64,000 nucleotides of DNA. Source: an uncultured Anaerobiospirillum sp. (lineage in GTDB: Bacteria > Pseudomonadota > Gammaproteobacteria > Enterobacterales > Succinivibrionaceae). Shown piece by piece: positions 1 to 64,000 of this stretch. The stretch is from contig CALXOW010000004.1 in assembly GCA_944390115.1 (NCBI GenBank), forward strand, positions 1 through 64,000. Reading direction: 5' to 3'. Made by a program: the position numbers and the translations under genes. The notes beneath the pieces are model-generated. The model worked only from the letters and a program-made list of their open reading frames with translations. It had not been told where the DNA came from and searched no databases. The stretch's first letter is position 1. Each line of letters begins with the position of its first letter.

Positions 1-10
1 CAATCTCCTA

Positions 11-39
11 TTGTGATCGAACAGTGATGCTGTTATTAT
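11..39 (+). promoter_or_regulatory. Candidate sigma-70 promoter of the AEC transporter gene
   Basis: TTGTGA at 11-16 is separated by 17 bases from TATTAT at 34-39, a good -35/-10 pair pointing to the transporter gene downstream. A short inverted repeat, CTTACGGTCCGTAAG at 138-152, lies between this promoter and the coding region and could be an operator. No experimental support exists. Confidence 0.4.
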
Positions 40-289
40 ACACCAAATGAAAAAATTTATGTTAACCTGTACTAGCGCAAGAAAAAGCAAGTACCACGCA
101 GCTGAGGGGTGGTCGTACTATACCTATGGCTTCGGGCCTTACGGTCCGTAAGCTATGATTTTTACCGCAAGATTTGCAAACGGACTCACTATGGTGCACT
201 TTGTGACTAAGATCACAATTGCGCCCAGGCATTTGCTATATTTTGCGCCGGTCGCAGCGGCGACAGTTAGTCAGTTTTCGGTACTTGTT

Positions 290-1216
290 ATGGACTTTTT
301 AGCCACCTTAGGCCAGATGGGCGTGCTCTTTGGCGTCGTCATCATTGGCTTTGTCTGCTCCAAGCTTAATATCATGAACGATACCTTCAATCGTTCCCTC
401 TCGGTGCTGATCATCAATGTCACCGCCCCGTGCATCATTCTCTCTTCGGTCATGGGCGACACCTTGCCCGAGCGCAGCGAAATTGTGCCGGTCTTCTTGC
501 TGGGCACGGCGACCTTATTTATGCTGCTCATCTTCGGCTATATCGGGGCTAAGCTGTTGCGTACCGGCGACATGGAAGGCATTTACCGTTTCATGTTTGC
601 CTTTGGCAACATCAACTTTATCGGTATTCCGGTCGCAACTTCGCTCTTTGGTCAGTACGCCATGTTCTATATCGCGGTGCTGACGATTCCGTTTAACTTG
701 CTCATCTTCCTCTTAGGTCAGATCTTCATTCGCTCGTGCAGCCCGCAGTCCCGTGAGAACAAGATCTCCTTTAACTGGCGCATGATCTTATCCCCAGCCC
801 TGACCTCGACCTATATCGTGATTGCCTTAGTGGCCTTCCAGGTGAAGACGCCGCACATTATCGGCACCGCCTTCTCCTTAGTGGGCAATATGACCATTCC
901 GGCCTCGCTCTTGGTCATCGGCGCGACCTTAGCCAATATTAAAGTCCTAGAGATGTTTGGCAATTGGCGCATCTACGTTATGTGCGCCTTAAAGCTGCTG
1001 GGCATCCCGGTCTTGATCTTCATCATCTACAGCTTAAGCCCATTTGATCACCGCTACACCGACGTCTTAGTGATCTTAGCTGCTATGCCGGTCGCCTCCT
1101 ACGGCACCATGATCTGCCTCAAGGAGAATATCGACCCGAAGGTTATGGCGCAGGGCACCTTCATGAGCACCTTGCTCTCCATCATCTCCATCCCAGTTCT
1201 GGCGCTGATTCTCTAG
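290..1216 (+). CDS. AEC (auxin efflux carrier) family transporter
   Basis: This is a polytopic inner-membrane protein of 308 residues, the usual length for bacterial AEC-family permeases, which export or exchange small organic acids such as malate. About ten hydrophobic segments cover nearly the whole chain, with the family-typical early stretch containing NVTAPCIILSSV and a glycine/proline-rich final helix pair. The frame is open from ATG 155, but residues encoded before 290 are not hydrophobic in the family manner, so I chose the ATG at 290, directly before MDFLATLGQMGVLF. No strong ribosome-binding site decides between the two starts. The substrate cannot be told from sequence. The gene stands alone and faces the minus-strand split gene downstream. 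Confidence 0.8.
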   Translation: MDFLATLGQMGVLFGVVIIGFVCSKLNIMNDTFNRSLSVLIINVTAPCIILSSVMGDTLPERSEIVPVFLLGTATLFMLLIFGYIGAKLLRTGDMEGIYRFMFAFGNINFIGIPVATSLFGQYAMFYIAVLTIPFNLLIFLLGQIFIRSCSPQSRENKISFNWRMILSPALTSTYIVIALVAFQVKTPHIIGTAFSLVGNMTIPASLLVIGATLANIKVLEMFGNWRIYVMCALKLLGIPVLIFIIYSLSPFDHRYTDVLVILAAMPVASYGTMICLKENIDPKVMAQGTFMSTLLSIISIPVLALIL

Positions 1217-1260
1217 CCCAATTTATTGCACGCCCTCGAGGCCTCATTTGCTCTGTCTTA

Positions 1261-1379
1261 AGCTCGGGATTGCGGTCTCTGAGCTCGGGACTGTGGTCTT
1301 AGAACAAGGCAGTGGCTTTTGAGCCAGGAGCCGCAGCCTAGACCAAGCGGGCTGTGCTTTGGACAAGCAGGCCTGCTTG
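1261..1379. repeat. Intergenic 21-bp tandem duplication and 16-bp palindrome
   Basis: Two adjacent 21-bp copies starting AGCTCGGGA lie at 1261-1281 and 1282-1302 and differ at a few positions. A perfect 16-bp palindrome, CAAGCAGGCCTGCTTG, sits at 1364-1379 between the convergent transporter gene and the split unknown gene. It has no adjacent T-run, so it is not a classical terminator. Confidence 0.5.
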
Positions 1380-1422
1380 CCAGCGCCCAGCTTTGTCCTG
1401 GGGCCGGGAGCGCGCGGTTGCT

Positions 1423-2217
1423 CTATTCTTCAGCGGCGCTTAAGGCATCTTGGAGCATTTGCGCCACGATGATGGCCAAGGTGCCTAAGGCGCGCTGACT
1501 GTAGAGGCGAACCGGGTCAATCAGGTAGTAGTGGTTGGTGAAGAAGTTGGTACTCGGATCGCCCCCAGTCTGAATCTTGTTATGGAAGAGATTGTAGATG
1601 GTGGCGGGGTCCTTAAGCTCGGGGCTATATGCTAAGACATAGCGGCACTGATGCTCGATGGCATCAAGGCAGGCTTGCTTGTTGATGACGGTCTTGGCCT
1701 TGACCTGAACGCCCATCAATTCACCTAAGCCGGTGCGGCTCACTTTCTCGCGTGCGGCTACGAAGTGCACGTCAGTCAGCTGGGCAAAGCGTAAATGCGC
1801 AAAGGCTGTGTTAAGCGCTGCTTGCGCGCTCGCCGCATCAGGGAAGAGCTCGCGCTTGATGCTCACCAGTACCTTATTCATCTCTTTTTGCTCTTGTGTG
1901 GCCTGGGCGTTGATGAGATCACGCCAGACCAAGCGCTGCTCGGAGGCGTCGACCACCATCAAATTGAGGCTGGCGCTACGCTTGGTGCGGTGATCTAATA
2001 ACTCGAGGGTGCTATGATCGAGCGCGGCTTGCACCGTAATCGGCTTGCCGTCACTATCGAGCACGTTGATCGGCTGGAGCTGTAAGAGATTGAGCTCAAG
2101 CTTGTGCTTAATCAGTTGCACTTCGTCGAGCGTATCAGGCAAGCGCGCAATTACCGGTAGTCCTGAAGTTAAACAGGATAAAATTATATTCTGATGTTCG
2201 CCCTCCCCCCCCGCCAT
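1423..2217 (-). CDS. Unknown protein, C-terminal part of a gene split at a poly-G tract
   Basis: This 264-codon reading frame begins at an ATG that directly abuts the run of eight G, so its first residues (MAGGEGEH) are products of the tract itself. It has no convincing ribosome-binding site. It carries on in another frame from the minus-strand reading frame that starts at 3049. With seven G instead of eight the two join into a single protein of about 541 residues. The sequence is soluble-looking, mixed alpha/beta, without signal peptide or membrane segment, and I recognise no domain. It is most simply read as the distal half of one gene that is out of frame in this copy. An independent short protein made by reinitiation is possible but less likely. 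Confidence 0.55.
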   Translation of the reverse strand: MAGGEGEHQNIILSCLTSGLPVIARLPDTLDEVQLIKHKLELNLLQLQPINVLDSDGKPITVQAALDHSTLELLDHRTKRSASLNLMVVDASEQRLVWRDLINAQATQEQKEMNKVLVSIKRELFPDAASAQAALNTAFAHLRFAQLTDVHFVAAREKVSRTGLGELMGVQVKAKTVINKQACLDAIEHQCRYVLAYSPELKDPATIYNLFHNKIQTGGDPSTNFFTNHYYLIDPVRLYSQRALGTLAIIVAQMLQDALSAAEE

Positions 2218-3049
2218 TTAAGCTAATTTCTAGAGTAATTGCTTTAAGATAAGGTAAAATTCCGGCGAGCGCTTGTGGGGTAATGGTGACCCAGTTCACG
2301 GCGTCGGGTAGATTCTGGGGATCGCGCGGTGCATTGAGTGGATCATCATGGCTGGCAAAGTATTGATCCCAGGCAGCCTGAGCCTGCGCTTTAGCCTGCG
2401 CTAAACTCTCATCGGCGGCATCGAGCTCATCGAGCACTTGGTCGGTGAGCGCCGTCCACTGCGCATCAGAGCGCGGCCTGAGGGCGCAAGCCAGATTAAA
2501 GGCAAAACGCGCCGGATCGTAGAGCGCAATGCGCTCCATTAAGCGCACAGCCTGGCGGTTGAAGCTGTCAGCGGTGAAGTCAGTCGGGCCAAAAATGGCG
2601 TTGAGGTCGAGCTTGCGGCTGTACTCGCCTAATTTGAGCAAGCCGTTGTACTCGCCCACCAGCATGCCCAGCATATTAAGGTAGAGGCAAGCCGCAGCAT
2701 CGCAGGTGACAAAGGGACCAAGCTGGGGCAAGTGCTGTGTGGTGACGCGATCGAGCTTGAGGTAATCAAAGATGTGCTTGAGCAGCGTACCTTGCGCGCT
2801 GGGAAAAGAACCTGCCTTAAAGAGCATCTCGAGGTAAGGCTGAGGCCGCGCCACATAGTGCGACTTGGCTTTGGGCGCAGCGCTCGGTGCCGCACGCGGC
2901 TTGGTCGCTTGCTGCTTGGTCGCTTGCGGCGCAGCTTGCTGCTTGGTCGCTTGCTGCTGGGTCGCCTTGGCGGCCGTCGCTGTTGCTACCGCTGTTGCCG
3001 CCGTCTCTTTTGGGGCTCCTGCTGTGCGCGCTGCCGCTGTCTTAGCCAT
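2135..3049 (-). CDS. Unknown protein, N-terminal part of a gene split at a poly-G tract
   Basis: The frame is open from 3109, but the ATG at 3049 (MAKTAAARTAG) is the likely start. Residues 1-65 or so are low complexity, made of repeated ATK/QQA/APQ blocks encoded by a short repeated DNA unit at about 2890-2960. A globular region follows, with RPQPYLEMLFKAGSF and repeated acidic and alanine-rich helices. I recognise no family. The frame runs through the eight-G tract into an aberrant tail and stops at 2135. Its natural continuation is the frame ending at 1423. An alanine/glutamine-rich leader followed by a switchable body would suit a regulated or surface-related protein, but no export signal is visible, so function is left open. 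Confidence 0.55.
   Translation of the reverse strand: MAKTAAARTAGAPKETAATAVATATAAKATQQQATKQQAAPQATKQQATKPRAAPSAAPKAKSHYVARPQPYLEMLFKAGSFPSAQGTLLKHIFDYLKLDRVTTQHLPQLGPFVTCDAAACLYLNMLGMLVGEYNGLLKLGEYSRKLDLNAIFGPTDFTADSFNRQAVRLMERIALYDPARFAFNLACALRPRSDAQWTALTDQVLDELDAADESLAQAKAQAQAAWDQYFASHDDPLNAPRDPQNLPDAVNWVTITPQALAGILPYLKAITLEISLNGGGGGRTSEYNFILFNFRTTGNCALA
2205..2212 (-). repeat. Poly-G tract (8 G on the coding strand), candidate phase-variation switch
   Basis: Eight consecutive C on the + strand read as eight G in the minus-strand gene. The upstream frame ends 23 codons past the tract, at the TGA at 2135, while the long downstream frame starts at the tract. Tract lengths of 7 or 10 would join the two frames; 8, as seen here, gives a truncated product. 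Confidence 0.7.
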
Positions 3050-3253
3050 GCCGTCCTCACCTCCAACCAATACCAACCACTGACCCTGCGCTCTCACCAC
3101 AAGGATCAACCGATTTTTGTCTTAACGGGTGCAAAAATAAGATTTGCACTATCTCTACGATGCGCATTCTTATGCCGTTTGCGCCCGTTGGGTTGTGTAT
3201 TAAGTTTTTGGTTTGCCTAATAGTAAGATCGACTTATTATTGGGTGTGGATTG

Positions 3254-6200
3254 CTAGCTGGGCATCTGGTAGCTCGGGTTGAGGCTGCTGTGGCCCACTA
3301 AGGCACGTAGTACCATCTCCAGGAGCTTGAGGCGTGGATTCTTGTCACTCTCGGGCAAGTTGTAGCGCAGGGCATTGGCGCGGCTTAAGCGATATTCGTT
3401 GTGCTTGCTCTTTTGCACTAAGAGCAAGATGTAGCTTGGGTCGACCTTATGGTGCGGCTCAAACTCGATTAAGGCGCCGCTCTCATCGCCGCGAATGCGG
3501 CTGATGCCTAAGTCGCTCGCGTCACGCTTTAAGCGTGAGATGGTAAAGAGGTTCTCGCTCTCAGGCGGCAAGCTGCCAAAGCGGTCGATGAGCTCAATCT
3601 TGAGGTCGGCAAATTCGTCCGGGCTTTGGCACGAAGCGATACGCTTGTACAGGGACAGACGGGTGTTGACGTCGCGGATATAGTCGTCCGGTAAGAAGGC
3701 CGGCAGATGCATATCGATGTCGCACTCGTTTAAGGTCAGCTCGCCCAAGGTCGGTTCGTGGCCGTTCTTTAAGGCGTTGACGGCGGAGTTGAGCATGTCC
3801 ATGTACAGCGAGAAGCCGATCGATTCGATTTGACCTGATTGCTCCTCGCCTAAGAGTTCACCCGCGCCCCGGATCTCTAAGTCATGGGAGGCCAGGACAA
3901 AGCCCGCGCCCAGTTCGTCGATTGAGGCAATGGCCTCGAGGCGGCGTTGGGCATCGTGGGTTAAGACCGCCTTCGGTGGGGTAAAGAAGTAAGCGTAGGC
4001 TTGGTGGTGCGAGCGGCCGACACGGCCACGGATCTGGTGTAATTGCGCTAAGCCTAAGAGGTCAGCGCGGTCAATGATGATGGTGTTGGCGCTTGGGATA
4101 TCCAGGCCATTTTCGACAATGGTCGAGCACAAGAGCACGTTAAAGCGCTGGTGATAGAAGTCCTGCATCACGTGCTGTAATTGGCGCCCATCCATCTGGC
4201 CGTGGGCAATTTCGATCTTGGCCTCGGGCACCAGCTTGGTTAAGTGCTCGAGCTTTAAGTTCATAGTCGCGACGTCATTGTGCAGGTAATAGACCTGGCC
4301 ACCACGACGCAGCTCACGCAAAATCGCCTCGCGGCAGATTTGGTCATTGTCGGCGTGGATAAAGGTCTTGACCGCCAAGCGATGCTCGGGCGGCGTGGCG
4401 ATAATCGAGAGCTCGCGCATGCCTTCTAAGGCCATATTGAGGGTACGCGGAATCGGGGTCGCGGTTAAGGTCAAGAGGTCGACCTCAGCGCGCAGTGCCT
4501 TTAATTGCTCCTTTTGACGCACGCCAAAGCGGTGCTCCTCGTCGATGATGAGCAGGCCCAGGTCCTTAAACTTCATCTTCTGCGACAGGATGCGGTGGGT
4601 ACCGATAATGATATCGACCGCACCCGAGGCGATGTCACTAAGGACCTTGTTTTGCTCCTTGGAGCTCTTAAAGCGGCTTAACATCTCGACCTTGATCGGG
4701 GTGGTGGCAAAGCGCTCGCGGAAGTTTTGGAAGTGCTGCTCAACCAAGATGGTGGTTGGGGCTAACAGCGCCACCTGCTTGCCGTTCATCGCCGCGACAA
4801 AGGCCGCACGCAAGGCCACCTCAGTCTTACCAAAGCCCACGTCACCACAGATTAAGCGATCCATCGCCACCGGCTTTTGCATATCCGCCAGTGTTTGCTC
4901 AATCGCCTTGCGTTGGTCTTCGGTTTCCTCGTACGGGAAGGAGGAGACAAATTCCTCGTAGGCATGCTCATCGAGCGTAAAGGCAAAGCCCTTCTTGAGC
5001 TCACGTTGGGCGTAGATGTCTAAAAGCTCAGCGGCGACGTCGCGCACCTTTTGCGCGGCCTTGCTTTTGCGCTTGGACCAAGCATCTGAGCCTAACTTCG
5101 ATAAAGCCGGATTTTCCACGCCCGAGTAACGCGCGACCTTATTTAAGGCGGTAATCGGGATCGAGACCGTGCCGTTTAAGTACTCAATGGTGAGGTACTC
5201 ACCCTTGATACCATTGATGACCTCGGTCTTAAGTCCCCGGTACTTACCGATACCGTGGTCGATATGCACCACAATCTGGCCTTCTTGTAATTGGGCCAGG
5301 TTCTTGATGATAGTGTCTTGGTCAATCTGGGAGCTTTGCGCGGCGCGCGCACGGCGGCGTTGGCGTACCACCTTAAAGCCCAAGAGCTCGGTTTCGGTGA
5401 TAAAGGCCAGCGGCGTCTTGAGCCCATTGACCGGTAGATTGAGAGCCTTGATCTTCGCGGAAATACGCTCAGGATCTAAGATCATGCCTTGGTCAAAAGG
5501 TGTGACCGTGAGCATCAAAGGCGCCGGGGACTCTAAGAAGTCGTTCACGCTCGAGGCCGGTACCAAGCCATAGGTCTTGACCAAGTCAGGCGGTAGTAAA
5601 TCCTTTAAGTTTTGGCGGCGGCCCTCGGAGAGCGCCGAGATGATAACCCGGCCCTGGCGCTTGCCACAAAACTCCGCCATAAAGTCGATAAACTTTTGGG
5701 CGGGATTAGCATCGTGGTGATCGAGCGCAATATTAGGCACCTCAAGGCACGGGGCGTTGTAATGCAAGCGCTGGCTTACTTCCTCATCACTTAAAGCACG
5801 CGGCAGGAGACGAATTTGCTCCTTGCCCTTTAATGCCTCATAGAGCTCATCGGGGCTTAAGAAGACTTCATAAACTGGCAAGGATGGGTGGTCCGGATTG
5901 CTGTGATAGAGCTCAGCGCGCTGATGCAGATTGGCATCATAAGCCGACAGAGCCTGATCGAAGTCACCGACCAAGACAAAGCCCGCCTCAGGGTCGAGGT
6001 AATCAAAGAAGGTATTGGTGTGGCCAAAGAAGAGGGGCAGGTAGTACTCGATGCCGCCTGGGACTGCGCCCTTAGAGATTGCTTGGTAGATGATGTGTTC
6101 GGCGTAGTGGCAGTTAACGAAGTGATCGCGGTAGCGGCTGCGGAACACCGAGATCGCCTCTTTATCGAGCGGAAATTCGTTGGCCGGCAGCAGCTTGACC

Positions 6201-6823
6201 TCAGTTAATTTTTCGCTCGAGCGCTGGGTCTGGACGTCAAAGTAGGAAATGGTATCGACCTCTTGGTCAAAAAAGTCGATGCGCAGCGGTCGCAGCGAGC
6301 CCATCGGGTAGACGTCGAGGATCGAGCCGCGCACCGCAAATTCACCGTGCGCAAGTACTTGCTCCACCTGCAAATAGCCATGGGCGATAAAGGAGGCCCG
6401 CAGCTCCTCGATATCGCGCTCCTCGCCCACCTTTAAGACAAAGGAGTTTTTGACCACGTAATCTAACGGGGCCAGGCGCTGCATCACGGCGTTGATCGAA
6501 GTGATGATGAGGCCATCATGAATCGACGCCGCGCGCGATAAGAACTCCAGGCGCGCCGAAATGATGTCCTGATGCGGCGAGAGCATGTCAAAAGGCAAGG
6601 TCTCGTAGTCGCGAAACGAGGCGATCGGCTCTTGGTAGGCCAAATAGCGCAGCTCATGCTCTAAGCGCGTCGCATCGGCTGAATCGGCGCACAGCACCAC
6701 TAAGGGATGCTTAAACTGGGCTTTGAGTGCGGCAATCTCGACGGCGATGGCACTGCCAAAGAGATTGCCAAGCACCTTACGTTGGGTACTCAGGGAGCCT
6801 AGTAATAAATCCGATACCAGCAT
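3254..6823 (-). CDS. mfd: Transcription-repair coupling factor Mfd
   Basis: Mfd releases RNA polymerase stalled at DNA lesions and recruits UvrA for nucleotide excision repair. The 1189-residue length fits the family (about 1150). The N-terminal UvrB-like region is followed by the RNA-polymerase-interacting CarD-like module near residues 505-575 (GQIVVHIDHGIGKYRG), then the superfamily 2 translocase with Walker A GDVGFGKTEVALR near 655 and a DEEH box (LLIIDEEHRFG) near 763. The motif NGLDIPSANT and the arginine finger QIRGRVGRS follow, and then the C-terminal TRCF domain near 1010-1110. All core motifs are intact. It is a monocistronic minus-strand gene, ending about 200 bases before the split unknown gene. 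Confidence 0.97.
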   Translation of the reverse strand: MLVSDLLLGSLSTQRKVLGNLFGSAIAVEIAALKAQFKHPLVVLCADSADATRLEHELRYLAYQEPIASFRDYETLPFDMLSPHQDIISARLEFLSRAASIHDGLIITSINAVMQRLAPLDYVVKNSFVLKVGEERDIEELRASFIAHGYLQVEQVLAHGEFAVRGSILDVYPMGSLRPLRIDFFDQEVDTISYFDVQTQRSSEKLTEVKLLPANEFPLDKEAISVFRSRYRDHFVNCHYAEHIIYQAISKGAVPGGIEYYLPLFFGHTNTFFDYLDPEAGFVLVGDFDQALSAYDANLHQRAELYHSNPDHPSLPVYEVFLSPDELYEALKGKEQIRLLPRALSDEEVSQRLHYNAPCLEVPNIALDHHDANPAQKFIDFMAEFCGKRQGRVIISALSEGRRQNLKDLLPPDLVKTYGLVPASSVNDFLESPAPLMLTVTPFDQGMILDPERISAKIKALNLPVNGLKTPLAFITETELLGFKVVRQRRRARAAQSSQIDQDTIIKNLAQLQEGQIVVHIDHGIGKYRGLKTEVINGIKGEYLTIEYLNGTVSIPITALNKVARYSGVENPALSKLGSDAWSKRKSKAAQKVRDVAAELLDIYAQRELKKGFAFTLDEHAYEEFVSSFPYEETEDQRKAIEQTLADMQKPVAMDRLICGDVGFGKTEVALRAAFVAAMNGKQVALLAPTTILVEQHFQNFRERFATTPIKVEMLSRFKSSKEQNKVLSDIASGAVDIIIGTHRILSQKMKFKDLGLLIIDEEHRFGVRQKEQLKALRAEVDLLTLTATPIPRTLNMALEGMRELSIIATPPEHRLAVKTFIHADNDQICREAILRELRRGGQVYYLHNDVATMNLKLEHLTKLVPEAKIEIAHGQMDGRQLQHVMQDFYHQRFNVLLCSTIVENGLDIPSANTIIIDRADLLGLAQLHQIRGRVGRSHHQAYAYFFTPPKAVLTHDAQRRLEAIASIDELGAGFVLASHDLEIRGAGELLGEEQSGQIESIGFSLYMDMLNSAVNALKNGHEPTLGELTLNECDIDMHLPAFLPDDYIRDVNTRLSLYKRIASCQSPDEFADLKIELIDRFGSLPPESENLFTISRLKRDASDLGISRIRGDESGALIEFEPHHKVDPSYILLLVQKSKHNEYRLSRANALRYNLPESDKNPRLKLLEMVLRALVGHSSLNPSYQMPS

Positions 6824-7163
6824 AAGGGGTAAACCTCGACCAAGAGCGCAATAAACCTAGACCCCCAAAAGCAAAAAAAAGGGTCTCGCGCTGGCCCCAT
6901 AGGGCAAGCACACTGACATTCTAGCAACTTTGCCCTAGCTTAGCGCACTTGCGGGATAAACTGGGCCCTGGCACGGCAACCAAGCTGACCAAACTGCCAT
7001 ACTAGGACCAAGTGCTTGCAGCCGTGCGGTGCTGCTAGGCGGCGCAAAGTCTGCATCAGATGGCGGGCAGAACCCTGCGTTATGCCTTGCCTTAGCGCGG
7101 GCGTAAGGCTTGATTGGATTTGGGGTAAACTAAGCTCAGGCTTCAGTGGAGCAGGAACTTACG

Positions 7164-8594
7164 ATGCAGATCTCGACGCGCAGTTACTGTTACTTATTGC
7201 TCTGGTTTGGCATCATCGTGATGGGCGTGGTGCTAACGCCGTACTTTGCCAACGATTACCGCTACTTCATGGTACAGGGCACGAGCGAATTTGTCTCGTC
7301 CTTAAACGACATCGCTGTATCCCAATACCGCCATTACTTTGAGTGGGGAGGGCGCACGGTCGCTCATACCATAGCGCAATTGCTCTTGTGGTGGGGCAAG
7401 CCGATGTCAGGTATTGTCCAGGGCCTGTGCTATGTGACGCTGATCCTCTTTATCTACTACAACGCCTATGGCTTAAAGCCGACCTTGCGCGTGCGCTTTA
7501 TGCCGATCTTCATCATCTCGCTCTTGCTCTTATTACAGCTGCGTCGCTACGGCGAGGTGGTCTTCAATATCGTCAGCAGTGCCAACTATCTCTACACGAC
7601 CACCATTATGCTGATGTTCCTCTTGCCGTATCGCATTTCGATGGAGCGAGAACTCAAGGCCAACCCTATCATTTTGTGGCCGATGATGGTGGTTTTAGGC
7701 GTGCTCGCTGGTTGGACCAACGAAAACACCGCCGCAGCGGTTGCGACCGGTTTGGGCCTTTACCTCATTTACTGCTTAAAAGAGCGCAAGCTCACCCTGT
7801 GGCAATGCCTGGGCTATGCCGCGTTCTTAGTGGGCTTTGCCCTGCTCGTATTAGCCCCAGGTAATCGCGAGCGCTTAGAGTCGATGGAGGATGGCGGCTT
7901 TGACTATTTGCGCCACACCTTAGGCGCGGTCGGCATCTTCTGTGAGTCACTGTTAATGTGCGCGCTCTTAGTGGTTGCCGTGCTTTACCTGACGGTGCGG
8001 GTGCGCAAGTTCATGCTGCAATACACGATGCCGGGCACCTACCATGGCGCGATGTGGTTTATCTACACCGGCCTCTTCTCCTTGGTGCTGATGATTTTCA
8101 GCCCGAACTTCCCAGCCCGCAGCGCGACGCCATTTGTCGTCTTTACCATTATCGGCATTATGAGCTTAGGCTCCATTGTGCTCGAGCGCTATCAGAGCAT
8201 CTTGCCTCAGAAGTTAGAGCGGGCGCTGGTGGCCCTTAGTGCCTTAGCCATGGCGACCATTGTGGCCAATATCATTTACTGCGCGGTGGCACTCAATAAC
8301 GATCACCGCATTCGCGAGGCCGAGGTCTTAACCCAGCTTGAAGAAGGCAAGCGTACCTTGGTGGTAACGCCGCTGCACGTGCAAAACTTCAAATATCTCT
8401 ATGTCGCGGATGTGCGCGCCAATCCTGATTATTGGACCAACAACATCGTAGAGGACTTCCTCAAGGTCGACGCTGTGGTTCGCACCTGCGACTATGAGCC
8501 GAGCTTCCTGCCGATCGATTTGACCTTCTTGGGCCAGATCCACGACGAGAGCGAGTGTCGGCTGCACCCAGTGCCGCCGCCTGCCCATAAGTAA
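7164..8594 (+). CDS. Polytopic membrane protein, DUF6056-like
   Basis: This 476-residue inner-membrane protein has roughly eleven hydrophobic segments, a first helix near residues 8-28 and an acidic extracytoplasmic motif just after it (ANDYRYF). That layout resembles GT-C-type membrane glycosyltransferases and the DUF6056 family found near surface-polysaccharide genes. I chose the ATG at 7164, which has an AGGA seven bases upstream, over the GTG at 7146. A soluble C-terminal segment of about 75 residues follows the last helix. The gene stands alone with no sugar-modification genes beside it, so the substrate is unknown. The family assignment is from overall pattern and is less certain than the membrane topology. 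Confidence 0.6.
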   Translation: MQISTRSYCYLLLWFGIIVMGVVLTPYFANDYRYFMVQGTSEFVSSLNDIAVSQYRHYFEWGGRTVAHTIAQLLLWWGKPMSGIVQGLCYVTLILFIYYNAYGLKPTLRVRFMPIFIISLLLLLQLRRYGEVVFNIVSSANYLYTTTIMLMFLLPYRISMERELKANPIILWPMMVVLGVLAGWTNENTAAAVATGLGLYLIYCLKERKLTLWQCLGYAAFLVGFALLVLAPGNRERLESMEDGGFDYLRHTLGAVGIFCESLLMCALLVVAVLYLTVRVRKFMLQYTMPGTYHGAMWFIYTGLFSLVLMIFSPNFPARSATPFVVFTIIGIMSLGSIVLERYQSILPQKLERALVALSALAMATIVANIIYCAVALNNDHRIREAEVLTQLEEGKRTLVVTPLHVQNFKYLYVADVRANPDYWTNNIVEDFLKVDAVVRTCDYEPSFLPIDLTFLGQIHDESECRLHPVPPPAHK

Positions 8595-8690
8595 GTGGCG
8601 CGCCTATAGGTAAGCGGCACGCTGATAAGAAAGCGGCACACCTATAGGTAAGAGGCGCGCTTATAAGAAAGCAGCACGCTGATAAGAAAG
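8594..8690. repeat. Degenerate tandem repeat of about 19 bp, five copies
   Basis: Immediately after the membrane-protein stop codon, a unit of the form (G)TAAGCGGCACGCTGATAAG recurs about five times with alternating variants (ending CTATAG or TATAAG). The following bases to 8740 contain a second short duplication around TTAAGG..TCAGC. No gene is seen between 8595 and 9004. Confidence 0.65.
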
Positions 8691-8931
8691 CGGTCCCCTC
8701 AGCTGAATTAAGGTTCAGCTTCAATTAAGGCTCAGCTACCCCGGTAGTTGGGCTTTAATTGTGGCCGCAGTCACTCCTAGGGCCGCAGCCCACTAAGCCA
8801 ATCTCATTGTCGGACGCTAACGCCCAGTGGCTGTTTTGCTGGGGGGCTACCTCGTTGGGCGCGCCTAGCTGAGCTGAAGCTTCTCGCTTCAAGCTGGGAT
8901 AGGACAGAGCGTGCGCTTGAGCGTGGATATA

Positions 8932-8978
8932 AATAGAACGCGCTCCACTCGGCTTGGCGGGTGGGGCGCGCTCTATTA
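8932..8978 (-). terminator. Rho-independent terminator of the EAL-domain gene
   Basis: On the minus strand a stem of about 16 bp (starting AATAGAGCGCGCC, with one mismatch and one wobble) closes a 12-base loop and is followed by TTTATAT. It lies about 25 bases after the stop codon of the gene ending at 9005. Confidence 0.6.
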
Positions 8979-9004
8979 GGGCCACTTGATTTGAGTGGTG
9001 TTAA

Positions 9005-11440
9005 TTATTTGGAATTGAGCGTAGTGCCGTGCGCGTTGTTGGCAGCCTCCTGCTGTTGGGCTAAGGCATCTTCTTGCTCTTGCTGCTTACGCTGTGCCTC
9101 TTGCTTGAGCATATCAGCAATGCCGATGTCTTGGGCAACGAGCTTGGAGGGCTCATCGCTGGCCCTATGCTCCGGGGTCATGTACTTGAGATCAAAGGCG
9201 GCCGCTGGAATTGGGCGGTCATAGTAGAAGCCCTGCGCCAGATCGCAGTCGATCGTCTTTAAGAACTCGACATCCTCGTTGCGTTCCACGCCCTCGACCA
9301 CGGTACGAATGCCCATTTCCTTGGCCAGCTTCGAGAGCACGCGCAAAATCATGTGATTGCGCTTGATCTGCTCTGGGTCGTCGGCCATCAAGAACTCGCG
9401 GTCGAACTTGATCTCGTCGATATCCAGGCCCGCCACGATGTTGAGCGACGAGTAGCCCGAGCCAAAGTCGTCCAAGGCGATCGATAAGCCTAAGGCCTTG
9501 AGCTCCTTAATGTGGTAGTTGAGCTCCTCCACATTGTGGGTGGCCAGATCCTCCAGTACCTCAATCACAATGTACTTTGGTGGAATGTTGTACTTTTGCA
9601 GGATCGCACGCAGCTTGTCGGTGTAGCCCTTTTGGAAGATTAAGAGCTTGGTCTGGTTGATCGAGAAGTAAATCGGGTTAATGTTATTGTCGAGGTAGTA
9701 ACGAATCTTCTGGCAGGCCTTGTCGAACATATAGAGGTCGAGCTCGGTGCAGAAGCCGTTTTGCTCAAAGAGCGGAATAAAGTCGTTAGGATAAACGATG
9801 ACATCGCTATCAGAGATCCAACGTACCAGGGCTTCGGCCGCGTAGACCTTGCCGCTCTTGAGGTCAATCTTTGGCTGTAAGAAGAGCTTGAACTCTTCCT
9901 TTTCCAGGGCCGCACGCATGCTCTTTTCGATGCTGTGTAAGAAGGCTTCCTTCTTGTAGGCATTCTCATCGTAGAAGCGCACCGCGTGGGTGTAGGTCTT
10001 GATAATCTGCTTCTTGGCAAATTCGGCGCGGGCCACAATCTTATCCGGGGTCATATCCGGATAGGTAAAGGCGACACCGGCGTACATGACAATCGGGATC
10101 GAGGAGACCTTGGAGTTGATTATCGAGACGCAGGTATCCATCAAGGTGCGGACCTTGGTGTCAACGTCGTTCTGCTTGTTCGAGTCGATAATGATATAGA
10201 ACTGGTCGACCTCGTGGTGGCAGAACATCACGATATTGAGATTGTCCTTTTGGGCACGCAGCACTTCAGCGATCGTGCACAAGAGCTCATCGGCTTGCTG
10301 CTCGCCTAACATCTCTTGGATATAGCTGTAGTCGTGGATATTGAGCGAGACTACGGCATAGCTGCGCGATGAAGTGCTCTTATAGTCGAGGTGCTCAAAC
10401 TCTAAGATGAACTTAGGATAGTTGTAGCACGAGGTAATTGGGTCGTAGTGCGCGATCAAGAGCTGGGTGCGATAGCTGCGCTTCATGCTAAAGAAGAGGT
10501 AGATCGCGATAAAGATGCAGATCGCTAAGATGACGCTGACCGATAAGATGAGCATGCTCAAGGACTTGTAGTAAGGGCTTGAGCTGATCTCATTGCTGCT
10601 TAAAGTGCACAGATACCAATTGGAGAAGCCCAGTGGCGTAATAGTAATGAGGTAGCTGTGATCGGCGATTTCGCACTCAACCGACATTGGGCTGCTCGAG
10701 ACTAAGCCCATCTTGATGTGGTCGAGGGTGAGCTGGTCAAAACCGGCAAAATCAGCAATATTCTTGGTCGTGGATGGAATGACGCTGTTTAAGCCACGCG
10801 AGAAAATTTGGCCCGAGGAGGTAGCCATAAAGGCATCCACGCCTTGGTTGACCAGGGCTAACTGTTCTAAAGTCTTATCAAAGCTAGCTTGGCTAACTGC
10901 ACCAGAGAGCGCACCGATGACTTTGCCTTCATTGGAGAAAACCGGGGCGACATAGGTCACCATATCAGCGCCAATGGTTGGCGAGTAGTAAGGGGCAGAT
11001 ACGGTGGAGTGGCCGAGCCAAGCTGAGGACACGGCCAGCTTGACCTGTGGCGGCAGGGCGCTATAGGAGGAGTCAGTCTTCACTCCGGTCAAGGAGATTT
11101 GCTCGCAGCTGCCATCTAAGTACCAAAAGCCTACGACCTCAAAAGGCACGTTGTCTTGGCCCACCCGGTGGTAGGAATTGACGAGATCATTGCCCGACTT
11201 GGTGAACATGGCCAAGGTGCGCAAGGTCCGAAGCTCTGATTGTGCCTTGCGTTTTAAGTTAGTACCGTATTCGGTGACGGTGGCCTCTAATTGATCGGCA
11301 TTGGAGCTGGTGTAGACATAGGAGACGATCTTGAAGGTGGCGATCGCAAAGGAGATTAAGAGGATGACACTGATAAGCGAGATCGCAGCGACTTTGCGCA
11401 GTTCTTTTTGGAGTTTGATTTCACTGATGTAACTGACCAT
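9005..11440 (-). CDS. Membrane sensor with degenerate GGDEF and intact EAL domain (c-di-GMP phosphodiesterase type)
   Basis: The 811-residue protein begins with a transmembrane helix near residues 18-38 and then has a periplasmic dCache-like sensor region of about 260 residues. A second helix near 305-330 leads into GGDEF-like and EAL domains. The GGDEF signature reads HHEVD, so cyclase activity is not expected. The EAL domain keeps AEALVRW, DDFGSGYSSL and VVEGVER, so it should hydrolyse or at least bind cyclic di-GMP. A glutamine-rich tail of about 40 residues closes the protein. I start at ATG 11440, which has AGGG just upstream, rather than at the in-frame ATG at 11491. The sensor may link an external ligand to motility, in keeping with the flagellar cluster in the same window. 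Confidence 0.9.
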   Translation of the reverse strand: MVSYISEIKLQKELRKVAAISLISVILLISFAIATFKIVSYVYTSSNADQLEATVTEYGTNLKRKAQSELRTLRTLAMFTKSGNDLVNSYHRVGQDNVPFEVVGFWYLDGSCEQISLTGVKTDSSYSALPPQVKLAVSSAWLGHSTVSAPYYSPTIGADMVTYVAPVFSNEGKVIGALSGAVSQASFDKTLEQLALVNQGVDAFMATSSGQIFSRGLNSVIPSTTKNIADFAGFDQLTLDHIKMGLVSSSPMSVECEIADHSYLITITPLGFSNWYLCTLSSNEISSSPYYKSLSMLILSVSVILAICIFIAIYLFFSMKRSYRTQLLIAHYDPITSCYNYPKFILEFEHLDYKSTSSRSYAVVSLNIHDYSYIQEMLGEQQADELLCTIAEVLRAQKDNLNIVMFCHHEVDQFYIIIDSNKQNDVDTKVRTLMDTCVSIINSKVSSIPIVMYAGVAFTYPDMTPDKIVARAEFAKKQIIKTYTHAVRFYDENAYKKEAFLHSIEKSMRAALEKEEFKLFLQPKIDLKSGKVYAAEALVRWISDSDVIVYPNDFIPLFEQNGFCTELDLYMFDKACQKIRYYLDNNINPIYFSINQTKLLIFQKGYTDKLRAILQKYNIPPKYIVIEVLEDLATHNVEELNYHIKELKALGLSIALDDFGSGYSSLNIVAGLDIDEIKFDREFLMADDPEQIKRNHMILRVLSKLAKEMGIRTVVEGVERNEDVEFLKTIDCDLAQGFYYDRPIPAAAFDLKYMTPEHRASDEPSKLVAQDIGIADMLKQEAQRKQQEQEDALAQQQEAANNAHGTTLNSK

Positions 11441-12015
11441 ATCTACCCTGCGTCTCGAAGTGCAATGAATGGGGACTGGTGCCAAGGACAAGCGTAAGCC
11501 TTAAGGACAGCGTGTGCCGCATCGATAAGGCATCTGTGCGCCGCTTGGCGCAGTGGAAAGTTGATTAGTTTCAGACCCCTAACCCTACGAATCAGCTCTG
11601 ACCTTACCGTGATATCTAGTTAGGATATCTAGCAAGTGCCGGTCTAAGCCGACTTTCATAGCGATTATACCTAGGCCCGGTGTGTTAACTGTGATGTAAG
11701 TTTGGAAAATCGCGATTGGTGCCACAAATTCGACAAAAATAGGGCGCAATATGGGTGGAACTTGTGCTAAATAAAATTATTGCCTCATATTGGTGCAATA
11801 AGACGCTGGAGAAAAATCGGAGCACAGAGCGCCCCGCGCCGTCACAGATCGAAGCCGAAATCGGCCGCAAGCTCCAGCCAGACGACCGTGCGCGGGAATC
11901 GGCACCTAGAGCAAGCAGAGCTCTGCGTGCACAGGAAAAGAGGCGTGAGTGCGGCAAATTCCATAATCCGGCAGCACCTTGGTGCTGCATTATGGTGCAA
12001 AGTGTACCTTAACAA
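11441..12015. other. Non-coding spacer with direct repeat and large hairpin
   Basis: No gene is supported here. GATATCTAG occurs twice at 11611-11619 and 11624-11632, upstream of the EAL-domain gene, and could be a regulator site. A strong hairpin spans 11961-11995: arms CCATAAT and GCAGCACC pair with GGTGCTGC and ATTATGG, with a 3-base bulge and TT loop. It has no T-run and is not an obvious terminator. Short reading frames across it look like chance. Confidence 0.5.
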
Positions 12016-12043
12016 ATAGGCCAGCCCCGAGGGGCTGGCCTAT
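12016..12043 (-). terminator. Rho-independent terminator of the AI-2E-family gene
   Basis: A perfect 13-bp stem, ATAGGCCAGCCCC with its complement, has a very short loop and is followed on the minus strand by TTTGTT. It sits about 25 bases past the stop codon of the gene ending at 12067. Confidence 0.8.
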
Positions 12044-12066
12044 CAGCAGCTCATAGAGCTGAGCAG

Positions 12067-14418
12067 TTAGTGGAAGGGCCGACGGCGGCTTGGACGGCGC
12101 CGAGGTGGATCGGCGAGCATCGTGCCCTTAGCTGTGTGTACCGACACTAACTGGGTGCGCAGCGTGTGCTTAGGCTCTTGCGGCTCAAAGCCCGCACTGC
12201 GTGACACTACCGTGTGCACAATCGGGGCAGGCTCACGGTGCGGGCGCTCCGGACGCAGCACTTGGTAATCAAGGTTGCTGCGGCGCGTTTTACCGCGCAC
12301 CGGCTTTGCTCCTTGCGGCTTGAGCTTGGACACGAGGCGCGAGCGCTCCTTGCGGCCTGGTGCGCTGTCAGAGTTCGCAGGACGCTCGTGCTTGCGCTCA
12401 CGGCGGGCTGGGCGAGCGCCCTTGCTCGCCGGACGCTCACGCGGGGTAGTAGCCGCGCGCTCACGCTGGGCCGGAGCCTGGCGCTTATCGTTGGCCGGGC
12501 GCTTGTCAGCAGACGTACGCTGGTCGTTAGCTCCACGCTCACGCGGTGCTACTTCCTTACGCTCAGGCGCGGCTTCTGGTGGCGTTTGCGCCGACTTGAG
12601 CTTCTCGGGTGGCAGCACTGGTGCCTCTAAGGAGCCTTCGAGATCATCTAATTGATCAAATGAACCAATCGCTTGGGCGACGGCACGTGCTACCAAGTTG
12701 TGGCGCTTGGCGGCGTCGGGATCGCGCGACCCTAAATCAAAGCGCTCTTGCGCACGCAGAGCGCGGACTGTTGCACTCTGCCCTAAGTGCTTAAACGGTG
12801 GAATATCCGGCTGTTGTGGGGCCGGAGCCTTAGGGCTGAGCGTCCACTGGGCGCCGCCATCTTGAGCGGGCACAACTGCACTCTTAGCTTCAGGCTGAGC
12901 CGCTGGAGCACTCTTGGTCTCGGGCTGAGCCGCGCTCTTAGCGGCGCTCTGATTGCTCTTAGGGGCACTCTGAGCGTTCTTAGTCTCTGGCTTGGCGCTT
13001 TGAGCTTTTGCTGCCGCCTTAGGTTCTGACTTAACAGCTGGGGTCGCCTTAGACGGAGTGGTCTTAAGGTAAGCTGGCGCGGCATTTTGCGCCGCCCGCA
13101 GCTTGGCGCCTTCGCGCTTTTCTTGCTTGCTTTGGGCCTTAGCGCTCTTGAAGTTCTTGGCCTTAGGCTGCTCTAAGTGCGGATTAGGGCGCTTAGCGTT
13201 TGGAGTTACCGTCTGAGCTGGGCTAGCGGCAGACTGAGTTGGCTGTTCGGCCGTTGGGGTGGCATTTGGGGCCGACTCGGCCTTGGCGCGCTCGTCCTTG
13301 GAGGGTGCGCTTGGGATGACGCGGCGCTTGAAGCGTTCGGTTAAAGAGGTGCCACCTGGATTATTGGAATCTGGGTGGTGCTTGCGCTTAGGGCTGGAGA
13401 CGATGCCGTGCTCACTGTCGCCAATGATGTATTGGTTCACGAACATCTCTAAAAAGAGCAGGAACATCGCGACCAGTAGTGGACCGAAGATCAGGCCCAT
13501 AAAGCCGAACAGCGGCAGACCGGCAATCACACCGAAGATAGTGATGAGCGGGTGGGTATTGGCCAGGCGCTTTTGCACGACCATGCGCAGCACATTGTCA
13601 CATTGAGAAATGATAAGCGCGCCGTAAGCTACCAAATAGATAGCGGGCATCAGACCATGTTCAAAGTACTGCAAGATAGCAAGCGGAATCCAGACCAGCA
13701 TCGAACCTACGATTGGAATCATCGAGGCAAAGCCGGTCAAGGCACCGAACTCGATCGGGCGATTGACCCCGCATAAGCTGTAGCCGATAGCGGCGACGCC
13801 ACCTTGGATGATAGCCAAGAGAGGAATACCAATGGCGTTGGAACGCACAATGGTGCTGACCTTGGAGATCACCAAACGCTTGTTGGTATCGCTAAAAGGC
13901 AGGCAGCGGGCGATGGTCTTCTCCATCTTCATGCCACCGGAGAGCAAGAAGAATAAGAGCAAGATCGCGGTGAAGAGGTTGATGGCGGTGTTGTTGATGC
14001 CGCTCATGAACATATTCATGATGGCCGTGGCACGCGCGGTCAGGAAGGAAATAGTGCGATCGCTGGCGATCTCAAGGCCGGTCTTCTGCTCTAAATAGGT
14101 AATGGTATCGGTGTAGCGCTGGATGATGTTTTGGATATCGAAGTCGACATTTTGCACTGCGTCGATGAGGTACCACAGGATAAACGACAAAGGCACCATG
14201 ACAAAGCAGGTGACCGCCAAGGTGATAATCCAAGGCGCCATACCACGGGAAAAGCGCGTGCACAGGTAGAGGTTGGTGCGGCGCAGCAACAAGTAGAGGG
14301 TGACAGCACCCAAGGCGCCGTTTAAGAAAGGTAAGGCCTCGTAAAAGAGAAGGCCGCCAATAATCAAAATGAGACCTAATAAGGTCCACTCAAAATAGCG
14401 TTCGCGTGTCGGGCTCAC
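12067..14418 (-). CDS. AI-2E family transporter with long disordered C-terminal tail
   Basis: Residues 1 to about 335 form the usual AI-2E/PerM/YdiK membrane domain with seven to eight helices; the motifs GFASMIPIVGSMLVWIP and PLFGFMGLIFGPL are visible. The remaining 450 residues or so are low complexity, rich in Ala, Lys, Pro, Arg and Gln, and very basic toward the end, which is far longer than normal for the family. I chose the GTG at 14418 because TTGAGG lies six bases upstream and the hydrophobic region starts right after SPTRERYFEW; the longer frame to 14571 adds an unlikely leader. The family includes permeases of signalling molecules and cation/proton antiporters, so the substrate is open. 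The tail might bind nucleic acid or the cell wall; that is speculation. Confidence 0.8.
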   Translation of the reverse strand: MSPTRERYFEWTLLGLILIIGGLLFYEALPFLNGALGAVTLYLLLRRTNLYLCTRFSRGMAPWIITLAVTCFVMVPLSFILWYLIDAVQNVDFDIQNIIQRYTDTITYLEQKTGLEIASDRTISFLTARATAIMNMFMSGINNTAINLFTAILLLFFLLSGGMKMEKTIARCLPFSDTNKRLVISKVSTIVRSNAIGIPLLAIIQGGVAAIGYSLCGVNRPIEFGALTGFASMIPIVGSMLVWIPLAILQYFEHGLMPAIYLVAYGALIISQCDNVLRMVVQKRLANTHPLITIFGVIAGLPLFGFMGLIFGPLLVAMFLLFLEMFVNQYIIGDSEHGIVSSPKRKHHPDSNNPGGTSLTERFKRRVIPSAPSKDERAKAESAPNATPTAEQPTQSAASPAQTVTPNAKRPNPHLEQPKAKNFKSAKAQSKQEKREGAKLRAAQNAAPAYLKTTPSKATPAVKSEPKAAAKAQSAKPETKNAQSAPKSNQSAAKSAAQPETKSAPAAQPEAKSAVVPAQDGGAQWTLSPKAPAPQQPDIPPFKHLGQSATVRALRAQERFDLGSRDPDAAKRHNLVARAVAQAIGSFDQLDDLEGSLEAPVLPPEKLKSAQTPPEAAPERKEVAPRERGANDQRTSADKRPANDKRQAPAQRERAATTPRERPASKGARPARRERKHERPANSDSAPGRKERSRLVSKLKPQGAKPVRGKTRRSNLDYQVLRPERPHREPAPIVHTVVSRSAGFEPQEPKHTLRTQLVSVHTAKGTMLADPPRRRPSRRRPFH

Positions 14419-14699
14419 AGTTAGCCTCAAGGAGCAGTGGAAGGGATGGTGATCCCCAATCGACAGGATAATGCAGCGCCCCAGAACAGGGACACGGTGA
14501 GCAGAGCTCCCGCACGGGAGGATGCGCTCCCCAACAAAAAGGGAAATAGGGAGCAAAGGGCTTGGTGACAAGCCTGGTGTAGAGACACCAACCTAAGAGC
14601 TTTCTCTGCACTAAGGTGCTCAAGCTTGGCGATGCTAAAAGCACGCCGCTACTAATGCACGTAGTGTCAAAAGCGCTTAGGGTGGGGCATCTGAAGGCA

Positions 14700-14745
14700 C
14701 GCCTGCCCGAAGGCAGGCGGCCTGAAGGAAGAAGATCGCTTCTTT
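14700..14745 (-). terminator. purB: Tandem hairpins after purB
   Basis: On the minus strand, AAGAAG-CGAT-CTTCTT followed by CCTTC comes directly after the purB stop codon. It is followed by an 8-bp stem CGCCTGCC closed by a UUCG-type tetraloop at 14700-14719. Neither has a long T-run, so termination may be partial. Confidence 0.4.
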
Positions 14746-14746
14746 G

Positions 14747-16117
<1,371 letters not shown>

Positions 16118-16205
16118 TTACCTCAAGCAAGGTGTGCGAAGAAGAAAATAAAAACTGATGAACCAAGGCAGACCGGCTTGGACCAATACTGGCTAGCCTT
16201 GGTAG

Positions 16206-16296
16206 CGGGCTTGGCCCTAGGTCGGGCTTAGCTCAGGTAGCGAGCTTGGCCCAAGTAGCGGGTCTAGCTCGGGCTTGGCCCTAGGTCGGGCTTAGC
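16206..16296. repeat. Decayed tandem repeat between hflD and purB
   Basis: An identical 27-bp segment beginning CGGGCTTGGCCCTAGG occurs at 16206-16232 and 16270-16296. The sequence between them is made of related GTAGCGGGCTTGGCC-like blocks. The second copy runs into the last codons of hflD, so the repeat has overwritten or extended the 3' end of that gene. Confidence 0.7.
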
Positions 16297-16957
16297 CCTG
16301 GTATTGACCGGACAAGATGGCGCGGGCGCACTCTAAGATGTCCTTGTAGCGGAACATCAAGGAATAGCGCTTACCACCCATTTGATGCCATAAGAGGCTG
16401 GCGCGAATGCCCGATAAGAGCAGGGCGCGAATCATTTCCTGAAATTCAGTGCGGCGCAGGTAGCTCTCTTCGCCGTAGATGATAAGCTTAGGGAAATTAG
16501 GAGAAATCAAGTTCGAGTAAATCTTGGAGTAGAGCTTGATAATCTCGTAGTCTAAGAGCACCGTGTTGTCGCTGTTCTCGTAGTTTGGATGCAGGCTCAA
16601 GACCTGGTCGCGCAGCTTATCGACCTCTTGGTCTAACTGCGTGAAGACCATATTTTGCTTTTCGAGGTTGCCTTCCAAATTGATGATGCTAAAGGCAATC
16701 TTGATCAGCTCAGCATTCTTAGGCTGGGCGGCCTCTTTTGGGTAAAGCGAGGTCAAAAGCTGATTTAAGCCCGAAGTTAAGCGCTTCGGCTCGTAGATGT
16801 CTTCGATCTTTTGCGGGTTGGTGATGATGAGGGCGCGCATTAAAGGCGCAATCTCATTTTCATCGACGGCACCGAAGCGGGCGACGCGTTGAATTTGAGC
16901 GGCCGATTGGAACAGCGCCGCAAGCGCAATGGTTTCGCAATAGGTATCAGAAGCCAT
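16292..16957 (-). CDS. hflD: High frequency lysogenization protein HflD homolog
   Basis: This 221-residue, mostly helical protein is the counterpart of E. coli HflD, a peripheral membrane protein that in E. coli counters phage lambda CII; its housekeeping role is unclear. The start at 16957 (MASDTYCETIALAALFQSAA) has an excellent GGGAGGTGATT ribosome-binding site. The conserved N-terminal AALFQSAAQIQRVA and C-terminal QMGGKRYSLMFRYKDIL match the family pattern. Position between mnmA and purB is exactly that of E. coli. Its last codons lie within an intergenic tandem repeat. Confidence 0.88.
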   Translation of the reverse strand: MASDTYCETIALAALFQSAAQIQRVARFGAVDENEIAPLMRALIITNPQKIEDIYEPKRLTSGLNQLLTSLYPKEAAQPKNAELIKIAFSIINLEGNLEKQNMVFTQLDQEVDKLRDQVLSLHPNYENSDNTVLLDYEIIKLYSKIYSNLISPNFPKLIIYGEESYLRRTEFQEMIRALLLSGIRASLLWHQMGGKRYSLMFRYKDILECARAILSGQYQG

Positions 16958-17011
16958 AATCACCTCCCAGGGGCCAACAAAGAAAAAGCACAAAAAGACA
17001 CAAGAACGAGC

Positions 17012-18202
17012 CTACTTAATCGGTGCCTCAATAATGGCACCGCCCAAGCAGTCAGCACCGCGATAGAAGACCACTGATTGGCCCGGCGCGATGGCAGCAA
17101 CAGGTTCGTCAAAGGTAACCTTGAGCATCGATCGTGGAGACTCTCCTGATAGTGAGTGCAGCACGCGCTCAACCGTACATTTTACATCAGGCTGGCGATA
17201 GCGGACCTTACAGGTACAGCTAAGCGGTAGCTCATTATCACTAGGGCCGTCGACAATCCAGGTTTCGGCGCTAGCCCACAGGCCTTGCGCAAAGAGCGCT
17301 GGATGGTTGTGGCCTTGCGCCACAATCAAGGCATTGCGGCTCATGTCCTTATCGACCACGTACCAAGCCTCGCCCGTGCCCTCGGCGCTGCCGCCGATGT
17401 GCAGGCCTTTACGCTGGCCAATAGTGCAGTACATAAGGCCAGGATGCTCGCCTACCACCTTGCCTTCAGTGGAAATAATCGGGCCTGGTGTGGAGGCATC
17501 AGGCAGGAAGTCGTGTAAGAACTTGTTAAAGCGCTTCTCGCCGATAAAGCAGATACCGGTACTGTCCTTCTTGGTGGCCGTGGCAAGACCGCGCTCCTTA
17601 GCCATCGCACGTACCGTCGGCTTAGTTAAATGGCCGACTGGGAATAAGACCTTATTAAGCTTGCCTGGGCCAATAGCGTGCAGGAAGTAGCTTTGGTCCT
17701 TATTGCCATCCTTGCCGCGCAAGAGGTGCGCCGGAGCGTCAATTCCGCCATCAAAGCTGCGCAGACAGTAGTGGCCGGTGGCGATAAAGTCCGCATCGAG
17801 CACCTGAAAGGCATAGTCTAAGAAGGCCTTAAACTTGATTTCCTTATTGCACAGGATGTCAGGATTAGGGGTACGACCGGCGCGGTACTCGCTCAAGAAG
17901 TTCTCAAAGACGCGATCCCAATACTCAGCGGCAAAGTTGATCGTCTTAAGCTCGATGCCGAGCGTCTGACAAACGGCCTCAGCGTCTTTGCGGTCCTCAG
18001 CGGCAGCGCAATAGCTTGCGGTATCGTCCTCTTCCCAATTCTTCATGAAGAGGGCGGTGACCTTCATCCCTGCTTCCTTGAGCAGCGCAGCAGACAAAGA
18101 CGAGTCCACGCCGCCGGACAGGCCCACGACGACATGCTTGCCCTGGAGGGAGTCGTACGGGATTTGGTCGGAGAAAACGTGATCGGCACTAAAGATCGCC
18201 AT
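17012..18202 (-). CDS. mnmA: tRNA 2-thiouridylase MnmA
   Basis: MnmA adds sulfur to U34 of tRNA-Lys, -Glu and -Gln, using sulfur relayed from cysteine by the Tus proteins. The ATP-pyrophosphatase P-loop GLSGGVDSS is near residues 28-36. The two catalytic cysteines are seen in [13 protein letters not shown] and [15 protein letters not shown]-terminal beta-barrel follows. The 396-residue protein is somewhat longer than E. coli MnmA (368), mostly through its N-terminal extension. The start codon overlaps the nudJ stop (TAATG), which indicates translational coupling; hflD starts 54 bases downstream. Confidence 0.96.
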
Positions 18203-18666
18203 TACGCGCGCACCTCAGTGATGCACGAGAGCGGCAGCTTCTGGCCCTTGAAGTAATCGTCGAAGTTGTAGCCAATCAGGCGCGTACGCCACATGGCACG
18301 CTGAGCGTAGATTTCGTCGCGGCTGTACCACTTGATAGCTTGGATCTTTTGGTCAGGATCGGCCACGCGCACCAGGCTTGGGTTGTGATCCTTTAAGTGA
18401 GCGGCAAAGGTAAAGCGGATAATGGTCTCGTAGTCCTTAACGTAGTCGTAGATGCCGACTAAGTGGTCGAGTTCGACCTCACAGCCGCACTCTTCTCGGC
18501 CCTCACGCAGCGCGGCCGCGATAATGGACTCTTTAGCCTCAACGTGACCTGCGATGGTACCAAAGCACAGTTCACCAGTTTCTTGGAACTCTTCGACCAT
18601 CAAAAAGCGGCCTTCATGCTCAATGATCAAGGCCACGGTCAGATAAGGCTTAAAACGCTCGGACAT
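18202..18666 (-). CDS. nudJ: Nudix hydrolase NudJ (phosphatase)
   Basis: The 154-residue protein carries a full Nudix box: [20 protein letters not shown] followed by CG, matching GX5EX7REUXEEXGU. E. coli NudJ hydrolyses nucleoside tri- and diphosphates and thiamin pyrophosphate precursors. The start at 18666 gives [16 protein letters not shown], the family-typical opening; the frame open to 18798 is not used. It is the first gene of the nudJ-mnmA-hflD-purB cluster, a gene order shared with enterobacteria. Confidence 0.92.
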
Positions 18667-18751
18667 GTCTTGCCCCCACCAAACCAAAAAACAAATTAGC
18701 GTGCCACGCGCAAACAGCAAAAGCCGCCTCGTGGTTGCAGCTAAAAGCGGA

Positions 18752-18760
18752 ATTTTATCA
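18752..18760 (-). promoter_or_regulatory. Extended -10 promoter of the nudJ-mnmA-hflD-purB cluster
   Basis: The minus strand reads TGATAAAAT here, an extended -10 element (TGn + TAAAAT), 86 bases before the nudJ start codon. The -35 region is poor, which extended -10 promoters tolerate. Confidence 0.4.
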
Positions 18761-18930
18761 GATTGATCCCCATTTGAAAATGTGCGCCGAATCAGCAAAG
18801 CCCTTATTTGGTGATTGAAATAACAAAATCCAGCTCACATGCTTGCAATTTGTGCCAGTCTTAAGATTAGCCCGCTCGGTTAAAATGGACTTGTTTTTTC
18901 TTGAATCTGATGCCGGTTGAGGATAGGCTT

Positions 18931-19320
18931 ATGATTATTGATTCCACTTCCGCAGCAGCCGAGGCAAGTCCTGAGGTGGTAGCTGCTACCTTAGGTGAGC
19001 CCAGTGCGATCTTAGAGCAAAGTATTGACAGCTCTGAGCAAATTGACGCGTTTGACGAGATTTTGCAGCGCTTTGAGCAGAACACCTTAACCGAGCGTGA
19101 TAAGGGTACGGCCTTTGAGCTGTTGGTGCGCGATGTGTTAAGCCAGGCTCAACCCTGGTGCGATCAATTCATTAAGGTGCAGACTTACGCTGAGTGGGCC
19201 AAAGAGCACAAAGAGCTCACCGGGGGCGATGCGCGAGACACGGGCGTAGACTTAGTTGCAACTAGCCTAGATACATTAGAAAATATAGAAAATAGAGCTA
19301 CCCCCCCCCCATTTAGATAA
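18931..19320 (+). CDS. Type ISP-like restriction-modification enzyme, N-terminal fragment (phase OFF)
   Basis: The start at 18931 has GAGG eight bases upstream. Residues 40-115 carry the first half of an Mrr-like PD-(D/E)XK nuclease: KGTAFELLVRDVL, a TYAEWAKEH segment and the catalytic-aspartate strand DTGVDLVAT. The frame then enters a run of ten C and ends nine bases later as PPPFR-stop. The missing QxK half of the nuclease (AIQCKFYGRE) is encoded right after the tract in another frame, so this 129-residue product should be inactive. It is best read as the beginning of the 1774-residue enzyme whose remainder ends at 24256. Confidence 0.8.
   Translation: MIIDSTSAAAEASPEVVAATLGEPSAILEQSIDSSEQIDAFDEILQRFEQNTLTERDKGTAFELLVRDVLSQAQPWCDQFIKVQTYAEWAKEHKELTGGDARDTGVDLVATSLDTLENIENRATPPPFR
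19301..19310 (+). repeat. Poly-C tract (10 C) inside the restriction-modification gene, phase-variation switch candidate
   Basis: Ten consecutive C lie between the D and QxK catalytic motifs of the nuclease domain. With 9 or 12 C the upstream and downstream frames join without interruption; with the 10 seen here translation stops at 19320. Confidence 0.8.
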
Positions 19321-19693
19321 ACAAAATGTTTATTATACGGCTATTCAATGCAAATTCTATGGCCGTGAGCAGTATATTCCCAAGGCTCAAGTTGACTCCT
19401 TTCTCTCATTCTTAGGTCGTACCATTCCGGGCACCGAGACGCCAATCTTCAGAGAAGGCTTTTTCGTCTATACCGGCAAGCTCTCGGAACATGCCGAGAA
19501 CCTGCTCCTGTCCAACGACAAGCACGTCACCACTTTAAGCCACTCCGAGCTGGAGGAGGCTAACCTCGACTGGAAAGGCTATCTGAGAACCGGTGAGCTC
19601 AAGCTCACCCACCGTGTTCTGCGCCCGTACCAGCGAACAGCTTTAGAAAACGTCATTGAAGGCTTCAAGCACCACGCACGCGGCAAGCTCATT

Positions 19694-22600
19694 ATGGCTT
19701 GCGGCACCGGCAAGACCTTCACCTCGCTTAAGATTGCCGAACGCCAAACCAACAATCGCGGCTTTGTCCTGTTCTTAGTCCCATCCTTAGCCTTACTCTC
19801 TCAGACGCTTATTGACTGGAAGCGCCAAGCCAGCGCCCCGATGACGGCCTTTGCGGTGTGCTCTGATAGCAAGGTCGGCAAGTCCGGTGATGAAAATGAT
19901 TTTGCCAGCTATCTGCGACCATCTGAGTTAAGCTTCCCTGCCACCACCGACGCTAAGAGCCTCGCGGCCGAAATGCTCAAGGCCAATCTGAAAAAGCTCC
20001 AAGGCTTGGTGCCAGAAAACAGCGGCATGACGGTCATCTTCTCGACCTACCAGTCGCTTGATGTCATTCACCAAGCTCAGACTGACTACAATCTCCCGGC
20101 CTTTGACCTCATTATCTGCGATGAGGCACACCGCACCGCCGGTGCTTACTTGCTGTCCGACCTCAATGCGGCTAAGGCTGCCAAGGTCGAGTTGGCGCGC
20201 ACCGCGACCGCTATGACCGCGCAACTGGATGCAGAAGTCGGCGCACCAGAGCTCCCAACTAATGAGCCATCTGCCAGCAAGGGCGAGAGCAAAGCCGCAA
20301 GCAAAACCGCAAGCAACGCCCGTAAGCCGCGCCGTGCACGCGGTGCCGCCAGCGACGTCGATGAAGAGTCACTCTTTACCCGCATCCATGATGACGGCTA
20401 CATTAAGGGCCTAAAGCGCCTCTACATGACCGCTACCCCTAAGGTTTACGGCACCTTGGCTAAGGAGCAAGAGGCTAACGAGCAAGCCGTCCTGTATTCG
20501 ATGGACGATCCCGATATCTTTGGCCCTGAGTTCCATACGCTCAACTTTGACATGGCAGTAAAGTACGGCTGCTTGGTCGATTACAAGGTTATCATATTGG
20601 TCGCAGATAAGGCCTTAATCCCGAAGGATGACGATCTGCTCGACTTCTCGGAGTACAACGCCGCTAAGGTCATTGGCACCTGGAAGGCCCTCAACAAGTT
20701 TGGTGTCGATCTCCAAGACGATCCATTCCCAATGCGCCGTGCCGTGGGCTTTGCCCAGGTGATCGACGCTAAGAACAAGTACGACAAAGCAGGTTCCAAG
20801 CAGTTCACTAAGCGGTTCCAAGCCACGGTCGACCACTACCGCGATCATTTGCCTGAGATGCGTGGGCGCGACGGCCGTGCCAATGACGAGCTGGCTTTCT
20901 TCAGCGAGCACAGCTTAGTGTGTGATTGTGAGCACATCGATGGTTCGATGAATGCGCTTGAAAAGGGCTCTCGGCTTGATTGGCTTAGAGCTGAGCCTGA
21001 AGAGAACCACTGCAAGATTCTCTTTAACGTGCGCTGCTTAAGCGAAGGCGTGGATGTCCCGGCCTTAGACGCCGTGATCTTCTTGAGCCCACGTAAGTCG
21101 CAGGTTGACGTGGTACAGACCGTAGGCCGCGTTATGCGCATTGCCCCAGGCAAGAAGCGCGGTTACGTCATCATCCCGATTGTCACCAATGACCTCAACA
21201 ACCCAGAGAGCATCTTCGAGAAAAATAAGAGCTTTGATGTGGTCTGGCAGGTGCTCAATGCCTTAAAGTCGATTAACCCTGATACCCCAATTATTGACCC
21301 AATACTCAATAAGATCGATCCGCGCATTGAAGTGGTCTGCTCCTATGACGATAAGGTTAAAGCTAAGCCCCATAACGGTGGCCATGGAGGTGGTGGTACA
21401 TCAGATGATAAGCCAGATAGCGAGCAGCTATTCTTGTTACCGCATGAGCAAGCCATTCGCATTGAGGAGTCGATCAAGTCGACCTTGATCAAGCGCTTGG
21501 GCAGCCGCAAGGAGTGGCAAGACTGGGCCGAGGATGTCGCTGAGATCTGCACCGAGCAGGTCAAGGAAATCAAGCACGTCTTAGCTACTGCCGCCCCAGA
21601 GCTCAAGGAGCAATTTGTCCGCTTCTGCGCCGACCTTAATGCCTCGATGTGTCAGCACTTCGATGAGGACGAGATTATCGAAATGCTGGCACAGCACATC
21701 GTGATCAAGCCGGTGTTAGATGAACTCTTCCGGGGCTTCCCGTTCACCGAGCACAATCCAATTGCCCGCGCGCTCTCGGACATGCTGATAAAGCTCGACG
21801 CGCAAGGTCTGACTAAGACTAACCGTGACCTGGCAGCGTTCTATCAGAGCGTGGAGTTCCGTATGCGCAATGTCACCTCGGTACAAGACCGCCAGAAGGT
21901 CATTGTGGAGCTCTTTGATCGCTTCTTTAAGGTGGCGTTCCCGAAGCAGCAAGAGAAGCTGGGCATCGTGTACACGCCAATTGAGGTGGTGGACTTCATC
22001 AACCACTCGGTCAACGACATCCTAAAGCAGGAGTTTGGCTTAACCTTAGGCAGTAGGGATGTTCATATCCTCGATCCATTCACTGGTACAGGCACCTTCA
22101 TCACGCGCATGATGCAATGCCAAGACTTAATCTCCAAGCAAGAGCTTGAGCACAAGTACCGCCATGAGCTCCATGCATTTGAGATTCTGCCACTGGCCTA
22201 CTACGTGGCTTCGATCAACGTCGAATCGGTATTCCACGACCTGATGGGTAAGGACGCCGCCCACTACGAGCCGAATAAAATCATGGTGCTCACCGACACC
22301 TTTGCCGAATACGAGGAAAGGCAGCGTCCTATCGCAGGCTCCTTTGGTGAAAACGCCAAGCTGCGCAACACCGTCCACCAGCTTCCTATCAAAGTCATCA
22401 TCGGCAATCCACCTTACTCGGTAGGACAGGAAAGCCAAAACGACGACAACCAAAACGAGAGCTACCCTGCTCTTGAGCAGCGCATCGCCGATACCTATGT
22501 GGCGCAAGCTGATGCAGGAGGCTTAAAGAAAGGCCTTTATGATTCTTATGTAAAAGCTTTCCGCTGGGCCTCAGACCGCATCGGTGAGCAAGGTGTAATT

Positions 22601-24256
22601 GCCTTTGTTTCTAATGCTGGCTGGATCGATGCAGCCGCAGCAAGTGGCATGCGCCGCTGCTTGCAGCAGGAATTTAGCTCAGTTTACGTTTACCATCTCA
22701 AAGGCAATCAGCGCACCTCGGGAGAGCAATCACGCAAAGAGGGTGGCAAGATTTTCGGTGCTGGCAGCCGCGCCCCAATTGCTGTGACCATCCTGATCAA
22801 GAACCCAAAGGCTCAAGAGCAAGGGAAAATTTACTTTGCCTCAGTTGACGATTATCTGAGCCGCGAGGAGAAGCTGGGACAGCTCGTCGAGCTTGGTTCT
22901 GTCATCAGCGCTTCACTCTCTGAGATTAAGCCTGATACCCATGGTGATTGGCTTAATCAGCGGCGAGATGACTTTGGACATTTCATTACGGTTGATGGCA
23001 AGAAGACTGATAATTTGGCTCTTTTCAATAACTTTTCTTTGGGAATTGTAACTTCTCGTGACGCTTGGTCTTACAACTCCAACAAGAGTTCTATAGAGCA
23101 TAACTTCAAAAACTGTATAGCCTTTTACAATGAACAGGTCAAGGAAGCACAGCGTCTTGGGGATAAATTTGAGTACTCTCAAGATAAGAGGCGCATCAGC
23201 TGGGATCGTCCGCAAAAGCGCCATGTTTTACAAGGCAAGTACTACGATGATGTAAAGCCAGAGCTTATTGTTGAATCTCTGTACCGACCTTTCTTTAAGC
23301 AGTTCTTGTACAACAATCGAGACTGGATTAACTGCGTTTACCAGATGCCACAGCTTTTCCCTTTCAGCGGCGCAGAAAACTTGGTAATTGGTACGTCCGG
23401 TGTGGGGGCTAAGGAGTTTAGCTGCCTGATGAGCGCACAAATTCCATGCTTAGACTTCTTGGAGAAGAGCCAATGCTTCCCACGCTACCTCTATTGCAAG
23501 GTTGGGTCGGGGGCGAGTTCTGTTGCTGGTGGCTTGCTGGACTCAGTTGAGCAACCTGTACAAGGCGAGGTCATTAATGGCTATGAGCGGGTTGATGCGA
23601 TTCGCCCAGAGGTGGTGCAGCACTTTAAGGCTGCCTATCCTGAGGAGGCGGCAGTGATTGATGTCGATGCGGTTTTCTATTACATCTACGGCATTTTACA
23701 CAGCCCAGATTATCGCTCCACGTACGCCAATAACCTGCAAAAGGAGTTGCCGCGCATTCCTCGTGTTGCCACTTATGCCGACTTTAAGGCTTTTTCTGAT
23801 GCGGGGCGGGTGCTTGCTCAGCTACATGTGGGCTATGAACAGGTCAAACCGTATGACAGCTGCAAGTTTACGTACGCTAATGGCGTAAGATCAGATAACA
23901 TGGACTACTACGTCAAGCAGCTCAAGTACGGCAAGATTAAGGGCAAGACCGGCAACGCTGCGAAGGACAAGTCGGTCATTGTGTATAACGACGACTTAGT
24001 CATAAGCCACATTCCGCTTGAAGCCCAAGAGTACGTGGTCAATAAGAAGTCGGCCCTCGATTGGGTGGTGGAACGCTGCGGCTATTCTGTGGACAAGGCA
24101 TCGCACATCGTCAATGACTATAACGATTACGCCAAGGAAGTAGGCGATGAGCGCTATATCCTGAACCTCATCCTGCGCGTGATTACGGTGTCCTTGGAGA
24201 GCATGAAGATTGTGAAGTCCTTGCCTAAGCTCACCATTCACAAGCTCGACCAGTAG
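19694..24256 (+). CDS. Type ISP-like restriction-modification enzyme, helicase-methyltransferase-TRD part
   Basis: This is the main part of a single-chain restriction enzyme like LlaGI/LlaBIII, which methylates one strand of its site, translocates on DNA and cleaves. The frame is really open from 19310 and supplies the nuclease QxK strand (AIQCKFY). The first Met, at 19694, lies inside Walker A (MACGTGKTFTS), and there is no ATG, GTG or TTG between 19310 and there, so this part cannot be a normal separate gene. Going on: DEAH box (LIICDEAHRTAG) near 20110, helicase motif VI (QTVGRVMRIAPGKKRG) near 21120, gamma-class N6-adenine methyltransferase motif I (LDPFTGTGTF) near 22075 and motif IV (GNPPYS) near 22405, then a target-recognition region that is AT-richer. 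Joined length would be 1774 residues, a little longer than known type ISP enzymes. Confidence 0.85.
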   Translation: MACGTGKTFTSLKIAERQTNNRGFVLFLVPSLALLSQTLIDWKRQASAPMTAFAVCSDSKVGKSGDENDFASYLRPSELSFPATTDAKSLAAEMLKANLKKLQGLVPENSGMTVIFSTYQSLDVIHQAQTDYNLPAFDLIICDEAHRTAGAYLLSDLNAAKAAKVELARTATAMTAQLDAEVGAPELPTNEPSASKGESKAASKTASNARKPRRARGAASDVDEESLFTRIHDDGYIKGLKRLYMTATPKVYGTLAKEQEANEQAVLYSMDDPDIFGPEFHTLNFDMAVKYGCLVDYKVIILVADKALIPKDDDLLDFSEYNAAKVIGTWKALNKFGVDLQDDPFPMRRAVGFAQVIDAKNKYDKAGSKQFTKRFQATVDHYRDHLPEMRGRDGRANDELAFFSEHSLVCDCEHIDGSMNALEKGSRLDWLRAEPEENHCKILFNVRCLSEGVDVPALDAVIFLSPRKSQVDVVQTVGRVMRIAPGKKRGYVIIPIVTNDLNNPESIFEKNKSFDVVWQVLNALKSINPDTPIIDPILNKIDPRIEVVCSYDDKVKAKPHNGGHGGGGTSDDKPDSEQLFLLPHEQAIRIEESIKSTLIKRLGSRKEWQDWAEDVAEICTEQVKEIKHVLATAAPELKEQFVRFCADLNASMCQHFDEDEIIEMLAQHIVIKPVLDELFRGFPFTEHNPIARALSDMLIKLDAQGLTKTNRDLAAFYQSVEFRMRNVTSVQDRQKVIVELFDRFFKVAFPKQQEKLGIVYTPIEVVDFINHSVNDILKQEFGLTLGSRDVHILDPFTGTGTFITRMMQCQDLISKQELEHKYRHELHAFEILPLAYYVASINVESVFHDLMGKDAAHYEPNKIMVLTDTFAEYEERQRPIAGSFGENAKLRNTVHQLPIKVIIGNPPYSVGQESQNDDNQNESYPALEQRIADTYVAQADAGGLKKGLYDSYVKAFRWASDRIGEQGVIAFVSNAGWIDAAAASGMRRCLQQEFSSVYVYHLKGNQRTSGEQSRKEGGKIFGAGSRAPIAVTILIKNPKAQEQGKIYFASVDDYLSREEKLGQLVELGSVISASLSEIKPDTHGDWLNQRRDDFGHFITVDGKKTDNLALFNNFSLGIVTSRDAWSYNSNKSSIEHNFKNCIAFYNEQVKEAQRLGDKFEYSQDKRRISWDRPQKRHVLQGKYYDDVKPELIVESLYRPFFKQFLYNNRDWINCVYQMPQLFPFSGAENLVIGTSGVGAKEFSCLMSAQIPCLDFLEKSQCFPRYLYCKVGSGASSVAGGLLDSVEQPVQGEVINGYERVDAIRPEVVQHFKAAYPEEAAVIDVDAVFYYIYGILHSPDYRSTYANNLQKELPRIPRVATYADFKAFSDAGRVLAQLHVGYEQVKPYDSCKFTYANGVRSDNMDYYVKQLKYGKIKGKTGNAAKDKSVIVYNDDLVISHIPLEAQEYVVNKKSALDWVVERCGYSVDKASHIVNDYNDYAKEVGDERYILNLILRVITVSLESMKIVKSLPKLTIHKLDQ

Positions 24257-24365
24257 GAGCAGCATGTCCTCAGGCGCGGGCGCCGTAATGACACCTGCTG
24301 TGAGCTCATCTATTGAAATGGATGGTGCCTGAGCTCAAGCCTCAGAGCTTGGTTTTGAGGCATGA

Positions 24366-24400
24366 AAAAGCCACGATTGACTGAGTCGATCGTGGCTTTT
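24366..24400. terminator. Bidirectional terminator between the restriction gene and icd
   Basis: AAAAGCCACGAT pairs with ATCGTGGCTTTT, a 12-bp stem with A-run and T-run at opposite ends. An inner GACT/AGTC pairing shortens the loop. It serves both convergent genes. Confidence 0.85.
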
Positions 24401-24461
24401 GGCTAAGTGGGCCTTAGTTCAGCTGATGCTTTGCGCCGCTGAAGTGAGGCGCTTAGCGTGG

Positions 24462-25715
24462 TTACATGGCGGCGATGATGGCCTGACCAAACTCTTGAGT
24501 GGAGAGGGCCTTGGCGCCTTCCATTTGTGCGGCAAAGTCGGATGTGACGTGGCCTGCGCTGATCGCGCCTTCCATGCCCTTGATGATGAGGTCAGCGGCC
24601 TCTTCCCAGCCTAAGTGACGCAGCATTAACTCGGCCGAGAGGATGATCGAGCCAGGGTTGGCGATGCCCTTACCGGCGATAGTTGGGGCGGTGCCGTGGG
24701 TGGCCTCGAAGATCGCGGCCTCTGAGCCAATGTTGGCGCCTGGGGCAATGCCGATGCCGCCGACAATGGCAGCTAAGGCATCGGAGATATAGTCGCCGTT
24801 TAAGTTCATGGCGGCGACGACATCGTAGTCTTGTGGGTATAAGAGAATGTTCTGTAAGAAGGCGTCGGCGATGCAGTCCTTGATAACAATCTGCTTGCCG
24901 CTCTTAGGGTTGGTGAAGGAGATCACGCCCTTGTCATCGGCCTTGGCGCCGTACTCACGCTGGGCTAACTCATAGCCCCACTTCTTGAAGCCGCCTTCGG
25001 TGAACTTCATGATGTTGCCCTTGTGGACAATGGTGACCGACTTGCGATCGTGGTCGATGGCGTATTCAATTGCAGCCTTGATTAAGCGCTCGGTGCCTGG
25101 CTTACTCATTGGCTTGACACCAATGCCGACGTGCTCGGTGAAGCGCAACTTCTTCACGCCCATCTCGTTTTGTAAGAAGGCTACAACCTTTTGAGCCTCA
25201 GGGGTATCAGCTTCCCACTCGATACCGGCGTAGATATCCTCGGCGTTCTCACGGAAGATAATGGAGTCGGTGAGCTCTGGGTGCTTAACTGGGCTTGGAG
25301 TGCCCTTGAAGTAACGTACTGGGCGCAGGCAGATATAGAGGTCTAAGCCTTGGCGCATCGTGACGTTTAAGGAGCGAATGCCCCCGCCTACTGGCGTGGT
25401 TAATGGGCCCTTGATCGCGACGTGATAGTCGCGGATGAGCTCCATCGTCTCATCAGGCAGATAGACGTTCTCGCCATAGACCTCGCACGATCTGCCACCG
25501 GCGAAGATTTCCATCCAAGAGATTGCCTTCTTACCGCCGTAAGCTTTAGCTACAGCAGCATTGACCACCTCGTGCATCACCGGGGTGATGTCAGCACCGA
25601 TACCATCACCACGGATGTAAGGAATGATTGGGTTATCAGGTACTGTCAGTTTGCCGGAGGCATCTAACGTGATCTTAGCGCCAGCTGGCACGACAACCTT
25701 ACTTACAAAGCTCAT
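24462..25715 (-). CDS. icd: Isocitrate dehydrogenase, probably NAD-dependent
   Basis: The 417-residue enzyme aligns without large gaps to E. coli Icd (416) and converts isocitrate to 2-oxoglutarate. The start at 25715 has GAGG upstream; the frame to 25805 adds an unlikely leader. The substrate-binding and phosphorylation-site loop [11 protein letters not shown] is kept. Cofactor residues are not those of E. coli: the K344-Y345 pair reads T-I (HGTAPTIAG), V351 is Ala, Y391 is Ser (VTSDF) and R395 is Ala. These are the positions that fix NADP specificity, and I345 and A351 are those of NAD-specific relatives. I infer NAD use. The gene stands alone between a bidirectional terminator and a hairpin leader. 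No aceK is in the window. Confidence 0.95.
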
Positions 25716-25743
25716 GAGCAACCTCAATGAAGAAGAAAACAAG

Positions 25744-25774
25744 CTAAGAGCGCGGCATTTAGGCCCTCTTAGCG
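25744..25774 (-). promoter_or_regulatory. icd: Hairpin plus T-rich tract in the icd leader, possible attenuator
   Basis: On the minus strand GCTAAGAG pairs with CTCTTAGC around an inner GGC/GCC pair, followed by TTGTTTTCTTCTT, 28 bases before the icd start codon. This has the layout of an intrinsic terminator placed before the coding region, so it may attenuate icd or end an upstream transcript. Confidence 0.4.
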
Positions 25775-26072
25775 CATTAATCACAAAATGGTAGCCTATG
25801 AGCACGCTTTGGGCGCTAGCTGGGGACTAATTCCCTATTATGGGGCTAAGTGCTGAGACTGTGCTTCATTATGGCGCAGCGATTTGGTTCCGACCTTGGA
25901 ACTCTGTCTGGTCGAGTCGCATGACTGATGCTTGAGCGCGCGATGGTCGGGCCGTCTCAGTGTGCCTGTGAGCCGCTCTCTGGAACAGCTGGCCCAGTGT
26001 TGGGCCAAATGGCTCCTGACTGGCCAGTGCTCTGCTATTCGCAGCTGCGTTTAGTCGGCTGGGGTAGGCCCG

Positions 26073-27974
26073 TTATGGCTGCGGATGGGTAGGGAACAGT
26101 GGGGCTTGGTTGGCATCAGCGGTGCGGTTGATCTCTGTGTTAATAATTTCCTCGCGCAGGCGCCGCTCTTCACTGGTGAGAGTGGTGCGCTCGGTCGCTA
26201 CATATGGCTGATTGGCGGCGGCGGCTGCGTTGCGCTCACGGCGCATCTGATCTAAGCGTTGGCGTGCGGCCGCGATGTCATCTGCGTCGGCATTGGCTGG
26301 GAGCAGCACGTCATCAAGCGTTTGGGGCTGAGCCGTATTGCTTTCAGCTAATTGGGTCGCGCTATTTTGGTTGCTTGGAGCTGGAGGCTCTAAGTCAGGG
26401 AAGTTTTCAACATGGTACGGCGCAGTGTAATCGCGGTTGAGGGCCGTTCGAGCTTCTTTGCTGCTGGCCTCTTGTTGCGGCGTGGCTTGCACCGGCGCGG
26501 TAGCAACGATGTGCTCTGCAGGCGTCTCATCCGGCTGTAAGTTGGCAATAGCTTGGCGGCGGGCGTTGGTTTGCTCGCTGCGCGCCAGCTGCGTGCTGTG
26601 TTCAATAGCTTGCGCCAGGTAAGTGCGCAGTGGGTGGTCGTTATGGTGCTGGACTAAGCGAAGTAGGAGCGACTTGACGGTAGTGTCCTCCGGGGTAATG
26701 GTGTTACCTGCTTGGCACATCTGCTTGCATTGCATGCGATCGCATACCGCATCGCTGTAGGACGGGGCGCAGATCACTTGCAGATAGGCATCGATCACCG
26801 GAACGGCTTTAACTACGTTTTCAATGCAGCTCTCAATATTCACATCGATGTATTCATTTACGCGCTCGATGTGCGTGAGGACGTCCTCAGGAATGACGTC
26901 GATATTGCTCTCGGTACCGTGCTCGTCGTGGTAGCGTCCTTGCAGCGTGCCATTGGCAAGTCCAGTGAAGCTGTAGCCTATTTGCCCATTGGTGGAGCGA
27001 TTGAGCAAGCGATAGGACATGGTCAAGGTGCTGTAGGGGGTGTTGCTCAGGTCGTGGATGAAGTGGACATAATTGCCAAAGTCCTCGATATTGAGCACGT
27101 ACTTGGAGTTCTTGGAGATCGCCTTTTGATAGGTGATGAGGTTGACCTTGTCCACAAACTGCAAACTCACCAGCAAGTCATTGTCGACATGATTAGAGTT
27201 GATGGTGATACCCGAGCTTTGGTAGCGGTTGGCCTTGCCGTAAAAATAGACGGTTTGACTTTGAACCGTGGTGTTCTTGGCGTAATAGATAGTGGTGAAC
27301 TGCGGCTCGTCCGAGTGGAAGTTGCCTAGGAGCTCAAAGGTCTTACGTCCTGAGTCCACCAGATAGACGCGGCCAAAGCCTTCAGCTAGGCCGTTTTGGC
27401 AGGAGCCCTCCCAAAACAGGAGCGAGCGCTCATTGCCGATGCCGTCGAGCAAATCAGTGCTCACCAAGCACGGCTCAGTCTTGTTAGCCGGCTGCTTGCC
27501 TTTATTGGGCTGATTAAGATTGGTGTGATAGCGCTCGACTAATTGATCATGCTGCAAGCGCAGTTTGCGCTCATATTCGAGGTTCTTGCTCGTCTGCACG
27601 ATACTGTCGAGCATATTGCCCCCAAAGCGTTCGACGTTAGGGTAGTCGGCGCTGTCTGGGGCAGTAGCTTGGTCGTTGGTCGTTTCTGGGCGCGTGGCAT
27701 TAACGGGAAAATTTGCCGCCGCAGGCTGGTTGGTGCGGGCATTACTTACAGGGTGCGTGCCTTCATCGGGAATTAAACCCGCTTCGTAGGCAGAAGCGCT
27801 CGCTGAAATGGTGAGAAGCAACAGTGCTGTGCCCAGTGTTTTTATGGGGTCAAAGCGAGCATAGGGCAGGACAGCGCAGAGGTGGTCTGCACTGTAGTCC
27901 TTGCCGTGACGGCCAGGAAGCAACTTAGAGCCGAGGGCACGTAAGCGTGCCTGGGACAGCACAAATTTGATCAA
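26073..27974 (-). CDS. Exported protein of unknown function, MORN-like segment
   Basis: This 633-residue protein has a late signal peptide: a hydrophobic stretch TLGTALLLLTISASASA near residues 46-62, ending in an AxA site. The N-terminal region before it is unusually long, and the TTG start at 27974 is weak, so the true start may lie inside. The mature part contains one segment resembling a MORN repeat (CQNGLAEGFGRVYL). A cluster of cysteines (ICAPSYSDAVC, then DRMQCKQMC) follows near residues 405-425, and a long Ala/Gln/Pro-rich tail with repeated TAPVQATPQQ-like blocks. It is likely periplasmic or outer-surface. I recognise no defined family. The gene is alone, preceded by a structured inverted-repeat region. 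Confidence 0.6.
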   Translation of the reverse strand: MIKFVLSQARLRALGSKLLPGRHGKDYSADHLCAVLPYARFDPIKTLGTALLLLTISASASAYEAGLIPDEGTHPVSNARTNQPAAANFPVNATRPETTNDQATAPDSADYPNVERFGGNMLDSIVQTSKNLEYERKLRLQHDQLVERYHTNLNQPNKGKQPANKTEPCLVSTDLLDGIGNERSLLFWEGSCQNGLAEGFGRVYLVDSGRKTFELLGNFHSDEPQFTTIYYAKNTTVQSQTVYFYGKANRYQSSGITINSNHVDNDLLVSLQFVDKVNLITYQKAISKNSKYVLNIEDFGNYVHFIHDLSNTPYSTLTMSYRLLNRSTNGQIGYSFTGLANGTLQGRYHDEHGTESNIDVIPEDVLTHIERVNEYIDVNIESCIENVVKAVPVIDAYLQVICAPSYSDAVCDRMQCKQMCQAGNTITPEDTTVKSLLLRLVQHHNDHPLRTYLAQAIEHSTQLARSEQTNARRQAIANLQPDETPAEHIVATAPVQATPQQEASSKEARTALNRDYTAPYHVENFPDLEPPAPSNQNSATQLAESNTAQPQTLDDVLLPANADADDIAAARQRLDQMRRERNAAAAANQPYVATERTTLTSEERRLREEIINTEINRTADANQAPLFPTHPQP

Positions 27975-28044
27975 ATAAAGTTACTCGCTTCGTTATAACG
28001 GAAACCATGGGGCTAACGTCAGCACGTCGGCAGTTACGATCATG

Positions 28045-28133
28045 AACCATGCCTATGGTTGCAAAATTAACTTACTGCCCAACACAAAAATTAACGGCAG
28101 TTGGTGCAGCGTTATTGAGAAGTAATTTTGCAA
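28045..28133. repeat. Nested inverted repeats upstream of the exported-protein gene
   Basis: A 6-bp hairpin AACCAT-GCCT-ATGGTT lies at 28045-28060. Overlapping it, TTGCAAAATTA at 28059-28069 pairs with TAATTTTGCAA at 28123-28133, and inside this CTGCC (28075-28079) pairs with GGCAG (28096-28100). The overlap of the two pairings allows alternative folds. The rest of 27975-28516 shows no gene. Confidence 0.5.
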
Positions 28134-28516
28134 GCAAGCTCAAGAAGAGAGCAAGACCAGACCTGGGTTTGAGCTAATAAAGCCGATATTTTACCGGTTT
28201 TCAGCCCAAAATACTGCATGCTTGCACTACTTTATTGCGCTGGCAGGTGATAACGTCAATCGCTATATCGCGCCACTAAAGCATAACTAAAGCCATAGCG
28301 CACAAGTCGGAATTTAGGCATCTATGATGCTCCAGCGACGGACTTTGAGGTCAAGTGCGTTGTCAGTTTGCGGGCGGGGGTGCTGACAGTTTTAAGGTTG
28401 GGATGAAGGGATTGCTGCTAGGGAGCAGCGCTATTGGGTGAAATGCGCCCATGAGGTGGGGCGCGGGCGATGGCGTAGCACGATAGATGCAAGGACGCCT
28501 AAGAGGGCAGGAGTGG

Positions 28517-28690
28517 TTAGCTGTGGGCTTTCGTTTCGGCGCTAAATTCTGAGGCTTCAAGGTTCAATAAGACTTGATTGTCCTCGCTTTGGGCTTGAGG
28601 AACATCCAGCGCGTTCTGGCGCGCGATGATCATGGATGCTGCAACCAAGAAAGTGATGATAAGCAGCAAACCTGCAAGAACCTTGTACAT
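28517..28690 (-). CDS. Small single-span membrane protein, unknown
   Basis: The ATG at 28690 opens a 57-residue protein with one clear transmembrane helix (KVLAGLLLIITFLVAASMII) at residues 3-22, then a short polar, acidic tail (about 35 residues). An AAAGG sits about eight bases upstream of the start. It could be a small bitopic protein or an uncleaved signal-anchor peptide. No family is recognised, and the spacing to neighbours (about 540 and 1200 bases) indicates its own transcription unit. Confidence 0.5.
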   Translation of the reverse strand: MYKVLAGLLLIITFLVAASMIIARQNALDVPQAQSEDNQVLLNLEASEFSAETKAHS

Positions 28691-28723
28691 GAAATAGCCT
28701 TTGGGCCGGGGCCCAAGCTCCAT

Positions 28724-29914
28724 TGAAATAAGCCTTAAGATGCCTGCTTAACTCAGATCTGGAGCCTTACTTCAACTCTAACAACCAACTGGCGCGTTTC
28801 GGCCTGAACCGAAATGAAGCGCAATATGCATCAGTTTAGGGCAGAGAAGCGGAGCTATGAGCTCTTTTTTCCCGTTTAGTGCGACTGCACTATTTTGACC
28901 TCAAACCATGTGACCTTTGAGCTGATTTGCTGCCAAAAGCACTGAACTGATAGTGCAAAATCTACAGGATCATGTGAGCTTGATCAAGGCTCGAAACATT
29001 TCAGCGCCTAAAAGATTTACGGTGAGCTAACAGCTTATTTTCCTGATAAATAAGCCAAGATCTCCGTGCTTTAATGCAAAATAGGCACGACAGTGCAATG
29101 AGCGTCAGTGATAAGTTTTTGCGTTAAAAATGCGTTTTATGCGTGCAAGTTGAATCGCAAAAAGAAAATTTCCGTAAAAATTACGCAAATTGCACTCACA
29201 CGCACGGTGCACAGTACCCCTGATATCTATTGTCTGTAGCTATGATGGTTGATTTGCCTATGGCCTAGATTAACCTAAATGCTTACACCAACGTATGAAG
29301 CCCTTGTATATGGCTTTTGTGAATCAGCTCCCATTTGTCAAGCACTGCGCCTTGCCAGTGCGCGACGGGTGTGACTAAGGGGGCTAGGGTAGGGCTGTTT
29401 TGCTGAATATATTTTGGCTATTGGTTTATTTAATATATGGCGCTAAAAAGGCAACTAGGTCTTGCCTCAAAATGTTGCAACGGAGCGCACAAATCCACAA
29501 ATGGACATGTCAAACATTCAGTAATGGACTATTACTAACCGGCATAACCGAAGCTGTGGTCGCCTGCGGCAAGTTGACTCTGGGGAGATGCCGCGCAAGA
29601 AAAGCAAAGTAATGCGCCATGAGGCCGGTACCTACCCTTGAAAGGGAATAGTTCGAGTGGGAGCGGTCTGAGCAAAGCGTAAGGCGCGCTTTGGCTGCTG
29701 TTTTTGCTTTTCTTGTGGTGCGACGAGGTGAGGCCCGTTCACTGCGTTAAGTGCAGAGCTGGTGAGTGCAATGCTGCTTAGGGTAAGGCTGCAGAATGCG
29801 GAGCGGCTTGGAGATGGTAGGGAGCCTTGTCCTTTGCCTTAGGTGGGCTAAGGCAAAGGATCAAAGAGCGGGCAGCTGCTAGGGTCGCAGCTGAAGCTGG
29901 AGCGCGCGCTGAGA
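28724..29914. other. Gene-poor stretch of about 1.2 kb
   Basis: No convincing coding region is seen. The part from about 28860 to 29530 is AT-richer than the surroundings, with GCGTTTTATGCG-type near repeats at about 29120-29145 and a small hairpin GATCA/TGATC near 28970. A TTG-initiated frame at 29400-29612 has no good ribosome-binding site. A strong hairpin, CCTTTGCCTTAG with its perfect complement around GTGGG, spans 29831-29859 downstream of infA but has no T-run. Confidence 0.5.
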
Positions 29915-30133
29915 TTAGCGGGCGCGGAAGGTGATACGACCCTTGGTTAAGTCGTAAGGGGTGATCTGCACCGTAACCTTGTCGCCGGTTAAGATGCGGA
30001 TGTAGTTCTTACGCATCTTGCCCGAGATGTGGGCCATAACAGTGTGGCCGTTCTCTAATTGAACTTTAAAGGTGGTATTTGGCAGGGTCTCAAGGACAAC
30101 GCCCTGCATCTCGATACTTTCTTCTTTTGCCAT
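29915..30133 (-). CDS. infA: Translation initiation factor IF-1
   Basis: IF-1 binds the A site of the 30S subunit during initiation. The 72-residue S1/OB-fold protein is the exact length of the E. coli protein and contains [19 protein letters not shown] and [20 protein letters not shown]. It is monocistronic, with a promoter-like element about 115 bases upstream. Confidence 0.98.
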
Positions 30134-30245
30134 AACGTGCTGTAAAAATCCTAAATTAATCTAGCTTTTATCTGTGGCTAGCAGCGGCTTTTGTGATCTG
30201 ACCTTTTGGGGCCTACCCAGGCGCCTGAGGCCTAAAACCGCGCAT

Positions 30246-30251
30246 ATTATA
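30246..30251 (-). promoter_or_regulatory. infA: -10 element of the infA promoter
   Basis: The minus strand carries a perfect TATAAT here, 113 bases before the infA start codon. The -35 region (about CTGAAT) is weak. Confidence 0.45.
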
Positions 30252-30359
30252 CACAATTGCCGCCCAAATTCAGCAGATCAAAGTTAAGTTTGGGCGGAGT
30301 AAAAGGCTTGTCTATGCCCTTTGGATGCGATCTTGAGAGCCGCATTTGCGCTGCGTTCT

Positions 30360-31049
30360 TTAGATGCGCGGATTGCCATCTTTGTCGGTGGCTAAGGATG
30401 GCTTGACCTTGCCCTCGTATGGATTGTCAAAGAGCGGTGGTACTTCGTGGGCATCTGGGCCAGCTGGTAAGAACTTGGTGAAGACTAAGGAACCGCAGGC
30501 ATTACCTAAGACGATCAAGGCTAAACGAGCCCAGTGCTCTGGGGTCATGTCCACTAAGCCCATGGCAAAGAAGCCACAGTTGGCCACGCAGTGCTCAAAG
30601 CCTGCCAGCATAAAGAACATGATCGGCATGATGACGTAGAGTGGGTGCTTTTCCTTGGCAAAGTTGTAATAAGCCACGTGCATCATGGCACCGCAACCCA
30701 TCGCCAGAATAAAGGAAGAGTACATCGTGTCATTGAGCTTGTCATGAGTGATGTGCTCGATCGCGCTGAGGTCGATACGGGTTAAGGTGAAGAGATAAGC
30801 GGTAACGGCGCAGCCTACACCATTTAACAGGAACATATAGATGAGGCGGAAGGTGGAGGATGGTGTCCAGTCACCAACCTTGCCGGTGTAGAGGTAATAG
30901 CCCTTGATTAAGATGGTCATAAGACCCAAGGAGAAGAGGAAGGAGCCCACGTACTTAACCGGGCTTGCTACATAGATGACGCAACCTAAGCCAATAAGGA
31001 CACCTGCAAGCAGGGATTTGACTGTGAACTGATAGAACGTAGAGTGCAT
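30360..31049 (-). CDS. Formate/nitrite transporter family channel
   Basis: The 229-residue membrane protein has six hydrophobic segments and the FNT signature GFEHCVANCGFF near residues 150-161, including the conserved pore histidine. FNT pentamers pass formate, nitrite, hydrosulfide or related small anions. The chain is shorter than FocA (about 285), with brief loops and a short polar C-terminal tail. Which anion it carries cannot be told from sequence. A formate channel would fit a mixed-acid fermenter, but there is no pflB or nitrite reductase beside it. It is a single-gene unit. Confidence 0.85.
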   Translation of the reverse strand: MHSTFYQFTVKSLLAGVLIGLGCVIYVASPVKYVGSFLFSLGLMTILIKGYYLYTGKVGDWTPSSTFRLIYMFLLNGVGCAVTAYLFTLTRIDLSAIEHITHDKLNDTMYSSFILAMGCGAMMHVAYYNFAKEKHPLYVIMPIMFFMLAGFEHCVANCGFFAMGLVDMTPEHWARLALIVLGNACGSLVFTKFLPAGPDAHEVPPLFDNPYEGKVKPSLATDKDGNPRI

Positions 31050-31259
31050 GTCAACACCGCGTAAATAACTAAAACCACCCGTGAGGGCGCACCAGAAGCT
31101 CAGGGCAAAAAGCGCTTATTTAGCGGCTTTGCGACCGGGCGCGCGTATTGTAGCAAACCTAGGTCACAATTCATGCGCAAGGTTAAATTTGTGAGGTCAA
31201 AAATTCGTCCCAGATGAAGCGCCGAGCGTCAGCGTTGCTGCCGCTGTTAGCGCCTGACT

Positions 31260-31316
31260 CATGCCACTGCGCATCACCATGCCACTGCGCATCGTCGTTT
31301 ATGCCACTGTGCAGCG
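31260..31316. repeat. Short tandem repeat, three copies of about 18-20 bp
   Basis: CATGCCACTGCGCATCAC at 31260-31277 is followed by a near copy from 31278 and a third, more diverged copy from about 31299. No gene is supported between 31050 and 31675; the 60-codon frame over this repeat appears to be chance. Confidence 0.6.
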
Positions 31317-31550
31317 CTGCGGATGTCCCAGCGTTGAGACTGAAGGAGCCTGTGCTAATGTCGCTGCAGGTCTGTACTGGCGTTAATGTGCGCTGATAGC
31401 AGGGGGAAGTGAGCGCACGCTATGGCGCACTGGGGTGAATTTGGTGGGTGGATGGACCGCAATTTGGTCTGATTTTGTGTGAAAAATGGAAACTGGGGCC
31501 CATAATCAGCATAGAGCGATGCTCAGGGGGCTGGCCTTAGGGGCCGCATG

Positions 31551-31594
31551 TGCTATTATGCTTGGAATTGATGGAGACACACCAAGGCGGTGTG
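31551..31594 (+). promoter_or_regulatory. fabB: Extended -10 promoter and leader hairpin of fabB
   Basis: TGC-TATTAT at 31551-31559 is an extended -10 element, with transcription expected near 31566. A small hairpin CACACC-AAGGC-GGTGTG at 31578-31594 would lie at the 5' end of the transcript. The -35 region is not convincing. Confidence 0.4.
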
Positions 31595-31675
31595 ACCTCT
31601 TAAGTCTGCTGCATAGTTGGAGCGGACGTTCTTAGCTCCTTTCTTATTTTGGATTGTCTGCTACGGAGATTAACG

Positions 31676-32896
31676 ATGGCATTACGTAAGGCAGTTATTA
31701 CCGGCTTAGGAATAGTTGCTAGTATCGGCGTAGGTAAGGCGGCGGTGGCTCAGTCCTTACGTGAGGGCCGCTCCGGCATCGTCAAGGAAGAAGAATTTGC
31801 TGCGATGGGCATGCGCTCGCAAGTAGCTGGTATGGTCAACATCGACTTTAAGGACTATATCGATCGCCGCGATCTGCGTTTTATGGGCGAGGCTGCTGCC
31901 TACTCCTATATTGCGATGAAGGAAGCAATTGCGGATGCGGGCTTAGCTGAAAGCGATGTTTCCAATGAGCGCACCGGTTTAATCGTAGGCTCGGGCGGCG
32001 GTTCGACCAAGGCTACGGTAGAGTCGGCTGATATCTTACGCAACAAGGGCGTTAAGCGCATTGGACCTTACGCCGTTACCAAGACGATGAGCTCGACTAC
32101 TTCGGCCTGCCTGGCGACCCCATTTAAGATCAAGGGTGCCTCCTTCTCGATTAGCTCGGCTTGTGCTACCTCGGCTCACTGCATCGAGGCAGCTTGCGAC
32201 GAGATCATGTTAGGCCGTCACGATATTATCTTTGCTGGTGGCGCTGAGGCCGCTGACTGGACCATCGCCAGCCTCTTTGATGGCATGGGCGCACTTTCGA
32301 CCTCTTATAACGACAACCCAGCCACGGCTTCGCGTCCATATGACGCTAAGCGCGATGGCTTCGTTATCGGCGCGGGCGGTGGCATTGTGGTCATTGAGTC
32401 CGAAGAGCATGCTAAGGCACGCGGTGCCAAGATTTACGCTGAGGTGGTCGGCTTTGGTGCTACCTCCGATGGTGCTGACATGGTCGCCCCTTCAGGTGAA
32501 GGCGCTGTACGCTGCATGCGTAAGGCTCTGGCTACCTGCAATACCCCAATTGATTACATCAACACCCACGGTACTTCGACCGTAATTGGTGATATCAAGG
32601 AAATCGAGGCGATCAAGGAAGTCTTCGGTGAGAAGTGCCCACCAATTTCTTCGACCAAGTCGATGACCGGTCACGCCTTAGGCGCCGCTGGTGTCAATGA
32701 GGCGATCTATAGCCTGATCATGATGGAGCAAGGCTTCATTGCCCCTTCGATCAATGTCACGGAGCTCGATTCACACTGTGATGGAGTTGATATCGTAACC
32801 TCGACCCGTGAGACTCCATTAACCACGATCATGTCCAATAGCTTTGGCTTTGGTGGTACCAATGCCACCCTGATTCTGCGCAAGTACCAGGGCTAA
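31676..32896 (+). CDS. fabB: 3-oxoacyl-ACP synthase I (FabB)
   Basis: FabB condenses malonyl-ACP with acyl-ACP and is required to elongate unsaturated fatty acids in gammaproteobacteria. The 406-residue length is that of E. coli FabB. The Cys-His-His catalytic set is visible: nucleophile in [12 protein letters not shown], then NTHGTST and [14 protein letters not shown], with the glycine-rich [12 protein letters not shown] near the end. The ATG at 31676 has GGAG eight bases upstream; the frame open from 31649 is not used. No fabA is adjacent. A terminator follows directly. Confidence 0.95.
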
Positions 32897-32938
32897 TTGG
32901 TTGATTTAGCGCGCTTGACGCGTACTTTCTAGCAAAAG

Positions 32939-32966
32939 GGCAAGGCTTGAGGGTCTTGCCTTTTTT
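32939..32966 (+). terminator. fabB: Rho-independent terminator of fabB
   Basis: GGCAAG pairs with CTTGCC across a ten-base loop and is followed by six T (32961-32966). It ends the fabB unit before rsuA. Confidence 0.75.
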
Positions 32967-33007
32967 GCCGGTGGCTGATGGGCCTTGCCTCAGCCGGGGC
33001 ATTCTTC

Positions 33008-33028
33008 TTTTTTTTTCTTTTTTTTTTT
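33008..33028 (+). repeat. Poly-T tracts (9 T and 11 T) upstream of rsuA
   Basis: Nine T (33008-33016), one C, then eleven T (33018-33028) end just before the rsuA ribosome-binding site GAGGTGAT (33035-33042). Such runs change length easily and could vary spacing or leader structure of rsuA. Confidence 0.6.
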
Positions 33029-33043
33029 GTTAGCGAGGTGATC

Positions 33044-34117
33044 GTGGCCAAGAAGGCAGCTCCTAAGGAAATGCAGCGCTTAGATAAGATTGTCGCTCAC
33101 ATCACAGGCTGGTCGCGCCAACAGGCCACTAAGGTCATCCGTGATGGCGGCGTGGTGGTCGGCGAGGAGGTGATCTTAGACGGTGCCGCTAAGGTCAGTA
33201 TCAACGCGCCTTTAGTTATTGCGGGCTTTAACGATGACTTGGGTGATGACGATGATGCGCTGTGGCTAGAAGAGGGCGCCGACAGTGATACGGTCGCCTT
33301 AGGGGTGAGCGCACAAGAGGCGCTCTTAGCTCAAGTGTTCTTGCTCAATAAGCCTGCCAACTACGTCTGCGCGGACCGCGATAAGAGCCACAATGTGGTG
33401 ACCACGCTCTTTCGCTCCGAGCGCAATTGCAGCAATCTGCATTGCGCCGGACGCCTCGATATCGATACCACGGGCCTGCTCGTGGTGACCGATGATGGCG
33501 CGCTGATTCACAACATCACCGCCCCACGCAAAGAGGTCAATAAAGTGTACCTGGCGCGCCTCGATCGCGCTTTGCCTAAGCACGCAGTTCGCCGCTTTGC
33601 TGAAGGCATCAAGCATCCTGAGGAAGATAAGCGCTATCAAGGCGCCAAGCTTACGCCCCTCACGCCGCTCTTTCATGAGTTAGAGGATGGGGCGTCCCCT
33701 CAAGGGCACTGGGCTGCCGTGCAGCTGAGCCAAGGTCGCTTCCACCAGGTCAAGCGAATGTTTGAGATGGTGGGCTGCGAGGTGCAAGAGCTCACCCGTG
33801 TCGCTATAGGCGCGCTCAATGTCACCTCCGCCCAGGTGGGAACGAGCATCGGTGCCTATTACCGCTTAACCCCAGAAGAGGTCGAGCTGCTCTTTACCAA
33901 CAAGGACTACGAGCTCAGCGAGTTAGAGGCGATGTGGCGTTGCTACCAAGAGGCGGTGGCGACAGCCGAGCTGTGCTATCTGCCGCCTAAGCTCTCAGCC
34001 GCGCGTTCAGGTTCCTCTGAGCTTGATGCCGCTTTGGATGATGAGGATGCCGCGCTGGAGGCAGCCCAGGGCGACTTTGATGAGATGGATGCTGAGGGCA
34101 ACTTCCGTATCTACTAA
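33044..34117 (+). CDS. rsuA: 16S rRNA pseudouridine synthase, RsuA type
   Basis: RsuA-type enzymes make pseudouridine 516 in 16S rRNA. An S4 RNA-binding domain occupies residues 10-60 (RLDKIVAHITGWSRQQA). The catalytic core has AGRLDIDTTGLLVVTDDG with the nucleophilic aspartate, and GRFHQVKRMFEMVG. The wording LHCAGRLDIDTTGL is closer to RsuA than to RluB or RluF. At 357 residues it is much longer than E. coli RsuA (231): about 25 acidic residues are inserted after the S4 domain and about 80 added at the C-terminus. I chose the GTG at 33044, which has GAGGTGATC upstream. The earlier frame would encode a poly-Phe stretch from the T tracts, which is not credible. Confidence 0.88.
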   Translation: MAKKAAPKEMQRLDKIVAHITGWSRQQATKVIRDGGVVVGEEVILDGAAKVSINAPLVIAGFNDDLGDDDDALWLEEGADSDTVALGVSAQEALLAQVFLLNKPANYVCADRDKSHNVVTTLFRSERNCSNLHCAGRLDIDTTGLLVVTDDGALIHNITAPRKEVNKVYLARLDRALPKHAVRRFAEGIKHPEEDKRYQGAKLTPLTPLFHELEDGASPQGHWAAVQLSQGRFHQVKRMFEMVGCEVQELTRVAIGALNVTSAQVGTSIGAYYRLTPEEVELLFTNKDYELSELEAMWRCYQEAVATAELCYLPPKLSAARSGSSELDAALDDEDAALEAAQGDFDEMDAEGNFRIY

Positions 34118-34259
34118 AACTTTTTCCTAAAGCTTGAGAAAAAGTCGGCCTCAGGGCACAAAATCGCCTGGTGAGATCGGCTACACTGAGGGTTGGCGGC
34201 TCGGGCCGCGTTCGTTTTGGTTGAATTGAGCGCCCGTGTGGCGTGGAGATTTTTTGTCT

Positions 34260-35216
34260 ATGGAAAAGATTGTCCACTTGGATGCAATTGCCATCCCTAA
34301 GGAATTTCCTTTACCTCGTCCTGACTTTGCCCATGAGTGGATTTCCTACGAAACTAGCCCGTACGAGACTTTAGTCGAGCGCTGCCGTGAGGCCACCATT
34401 GTGGTCACCAACAAGTGCCGTATGACCGCTGAGGTCTTAGCCCAATGCCCTAAGGTCAAGTTCATCGCTGAGCTGGCTACTGGCTACAACAACATCGATA
34501 TCGACTACTGTAAGGAGCACGGTATCGGCGTCGCAACCATTCAGGGCTACAGCACCAATTCGGTCGCTGAGCACACTCTGACCATGATGCTGATGTTATC
34601 GCGCTCCATGATCAAGACCCGCAAGCGCATGGAAGATGGGCTCTGGGTAAACGCCGATTGCTTCTGCCAAAAGCCATATCCGATTGTAGACTTGCAAGGC
34701 CACACCTTGACCGTGATTGGCTCGGGCGCGATTGGCTCGCGTATCGGTGAGATGGGCAAGGTCTTCGGGATGAAGGTCTTAAAGGCAGAGCACCGCTCGG
34801 CCACCACGGTTCGCCCAGGCTACACCGCCTTTGCCGACGCCATTGCTCAGGCTGACTTCATTTCGGTCAACTGCCCATTAAACGCTGAGACCACCGATCT
34901 CTTGACCGCTGCTGAGTTTAAGCAGATGAAGCCAAGCGTCATCATCGTCAACAATGCCCGTGGTGGTGTGGTCAATGAGCAAGACTTAGTTACCGCCATC
35001 GAGCAAGGCACGATTGGTGGTGCCGCCGCCGACGTTGCCTCGGTTGAGCCACTGCCGGAGAATCACCCATACGTCAAGCTCTTAAAGAACGACAACTTCA
35101 TCTTAACCCCACACCAGGCTTGGATGTCCGATGCCTGCCTCGAGGAGTTATGCCGTCAGTTCAAGGAAAATCTTGATGCCTACGCTCAAGGTAAGTCCTT
35201 ACGTCGCATTGTCTAA
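34260..35216 (+). CDS. D-2-hydroxyacid dehydrogenase (glycerate/hydroxypyruvate type)
   Basis: This 318-residue NAD(P)-dependent enzyme reduces a 2-oxoacid to a D-2-hydroxyacid. The nucleotide-binding glycine motif GSGAIGSRIG is near residues 152-161. The catalytic set is present: Arg in NNARGGVVN, Glu in VASVEPLPE and His in LTPHQAW. The overall pattern is closest to hydroxypyruvate/glycerate dehydrogenases (HprA-like) rather than to LdhA or SerA, but substrate assignment is not certain. The ATG at 34260 has GGAG eleven bases upstream, somewhat distant. A strong terminator follows, so it is a single-gene unit. Confidence 0.88.
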   Translation: MEKIVHLDAIAIPKEFPLPRPDFAHEWISYETSPYETLVERCREATIVVTNKCRMTAEVLAQCPKVKFIAELATGYNNIDIDYCKEHGIGVATIQGYSTNSVAEHTLTMMLMLSRSMIKTRKRMEDGLWVNADCFCQKPYPIVDLQGHTLTVIGSGAIGSRIGEMGKVFGMKVLKAEHRSATTVRPGYTAFADAIAQADFISVNCPLNAETTDLLTAAEFKQMKPSVIIVNNARGGVVNEQDLVTAIEQGTIGGAAADVASVEPLPENHPYVKLLKNDNFILTPHQAWMSDACLEELCRQFKENLDAYAQGKSLRRIV

Positions 35217-35241
35217 GCACGCCATAAACGTGATTTGAGCT

Positions 35242-35288
35242 AAAACAGGCGCAGGATTTGAGTTTTACTTGAGTCCGGCGCCTGTTTT
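35242..35288 (+). terminator. Rho-independent terminator of the D-2-hydroxyacid dehydrogenase gene
   Basis: AAAACAGGCGC pairs perfectly with GCGCCTGTTTT (11 bp) around a 25-base loop; the T-run is part of the stem. Confidence 0.75.
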
Positions 35289-35325
35289 GCTTGAGGCTAG
35301 CTAAAAGTCAAAGTAGGGGATGGCT

Positions 35326-36081
35326 ATGAAATTCAAATTTGAGTTGTGCGTGACCTCACCGCAAGGCTGCCAAGTAGCCGAAGAGTGCCGCTTAGATCGC
35401 ATTGAGTTGTGCTCAGCCTTAAGTGAGGGCGGGCTTACGCCATCGGCGGGCCTGCTGCATTACGCCTGCTCGCAGAGTGTGTACAGTGCAGTCAATGTTT
35501 TGATCCGTCCACGCGCCGGTGACTTCATTTACTCGACCTCTGAGGTGCGGGTGATGCGCGATGACATCTTGCGCGCCAAAGATGAAGGCGCGCACGGTGT
35601 GGTCTTAGGCTGCCTCAATCCTGAGGGCTGGCTTGATGTCAAAGCGATGGAAGTGCTGCTCAAGGCCGCCGAGGGTATGAAGGTGACCTTCCACCGCGCC
35701 TTTGATGTCTGTGCCGACCGCATGGCCATGCTCGAGGTCTTGATCACATTGGGCGTCGATCATGTACTCACCTCAGGGGGTAAGGGCTCAGCCATTGATG
35801 GAGTAGCCGAGCTGGCCGCCTTACAGCAGCAAGCCAAAGGGCGCATCACCTTAATTGCCGGAGCGGGCGTAGGCGCTGATAATATCGCCCAGATTGCGCA
35901 GATTTCCGGCGTGCGCGAGTTCCACTTCTCGGCCAAGGACACTGTGCCTTCGCAAATGCAATTCCGCAATCCAGACGTCTTCATGGGCCAGCCCGGCTCC
36001 AATGAATATGCCCTCCAGATTACGTCTCTGTCCAAGGTTATCGCCACGGTCCGGGCCCTGTGCGAGAGCCAAACGCGCTAG
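35326..36081 (+). CDS. cutC: CutC family protein (copper homeostasis)
   Basis: CutC proteins form a TIM barrel and have been linked to copper tolerance, although the biochemical role is unsettled. The 251-residue chain begins with KFELCVTSPQGC and carries the family segments RIELCSALSEGGLTPS, VLIRPRAGDFIYS, VTFHRAFDVC and VLTSGGKGSAIDG. The start at 35326 has AGTAGGGG six bases upstream; an ATG two codons earlier would sit on the ribosome-binding site. It stands alone. Confidence 0.93.
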   Translation: MKFKFELCVTSPQGCQVAEECRLDRIELCSALSEGGLTPSAGLLHYACSQSVYSAVNVLIRPRAGDFIYSTSEVRVMRDDILRAKDEGAHGVVLGCLNPEGWLDVKAMEVLLKAAEGMKVTFHRAFDVCADRMAMLEVLITLGVDHVLTSGGKGSAIDGVAELAALQQQAKGRITLIAGAGVGADNIAQIAQISGVREFHFSAKDTVPSQMQFRNPDVFMGQPGSNEYALQITSLSKVIATVRALCESQTR

Positions 36082-36211
36082 TTAACCTCAAGCACCATTG
36101 AAAAAGAACGATACTAAATTGCCTCAGAATGGGGGGTAAGTCCCACCGATTATGCTATATTATTATGAGGTGATCTTCTTAAATTGTGCCTAATGCAATG
36201 AACTGTGGGGG

Positions 36212-36314
36212 CACTGGCATGACTTAGGGGTTTTACAACGGATGTGTCGTAAAAGCTGATAAATAAGCCAAATGGCGATATAAGCTTTACAGCAACCCCT
36301 GAGTTATGCCAGTG
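36212..36314. repeat. 103-bp structured inverted-repeat element upstream of the AAA-ATPase/nuclease gene
   Basis: The 21-base end at 36212-36232 (starting CACTGGCATGACTT) pairs with 36294-36314; the only two mismatches are both G-U compatible in RNA. Inside are two further pairings, TTTTAC/GTAAAA near 36231-36254 and AAAGCT/AGCTTT with inner GCC/GGC near 36252-36288. The inner pairings share bases, so they could exclude one another. It ends 57 bases before the ATG at 36372. It may be a small non-autonomous mobile element or an RNA leader. Confidence 0.6.
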
Positions 36315-36371
36315 ATCCAACTGTGCTGTTCAAGACTCATTGCAAGATGCCAATCTGGCAAGGAGTGAATT

Positions 36372-38225
36372 ATGGGACAAGAAAAGCTAGTTACTCAATC
36401 TCAGAAGACTGAGGAAAAATTCCGTTCTCCAACTAAATTGAAGCGTATAACGTTGGGCGTTTCTGACTTTAATGTAGTTAGAGATGATAATACCTTATTT
36501 ATTGATAAGACTGCTAAGCTGCAGCAGCTGGTGTTTAAGAAAAAGGTTTTCTTATCCCGCCCTCGTCGCTTAGGTAAGAGCACGCTTACCTCTATGCTCG
36601 AACAGTTATTTACCAATGGTATTGGTAAATTTGAAGGCTTGGCTGTTTACAACTTATGGCAAGAAGATCGCTACCCAGTGGTTCGCATTTCTTTTTATGG
36701 GATGAATAATCCTGATACGATTTCTGAAACACTACGTTGCCGTCTTTGTGATGCGTTTGAGCATGCCGGTTTTGACAATGCTGCTAAGATTAAGCAGGAT
36801 ATTCGCACTCTTGATGAGGTTCTTGGTGCTTTAGATAAGATTAGAGCTTGTCAAAAGATTGTAATCCTTATCGATGAGTGGGATTTGCCTTTATCCTCTA
36901 ATCTGCATAATGTTACTAATTTTGAGAAATGCAAAGATGTGCTTAATACATTCTATTCGTGGATTAGAGATTTAAGAAATCTTCATTTCTTATTTGTTAC
37001 TGGAATTGGCCGTTATAAAGATACTTCGCTTTTTACTGGTCAAGATATCAAAGATATCAGCATGGATCCTGATTTTGCTGATATAGTTGGATATACGCAG
37101 GAAGAGCTTGAAACCAACTTTGCCCCTTATATTAGCGAGTCTGCTGAGCGTCTTGGTATTAGTAACGATGAACTTCTTGCTAAAATCAAGATTCAGTACG
37201 ATGGTTTTTGCTTTGACAGTAATGCAAGTGTTAATCTTTATAATCCATGGTCTATTAACAATTTCTTTAGTCAAGTTGTTGACAACTCGTCTAAAATACC
37301 TGCATTTCCATGCTATTGGATGAGTAGCTCTAATGCGTATGCAGCATTGCGTTCTTTTCTGAGGAGAAAGAAGATTGATCTTTCATTTTTAACTAAGGTT
37401 AAAAATGAAGATGTTGAAATTAGACAGTCAAGCATTTCTTCTCCTAACTACTTTAATGGTGTTTCTCTTGCTCCGCTTATGGTGTCAATGGGATATCTGA
37501 CTATCAAGAAAGATCTTGATCCAGGTGAGGAAAGTCCATTTCTACATTTTTATTCGTGCGGCTTTCCTAACAATGAAGTTGAAAGAGAGTGTGATGCACT
37601 GTTTTTAGAATATCTTTCAAACTCTGAAGATAAAGATATTGAAGTAGATAACTCTGAAAATGGTAGTGAAGAAAGCTCTGTAAAGATGCATGAGCAAGAC
37701 GTTGATGGGATGTTTGTTGCATCAAGAGAACTTCGGAATGCGCTCAATCAGCATAATATAGCTCAGGCGGTAATTTGCCTTAATACCCAAATGCATTCTC
37801 TGCGTTATGATGCGTGGAGAAATACCTATGAGGTAGTTTATCGAAGTCTGATTGCTGCTTTTCTTCGTGTTAGTGGTGGTGCTCACTTTGTGGTTGAGGA
37901 AAAAGGTAATCACCTTGGTCGCTCAGATATCGAAGCTGATATTGGTAATGATCATTTTGTCTTTGAATTAAAGCGCATTGCAGACAATCATAACCCTAAT
38001 GCTACCAAGCACCTTGCTGAAGCTGCCCATCAGCAAATTATTGACAACGGTTATTGTGATGAGCAAGCAACCAATGTTGAGAAATGGCATGGAGTTGTGC
38101 TGGTGATTGATGATAGTATGCGTCAAATTGTCTATTGGCGCCATTTTTGTCAAAAGACAATCGTTAGTGAGGGATTTGTTGAACCTATCACTATCGATAA
38201 TCCACCTAATCAAAATCATGCCTAG
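36372..38225 (+). CDS. AAA-ATPase-like / PD-(D/E)XK nuclease-like protein
   Basis: The 617-residue protein has the two-domain plan of the AAA-ATPase_like plus PD-(D/E)XK (PDDEXK_9) family: a Walker A-like RPRRLGKSTLTSML near residues 67-80, a Walker B segment IVILIDEWDLPL near 165-176, and a C-terminal nuclease-like motif NDHFVFELKRIA near 525-536. These proteins often occur in many copies per genome in gut and rumen bacteria and their function is not established; defence, DNA transactions or mobile-element roles have been suggested. The gene is visibly AT-richer and uses different codons from its neighbours, which indicates transfer. The start has AAGGAG well placed. A 103-bp structured repeat precedes it and a bidirectional terminator follows. 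Confidence 0.85.
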   Translation: MGQEKLVTQSQKTEEKFRSPTKLKRITLGVSDFNVVRDDNTLFIDKTAKLQQLVFKKKVFLSRPRRLGKSTLTSMLEQLFTNGIGKFEGLAVYNLWQEDRYPVVRISFYGMNNPDTISETLRCRLCDAFEHAGFDNAAKIKQDIRTLDEVLGALDKIRACQKIVILIDEWDLPLSSNLHNVTNFEKCKDVLNTFYSWIRDLRNLHFLFVTGIGRYKDTSLFTGQDIKDISMDPDFADIVGYTQEELETNFAPYISESAERLGISNDELLAKIKIQYDGFCFDSNASVNLYNPWSINNFFSQVVDNSSKIPAFPCYWMSSSNAYAALRSFLRRKKIDLSFLTKVKNEDVEIRQSSISSPNYFNGVSLAPLMVSMGYLTIKKDLDPGEESPFLHFYSCGFPNNEVERECDALFLEYLSNSEDKDIEVDNSENGSEESSVKMHEQDVDGMFVASRELRNALNQHNIAQAVICLNTQMHSLRYDAWRNTYEVVYRSLIAAFLRVSGGAHFVVEEKGNHLGRSDIEADIGNDHFVFELKRIADNHNPNATKHLAEAAHQQIIDNGYCDEQATNVEKWHGVVLVIDDSMRQIVYWRHFCQKTIVSEGFVEPITIDNPPNQNHA

Positions 38226-38323
38226 CGGTGGAACGTAGGATAGGAGCACTGCTGTGAGCAGATGCTGCGCTGAGCGCTTGTTGCTGAGCGGCGGCTGCGC
38301 TGAGCGCTGGGAGTGCAGATAAC

Positions 38324-38350
38324 AAAAGAGCGACCGTAGGTCGCTCTTTT
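38324..38350. terminator. Bidirectional terminator between the ATPase gene and pfkA
   Basis: AAAAGAGCGACC and GGTCGCTCTTTT form a perfect 12-bp stem with loop GTA. Just upstream, GCTGCGCTGAGCGCT is duplicated at about 38262-38310. Confidence 0.88.
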
Positions 38351-38382
38351 GGTTCCGGGTGCTGAGCACCTGAGGTTAGTCG

Positions 38383-39348
38383 TTAGCTTAACTTGACGGC
38401 TAACTCGTACTGATCCTCACGGAACTTGTGCTTCATGGTCTCGATGCACTCGATGATGTCGTGGTGCACTAACTCGCCGCGCTGAATGCCGATGCAGCGG
38501 CCCGAGTGGCCCTCGTGCAGTAACTGAACGGCATAGGCGCCCATACGGCTGGCTAACACACGGTCAGCGGCCGATGGGGTACCACCACGCTGAATGTGGC
38601 CAATAACGGTAGCGCGGGTCTCAAGGCCAGTGCGCTGCTCTAACTCGTGAGCCATCTGGTGAACGTCAGTCTGGTTCTCGCAGACCACTAAGATGGCGTG
38701 ACGCTTACCGGCGGCGATACTATCCTCGATCGAGCGGTAAACGGTTTCCTTGTCCCAAGGCTTCTCTGGAACTAAGACGGCCTCAACACCGCAGGAAATA
38801 GCGGCGTGAATGGCTAAGTCACCGCAGTGGCGCCCCATAACCTCAACTACAGCAATACGCTTGTGCGAGGAGCAGGTGTCACGTAAGCGGTCGATACAAA
38901 TAACAGCGGTATTTAAAGCAGTATCAAAGCCAATGGTGGTATCGGTACCTGCGATATCGTTGTCGATAGTGCCTGGCAGACCAATGCATGGGAAGCCTAA
39001 CTCGCTGATCAGCTTAGCGCCCATGTAGGAGCCGTCACCGCCTACTACGACTAAAGCGTCAATGCCATGCTGCTTCATGACTTCAACGCACTCGCGGCGG
39101 ACGGACTCTTGCTTGAACTGAGGGAAGCGGGCGGTGCCTAAGAAAGTACCACCACGGTTTAAGGTATCAGAGACGCTCTTGCGGTCGAGAGGAATAATTA
39201 AGCCCTCGTGCAAGCCTAAGTAGCCGTCTTGAATACCGCACACCTCGTAACCGTAATCAAGAGCGGTACGGACTACAGCGCGAATCGCTGCATTCATGCC
39301 CGGAGCATCACCACCAGAGGTTAAAATACCAATCTTTTTAATAGCCAT
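38383..39348 (-). CDS. pfkA: ATP-dependent 6-phosphofructokinase
   Basis: PfkA phosphorylates fructose 6-phosphate to the 1,6-bisphosphate and commits sugar to glycolysis. At 321 residues it matches E. coli PfkA (320). [16 protein letters not shown] opens the protein. GGDGSYMG (with the glycine typical of ATP rather than pyrophosphate enzymes) is near residue 103-110, and the catalytic [12 protein letters not shown] near 124-135. [12 protein letters not shown] and the effector-site residues around [13 protein letters not shown] are kept, so ADP/PEP regulation is likely. It lies next to tpiA but a 470-base spacer with repeats separates the two. Confidence 0.97.
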
Positions 39349-39702
39349 TGTGAATGTATCCCTTGGCTTAACTAAAGCGTAGCGCGCACAGACTTAAATC
39401 TGCTTTCATTCACCCCAAGCCCAGGGGCAAATGGCGCATCTAGCTACTTTAGCAGCTTTAGTGATCAGAACTCAGCAACTAAGCGAAATGGCGCAAACCA
39501 CAGCTTAAGCTGTCACTTTCAGTGCAAAAACGCGTGAGTACGCAAAACGTGTGGTTGCCACGCTCTCCGTGCTGACACGTCAGCTCGACCTCTTTCCTAG
39601 CATAAGAGGTTTGCTTTGACACTGTTATGGGGTACTCAGGCGCCATCCATCACACATCTTGTTAGCGCTGAGTTGGAGGCTACAAATTTAGAGCCTCGAC
39701 CA

Positions 39703-39798
39703 AACCCCAGCGCAGGGCTGGGGCTTGAGCCCAACACTAGGCTGGGGCTTAAGTCCAGCACCAGCTGGGGCTTGAGCCCAACACCAGGCTGGGGCTTT
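39703..39798. repeat. Tandem repeat of about 29 bp downstream of tpiA
   Basis: A unit of the form CCCAACACCAGGCTGGGGCT plus TTGAG recurs about four times with small changes. Each unit can fold on itself (CCAGC..GCTGG), so the block might act as a terminator region for tpiA. The repeats have no unique spacers, so it is not a CRISPR array. Confidence 0.65.
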
Positions 39799-39818
39799 AG
39801 ACTGAGCTAGAGCCTAAA

Positions 39819-40583
39819 TTAGGCGTTAGCTACAGCGGCTTCAATGATAGCAGTGAAATCAGGAGCCTTTAAGGAAGCGCCGCCGACTAAGCCGCCGTCG
39901 ATGTCCTTTTGAGCAAAGAGCTCTGGAGCGGTCTTAGCGTTGCACGAACCACCGTAGAGAATGCGAACACCGTCAGCAACCTCAGCCGAGAAGGTGGCTA
40001 AGTAAGCACGGATGTCGGAGTGAACCTTCTGAGCGATCTCAGGGGTAGCGGTCTTGCCGGTACCTATAGCCCAAATTGGCTCGTAAGCGATAACAGCGTT
40101 CTTGAAGGAATCAATACCGCACAGGTCGATAACAGCCTTTAACTCGGCCTTAACAACGTCCATGGTCTTGCCGGCATCGAACTCGGCCTCAGACTCACCA
40201 ACGCATAAGACTGGGATTAAGCCATTTTGCTGAGCAGCTTGATACTTCTGAGCTACGTACTCGCTCGACTCCTTGTGGTAGTCACGACGCTCGGAGTGAC
40301 CAACGATAGCGTAGGTGCAGCCAAACTCCTTGAGCATAACTGGGGAGTTCTCACCGGTGTAAGCGCCTTGGGTGTGGATATCGCAGTCCTCAGAGCCATA
40401 AGCGAGCTTAGAGCCAGCAGCTAACTGCTCAACCATGCCGATGAAGACAGCAGGGGCGCAAACAGCAACGTCAGCCTTAGCAGCTGCAGCGTCAGCAGGG
40501 GCCTTTAAGGCGTTAACTAAAGCAGTGACCGACTCCTTGGTGCCGTTGAGCTTCCAGTTGCCCATTACAAGTGGCTTTCTCAT
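39819..40583 (-). CDS. tpiA: Triosephosphate isomerase
   Basis: TpiA interconverts dihydroxyacetone phosphate and glyceraldehyde 3-phosphate. The 254-residue TIM barrel contains the active-site lysine (GNWKLNGT), histidine (VGHSERRDYH) and glutamate with the flexible loop (AYEPIWAIGTGKTAT), and the phosphate-binding LYGGSCNAKTA and GGLVGGASL. Its start codon region MRKPLVMGNWK is family-typical. A promoter and an operator-like palindrome lie 240-330 bases upstream. Confidence 0.97.
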   Translation of the reverse strand: MRKPLVMGNWKLNGTKESVTALVNALKAPADAAAAKADVAVCAPAVFIGMVEQLAAGSKLAYGSEDCDIHTQGAYTGENSPVMLKEFGCTYAIVGHSERRDYHKESSEYVAQKYQAAQQNGLIPVLCVGESEAEFDAGKTMDVVKAELKAVIDLCGIDSFKNAVIAYEPIWAIGTGKTATPEIAQKVHSDIRAYLATFSAEVADGVRILYGGSCNAKTAPELFAQKDIDGGLVGGASLKAPDFTAIIEAAVANA

Positions 40584-40822
40584 GTCGTTATCTCCAAGTC
40601 AAAAACAGGCCGCAAGTCACCACCAAGCAAGCGCTCACAGCGCGCATCTAGCATGCGCTCATCTTGCAAGTTGGACTCGGGCGAAACTGGGCCTATTTTA
40701 CACCCAAGACCGGCCCCTGTCTTGGCCGCAGCTACACTGAAACGACCGCCCATTCCATAATTTTGACCTAAGCGCCGAAATCACAGCGGCCGTAACGGGC
40801 AAGTGCCTATATCTTTGAGATT

Positions 40823-40851
40823 AATATAATAATATGCCCTAAGGGCGCCAA
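40823..40851 (-). promoter_or_regulatory. tpiA: Candidate tpiA promoter
   Basis: On the minus strand TTGGCG (40846-40851) is separated by 17 bases from TATATT (40823-40828), a reasonable -35/-10 pair directed at tpiA. Confidence 0.4.
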
Positions 40852-40895
40852 GGGCCTAGTTACCTGATTTGGCGCGAAACGCCAAACTTATCAGC

Positions 40896-40911
40896 GTGTA
40901 AACGTTTTCAC
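40896..40911. promoter_or_regulatory. LacI/GalR-family-type operator upstream of tpiA
   Basis: GTGTAAACGTTTTCAC is a 16-bp palindrome with one mismatch and a central CG, the form bound by PurR/CcpA/Cra-like LacI-family regulators. It lies 45 bases upstream of the proposed tpiA -35 element. A second palindrome, TTTGGCG-CGAAA-CGCCAAA, lies at about 40869-40887. Confidence 0.35.
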
Positions 40912-41062
40912 AAAATGTGAGCTGATACCCCTTTTGCAATAAAACACTTGGCCGTCATAAATTAATGAGATGAAGGAGCGTGTGCCTTAAAATAGTGCAA
41001 ATAACCTGTCAGACGTCCATAGCACGCCCCTGGTACCTCATAGCACCGTATCGACATAACAA

Positions 41063-41090
41063 AGCCCAGCTCACCAAAGTCAGCTGGGCT
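41063..41090 (-). terminator. Terminator of the Nif11-like gene
   Basis: AGCCCAGCT pairs with AGCTGGGCT around a ten-base loop; on the minus strand it is followed by TTTGTTATG. It lies about 90 bases after the stop codon at 41183. Confidence 0.65.
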
Positions 41091-41182
41091 CAGCCCATGA
41101 GCGTCACTCTATTAGCTACTAAGACGTGGGGCGGCTGTTCTTGAGCTGCTTACTCCTGGGCCGCTTGCTACTTAGCAGCGAG

Positions 41183-41407
41183 TTACTTAGCGGCTGGGGC
41201 CGTGCCTTCTTGCTGCATGGTCTTAGCAGCTGCGATCACCTCGTTGAGTTCCTCAATGGTGAAATCGTAGTTGTACTTGCGGGCTAAGGCGACGACGCGC
41301 AGCTTGTACTTTTCCTTATCTTGGAGATCGACCTGGTCTAACTCTTGGGCTAAATCTGGGTTTTCGTCTAACTTGGCAAAGAAGTCGTTAATAGCAGCGA
41401 TTGACAC
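41183..41407 (-). CDS. Nif11-like leader-domain small protein
   Basis: The 74-residue product matches the Nif11 leader-peptide pattern: N-terminal SIAAINDFFAKLDENPDLAQ, then ARKYNYDFTIEELNEVI, the typical YDFTxEEL helix. Nif11-type leaders guide processing of ribosomally made peptides. Here the tail after the domain (AAAKTMQQEGTAPAAK) has no cysteine, no clear double-glycine cleavage site and no run of Ser/Thr, and no modifying enzyme or peptidase-transporter is nearby. It may therefore be a stand-alone domain protein. The GTG at 41407 has AAGGAG seven bases upstream and fits better than the ATG at 41425. Confidence 0.7.
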   Translation of the reverse strand: MSIAAINDFFAKLDENPDLAQELDQVDLQDKEKYKLRVVALARKYNYDFTIEELNEVIAAAKTMQQEGTAPAAK

Positions 41408-41550
41408 GAAAAGCTCCTTACGCAACGCACCTGAATTAATGAAGTTGGGCCCTCACTAGGGCCTGGTTTGACCTAGCATAGCACGATCGGCGCCAACCAA
41501 CTGGGCGCCCCGTCGCAGGGCCTGATTTTTACTGCAACCAAGCTGCAGGG

Positions 41551-42018
41551 CTACTTTTCCAAGACGTCGGCCACCGTGGCTTGCAATAGGTCGATTAGGT
41601 CTTGGGGCTTCATCCCCACCGACATGCCGCGCTGACCGGCGGATACCAGGATTTCATCTTGGCTTAGCACCGATTGATCGATTAAGACCGCCATGCGGCG
41701 CTTTTGCCCAAAAGGACTGATGCCGCCGACCACATAGCCGGTGACGCGGGTGGCGGTGGCGGGATCTACCGTCTCTAAATGCTTGAGCTTAGCGGCACGG
41801 GCGGCGGCCTTGAGCGAAATGCGGCCACTGACCGGGACGATGCAGGTGACGTAGGTCTTATCGCAGTGCAAGATGATCGTCTTGCAGACCTTGGCCTCAG
41901 GTAGGCCCAGGGCCTCGGCGGCATGCTTGCCAAAGTCATGGGTGTCCGACGATTGGTACTCGTAAGTCTTGAATACCGTCTTGTTCTTGCTCAAAAAGTC
42001 GAGTGCGGGTGTCTTCAT
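41551..42018 (-). CDS. ybaK: Cys-tRNA(Pro) deacylase YbaK
   Basis: YbaK removes cysteine mischarged on tRNA-Pro by prolyl-tRNA synthetase. The 155-residue length equals that of family members (E. coli 159). The fold is marked by VCKTIILHCDKTYVTCIVPV and the conserved ISPFGQKRRMAV glycine-proline loop with KLKHLETVDP before it. The start at 42018 (MKTPALDFLSKN) is the usual family opening; the frame continues to 42060 without a ribosome-binding site there. The gene is divergent from xthA, sharing a 157-bp spacer. Confidence 0.92.
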   Translation of the reverse strand: MKTPALDFLSKNKTVFKTYEYQSSDTHDFGKHAAEALGLPEAKVCKTIILHCDKTYVTCIVPVSGRISLKAAARAAKLKHLETVDPATATRVTGYVVGGISPFGQKRRMAVLIDQSVLSQDEILVSAGQRGMSVGMKPQDLIDLLQATVADVLEK

Positions 42019-42175
42019 TCCCAGATTCCCTCTGTGTTGACTGCGCTCACTATAGCGCAAGACAGCGTGGGGGCGGCGAGCTTTGGCTTGAGATAATTTA
42101 TAAGGTGCAGGCGGAGTGAGGCTAGGCTCAGGTAAGATAGGGCCTTAAGTTTTGAGGCCTTTATGAGGAATGGTG

Positions 42176-42988
42176 ATGGAGATTAAGCTTGCATCTTGGA
42201 ACGTCAACGGCTTGCGTGCAGTGGCGCAAAAGCCCGAATGGCAAGAATGGTTTGCCCAAGATCGCTATGACGTGATTGGCTTTCAAGAGACCAAGGCTGA
42301 GGTTGCGCAGATCCCAGCTGACATTGTCAACAAGCCGGGCTACCACTCCTACTTTGCCAGCTCCAAGGTCAAAAAAGGCTACTCGGGTACCGCCGTGTTC
42401 TCAAAGCTCGCGCCTTTGTCCGTTGAGATCGAGCTGCCCGATCCTGAGTTTGCACAAGAAGGCCGCATCGTGCATCTGGAGTTTGAGCACTTCCACTTCT
42501 TCAATGGCTATTTCCCTAATGGCGGCGGCGAGGTCTTAGACGAGAACGGCAAGCCGATCAAGGGCGAGTTCAAGCGCGTGCCGTACAAGATGGGCTTCTT
42601 TGATTGCTTCTTTAACTATGCCCAGAAACTGCGTGAGACTAAGCCGATTGTGGTCTGCGGTGACTTCAATATCGCCCACAAGGAAATTGACCTGGCGCGC
42701 CCTAAGAACAATGTCGCCAATACCGGCTTCTTGCCCATTGAGCGTGCTTTCTTAGATAAGTTCACCGCCGCAGGCTATATCGACACCTTCCGCCACGTTC
42801 ACGGTGAAGTTAAAGATCGCTATTCGTGGTGGTCTTATAAGATGCAGGCACGCAAGAAGAACGTAGGTTGGCGCATTGATTACTTCTTTGTCTCTGACGA
42901 GCTCAAGTCCCATATCAAGGACGCCACGATCGAAGATCAAGTTTTTGGCTCCGATCACTGCCCGGTTAGCCTGACCTTGGAGTTCTAG
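42176..42988 (+). CDS. xthA: Exodeoxyribonuclease III
   Basis: XthA is the main AP endonuclease and 3'-repair exonuclease of base-excision repair. The 270-residue protein has the complete endonuclease/exonuclease/phosphatase set: NVNGLRA (Asn), FQETKAE (Glu), CGDFNIAHKEIDL (Asp/Asn), RIDYFFVS and GSDHCPV (catalytic Asp-His). The ATG at 42176 is preferred because TGAGGA lies six bases upstream; ATG 42170 overlaps that site. The protein carries two Trp-rich loops near GWRIDYFF as in the E. coli enzyme. No gene is seen from 42989 to 43261. Confidence 0.95.
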   Translation: MEIKLASWNVNGLRAVAQKPEWQEWFAQDRYDVIGFQETKAEVAQIPADIVNKPGYHSYFASSKVKKGYSGTAVFSKLAPLSVEIELPDPEFAQEGRIVHLEFEHFHFFNGYFPNGGGEVLDENGKPIKGEFKRVPYKMGFFDCFFNYAQKLRETKPIVVCGDFNIAHKEIDLARPKNNVANTGFLPIERAFLDKFTAAGYIDTFRHVHGEVKDRYSWWSYKMQARKKNVGWRIDYFFVSDELKSHIKDATIEDQVFGSDHCPVSLTLEF

Positions 42989-43261
42989 CGCCTGCCCTCA
43001 GAGCTCTAACGCTAGTGCGTAGAGCTTGCATTTGGCCTGGGAGTTTTGATTTAGCTCTCATTTTTTCGATCGCGTATCTAGCGTGCTTTACGCTCATCTA
43101 GGTCGATGATATGCGCCGTTGAGTCGTTGGCGCTAAGATAGGGGAGATCTTTGGTTCTGGGCTGTTGGCTCGATCACCATAATTGAGTGGGGGCCCCATG
43201 GGGCTGGCCTTTTGGTGGGGCGCAATCCCTGTGCGGTGACCTTCGACTCTAAGGAGAAGTT

Positions 43262-43744
43262 ATGAGCACAAAGCAATTTCGACAAGCCACGCGTAACGAC
43301 ATTCCGCTAATCTTGAAGTTCATCAAGGATCTCGCTCACTTTGAAAAGTTAGAACACGAGGTCACGGCCACCCCTGAGCTGTTAGATGAGTGGCTCTTTG
43401 CCCGTAAGACTGCTGAGGTCATCTTTGCCTTAGATGAGACGGGCAATGAGGTGGGCTTTGCCCTCTTCTACCACAACTTCTCGACCTTCCTGGGCAAGGG
43501 CGGTATCTACTTAGAAGATCTCTTCGTGCTGCCAGAGTACCGCAAGTTAGGCTTTGGTAAGTTCTTGCTGCACACCTTGGCTCAGATCGCCATCGATCGC
43601 GGTTGTGGGCGCCTTGATTTATCGTGCCTTGATTGGAACACCAACGCGATCGCGTTCTACAAGAAGTTTGGCTGCACGGTCATGGATGACTGGACCGGCT
43701 ATCGCTTCAGCGGAGACTCGCTGCAAAAGCTGGCGCAATGCTAA
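43262..43744 (+). CDS. GNAT family N-acetyltransferase, SSAT-like
   Basis: The 160-residue protein is a single GNAT domain that transfers acetyl from acetyl-CoA to an amine. The acetyl-CoA-binding loop is seen in FVLPEYRKLGFGKFLL near residues 94-109, preceded by GGIYLEDL. The C-terminal WNTNAIAFYKKFGCTVMDDW is characteristic of the spermidine/spermine (diamine) acetyltransferase branch. Polyamine acetylation is therefore plausible but not proven. An AAGGAG lies five to six bases before the start. A terminator follows. Confidence 0.88.
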   Translation: MSTKQFRQATRNDIPLILKFIKDLAHFEKLEHEVTATPELLDEWLFARKTAEVIFALDETGNEVGFALFYHNFSTFLGKGGIYLEDLFVLPEYRKLGFGKFLLHTLAQIAIDRGCGRLDLSCLDWNTNAIAFYKKFGCTVMDDWTGYRFSGDSLQKLAQC

Positions 43745-43788
43745 GGTCCGAGCTCGTTCTGAGCTCAACCTGATTTTTCTTTCTTCCC

Positions 43789-43831
43789 AGGCCAAGCGTG
43801 ATCTGAGATTGCACTTGGCCTTGTACTTTTT
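43789..43831 (+). terminator. Rho-independent terminator of the acetyltransferase gene
   Basis: AGGCCAAG at 43789-43796 pairs with CTTGGCCT at 43814-43821; TGTACTTTTTT follows. Downstream, a 21-bp unit starting GCCTTACTTTGGG is duplicated at 43867-43887 and 43888-43907. Confidence 0.6.
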
Positions 43832-44165
43832 TGGTGCACGCTTTTGGGGCTGGGACGAAGTTTTGTGCCTTACTTTGGGTCTTTTCTGCCTTACTTTGGG
43901 GCTTTAGGCGGAGTAGCGTGCGGGATCGTCGAGCTGAAACCGGGCTTTCTAGCCCCAAACTTGAGCATTGATAGGCATGCCCCCTATAATGGAGCCCTGT
44001 TTTAGCTCTCAAGCAGATCTGTCCCAATGATTGCGGCGGGCTTGAGACTGAACTCAGATTTTAGGCAGTAGGGTCCTATAGGATGTAGGCACCTACTGCG
44101 GGCTAGCGTTCCAGCGCACCTTTCTTGACACGGTGCGTTTTGGGTTTTGTTTGGAGCAAAAGAGC

Positions 44166-44303
44166 ATGTTAACTCTCAATTGCATTGACCGAGCGTTTAG
44201 GGCTTGGTCCACGTCAGGATCCCCATCAGCGGCATTAAGACGCCGTTTTACCTTCGCTGCGTTAGCCCGCTATTATCGTTACCAATTTTCCTTCTCGTTT
44301 TAA
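44166..44303 (+). CDS. Possible aromatic-rich leader peptide upstream of DAHP synthase
   Basis: A 45-codon frame starts at ATG 44166 with GGAG nine bases upstream, and ends in TAA 16 bases before the DAHP-synthase start. Its last 18 codons specify FTFAALARYYRYQFSFSF: five Phe and three Tyr. This recalls leader peptides that sense aromatic amino-acid supply. Against it, the TATTAT of a good promoter-like element overlaps the Tyr codons, so the transcript might start inside the frame. No clear terminator/antiterminator pair is seen beyond CGGC-GCCG-TTTT at about 44230-44250. Confidence 0.35.
   Translation: MLTLNCIDRAFRAWSTSGSPSAALRRRFTFAALARYYRYQFSFSF
44247..44276 (+). promoter_or_regulatory. 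Candidate promoter of the DAHP synthase gene
   Basis: TTTACC (44247-44252) and TATTAT (44271-44276) are 18 bases apart, giving a leader of about 35 bases before the ATG at 44320. A second TTGACA-like -35 occurs at 44125-44130 upstream of the possible leader peptide but lacks a good -10. Confidence 0.4.
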
Positions 44304-44319
44304 TTAAAAGGCGGTTTTT

Positions 44320-45432
44320 ATGACCTTAGAAAATGAACCAATGATTGCACAGCCGCCGCTTTTCCGCGCCGGTGTTGTGGACACGAGGATTAACAACGTG
44401 TTAGCTCTGTTACCACCAGTGGCGGTGATCGAGAAGTTCCCAACCACTGAAGAGGCCGATAAGCTGGTCTGCGCGACCCGTCAGGCCATTCACGATGCGA
44501 TGAAAGGTGAGAGCGACCGCTTAGTCGTTATCACCGGCCCATGTTCCATCCACGATCCGCGTGCGGCGATCGAGTACGCCGAGCGCTTATTACCTCTGCG
44601 CGCTAAGTACAAGGATCAGCTCGAGGTGATCATGCGCGTTTACTTCGAGAAGCCTCGTACCACGGTGGGTTGGAAGGGCCTCATCAACGACCCTAACCTT
44701 GATAACACCTTTGATATCAACAACGGCCTGCGCATTGCCCGTAAGCTCTTAGTTGATGTCAACGCGATGGGTATGCCTGCGGCCACCGAGTTCTTGGATA
44801 TGATCTCGCCACAGTACATCGACGAGCTTATTTCCTGGGGCGCCATTGGTGCCCGCACGACCGAGTCGCAGATTCACCGTGAGCTCTCCTCGGGTATGTC
44901 TTGCCCAATTGGCTTTAAGAATGCCACCGACGGCTCGGTCAAGATTGCCGTGGACGCGGTCGTTGCCGCTCAGCACGAGCACACCTTTATGACCGTTACC
45001 AAGATGGGCCATGTTGCGATTGCCCATACCCGTGGTAACGATGACTGCCACATCATTTTACGTGGCGGCAAGGAACCAAATTACCACAGCGTCGCCGTTG
45101 GCCAAGCCTGTGAGCTCTTAGGCAAGGCCGGTCTGCCACAGCGCGTCATGATCGACTTCTCGCACTCGAACAGCTCCAAGCAGTTCAAGAAGCAAGTCGA
45201 GGTCTGCCACGACGTCGCCACCCAGATTAGCTCGGGCTCGGATCGCATCTTTGGCGTTATGATCGAGAGTAACTTAGTCGAAGGCCGTCAGGACTTAACC
45301 TGCGACCACTCGAAGTTAGTCTACGGTCAGTCCATCACCGACGCTTGCGTTGGCTGGGAGGATACAGAGGCCATCTTAGCTGAGCTCAATGATGCCGTGC
45401 TCGCTCGTCGTGCCAAGCATCAATCGGCCTAA
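44320..45432 (+). CDS. aroG: 3-deoxy-7-phosphoheptulonate (DAHP) synthase, class I
   Basis: The enzyme condenses phosphoenolpyruvate and erythrose 4-phosphate, the first step of aromatic amino-acid synthesis. At 370 residues it matches E. coli AroF/G/H (350-356) with a slightly longer N-terminus. The signatures VITGPCSIHD, RVYFEKPRTTVGWKGLINDP and IGARTTESQIHRE, and the metal ligands in the SGMSCPIGFKN region and later DFSHSNSSK, are all present. Which amino acid inhibits it cannot be decided safely from the sequence; the symbol denotes the AroFGH family, not a proven isozyme. A terminator follows, so it is a single-gene unit, possibly preceded by a leader peptide. Confidence 0.9.
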   Translation: MTLENEPMIAQPPLFRAGVVDTRINNVLALLPPVAVIEKFPTTEEADKLVCATRQAIHDAMKGESDRLVVITGPCSIHDPRAAIEYAERLLPLRAKYKDQLEVIMRVYFEKPRTTVGWKGLINDPNLDNTFDINNGLRIARKLLVDVNAMGMPAATEFLDMISPQYIDELISWGAIGARTTESQIHRELSSGMSCPIGFKNATDGSVKIAVDAVVAAQHEHTFMTVTKMGHVAIAHTRGNDDCHIILRGGKEPNYHSVAVGQACELLGKAGLPQRVMIDFSHSNSSKQFKKQVEVCHDVATQISSGSDRIFGVMIESNLVEGRQDLTCDHSKLVYGQSITDACVGWEDTEAILAELNDAVLARRAKHQSA

Positions 45433-45465
45433 CCGATAAATAGATTACAGCTCACGTCGTGAGCC

Positions 45466-45501
45466 AGCCCAGCTGTCAGCCCTAAGGCGAGCTGGGCTTT
45501 G
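45466..45501 (+). terminator. Rho-independent terminator of the DAHP synthase gene
   Basis: AGCCCAGCT pairs with AGCTGGGCT and is followed by TTTGT. A smaller hairpin GCTCAC-GTC-GTGAGC precedes it at 45450-45464. Confidence 0.65.
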
Positions 45502-45633
45502 TCCTTAGAGCGGCCCAATGCCAAGGCACAGCCTACGGCAGCGCCGAGCGCCATGGCGTGCTGAACGCCAGCGCCTTACGTCTAGCGTTCACGCGCTGCT
45601 GGGGCTTAAACCTTGGAGGAGTGGAGGAATCAA

Positions 45634-46866
45634 ATGCACGCCCTGTCCCTAGATAAAGACAAGATCAAAATCTTACTGCTTGAGGGAGTTGACCCAAGTG
45701 CCGTCGAAGTCCTGAACAAAGCAGGCTACACCAACGTCGAGTACGACAAGAAGGCCTACGATGGTCAGGAATTGCTCGATAAGATCGAAAATGTCCACTT
45801 CTTAGGTATCAGATCGCGTACCCACTTAACCCGTGAGGTGCTGTCACACTGCAAGCGCTTAGTGGGCATTGGCTGCTTCTGCATTGGCACCAATCAGGTC
45901 GATCTTGAGGCTGCCGCCTCAATGGGTATCCCAGTCTTCAACGCGCCATTTAGCAATACGCGTTCGGTTGCCGAGTTAGTTACCGGTGAGTACCTCCAGC
46001 TGTTACGTGACGTGCCTGCTCGTAACGCCTTATTACACCGTGGTGGCTGGAATAAGGCCGCTCATGGCTGCTTTGAGGCCCGTGGCAAGACCTTGGGCAT
46101 TATCGGCTATGGCCACATCGGCACCCAGGTCGGCATTATCGCTGAGAGCTTAGGCCTTAAGGTGATCTGCTACGACATCGAGAGCAAGCTGACCTTAGGT
46201 AACGCCCATCAGGTCGACACCATCGACGAGCTCTTTGCTCAGGCTGACATTGTGACCCTGCACGTACCTGAGACCGATCTCACCAAGCACATGATCGACG
46301 CGGACGCTTTTGCCAAGATGAAGGACGGCGTCTTCTTTATCAACGCTTCGCGCGGCACCGTAGTTGATGTGGATGCTTTAGCTGAGGCGCTGCGCTCCAA
46401 GAAGGTAGCCGGTGCTGCCATCGACGTATTCCCTAAGGAGCCAGCCTCCAACGGGGCTGAGTTCGTTTCGCCACTGCGTGAGTTTGACAACGTCATTTTG
46501 ACCCCACACATCGGTGCTGCAACTGAGGAAGCTCAGCGCAATATTGGTATTGAGGTCGCCCAGAAGCTGGCCTTGTACTCGGACAACGGCTCGACCTTAA
46601 CTGCGGTCAACTTCCCAGAGGTTTCGCTGCCAACCAAGCGCACCAGCGTTTCACGCCTGTTACATGTCCACAAGAACGTCCCAGGCATTATGCAGCAGAT
46701 CAACGAGGTCTTTGCCAAGCAGAACATCAACGTTGCTGCGCAGTACTTACAGACCAGCGGCGATGTCGGCTACGTGGTTATGGATATTCACTCCGACGAG
46801 CCAGAGAAGATCGTGCCGCTGTTAAAGCAGATTGAGGGCACCTTAAAGTGCCGCATCCTGTACTAA
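45634..46866 (+). CDS. serA: D-3-phosphoglycerate dehydrogenase
   Basis: SerA oxidises 3-phosphoglycerate in the first committed step of serine synthesis. The 410-residue length is identical to E. coli SerA. The NAD-binding motif is GYGHIGTQVG near residues 158-167. The catalytic Arg (NASRGTVVD), Glu (FPKEPASNG) and His (LTPHIGAATEEAQ) are intact. The C-terminal ACT domain begins near residue 335 (RLLHVHKNVPGIMQQINEVF) and would give serine feedback inhibition. GGAGG lies six bases before the chosen ATG, so the in-frame codons from 45613 are not used. Confidence 0.97.
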   Translation: MHALSLDKDKIKILLLEGVDPSAVEVLNKAGYTNVEYDKKAYDGQELLDKIENVHFLGIRSRTHLTREVLSHCKRLVGIGCFCIGTNQVDLEAAASMGIPVFNAPFSNTRSVAELVTGEYLQLLRDVPARNALLHRGGWNKAAHGCFEARGKTLGIIGYGHIGTQVGIIAESLGLKVICYDIESKLTLGNAHQVDTIDELFAQADIVTLHVPETDLTKHMIDADAFAKMKDGVFFINASRGTVVDVDALAEALRSKKVAGAAIDVFPKEPASNGAEFVSPLREFDNVILTPHIGAATEEAQRNIGIEVAQKLALYSDNGSTLTAVNFPEVSLPTKRTSVSRLLHVHKNVPGIMQQINEVFAKQNINVAAQYLQTSGDVGYVVMDIHSDEPEKIVPLLKQIEGTLKCRILY

Positions 46867-46890
46867 CAGCGAGCGCATCATAGCTCTCAC

Positions 46891-46927
46891 AAAAGGCAGT
46901 GGCAGGGCGTCCTGGTGCTGCCTTTTT
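46891..46927 (+). terminator. serA: Rho-independent terminator of serA
   Basis: AAAAGGCAG pairs with CTGCCTTTTT around an 18-base loop that can itself fold (CAGG/CCTG). Confidence 0.75.
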
Positions 46928-47226
46928 ACTGCGTGCTTACTCAAGCGCGGGCGGGGCGTGGCGCGAATTTCGCACTTAGTGCCCCAATGATTGCTGCAAC
47001 GTGGCGCAGGAGTGGAATTAATTGCGCGTTGAGGCGGGATTAATCGCGCTTTTTGCAGCATTGTGATGCGCTTTGTGGTAGTCTTAGCCCAAGAGATGGG
47101 TGGATGTAGTCTGGACAGATGGTCGTAATTTAGGCCGCTGGTCTCAGATTAAAAGCTGCAGGTTCAGACTAAAGGCATAGTCTTAGACTGACAGCTAATG
47201 GGTTTTGTTAATTAGGTGGGTAACAT

Positions 47227-48390
47227 ATGCGTAAGAAGATGAGTGCATGGAGAGGTAGCTTAGCAGGGGCTGCCGTTTGTACTCTCAGTACACTTGCACT
47301 TTTAGGTGGCAATGCGGCCTATGCTGCCAATGCTTATAGTCAGCAACCCACCGGCGTTTGGGTTTATAGCGAGGACCCTAACTACACCTACGCTAAGGGC
47401 AGTGCCTCCCAGATGCTCTCGATTCAAGAGGCGATCCTGCACCATTCCCTGAGCATCACCCTGAAGCGCTCGCTCACCGACCAATTTGGCTTTAAGGTCG
47501 GGTGCATGGTGCAAAATCCTACTCCGCTCTTTGAGCTTGATGTCAACTCACTTGATATCCGCCTCTTTGATAGCATCAACGACTTCGTTTATGCCCGCTT
47601 CATCGTCGACAATAATCAAGAGTACTCATTGCGCGGTGAAATCGCCGGACGCGCCCGCATTATCTTTGCCCCAATTACCAAGACGCAAGAGCGCAGCTTA
47701 TCCGACCTTTTCTTACAGATGCGTGAGGGTGGCACGTTAAAGATCGGCTTGCTCCAAGGCGAGCGCGATCGCGTGCGTACCTACGAGATTCCTTTAGCTG
47801 GCTTTATGGACTATTCTGACCGCATCTTGCAAAGCTGCCAGAACTACAATCAGTCCTATAACGGTCAGCAGCAGTACCTGCCAGACTATATGTCCAAGGA
47901 GCCTTCTGGTTACGCCCCTAAGCAGTACAGCTTAAAGCAGCCAACCGAAGAGATCATCGATCCATATGCTCCCCAGCCGCAGGCGCCAGAACCAGCCCCA
48001 CAAGAGGAAGCTCCAAAGGCGCCACCACGCGAGGTCTTGCCTTTTGTGCCAGGTGGTGGCCCCGCCTCCATTGGTCCTGATGGCCTGCCGGTAGGTGCCC
48101 AAGGGAGCTCAGTCCAAGGCCAAGCTGGGGCGCAAGTTGATGCGTCCTTAGGTACGGCTTCAGGTCCAATGCAGATTGGCCCTGATGGCATGCCGATTAC
48201 CAATAGCGCCAGTGCCAGCGCCAGCGCGCAAGGGGCTAACGCCAATGCCGCTGCCAGTGCTACGAGCCAAGGCCCAAGCTTTGATGCTAACGGCAATCTG
48301 CTCCCGGCAGGCCAAGGGGCTAATGGCACGCAGCCAGCCAATGGGCAGCAGCCAAATCAAGCTAATCCGGTCATGGAAAATATCTTCTAA
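47227..48390 (+). CDS. Exported protein of unknown function with low-complexity tail
   Basis: The 387-residue protein has a clear Sec signal peptide (hydrophobic core GAAVCTLSTLALLGG near residues 13-28, cleavage likely after AAYAA). Residues 35-205 form a mostly beta domain with FGFKVGCMVQNPTPLFELDV and a second cysteine near residue 199. From about 235 on the chain is rich in Pro, Gln, Ala and Gly, with three degenerate copies of an IGPDGLPV/IGPDGMPI/FDANGNLL motif. I recognise no family. It is probably periplasmic or surface-attached. The upstream region (47100-47210) holds AGACTGA/AGATTAAA-type near repeats. Confidence 0.6.
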   Translation: MRKKMSAWRGSLAGAAVCTLSTLALLGGNAAYAANAYSQQPTGVWVYSEDPNYTYAKGSASQMLSIQEAILHHSLSITLKRSLTDQFGFKVGCMVQNPTPLFELDVNSLDIRLFDSINDFVYARFIVDNNQEYSLRGEIAGRARIIFAPITKTQERSLSDLFLQMREGGTLKIGLLQGERDRVRTYEIPLAGFMDYSDRILQSCQNYNQSYNGQQQYLPDYMSKEPSGYAPKQYSLKQPTEEIIDPYAPQPQAPEPAPQEEAPKAPPREVLPFVPGGGPASIGPDGLPVGAQGSSVQGQAGAQVDASLGTASGPMQIGPDGMPITNSASASASAQGANANAAASATSQGPSFDANGNLLPAGQGANGTQPANGQQPNQANPVMENIF

Positions 48391-48415
48391 TCTAATAAGA
48401 CAATTGAGCGCCACA

Positions 48416-48441
48416 AGGCTCTGGGTTTCACTCAGAGCCTT
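48416..48441 (+). terminator. Terminator of the exported-protein gene
   Basis: AAGGCTCTG pairs with CAGAGCCTT around an eight-base loop, followed by TG. The next gene starts 23 bases later. Confidence 0.6.
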
Positions 48442-48532
48442 TGTCGTATTAAGGGGGAAAGTCATGAGCGACATCACCGCACACAGCATTGCAGAGCTGG
48501 AACTTCCCCGTTTCTGAACCAAGCGCGTTAGG

Positions 48533-49987
48533 ATGCACGATGGCAGAGAGCGCTACTTTGTGACTACGCCGGGTGAGGCAACGCATCACTACGTATATCG
48601 CAGGGGGGCTCCGATCCTAAGTTTTGCCGAGGCGGCTGATTTGCCACAACCCCCGCGCAGTCACCTCTATTGCTCGCTGGTGCTGTGTGCCTTAATCGCA
48701 CAGCGCTTCGGCATTGACCGCGCTTTGACTCAGGTCTGGGGCCGCGACGCGCCGGTCATCTTGGCCTTTGCTACGGCCTTGCTCATGGTGCGTCGTCTTA
48801 AATTCTGCAAGACGGTGGTTCAAGCGGTGGTCAAGGATCGCATCGATCTGTCCATTGGTTCTGAGACTTTGGCTAAGCTGATTGTATTTGAGGCGCGCAT
48901 TGAGGAATATGGCGGGCTCCTGTCCCAGAAACTGCTGGGGGATAAGTCCGCAGCTCTGACTTCCTTTGTCTTAGGCGATCGTCCGTACTTTGCGCCCATT
49001 ACCACCGGCATTCCGTACGCTCAACGTAGGGTCGAGGGGGATAGCGCAGCGGCAGTAGTGTCTTATCATCAAAAAACGGCGCGTCAGGTGTTGTTTTTGG
49101 TGGATCAAGGTCCGGGCAGGGTGAAGATGGCTAATAGCGCGCTCGCGCAAGGCTTGAATTTCATTTGGGGTGTGCCTGAAGGGTTGGAGATCTCCTCAAT
49201 GGTTAAGTCCTACGCGTGCGCGCATATGGATGACAGTGATCAGCTTGAGGACTCGGTAAGGTACTGGAAGTCGCCGCAAATTAAGTGCTTTGATCTCATC
49301 GGCCTTGATGGCACCGATTATCCTCTCATTTTGCGCTTGTTCTATGACGCCAAGATTGAGGCTCAAGAGCAGCAAAGGCTGATAAATTTGGGGGTCGCGT
49401 TGGCGCAAGCCCGCAATGAGGGACGCTATGAGCGTCTGCTGCGCAAAAATCCTGCTATGCAGCAGGTGGTAGAGTTCATTAAGCCCAGCAAAGGCCATTG
49501 GCTCCTGAGCCTTTCAGCTGTGAAGCAGGCGGCAAAGCTCAAAGCCATCACGGCGTTCGCGACCAATCGCTCAAACTTGAAGATGAATTTATTGTATCAA
49601 GCATGGTCTCACTATGAGCAAGTTAGCGCCGCGCTGCACGCCACTCGGCACACGCTTACGGAGTATGAGAAACTGCCGCACTTTGATTTGATCTTTTGGG
49701 TGAGCTGCCAATTGGAGCAAGGTCTGCGTCAGGTCCTAAATGACATAGACCCAACCAAGTCTGAGCGCAAACTGCTGCAAGTCTGTACCAAGCTGCCGGA
49801 GCTGTTCAAATTCATCAACAAGGCAGACCCGGCCTACCAGGGTGATGAGAACTGTGCCTTTGGCTTAACTGAAGCCAAGCGTAATTACCTTGCCCAGCTG
49901 GGCTTTGAGGTGCAGGAAAGCAGGGAATACGATCAGATGGCCGATTTAGCAATGCAGGCGTTAGCGGTGCTGCTCAAGTTCAAATAG
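48533..49987 (+). CDS. Transposase-like protein (IS1634/IS4-like), with an in-frame stop near the N-terminus
   Basis: A 484-residue reading frame is open from 48533. The best ribosome-binding site (AAGGGGG) instead serves the ATG at 48464 in the same frame, which is interrupted after 17 codons by TGA at 48515 (ELPRF-stop-TKRVRMHDGRERYF). A TGG-to-TGA change would explain this, making the gene a recent pseudogene or N-terminally shortened. The body, with a LFLVDQGPGRVKMANSA segment, an IWGVPEGLE strand and TNRSNLKMNLLYQAWSHYE near residue 342-360, resembles DDE transposases of the IS1634/IS4 group, but I cannot place all three acidic residues and see no terminal inverted repeats. A non-transposase origin remains possible. 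Confidence 0.45.
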   Translation: MHDGRERYFVTTPGEATHHYVYRRGAPILSFAEAADLPQPPRSHLYCSLVLCALIAQRFGIDRALTQVWGRDAPVILAFATALLMVRRLKFCKTVVQAVVKDRIDLSIGSETLAKLIVFEARIEEYGGLLSQKLLGDKSAALTSFVLGDRPYFAPITTGIPYAQRRVEGDSAAAVVSYHQKTARQVLFLVDQGPGRVKMANSALAQGLNFIWGVPEGLEISSMVKSYACAHMDDSDQLEDSVRYWKSPQIKCFDLIGLDGTDYPLILRLFYDAKIEAQEQQRLINLGVALAQARNEGRYERLLRKNPAMQQVVEFIKPSKGHWLLSLSAVKQAAKLKAITAFATNRSNLKMNLLYQAWSHYEQVSAALHATRHTLTEYEKLPHFDLIFWVSCQLEQGLRQVLNDIDPTKSERKLLQVCTKLPELFKFINKADPAYQGDENCAFGLTEAKRNYLAQLGFEVQESREYDQMADLAMQALAVLLKFK

Positions 49988-50032
49988 GCGGGAAGGGAGC
50001 GCGCCTCTTATTTTCTTTTTTTAGGCGGCCCA

Positions 50033-50062
50033 AAAACAAAAAAACAACCCGCAGGTTGTTTT
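50033..50062 (-). terminator. Terminator of the tRNA-Leu pair
   Basis: AAAACAACC-CGCA-GGTTGTTTT forms a 9-bp stem; on the minus strand it is followed by a T-run (TTTTTTTGTTTTTG). It lies seven bases past the second tRNA. Confidence 0.8.
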
Positions 50063-50068
50063 AATGTT

Positions 50069-50156
50069 TGGTGCCCAGAGCCGGGGTCGAACCGGCACGG
50101 ATGTTTAGTCCGAGGGATTTTAAGTCCCTTGCGTCTACCAATTTCGCCATCTGGGC
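50069..50156 (-). tRNA. tRNA-Leu (anticodon UAA), copy 2
   Basis: The 88-base sequence folds as a class II tRNA with acceptor stem GCCCAGA/TCTGGGC, T-loop GGTTCGACCCC and variable arm. The anticodon loop CTTAAAA is closed by AGGGA/TCCCT and gives UAA. CCA is encoded. It is identical to the copy 141 bases upstream. Confidence 0.95.
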
Positions 50157-50209
50157 ATAATAAATTTTTGTCTCAAGTCTGAGTGACAGAAGCGCACCAA
50201 AGCTTTCTT

Positions 50210-50297
50210 TGGTGCCCAGAGCCGGGGTCGAACCGGCACGGATGTTTAGTCCGAGGGATTTTAAGTCCCTTGCGTCTACCAATTTCGCCATCTGGGC
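50210..50297 (-). tRNA. tRNA-Leu (anticodon UAA), copy 1
   Basis: This is identical over 88 bases, including encoded CCA, to the tRNA at 50069-50156. The short leaders in front of the two copies (AAATTTTT.. to ..CAGTG) are related too, so the pair arose by a tandem duplication of about 141 bp. Both are probably cut from one transcript. Confidence 0.95.
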
Positions 50298-50342
50298 ATC
50301 AAATTTTTCTGTCTTAAGGCTCAGTGCCTTGCGACAGCGCCC

Positions 50343-50370
50343 ATTATAGAGATTTTTCTGGGCCTTGCAA
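50343..50370 (-). promoter_or_regulatory. Promoter of the tRNA-Leu pair
   Basis: On the minus strand TTGCAA (50365-50370), a 16-base spacer and perfect TATAAT (50343-50348) are followed by GGGCGC, a GC-rich discriminator typical of stringently controlled stable-RNA promoters. Confidence 0.8.
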
Positions 50371-50588
50371 GAACTTTGTCACAAAATTTCCAAAATTTTT
50401 ACCCCGTCATAAACCCAATATCACTAAGACAGAGTAAGATTAATCTTTTCGGCCGTTTTTAAGCCATCCGTGGCCCTGTGCCCTAAGCTATAAGCAGTGG
50501 GTGGGCAATTGCCCCGAAGACAGCCCCAATTTGGACTTGTCCCAATTTAGTTCTCATTCAGGTGTAGGTAGCACTTCGGTGAGACTGC

Positions 50589-50912
50589 TTAGCGCTGGGA
50601 CTTGGGATTGATGATGAAGGCGATGAGCTGAAGCGTAAGCCACAAGATGGTCGGGGCGCCCATTAAGGCAATGGCGGCCCACAGCTCCCAATGCCAGACG
50701 TTATAGGCGGCAATGATGCCTAAGATGGAGCTTAATAAGGGTACACCGGCTAAGAGAGTCGCCACCGGAGCGGCAAAGAAGGCTGACCAGTCGAGGTAGT
50801 CATTAAAGAAGCTGTAGAGCGCGGCCAGCTGCACGGCACTGATGCCTAAGACCAATAAGAAAAAGATGCCCGTCAAGTTGGTAAAAGGGGCCGGAAGTAA
50901 GCCATCGCGCAT
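50589..50912 (-). CDS. Small membrane protein, three predicted spans
   Basis: The 107-residue protein has three hydrophobic segments near residues 12-35, 42-66 and 75-100, with a short basic C-terminus (NPKSQR). The start context is weak but acceptable (GAGG about nine bases upstream). No family is recognised. It is alone between the tRNA pair and the flagellar cluster, transcribed away from fliK. Confidence 0.6.
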   Translation of the reverse strand: MRDGLLPAPFTNLTGIFFLLVLGISAVQLAALYSFFNDYLDWSAFFAAPVATLLAGVPLLSSILGIIAAYNVWHWELWAAIALMGAPTILWLTLQLIAFIINPKSQR

Positions 50913-51150
50913 AACGCCTCCATACAGATGCTGAGGTTAGTCTCATTATAGGGCGTAGGGGCGGCAAGGGCTGAACCCCAAGAGGTAGTTCAAGCTAAGT
51001 GATGGTTCAAGCTAAAGGGCGGCGGAAGCTCAAGGGCCAGTGGGGAAAAGAGTTCCGCTTGGGCTAAATCTTGCCGCCTGATATCTAGTGAGAAGTTTGG
51101 GCCTGGGGCGTAAAGCCGATAAATACGGGGCGGGCGCTTGGTAGCTGGCG

Positions 51151-51166
51151 CGGCATGATTCTTGCG
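51151..51166 (+). promoter_or_regulatory. fliK: Sigma-54-type -24/-12 promoter of fliK
   Basis: CGGCATGATTCTTGCG matches the TGGCAC-N5-TTGCA form with GG and GC at exactly the required spacing. It lies 65 bases before the fliK start codon. Confidence 0.55.
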
Positions 51167-51230
51167 TTTTTGGGAGGCGTTCTTTACATCTTGCGTTGCT
51201 GCGGCAGCGTGTGCTTATGGCGAGGTTTTC

Positions 51231-54200
51231 ATGCCTACTCTTCCTCATGTCTTGACTAATCAAGCGGCCTCCGAAACTAAGGGCCAAGGCTCGAGCTCGA
51301 ACTCGACCGCCAATCGCTTTGATTTCCTGATGGGAGTCAAGGATGACAGCATTGAGGGTAAGTTCTCATCGCTGTTGACCTCGATGAAGAGTAAGTTCGG
51401 CAGCTTTGAGCTGGCGGGCGGCGCGGAGCATCGCGACTCGTTGGAGCAGGCTGTTTCCGATATCCAAAACAAGGCCGATGAGCTCAAGGATGAGCAAGAT
51501 GAAGAAGAGCGCAAAAAAGAGGAGCGCTTAAAGGCCGAGCGCCGCTCCCAAGATCAACTTGACGATCTTGAGGACGCTGAGGTTAAGAGCCAAGTTGCGC
51601 ACACTAAAGAACTGCAAACTGCCGGTAAAGAGTTACAAGCGGCCGGTCAAGAGCTGCAAGAAATGCACTCCATGCAGGTCAGTGCTACGTCCGCTGATGG
51701 CTCGACCGCGCTGCGCCCATCTGACTTATTAGCTTCGGCCTTTGCTCGTAAGAGTGCCGGAGTTGATGGGGTGAAGAGCACAGGCTCGGTCAGTGCCGCT
51801 GCCGCATCGAGCGCAAGCACTGGCACCAGCACCGGTCAAGGCTCCACTGATTTAGGCGCTGATGCCAAGGTCGGCCTGACCCAAGGCGGCTATGGCACCG
51901 ATACTAATAGCAATAGTGCCCGCGCCGCACGCGCCATGATGAATGTGGATGGAGTCACCTCCGAGCTGACCGCCGGTGATCTCGACACCTTAAACACGCG
52001 TCCTGAGCCTGCTAAGAGCAATGCCACGAGCACAGTGGAAGCTGAGGCGCCGGTTGATGATGAACTAGCCTCTTCCAATACCCAAGAATTAAAGCAGCGC
52101 CTTGATGTGCTGGCTCGTGAGACCCACGTCTCCAAGCTCAGCCTGCAAATGGCCAATCCGGCCACGGTCGCCGCTGAGCGCCGGACCGCGCAGCAATTAG
52201 CGCAGTTGCCAACCTCCAATGATCAAGTAGCCAAGCTCACGGCCGCAACCACGACCCAGCAAAAGGTCATGTCCGGGGCCTTAACCCAAAGCGGTCCGAC
52301 CTCGAGCGCCGAAGCCTTAACCCAAGGCGCGCGCAGTATGATTTCGGCTAACCACGGTGCCGCCTCCACTGAGGATGTGCAGCGTGTTGCCTCGGCCACT
52401 AACGTCAAGGTCTCTGAGGCAAAGAGCACTTCAGCCCAAGAGCTCACCAAGTTAGCGCAAGCCGCCAAGACGGCTCAAGCCCCAAGCACCGCTGAAGTTG
52501 CAGCGGCTAAGCAAGCGGTAGTGGCCAATCACGGTGCTTTATCGGCTGCCAACAGCGATCCTAGTGCCTCGCAGGTCAGCCCAGAATTGTCCCGCCCACA
52601 AGGCGCGGATGACGTTAAGGCGCAAGTGCAGCGTACTGCTGACCGCGATTTAAGCCACGGGGTGGATTTAGCCCAAGCTGCGACTAAGAGCGAGCATGGC
52701 GCTTCGGCTAAGGCGCAAGCGGCGCTGCTCAGTTTAGCGGAGGCGCAGCGCTCGGCCAGCGCCACCGAGGTTAACCCGAACCTTGAGACCTTAGTGCTGG
52801 AGGTTAAGGGTAATAACTTAGATCTCAACGCCGCCAACAACGTTATGCTGGAGGCGATTAAGTCCTTAAAGCAAGGCACCACTTCCTTTGCCAATTCCAA
52901 TGCTGCGGTCTCGCCATTGGCCTCAGCCGTGGCCGCGAACGCCTTTGGCTTAGGTGCCGCCAAGGCCGCCGCCCAAGCGAGCGGTCGTATCAACCCACTG
53001 ACCGAAGGCCTCTATGAGACCTACGAAACCAGTGAGTTCTATGCCTCGATGTTCGGTGAGGATGGTGCCGCTGCTGTTGCAACCTTAACCGGTGCTAACG
53101 TGGGTAAGGATGAAGCATCTGATGATGCCGCCGATAGTGCTTTAGCTGGGGATGAAGCGGCGGTCAATGCGCAGAGCGCTCCAACCGCTCAGGTAGGTGA
53201 GACGGCCGAGCCGGAGCTGCCGCCTGAGCTGACACGCTTTGCTTTGAGTGGAGATGCCGCTGAAGATGCCCAAGCGCTGCATGAGCGCGTCATGCAAATG
53301 GCAGCGCGCAACTTAAAGCAGCTCTCGGTCGAGTTAAGCCCGAACTCGCTGGGCAAGATGAAGATTTCCATCGCCTTGAGCGACGACAACAACGCTATTG
53401 CGGTCTCGCTGCAAGCGGCCAATCCGCATACGCGCGAGCTGTTACAGCAAGCGCTGCCGCAGCTGCGTGATACCTTGGCTAAGCAGAATGTTGCCACGGA
53501 CGTTAACGTCTATGATTACACCCGTGACACCACGCAAACGGCCCAAGCTGTGGCTAATGCCGCTTCTGCTGCCCAAAAGGCTAAGAAGTCGGCTGCTACC
53601 GCTGCCACTGCCGGGGCGCAGGGGGCGGGCGCTGCGCCTAAGACCGCCGCTAATAAAGCTAATCCGGCCAATACCGCTCCGGTGGAAGCAGTGGGCGAGG
53701 AATTTGTTCACCCGGCTACGCGCTATGTGCTGCCTGATATCACGGTGGCTCAGCTCTCTGAGAATGCCATGCGCCAGCGCGATAAGCTCAAGGTGGCGAC
53801 GATTGAAGATGAGATTGCCGCGCTGGAGGCTAAGCGTGCCGCTCGTGGCGGTGCGACAGCCACCGATGAGCTCTTAGGCTCGGTTAGCGCCAAGGAGCTC
53901 GAGGAAATCGCCTTGGCCACCATGCGTGATGCTGGTATTGACCCAAGCTCTGCTCCTGACTTACTGGCGGCAATGGGCGCTAAGCCTGAGGCCGCACCTG
54001 AGGCTGCCCCGAAGGTCGGCTTAGGTCCTGAGGATTTTGGTATTGAGCGTACCAGCCTGACCCCAATGCCAGAGATTCGCGTGGACTTAAATGGTCACAG
54101 CCGCTCGGCTGAGGCTGCCCTCTTGGCGCAACAAGCGCCACGTCCGGCCGCACGGCCAGCCCCGCGCACGGCTTCTAGCACAACCGAGCCTGCTGAGGGC

Positions 54201-54479
54201 ATGACCACGACCGCTGCGGCCTTGGCCCATAACAGTGCTCAGACTAACCGCTTACCTCGGCGCCTGCGTAACCAAGCTCCAGCTAATACCTTGGCCGCCA
54301 GCGGCATTAAGCGCGCCTCCGATCATCCGGTACCAGGTATGACCTTGCGCGCACGCGCGGCTGATGCTGAGCTTATGAACTCAACGACCAATGCGCGCTC
54401 GGGCAAGGCCGCTGCGGCTTCCGTGAGCCGCTTAGAGGCCCTAACCTCGCAGCTGGAGGCCGCCGCCGCTAAGGTCTAA
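51231..54479 (+). CDS. fliK: Flagellar hook-length control protein FliK, very long
   Basis: FliK is exported by the flagellar type III system and switches export from hook to filament subunits. The recognisable part is the C-terminal hook-length control domain near residues 685-770: LKQLSVELSPNSLGKMKISI and the following TRELLQQALPQLRDTLA. The long N-terminal part is low complexity, rich in Ala, Ser, Thr and Gln, with one charged coiled coil near 80-150 (DEQDEEERKKEERLKAERR). An extra 310 residues follow the domain. At 1082 residues it is nearly three times E. coli FliK (375), in keeping with its role as a ruler but unusually large. The ATG at 51231 has GAGG six bases upstream; the frame open from 51162 is not used. 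Confidence 0.88.
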   Translation: MPTLPHVLTNQAASETKGQGSSSNSTANRFDFLMGVKDDSIEGKFSSLLTSMKSKFGSFELAGGAEHRDSLEQAVSDIQNKADELKDEQDEEERKKEERLKAERRSQDQLDDLEDAEVKSQVAHTKELQTAGKELQAAGQELQEMHSMQVSATSADGSTALRPSDLLASAFARKSAGVDGVKSTGSVSAAAASSASTGTSTGQGSTDLGADAKVGLTQGGYGTDTNSNSARAARAMMNVDGVTSELTAGDLDTLNTRPEPAKSNATSTVEAEAPVDDELASSNTQELKQRLDVLARETHVSKLSLQMANPATVAAERRTAQQLAQLPTSNDQVAKLTAATTTQQKVMSGALTQSGPTSSAEALTQGARSMISANHGAASTEDVQRVASATNVKVSEAKSTSAQELTKLAQAAKTAQAPSTAEVAAAKQAVVANHGALSAANSDPSASQVSPELSRPQGADDVKAQVQRTADRDLSHGVDLAQAATKSEHGASAKAQAALLSLAEAQRSASATEVNPNLETLVLEVKGNNLDLNAANNVMLEAIKSLKQGTTSFANSNAAVSPLASAVAANAFGLGAAKAAAQASGRINPLTEGLYETYETSEFYASMFGEDGAAAVATLTGANVGKDEASDDAADSALAGDEAAVNAQSAPTAQVGETAEPELPPELTRFALSGDAAEDAQALHERVMQMAARNLKQLSVELSPNSLGKMKISIALSDDNNAIAVSLQAANPHTRELLQQALPQLRDTLAKQNVATDVNVYDYTRDTTQTAQAVANAASAAQKAKKSAATAATAGAQGAGAAPKTAANKANPANTAPVEAVGEEFVHPATRYVLPDITVAQLSENAMRQRDKLKVATIEDEIAALEAKRAARGGATATDELLGSVSAKELEEIALATMRDAGIDPSSAPDLLAAMGAKPEAAPEAAPKVGLGPEDFGIERTSLTPMPEIRVDLNGHSRSAEAALLAQQAPRPAARPAPRTASSTTEPAEGMTTTAAALAHNSAQTNRLPRRLRNQAPANTLAASGIKRASDHPVPGMTLRARAADAELMNSTTNARSGKAAAASVSRLEALTSQLEAAAAKV

Positions 54480-54505
54480 ACCTTTGTTTGTTCTTGATTT
54501 CCATG

Positions 54506-54537
54506 GCCAAGGCATCGCCCTTGGCTGTGTTGTTTTT
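54506..54537 (+). terminator. fliK: Rho-independent terminator of fliK
   Basis: GCCAAGG (54506-54512) pairs with CCTTGGC (54519-54525), followed by TGTGTTGTTTTT. It separates fliK from the fliL promoter directly downstream. Confidence 0.7.
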
Positions 54538-54545
54538 AGGGGTAC

Positions 54546-54561
54546 GGGCACAGTCTTTGCT
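54546..54561 (+). promoter_or_regulatory. fliL: Sigma-54-type -24/-12 promoter of the fliLMNOPQR operon
   Basis: GGGCAC-AGTCT-TTGCT differs from TGGCAC-N5-TTGCW only at the first base, with perfect spacing. It follows the fliK terminator by nine bases and precedes fliL by about 207. Confidence 0.65.
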
Positions 54562-54610
54562 AAAATAAGGCAGCCTTAGGCCTTTGCTGAATATTTGACT
54601 TAGCAGCAAG

Positions 54611-54674
54611 GCGGGATCGCTGTACAGGCGTGATCGCTTTGAAGGCGTAATCGCCGTGTAGGCGTGATCTTAAG
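54611..54674. repeat. 17-bp tandem repeat in the fliL leader, nearly four copies
   Basis: Units GCGGGATCGCTGTACAG, GCGTGATCGCTTTGAAG, GCGTAATCGCCGTGTAG and a partial GCGTGATCTTAAG follow one another with an exact 17-base period between the promoter and fliL. A run of eight T at 54718-54725 follows. Confidence 0.8.
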
Positions 54675-54767
54675 GTTTAGATGTGCTAGCTTAGAGCGGC
54701 ACTTAAAAGAGTTTCTCTTTTTTTTCGTTTTTGTAGTTGAGCTCAAGTAGGCAACGGAGAGATAGCG

Positions 54768-55313
54768 ATGTCAGAGCAAGCTGATGATTTAGATAGTGGC
54801 TTTAAGTCGAAGTCACGCCGTAAGCTTCTTGCCTTGATTGGCTTGGTGCTCATATTCATCTTGGCGGTGGGCGGTTACGGCACCTATGCTTACTTGTACA
54901 ACAAGTGGCCATTTAGCTCCTTCACCGGAAGCGATGCCGCTGTGGTGGCAGGTGAAAAGAGCATGGCAGATCAAGATGCCGCAGCCTTAATGGCAGATCA
55001 ATACATTCGCTTTGATTCGGCCTTCACCTTTAACTTACCAGGCGAGAATCGCCGTGGTCATATGGTGCAGGTTGATGTCGCCTTAGTGGTACATGGCGTA
55101 CAAAACGCTACGATTGCACAAAAGCATCTGCCTTTGATCAGCGCCACTATCTCTGAGATTTGCGCGCAGCAAGATTATGAAAGCTTAGCCAGCCCATCGG
55201 GTCGTGAGCGTTTCAAGCGCTTGCTGCTTGATGGTATCAGAACCAAGCTTACCGGTGTGATCAACGATCCAGTGGTCGAGCAGGTTTTATTTACCAACTT
55301 CGTCATGCAGTAA
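54768..55313 (+). CDS. fliL: Flagellar basal body-associated protein FliL
   Basis: FliL is an inner-membrane protein beside the stator that supports motor torque. The 181-residue chain has a basic cytoplasmic N-terminus, one transmembrane helix near residues 21-43 (ALIGLVLIFILAVGGYGTYA) and a periplasmic domain with the family's VQVDVALVVHGVQNA and the C-terminal VEQVLFTNFVMQ. It is first in the fliLMNOPQR operon; fliM starts 30 bases after its stop. Confidence 0.93.
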   Translation: MSEQADDLDSGFKSKSRRKLLALIGLVLIFILAVGGYGTYAYLYNKWPFSSFTGSDAAVVAGEKSMADQDAAALMADQYIRFDSAFTFNLPGENRRGHMVQVDVALVVHGVQNATIAQKHLPLISATISEICAQQDYESLASPSGRERFKRLLLDGIRTKLTGVINDPVVEQVLFTNFVMQ

Positions 55314-55343
55314 GCTGGCAGAAGCTAAAGGACACGACTTGTT

Positions 55344-56396
55344 ATGACTGAGTTCTTAACACAGGATGAAATCGACGCGCTGCTGCATGGCAACGACGAG
55401 ACTGAAGACACCCAAGACTTCAACCCCGACGGCCAAGGCGTAAAACCGTTTGATTTTGGCTCCCAGGAGCGTATCGTCCGTGGACGTATGCCAACCTTGG
55501 AGCTGGTTGATGAGCGTTTTGCGCGTCATATGCGCATCAGTCTCTTCAACATGATGCGTCACTCGGCCGAAGTTACTTGGATCGGCGTCAAAATGATGAA
55601 GTTTGGTGAGTACGTGCAGACCCTGTACGTGCCAACCTCACTGAACATGGTGCGCTTCCGTCCACTCAAGGGTACCGCTCTGGTAACCTTAGAGGCGCGT
55701 TTAGTCTTCATCTTGGTTGAGAACTTCTTCGGTGGTGAGGGTCGTTTCCGTGCCAAGATCGAAGGCCGTGAGTTCACCCCAACCGAGCGTCGTATTATTC
55801 AAAAGCTTCTGAAGATGGTCTTTGAGGACTATAAGGAAGCTTGGGCTCCAGTAATGGACGTCGAGTTTGAGTACCTCGACAGTGAAGTTAACCCAGCGAT
55901 GGCTAATATCGTTAGCCCTTCGGAGATGCTGGTAGTTAACCAATTCCACATCGACCTCGACGGTGGTGGTGGCGATATGCACATCGCCTTCCCATACTCG
56001 ATGATCGAGCCAATCCGCGAGCTGTTAGACGCCGGTGTCCAGTCAGATAAGGGCGACACGGACGTACGCTGGAACAAGGCCTTACGCGAAGAGGTCATGG
56101 ACGTGCAGGTTGATATGCGCGTTAAGATGTTAGATCTCGTCTTAAGCTTAGGCCAAGTGATGGATCTTAAGGCAGGCGATGTCTTGAATGTCGAGATGCC
56201 TGAGAACCTCCTCGTCTACATCGAAGATCTGCCAAGCTACCACGCTAAGTTAGGTCGTACCAAGGACAAGCTGGCGATCAAGATTTCCGATGTCCTCAAG
56301 CGTCCTCCTTCAATGAAGAGCGATCTCTCGATCCTCAAGGGTTCGGGCATCAATATTGAGGATGACGATGACTTTGAAGAGTTTGATGACGACTAA
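55344..56396 (+). CDS. fliM: Flagellar motor switch protein FliM
   Basis: FliM forms the middle of the C-ring and binds phospho-CheY. The N-terminal CheY-binding peptide is seen as FLTQDEIDALLHG at residues 4-16, followed by the middle CheC-like domain (RGRMPTLELVDERFARH) and the C-terminal SpoA domain near 255-330 (LSLGQVMDLKAGDVLNVE). The length of 350 is slightly above E. coli (334) because of an acidic tail (DDDDFEEFDDD). All parts are intact. Confidence 0.97.
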   Translation: MTEFLTQDEIDALLHGNDETEDTQDFNPDGQGVKPFDFGSQERIVRGRMPTLELVDERFARHMRISLFNMMRHSAEVTWIGVKMMKFGEYVQTLYVPTSLNMVRFRPLKGTALVTLEARLVFILVENFFGGEGRFRAKIEGREFTPTERRIIQKLLKMVFEDYKEAWAPVMDVEFEYLDSEVNPAMANIVSPSEMLVVNQFHIDLDGGGGDMHIAFPYSMIEPIRELLDAGVQSDKGDTDVRWNKALREEVMDVQVDMRVKMLDLVLSLGQVMDLKAGDVLNVEMPENLLVYIEDLPSYHAKLGRTKDKLAIKISDVLKRPPSMKSDLSILKGSGINIEDDDDFEEFDDD

Positions 56397-56514
56397 TCAG
56401 GCCGCCTAAAATGGGGCTCTAGGCTGAGCCCAGTCCCCTAAGCGTACCTGATAGTCCCGCCGCGAATTTAGAGCAAGTCTCCGGCTTGGTTCCGGAGTGT
56501 AGGAGTAAGCCGAA

Positions 56515-56916
56515 ATGTCGGAAATTGATAACACCGATTGGAGCCAAGGTCTGCCAAGCACTGATGGCGATGGCATGGATGGAGGCATGAACACTGCTGA
56601 CTTAGAGCAGTTTGAGGATCCTTCCAAGAGCAAAGCCCCGCTGTCGCGTGAAGAGCGTAAGAAGTTAGATGCGATCTTAGATATTCCTGTTACCATTACG
56701 ATGGAAGTAGGTCACGCTAAGATCTCGATCCGCAACCTCTTACAGTTAAACCAAGGCTCGGTCATTGAGCTGGAGCGTTTAGCTGGTGAGCCGCTGGACG
56801 TATTGGTTAATGGCACTCTGATTGCTCACGGCGAAGTCGTGGTCGTTAATGATAAGTTTGGTATCCGCTTAACTGACGTTATCAGCCAGGTTGAGCGTAT
56901 CAAGAAGCTGCAATAG
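56515..56916 (+). CDS. fliN: Flagellar motor switch protein FliN
   Basis: FliN is the outermost C-ring component and a docking point for the export apparatus. The 133-residue protein has an acidic variable N-terminus and the conserved SpoA domain from about residue 55: LDIPVTITMEVGHAKISIR, LLQLNQGSVIELERLAGEP and ANGTL-type LVNGTLIAHGEVVVV. AGGAG lies nine bases before the ATG. A hairpin at 56414-56431 stands in the 118-bp gap after fliM, and a terminator follows fliN. Confidence 0.97.
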   Translation: MSEIDNTDWSQGLPSTDGDGMDGGMNTADLEQFEDPSKSKAPLSREERKKLDAILDIPVTITMEVGHAKISIRNLLQLNQGSVIELERLAGEPLDVLVNGTLIAHGEVVVVNDKFGIRLTDVISQVERIKKLQ

Positions 56917-56984
56917 CGCTTCACCATCCTTAAATAAGATTGAGCCTTACAGGCATAAGATCAAGCCTACAGGCGTAATCCGCA

Positions 56985-57023
56985 AAGTGTCAGCCGTCAT
57001 CGTCTGGCACTTTTGTGTTTTTT
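56985..57023 (+). terminator. Intrinsic terminator between fliN and fliO
   Basis: AAGTGTCAG (56985-56993) pairs with CTGGCACTT (57004-57012, one G-U) and is followed by TTGTGTTTTTT, ending 17 bases before the fliO ATG. A near duplicate of about 20 bp (GAGCCTTACAGGCAT / CAAGCCTACAGGCGT) precedes it at 56942-56975. Confidence 0.75.
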
Positions 57024-57039
57024 ATAAGCCCGTTTTGCT

Positions 57040-58284
57040 ATGCCCGCTCGTATCGCCTTGTGGTCAGCTCTTGCGACCTTAATTTGCACCACCGCTCTAG
57101 CTCCAGGGTACGCCGAGGAAAAATCAGCCCCAGATCCGCAGCTAATTTCGGCTGCTACCCCCGAAGAGCAAGCTCAGGCACGTGCCCCTGAGATCGCCCC
57201 AGCTGCGACCTATCAGGCGCCAGCACCTGAGGCTGCCGCCCATAAGTCACCAGCACTTGAGGTCGCTGCGCCGCAAGCTGCTACTACGCCGCAAGCTACT
57301 GAGCAAGCTACTGCGCCGCAAGCTGCTGACTCTCATGCCGCTGATGCTCAAGACGCTGAAACCGCTGCTCCACCAGAGTCTGACTCGGCGCAAGCAGCTG
57401 CTGAAGACACACCTGCGGCTCAGAGCACATCTGTGGCTCAAGCGGGAGCTGCGGCGCCGGGATCCACGGTGGCGCAAGGCAAGAGCTTTGATGATACGCT
57501 CGCCAGCTTTAGCCCAGAGGAGCGCCCTAAGCGCTCAGGACCGCTTGCGGAAAATAACCTCAGTACCGCTGGTGGCATCATTAAGTGGCTGCTCTCCACT
57601 ATCGCCATTTTGGGCGTAATCGTCCTCTTGGCCTTCCTGCTTAAGAAGTCGCGCCTGGTGCAGCGCTCAGTTGGCCCCATGTGCTTGGAGGCACAAATGG
57701 CGGTCGGCCCAAAAGAGCGCGTGGTGCAGTTGCAAGTAGGAAAGCGCCATATCCTCTTGGGTGTAACTGCCAATAACGTAAATTTCCTGATGGATTTAAC
57801 CGAGCCCGAAGAGCCTGACGAGCCGGAGGCTAAGCCGACGGCGCCTTACACGCGCGCGGAATTTGACCGCTTTGCCGCGCAGTTCATGGCTTATATGCAA
57901 GAGCAAAAGGCCTCGGCGTCAGGTAGCGCTGCTACTGGCGCTGCTGCGGGCAACGCGGCCTTTAGCGAGGTTTTTGCGCAGGCTTATGACCGCACCACTC
58001 AGGCGGCGCAAGCGGCGGGCTTGATGGACACAGCGGCGCCAGACCATGGGACAGCGCCTGCGGGCAGCCCTAGGGGTGCGTCAGTGGGTAGCACTAGTGC
58101 GGCACAGGCTAACACCGCCGAGGTAATTGAGGCGCTTAAGAACACGCCGTGGGTGGCCGACACTGAGCTTGCTCCTGATGATAGTGAGACCTTGCCGCCG
58201 CTGCCTGAGGGTTTGACTAAGGGCACGACCCCTGAAGAAATTCCGTCTGAGAGCGCTAAAGATAAGCGCAGCGATGCCAACTAG
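57040..58284 (+). CDS. fliO: Flagellar biosynthesis protein FliO
   Basis: FliO is the membrane factor that helps assemble the FliP ring of the export gate. An N-terminal signal sequence (WSALATLICTTALAPGYA) is followed by about 145 residues rich in Ala, Pro, Glu and Gln. Then come one transmembrane helix near 179-201 (IKWLLSTIAILGVIVLLAFL) and the FliO cytoplasmic domain (VGPKERVVQLQVGKRHILLG). A further low-complexity tail brings it to 414 residues, over three times E. coli FliO (121). The start has no strong ribosome-binding site and lies just after a terminator hairpin. Confidence 0.85.
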   Translation: MPARIALWSALATLICTTALAPGYAEEKSAPDPQLISAATPEEQAQARAPEIAPAATYQAPAPEAAAHKSPALEVAAPQAATTPQATEQATAPQAADSHAADAQDAETAAPPESDSAQAAAEDTPAAQSTSVAQAGAAAPGSTVAQGKSFDDTLASFSPEERPKRSGPLAENNLSTAGGIIKWLLSTIAILGVIVLLAFLLKKSRLVQRSVGPMCLEAQMAVGPKERVVQLQVGKRHILLGVTANNVNFLMDLTEPEEPDEPEAKPTAPYTRAEFDRFAAQFMAYMQEQKASASGSAATGAAAGNAAFSEVFAQAYDRTTQAAQAAGLMDTAAPDHGTAPAGSPRGASVGSTSAAQANTAEVIEALKNTPWVADTELAPDDSETLPPLPEGLTKGTTPEEIPSESAKDKRSDAN

Positions 58285-58359
58285 CTCTAGCTTGGTGTAA
58301 TTTGGCGCGAACTTGGCTTGCGCTCTAGTGGGTAAATGACCGATTTGTGAGGAAAGAGA

Positions 58360-59187
58360 ATGTTTTATAGCAACCTGAGTCGAGACGAGGCGCGCGCGCA
58401 CCTTGCGGGGCTAAAACGCCTCTTTGTCGGTTCGCTGCTCCTTGCGCTCATCTCGGGATTTATTTTGTACTGGTCGTCGTCGGCTGCGTACGCTGCCGAT
58501 CTCGATATGACTGCCTTTACCGTTAAGACGAACCCTGACGGCACCCAGGACTATTCGATTTCGCTGCAAGTGGTCATGCTCATGACGCTTTTGACCTTCT
58601 TGCCGTCGATTATCATTATGACGACCTCCTTTGTGCGTATCGTGGTGGTCTTGGCGATTTTGCGTCAGGCGCTGGGTTTACAGAGCTCGCCATCCAATCA
58701 AATCTTAATTGGCCTGGCGCTCTTTATGACCTTGTACATCATGACCCCGACCTTAAATCGCATCTACAATGAGGCCATTGTCCCGTACGCTAATGACGAG
58801 ATCCAAGCCCGTGAAGCGATCGAAATCGGCCAACGCCCGCTGCATCAGTTCATGCGCGAGCAGACACGTATGTCGGACTTAAACGCCTTTATGGAGTATG
58901 CCGATGTCCATGTCAGCACCGTCGAGGAAGTGCCACTGCATGTCCTGATTCCGGCCTTCGTGGTCTCCGAGCTTAAGACCGCGTTCCAAATCGGCTTTAT
59001 GCTTTTCTTGCCGTTCCTCATCATTGACTTGGTGGTCGCATCCATCCTCATGGCTATGGGTATGATGATGCTCTCGCCTATGATCGTGTCCTTGCCGTTC
59101 AAGCTGATGCTCTTCGTGTTGGTCGACGGCTGGACCTTGATTATGGGTACCTTAGTGGCGTCCTACGGTATTGGAGTGCCCGCGTAG
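58360..59187 (+). CDS. fliP: Flagellar export gate protein FliP
   Basis: FliP forms the five-subunit core of the type III export gate. The 275-residue protein has a cleavable N-terminal signal region ending in SAAYAAD and four transmembrane segments. The family segments TSFVRIVVVLAILRQALG, SSPSNQILIGLALFMT, and LIPAFVVSELKTAFQIGF are visible, together with MGMMMLSPMIVSLPFKLMLF near the end. AGGA stands seven bases before the ATG. Confidence 0.97.
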   Translation: MFYSNLSRDEARAHLAGLKRLFVGSLLLALISGFILYWSSSAAYAADLDMTAFTVKTNPDGTQDYSISLQVVMLMTLLTFLPSIIIMTTSFVRIVVVLAILRQALGLQSSPSNQILIGLALFMTLYIMTPTLNRIYNEAIVPYANDEIQAREAIEIGQRPLHQFMREQTRMSDLNAFMEYADVHVSTVEEVPLHVLIPAFVVSELKTAFQIGFMLFLPFLIIDLVVASILMAMGMMMLSPMIVSLPFKLMLFVLVDGWTLIMGTLVASYGIGVPA

Positions 59188-59269
59188 GGGATAGGGGTGC
59201 CCGGTAGGGATTAACCGCGCAGGGCATAAGTGGGCCCACGTAGGGCATAGTTTTATTAGGGAGGCATCG

Positions 59270-59539
59270 ATGGGGCCAGAGGTTTTTGTTGAGGTGGTGC
59301 GCTCGGCCTTAGGCTTAGTGGCGATCCTAGTGTCTGCATCCATTCTGCCCTCGCTGTGTGTGGGCTTGATGGTGTCCGTGTTCCAAGCGGCCACTTCGAT
59401 TAACGAGCAGACCTTGTCGTTCTTGCCGCGTCTTCTCATCACCGTTTTAGGCTTGATGTGGGGCGCGCATTGGGGCTTGACCAAGCTGATGGAATTTTTC
59501 TTTGAGCTGGTGCATTCCATCCCCTCGGTGATCGCCTAA
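59270..59539 (+). CDS. fliQ: Flagellar export gate protein FliQ
   Basis: FliQ, 89 residues as in E. coli, has two transmembrane helices and wraps the FliP ring with four copies. The conserved FQAATSINEQTLSFLPR loop joins the helices. GGGAGG lies five bases before the start. The 82-bp gap after fliP contains GTAGGG/GCATAG near repeats. It is followed by fliR 16 bases on. Confidence 0.97.
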   Translation: MGPEVFVEVVRSALGLVAILVSASILPSLCVGLMVSVFQAATSINEQTLSFLPRLLITVLGLMWGAHWGLTKLMEFFFELVHSIPSVIA

Positions 59540-59554
59540 AGAGGGATTGACGTC

Positions 59555-60355
59555 ATGGGTATCAATTTCCTTGAGCCGTTCATGCTCAATTCGATTGATT
59601 CGATCATGTGGCCGTTGTGCCGCGTGGGCGGCTTCCTCATGGCGTTTATGGTCTTTAGCGCAGGCTCAGTGCCGACGCGTGTACGCGCCTTGCTCGCGCT
59701 CACGATCACCGTGTGCTTTTTGCCTAATATCCCGGCGGTGCGCACTGACATTCAGTCCTTTTCGGTCTTAGGCATTGTCACCACGATTTCGCAGGTGGTG
59801 ATTGGCGCCGGTATCGGCTTTATGACCCAGTACTTGGCGCAGTGCTTTGTGCTGGCAGGCCAAGCGGTGGCGATGCAGACTGGTTTAGGCTTTGCCTCCT
59901 TAGTTGACCCGGTCTCAGGCACCAATGCGCCAATTATCGGCCAGTTCTTTACCGTGCTGTGTACCTTGGTGTTCTTTGCCGTCGACGGCCATTTAGTCTT
60001 TATTCGGCTCTTGCTGTTGAGTTTTGAGACTATCCCCATTGCGCCCGGCGCCTTTACCCCACCGGGGCTTGAAGCCATCATCTTCTTTGGCGCGACTATG
60101 TTCCAATGTGCCCTGTCGACCGCCTTTGCCGCGATCTGCACCTTGCTTGTGGTTAACTTCACCTTCGGTGTTATGACCCGCGCCGCACCGCAGCTCAACG
60201 TCTTCTCGATGGGCTTTGCCATCGCCTTAATCGTGGGCATGTTCGTGCTCATGATCAGTCTCAATGCCTTCATGGGCAATTTCACGATCGCGATCAACAC
60301 GCTGATGAGCGACACCTGCACCTTGATGGGCACCTCGTGCGAAGGCATTTTCTAG
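59555..60355 (+). CDS. fliR: Flagellar export gate protein FliR
   Basis: FliR completes the export gate with a single copy per FliP5 ring. The 266-residue protein is polytopic with six or so helices; MWPLCRVGGFLMAFMVF, GFMTQYLAQCFVLAGQAV and GLGFASLVDPVSGTNAPIIG are family segments. It is the last gene of the cluster: flhB, which often follows fliR, is not here. Confidence 0.96.
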   Translation: MGINFLEPFMLNSIDSIMWPLCRVGGFLMAFMVFSAGSVPTRVRALLALTITVCFLPNIPAVRTDIQSFSVLGIVTTISQVVIGAGIGFMTQYLAQCFVLAGQAVAMQTGLGFASLVDPVSGTNAPIIGQFFTVLCTLVFFAVDGHLVFIRLLLLSFETIPIAPGAFTPPGLEAIIFFGATMFQCALSTAFAAICTLLVVNFTFGVMTRAAPQLNVFSMGFAIALIVGMFVLMISLNAFMGNFTIAINTLMSDTCTLMGTSCEGIF

Positions 60356-60391
60356 CCTAAAAGTCATTACAGAAGGCTCACTGCAATTGAT

Positions 60392-60418
60392 GACTCGGGC
60401 TAAGTCTTAGCGAGAGTC
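60392..60418 (+). terminator. Hairpin after fliR
   Basis: GACTC and GGCTAAG pair with CTTAGC and GAGTC in a two-part stem; GTTTGGG follows, so the T-run is short. It likely ends the flagellar operon. Three small inverted repeats follow before the next gene: TACAGG/CCTGTA at 60523-60549, AGGA/TCCT at 60624-60637 and CTTAGT/ACTAAG at 60643-60660. Confidence 0.45.
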
Positions 60419-60710
60419 GTTTGGGTCAATACCCCGGTCAATTGCGCTGTGCTCTTAACCTGAGCTGTGCTGCTAAGAAACTCCAATTATTTGCGGCTAA
60501 AAATGCGTTATGATTGTACCTATACAGGATTCCGATCCTATTGCCTGTAGGCAGGGCGTAACTGCTTGAGCGCTCTTGTTGATAGCGGTTCTCGTTTGCT
60601 TGTCATTGCGTGAAGCCTATTTCAGGATCTGAGTCCTAAATACTTAGTCAGTGTACTAAGATCCGCTGCGATTTTAGCCGTCTAAACTCAGAAGCTGCAA
60701 GGTGACAGTT

Positions 60711-62861
60711 ATGGTGTGGTTTCAGAAACATGCGCGCTTGAACTCCCCTTATTCAGGTTATGGCAGGCAATTTGGAGCGCCAGGTGGCTCATATGAACCT
60801 GAAAGCCCAATCAGGAGACTTACCAAGGATGCTTACGCTCAAGCTAAGCAAGGACAGGTGGCAGCAGCGCTGAGTTTGCTCGAGCAATATGAAGCCACCT
60901 ATCGCAATGAGCTTGATTTTTGGAAATGCTACATCCATTGCTTGTCCAAGCTCTGTTGGCAAGATCACAGTAATTTCGCGCAGGATGAGGCATGGTGCGC
61001 GCTCTTTGAACAGCGCATGCAAATGCTTATGCGCGATAGCTCTGAGGCCCGCAACCATAAGAGCTTTGATGAAGTTTTGTCAACAACTAATAGTTTTGAT
61101 CAGCACATTCTCAAAGCGCTGAAATCGTTGCAGAACTTGCGTGAAGAGCACTTGAGGCCGCCGCAGCAAGTTGCGCTCTTGCAGCAGGCTAAGGATGCCG
61201 CCAATAGCAAGAACAATCGTCAGGCGCTAGCACTATATCAAGAAGCTATGGCCTGGGGGCCGCTCCCTGAAGCTGCTCTAAATAGCGTTGGATGGTGTAT
61301 CTACCGATGCATAAAAGAAGAGATCGCCTCTCCACGCGTGCAACTCAAACAGATTGAACAGCTCTTTGGTCTTTATCTGCAATGCTGTCCTGAGCCACAG
61401 CCGGGCCTTTTGCATTCCTTAATGTTTGTCCAACTTAGCAATATCTGTAAAGGGATCAATGACCAAAATGATCCCCAGAAAGAAAAAGGTGGCCAGCACT
61501 TTTACGGTGGCTACGATTTCAATGCCTGGTTGTGGCTCAAGCACATGGATGTGCTCAATACCCTCCAAAACGAAGATCTATATAGCAAACTTAGTGAAGA
61601 CGGCAAAGAATATGACCCTCTGGTGATCGGGCTGCTGCGTCATGTGGCGAAGTTTGAGATCAACCAGATCAAGATGAGCAACAAGAAAGCTCAGGGCGGG
61701 GAGCGCATTGATTTGACGCCCGAGCAGGGTGAGCTGGCCAATTATCTGATTGCAGCAATTAGCAAATACCGCTCCTATGATCAGTCCAATAATCGCATTT
61801 GGCTCGACTATTACCAAGCTCAACTCCTCTATTGGACGCAACGCTACGACGAGGCTTCTTCTCTGTATCGTTCTTTGGTGCAGCAAAAGAGTACTGAGTA
61901 CTGGATGTGGAGCTCTTTGGCTAAAAGCTATGCTAAGCAGGGTGGTATAGCTGATAACTCGTTGATACAAAAAGGGGCGCAGTGCTTTGCGCAAGCGATT
62001 ATGTGTCACCCTCAGAGCTCGGTTCTACCTTCACTTTACGTGCAAGCAGCCTGGGTTTTTAAGCAATGTGGCTATAGCAGCGTAGCGCAATTTCTTAAAG
62101 ATGAGGCCACGAAGGATATACCATGGGCACCGCGTGCGAGCCGGGCACGGATTTGGATTGGCCCTGTCTCTAGTGATGATAAGGCTCAAGCTCAGGACGC
62201 ATCACCTGAAGATGCGGCCCAGACTCTTATAGAGACCCTCGCCAGTGAGGCCTCGGCAGAGCTGTACTCAGAACTGTCGTGGTATCACGCTAATTTGGGG
62301 CAAGCTTTTACCCAAAAGCCTAAAAACTCCAATAAAGCAGACTCTGGTAAAGGAGATGAACGAAAGCGCCGTACGATTTTGGTTAAATATCCTGGCTATG
62401 AGTTGCCGCTTAAGATCTCTATTAATGAAGAGCCAAGTTTGCGTAAGTTGCCGTTAGGGGTACCTTTGGAAGCGCGTGTGGAACGCGATGGATTTGATAG
62501 TAAAGGTGCACCGCGCTTTGTGGTGCGGCAGTTGCGCCTGCGGAGCTCAGAGCAAGCTGAGTCATGGGATTTGGTGCCGCTGCGTGCCTTAGTGATCACT
62601 AAGGTTGACAATGATGCTCATAAATATCACTTCCGCTATAACCGTGAGATTCATGGCACTCTGCCTTTTAATCTGCTGACCATCAAAAAGGGCTCAGAGC
62701 GTAGTGAACTGCCGCTTAAGCCCGGTGCAGTCTTTGAGTCGCGTCTTGGGGCGCAGCCGCGCTCAGGCTTTGTGGCCAGCATTTGCTTGGATGCGGCTTA
62801 TCCGACTAACAAAGATCCTTTGCCTGAGGCGCTTAACTATGTACGTAGTGACGAGGATTAA
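60711..62861 (+). CDS. TPR-like protein with C-terminal beta domain, partner of the downstream helicase
   Basis: The 716-residue protein is helical for about 500 residues with TPR-like repeats (AYAQAKQGQVAAALSLLEQY near 45-65, KNNRQALALYQEAM near 168-181, RYDEASSLYRSLVQQK near 383-398). A C-terminal beta-rich part near 540-690 looks like one or two OB/cold-shock-like folds (PRFVVRQLRLRS). I do not know its function. AAGGTGA stands seven bases before the ATG at 60711. The helicase gene begins 22 bases after its stop, so the two form one operon. Such a pair, a scaffold and a helicase, would suit a DNA-processing or defence system. The genes are AT-richer than the flagellar genes before them. 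Confidence 0.6.
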   Translation: MVWFQKHARLNSPYSGYGRQFGAPGGSYEPESPIRRLTKDAYAQAKQGQVAAALSLLEQYEATYRNELDFWKCYIHCLSKLCWQDHSNFAQDEAWCALFEQRMQMLMRDSSEARNHKSFDEVLSTTNSFDQHILKALKSLQNLREEHLRPPQQVALLQQAKDAANSKNNRQALALYQEAMAWGPLPEAALNSVGWCIYRCIKEEIASPRVQLKQIEQLFGLYLQCCPEPQPGLLHSLMFVQLSNICKGINDQNDPQKEKGGQHFYGGYDFNAWLWLKHMDVLNTLQNEDLYSKLSEDGKEYDPLVIGLLRHVAKFEINQIKMSNKKAQGGERIDLTPEQGELANYLIAAISKYRSYDQSNNRIWLDYYQAQLLYWTQRYDEASSLYRSLVQQKSTEYWMWSSLAKSYAKQGGIADNSLIQKGAQCFAQAIMCHPQSSVLPSLYVQAAWVFKQCGYSSVAQFLKDEATKDIPWAPRASRARIWIGPVSSDDKAQAQDASPEDAAQTLIETLASEASAELYSELSWYHANLGQAFTQKPKNSNKADSGKGDERKRRTILVKYPGYELPLKISINEEPSLRKLPLGVPLEARVERDGFDSKGAPRFVVRQLRLRSSEQAESWDLVPLRALVITKVDNDAHKYHFRYNREIHGTLPFNLLTIKKGSERSELPLKPGAVFESRLGAQPRSGFVASICLDAAYPTNKDPLPEALNYVRSDED

Positions 62862-62883
62862 TAGGATTTAGGTGGGATAAAGT

Positions 62884-64000
62884 ATGGGCAATGTCAATTG
62901 GACCTCTGAGACGAGCAATTCAGCCTTGCAACTACAAAATGTGGTCGTGGAAGCGCAACAAAAAAAGAATGCCGCAAGTCAGCTGGCACTGAGAAATTTT
63001 TATTCCTGTGAGCTCAGCCCAGATCAAGAGCGCGTAGTCGAGGAACTATGGCAGTTTTTTAGCAGTGAGCAGCAGGTGTTTTTGCTCAAGGGTTACGCTG
63101 GTACCGGTAAAACTTTTTTGCTCGGAGGTATCGTGCGCTACCTTAGTGCGCTTGAGTGGCAGTCTTGCTGCTGTGCGCCTACCGGTAAAGCGGCAAATGT
63201 ATTAAGAGACAAGCTCGACGTTGCGGCCTTTACTATCCACCAAACCATCTATGATTTTAACGTGACTAGTGATTGGGCTCATCACGAGGCGAAAGGGAGT
63301 ACGCTGGGCCGTGAAGATGAAAACGATACGATTGTCGTAGGAAGCATTAAGACTGACCAACCGAGCTGCCTTGTGATGCTGGTTGATGAAAGCTCGATGA
63401 TTTCTGATGAGGTGATGGATGATGATGATTACATTTGCGGTTCGGGTAAGCTGCTAAGCGATATCTTTACTTTTTTGCAACTTGAGAAGTACCCAGGACG
63501 TAAGGTTATCTTCGTTGGCGACGCCGCTCAATTACCTCCGGTGGGCAGTAAAATTTCTCCGGCACTCAGTGCTCAGTACCTCAAAAAACATTTTGGTTAT
63601 GCTGTGGTAGAAGATGAGCTCCGCTCGATTGTGCGCCAGCAGGCTCAGAGCGCAATTTTGCAGAACTCATTGAAATTGCGCCAAGGGCTGCAAAACAACT
63701 TCTATCAAGAACTGGCCTTTACCTTCAAGTATGGTGAGGTTGATACAGCTGCCTCGCATGATTCTTTGGTGCAGGATCTGGCCCACCGCTATAAGGCAGA
63801 GCTGGCACAGCAGCGTATGCCCCAAGTTTCTATGGTTTGTTACTCTAATCAGCTTGCCTTGGGGTACAACCTATATATTCGCCATTACTTGTTTAATCTA
63901 CCTTATTACGCCTCAGATTCAGGTCTTCAGGGGGTGTACGCCGGAAACTACGATCAGATGCCAGTCGAGCATCCATTGGACTTGCAAGTTGGCGATTTGC
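62884..64000 (+). CDS. RecD-like superfamily 1 helicase, partial (cut by the window end)
   Basis: The visible 372 codons encode the N-terminal part of a RecD/AAA_30-type ATPase. SPDQERVVEELWQFF is the Q-motif region, Walker A is GYAGTGKTFLL near residues 75-85, motif Ia is CCAPTGKAANVLRDKL near 98-113, and Walker B is LVMLVDESSMISDEV near 163-177. FVGDAAQLPPVGS near 215-227 is motif III with the characteristic DxxQLPPV. The rest lies beyond 64000. RecD2- or Pif1-like helicases share these motifs. Pairing with the TPR protein upstream distinguishes it from the housekeeping RecD of RecBCD. Confidence 0.85.
   Translation, partial: MGNVNWTSETSNSALQLQNVVVEAQQKKNAASQLALRNFYSCELSPDQERVVEELWQFFSSEQQVFLLKGYAGTGKTFLLGGIVRYLSALEWQSCCCAPTGKAANVLRDKLDVAAFTIHQTIYDFNVTSDWAHHEAKGSTLGREDENDTIVVGSIKTDQPSCLVMLVDESSMISDEVMDDDDYICGSGKLLSDIFTFLQLEKYPGRKVIFVGDAAQLPPVGSKISPALSAQYLKKHFGYAVVEDELRSIVRQQAQSAILQNSLKLRQGLQNNFYQELAFTFKYGEVDTAASHDSLVQDLAHRYKAELAQQRMPQVSMVCYSNQLALGYNLYIRHYLFNLPYYASDSGLQGVYAGNYDQMPVEHPLDLQVGDL

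Follow-up and report, generated by a model that had tools for sequence, protein, structure and literature searches.

Whether an interrupted restriction-modification gene has simply been broken or is held in one state of a reversible switch is the question raised by this locus, which lies in a window of 64,000 nucleotides (the whole stretch of DNA analysed) from an uncultured Anaerobiospirillum species. An earlier note had described a 129-codon frame ending at ten C and, directly after it, an open frame of 1649 codons, and both are present as described. On the forward strand, ORF1 runs from an ATG at 18931 to a TAA at 19318-19320 (18931..19320, 129 codons) and carries the N-terminal part of an Mrr-type nuclease, reaching past the strand that bears its conserved Asp; the stop lies just 3' of a run of ten C (19301-19310, forward strand), the presumed slippage tract. 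ORF2 (19307..24256, forward strand) lies one base off the ORF1 frame, is open from the run for 1649 codons and encodes the remainder of the enzyme; the remaining two frames of that stretch contain 62 and 135 stops. The homopolymer is located inside a coding region and the frame changes at the run. The arrangement is very probably a slipped-strand ON/OFF switch of a whole Type ISP enzyme and belongs to a family of switches formed by its paralogues.

Domain Organization of the Enzyme

The start of ORF1 matches the PADLOC model REase_MTase_IIG (1.1e-11), and this short piece has no match in Pfam or NCBIfam. Its codon for a conserved Asp (GVDLVA; 19249..19251, forward strand) encodes a presumably catalytic residue, as in Mrr and LlaGI. 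An alignment of 15 natural relatives, which leaves out the window gene because it is out of frame, shows this Asp in all 15 (D111 in L051, an in-frame relative). The earlier reading of the joined product as Mrr nuclease, DEAH translocase, N6-adenine methyltransferase and target recognition domain (TRD) is borne out by Pfam, all of the following matches being on the forward strand. The C-terminal part of Mrr_cat_2 (19325..19582; PF13156, 3.4e-14), with a QCK motif at 19346-19354, is followed by an SF2 helicase-like translocase (19619..21142) composed of ResIII with GTGKT and DEAH motifs (19619-20209; PF04851, 6.9e-25) and Helicase_C (20918-21142; PF00271, 4.5e-10). Downstream are the coupler domain ISP_coupler (21515..21883; PF22240, 3.4e-34), an N6-adenine methyltransferase with DPFTGTG and NPPY motifs (N6_Mtase, 21941..22453; PF02384, 2e-05, and alignment to LlaGI/LlaBIII) and the Type ISP C-terminal specificity domain (Type_ISP_C, 23021..24169; PF18135, 4.2e-91). 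The D...QxK, Walker A, DEAH, DPFTGTG and NPPY motifs of Type ISP enzymes are all present in the ORF1 and ORF2 translations, and the Asp, QCK and GTGKT are invariant among the 15 relatives.

Solved structures matched by ORF2 include LlaGI (5ffj, 8.6e-288) and LlaBIII (4xqk, 1.1e-276), Type ISP enzymes of Lactococcus whose single-chain domain order is the same as that of the window enzyme. The order of Mrr-like nuclease, SF2 translocase, coupler, N6-adenine methyltransferase and TRD is that of one polypeptide, split over ORF1 and ORF2 in the window copy and contained in a single frame in the relatives L084 and L092. Judged from its sequence, the product is a predicted Type ISP enzyme related to LlaGI and LlaBIII. 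According to the available text of PMC4666363, such enzymes place methyl groups on one strand, and cleavage follows translocation between head-to-head sites that are unmodified.

Position of the Run

The C run separates two nuclease strands that carry catalytic motifs, the Asp strand (GIDLVAT in the alignment) and the QCK strand, and lies within an A+T-rich switch loop (19261..19350, forward strand) that has 25% GC with the run excluded, against 52% for the gene. Across the 15 natural relatives the stretch between these strands is very variable in length, and it is reduced to only a few residues in some runless relatives and in LlaBIII, which, unlike the window enzyme, aligns with only a short stretch between its Asp and QAK motifs. 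An AlphaFold2 model of L051 (15 sequences, mean pLDDT 72) places strands at residues 112-116 and 138-144, with a pLDDT below 50 for residues 120-133 between them. The best PDB fold match of this N-terminal model is LlaBIII (4xqk, E 5.5e-19), at a low TM-score of 0.35 (query) and an rmsd of 22, values that probably reflect a different placement of domains in the model.

A chance origin of the run was rejected, both on the position that gene copies share and on codon shuffles of the gene, which produced a C/G run of at least 8 in 7 of 2000 cases and of at least 10 in 0 of 2000. The number of C8 words across the window is weakly unusual (four overlapping matches versus 1.30 expected, with four reached in 6 of 100 shuffles); the stronger evidence is that runs in 10 of 42 gene copies all occupy the same place.

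The Orthologous Locus and Selection

In the genome of a sister species (G006, contig C63) an orthologous gene is flanked likewise by mnmA-NUDIX and icd. It has C8 where the window has C10, the sole indel in 19089-19688, a region of 98-99% identity, so that run length differs between close relatives, in this case between species. The orthologue is out of frame too, in the opposite direction to the window copy. For ORF2 the comparison of these two out-of-frame genes gives a dN/dS of 0.113, and values across 66 pairs of 12 copies range from 0.056 to 0.185, with one pair giving no value; the frame downstream of the run is under purifying selection, although exchange with copies that are in frame may have helped to keep the value of 0.113 low. 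Decay of a pseudogene, with the run as a fixed frameshift, is hardly credible against this background: the ratio of 0.11 argues against decay, 1649 codons pass without a further stop, and the orthologue, with a run of another length, has an equally open downstream frame, even though breaks are seen in some other copies without a run (L102, L109, L115 and L124).

In the specificity domain, the bins covering 23044-23425 share 49-60% DNA identity with the G006 orthologue, whereas most other bins of the gene share 82-99%, and over that stretch the window protein shares 79% identity with a paralogue on contig C48 of its own genome. Because the TRD resembles this paralogue and diverges from the orthologue, sequence comparison suggests TRD exchange between loci.

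The chromosomal site itself is variably occupied. In G004, G002, G010 and G008 the gap between NUDIX and icd is only 316-872 bp, too short for such a gene, and the site is without a restriction-modification gene. In G003, flagellin-like genes are found there. The comparison of sites covers G006, G004, G002, G010, G008 and G003; in G001, G005, G007 and G009 mnmA and icd are on separate contigs, and the mnmA contig of G005 carries a different ISP gene, with a G11 run, approximately 2.5 kb off.

The Family of Type ISP Copies

A search with ORF2 found matches in 11/11 genus genomes, often several per genome, and, at E up to 1e-50, in 21 of 57 family genomes, the 11 genus genomes among them. The 42 copies in which the N-terminal junction is present were each scanned from the start of the gene as far as the first ORF2-frame stop; two of them (L065 and L125) are identical over the part compared, and some end at contig edges. 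All ten runs of at least 8 C or G start 33-50 nt 5' of the codons for AIQCKF, and no such run was found outside the loop in the scanned frames of the 42 copies. Three of the run-bearing copies are in frame, each with a run of nine (L084, C9; the second copy of L088, G9, ending at a contig edge; L092, G9), and seven are out of frame with lengths of 8, 10 or 11 (the window, C10; L083, C8; L085, G10; L086, G8; L090, G11; L091, C10; L108, G10). In all seven the downstream frame is open for 1579-1659 codons. The phase-variable reading of the earlier note thus gains support from the C8 orthologue, from paralogues, some in frame and some out of frame, whose runs share this position, and from purifying selection on ORF2.

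Homopolymers are error-prone and the window's genome (G000) is a draft of 123 contigs, so an assembly or sequencing error might conceal a true run that is in frame and a gene that is simply on. This is improbable, since assemblies of four species show runs of 8, 10 and 11 that break the frame alongside runs of 9 that keep it, and the family pattern would hold even were the window copy miscalled. Some full-length enzyme might in principle be made from an out-of-frame gene by programmed frameshifting or by slippage of the transcript at the run, as long homopolymers can slip in transcription or translation. Homologous runs of 8, 9, 10 and 11 would, however, need shifts of differing sign or none, whereas a programmed site would be expected to hold one length, and we regard this explanation as very improbable.

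The switch is not general to the ISP family, since 32 of the 42 copies lack a run of at least 8 and 24 of these are open for at least 1559 codons, the other eight being shorter or cut. Nor do all copies appear to be live switches, as two further G006 copies are in frame with a G6 in one and an interrupted GGGGAGG in the other. Because the gene copies are related, the common position of the run does not represent ten independent events. In a tree of 35 rows all ten copies with a run belong to one 16-row group (support 89/97), which also contains three runless copies; inside it C runs and G runs interleave. The tree carries a long-branch warning, which includes two of the three runless rows, and four forks are drawn open, which limits its use for counting switch gains. 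A second switch was sought where the downstream frame ends in five short copies that lack a run (L102, L109, L112, L115 and L124) and none was found; an ATG x4 repeat 236 nt before the frame end of one of them is the sole repeat there. L112 ends at the natural C-terminus and is therefore shortened, not broken.

Proposed Mechanism

Slipped-strand mispairing at replication would change the length of the C run in the variable nuclease loop. With the frame kept, one protein of nearly 1.8 thousand residues would be made, and, by analogy with LlaGI and LlaBIII, it would methylate one strand of its asymmetric site, translocate from unmodified sites and cut foreign DNA. With the frame lost, as in this assembly, translation would end after 129 codons, upstream of the QCK half-site, the motor, the methylase and the TRD. 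Given where the stop lies, restriction should be off and methylation off or very low. Cells in the OFF state would be unprotected and let DNA in, and those in the ON state would restrict it. The evidence comes from assemblies, with one genome per species; changes of run length within a population, and activity of the ON form, are inferred.

The earlier note had proposed that methylation is turned off together with restriction, and a joint OFF state is still the best reading, but methylation need not be wholly off. The chief rival explanation, which we consider unlikely, is that the OFF state silences nuclease and motor only, with a methylase-TRD fragment made from an internal start so that methylation continues. 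A precedent exists in HP0669, the methyltransferase-specificity piece of a frameshifted Helicobacter pylori Type ISP gene, which was an active methylase on its own in E. coli (available text of PMC3936762), and the window's genome has a free-standing coupler-methyltransferase-TRD gene (L103, 5679-8321). Against such a fragment, the earliest ATG, GTG or TTG in the ORF2 frame is the ATG at 19694, within the Walker A motif and some 370 nt from the ORF1 stop, and a simple scan of this frame found no AGGAGG-like word (4-6 bases) upstream of in-frame starts before residue 760.

The suggestion that switching both activities together avoids an unprotected nuclease holds for the passage from ON to OFF. 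It does not hold for the return, in which nuclease and methylase would be made together over an exposed, unmethylated chromosome, and which would need methylase-first kinetics or restriction alleviation. The presumed benefit would be that phage defence and the admission of foreign DNA are divided among the cells of a clonal population, each of several paralogues switching on its own. If the proposal is true, phase variation would extend to single-chain motor restriction enzymes, here in a genus of gut bacteria and with a switch that sits in the active-site loop of the nuclease. Sister copies that are naturally in or out of frame would allow a clean experimental comparison, which bears on how a cell survives the return of both motor nuclease and methylase over an unmethylated chromosome.

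Relation to Known Systems

Cj0031c of Campylobacter jejuni, a Type IIG enzyme that is not known to have an ATP-driven translocase, is a precedent for the principle. Like the window enzyme it is a single-chain restriction-modification enzyme with a homopolymer run, in its case of G; its ON and OFF states alter methylation and phage plating, 12 phages plate less when it is ON, and one strain has an interrupted run, 4G-A-4G (available text of PMC4889913). The H. pylori Type IIG genes JHP1272 and HP1353-HP1354 are switched on and off by a homopolymer run, as proposed for the window, and, unlike the window enzyme, have two homopolymer switches, the second of which alters specificity (PMC3936762, in the text available). 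The same text describes a Type ISP gene that is broken by frameshifts, as in the window, in HP0667-HP0668-HP0669 and JHP0612-JHP0613; those of HP0667-HP0669 are not due to sequence repeats, unlike the window case, and that of JHP0612-JHP0613 is an authentic frameshift (PMC3936762). For Campylobacter, PhasomeIt reported nine phase-variable restriction-modification groups, and its main text as available does not use the term Type ISP (PMC6321876). No phase variation of LlaGI or LlaBIII was found in the available text of the literature searched. Searches for phase variation in Anaerobiospirillum, and for phase variation, repeats or phasevarions in connection with Type ISP or LlaGI, likewise found no phase-variable Type ISP enzyme in literature that included few subscription journals and, in the text available, PMC3936762, PMC3874165, PMC12707154, PMC4889913, PMC7049714, PMC4666363, PMC10073500, PMC13335696, PMC6346686, PMC12114051 and PMC6321876. 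The switching principle is already known in Type IIG enzymes (Cj0031c), and what would be new, by these searches, is its occurrence in Type ISP.

Runs Elsewhere in the Genome

The gene does not stand alone but belongs to a family, and the window's genome holds 14 C/G runs of at least 9, and seven of these are inside restriction-modification or DNA-methylase genes. Four are in ISP genes (contigs C4, C48, C78 and C81), one is in an MmeI-type IIG enzyme with frames of 720 and 345 codons (C2) and two are in Type III Mod-like genes in an array (C3). The rest are found in an AT3-SGNH acyltransferase (C17), a hexapeptide transferase (C40), frames without a Pfam match (C33, and twice on C119), upstream of a DUF6939 frame (C51) and in GC-rich DNA (C24). 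The 30-base flanks have a GC content below that of their own locus for 13 of the 14 runs, with a mean of 0.37 over all 14 versus 0.53 for 60-base stretches of the window. Loss of mismatch repair was rejected as a driver, as mutS and mutL are present in 11/11 genus genomes; slippage may therefore be less frequent than in bacteria that lack mismatch repair.

More tentatively, and with rather less assurance than for the single switch, a clade within Anaerobiospirillum may have made one Type ISP nuclease loop a shared switch port. This port could have been gained, lost or exchanged several times, because runs of C and of G are intermingled in the tree and the loops differ around the run. The several paralogues of a genome, with their divergent, exchanged TRDs, would then form a combinatorial ON/OFF restriction repertoire, any one cell having one of many possible sets of active methylation specificities, and a resident insertion element would freeze single switches. 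For this element, no viral contig gave a match, no contig of the window's genome holds a body with both ends, and nothing relevant on insertion elements at homopolymers was found in the literature searched. Its 77-base end was found in one of 57 family genomes, the window's own, where it splits one more ISP copy beside a G11 run, leaving a 5' piece on C81 that is 65% identical to ORF1 and the rest on C78. On this reading the element would land a fixed 5 nt from such runs.

An Insertion-Sequence-Like Element Beside Homopolymer Runs

The genome from which the window derives (G000) carries an insertion-sequence-like element that looks as though it homes on homopolymer switches. The element is bounded by inverted ends of 29 bp that are 90% alike, and in loci within L155-L165 its first type of end was found on contigs C51, C70, C81, C83, C85, and C109 and the other type on C27, C38, and C78; no G000 contig was found to hold both. 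Apparent target duplications of 3 bp could be read across two pairs of contigs (ACT at C81/C78 and CTG at C85/C27). Among the 57 genomes of the family, the element end is present in G000 only.

At four of the six ends of the first type, a poly-C run (6, 7, 11, and 12 nt in length) begins in the flanking DNA at a distance of exactly 5 nt; the binomial chance of four in six is roughly 5e-14, a figure that takes its run density from the window alone. No poly-C run adjoins the remaining two first-type ends, and the three second-type ends likewise lack one. C runs are also found near two solo end-like sites, at distances of 3 and 5 nt, and one insertion adjoins the G11 run of the Type ISP paralogue that is split between C81 and C78.

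Other Run-Bearing Genes and the Type ISP Site

Runs also accompany other modification genes of this genome. On C3 (L181 3081-10845), four Type III Mod-like methylase genes form an array that contains a G11 run, which is in frame, and a G9 run at which the frames are split; no Res gene was detected among the proteins scanned. In an MmeI-type IIG enzyme on C2 (L180 3293-6162), a G10 run falls between the methylase-domain frame and the TRD frame. A free-standing gene on C1 (L103 5679-8321) corresponds to the coupler, methylase, and TRD of a Type ISP enzyme; it adjoins an ATP-grasp gene and has no nuclease or motor domain.

Within the window, a G8 run (2205-2212, minus strand) is situated at the overlap of frames of 324 and 264 codons, neither of which has a Pfam match, and the minus-strand gene concerned (1423-3109) is possibly another phase-variable gene. 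ORF 32978-34117 has, shortly after its start, runs of T9 and T11 with one base between them (33008-33028). In G003, another Anaerobiospirillum genome, the site held in the window by the Type ISP gene is occupied by three tandem genes (L172 3534-6830), labeled flagellin-like by eye from their translations.
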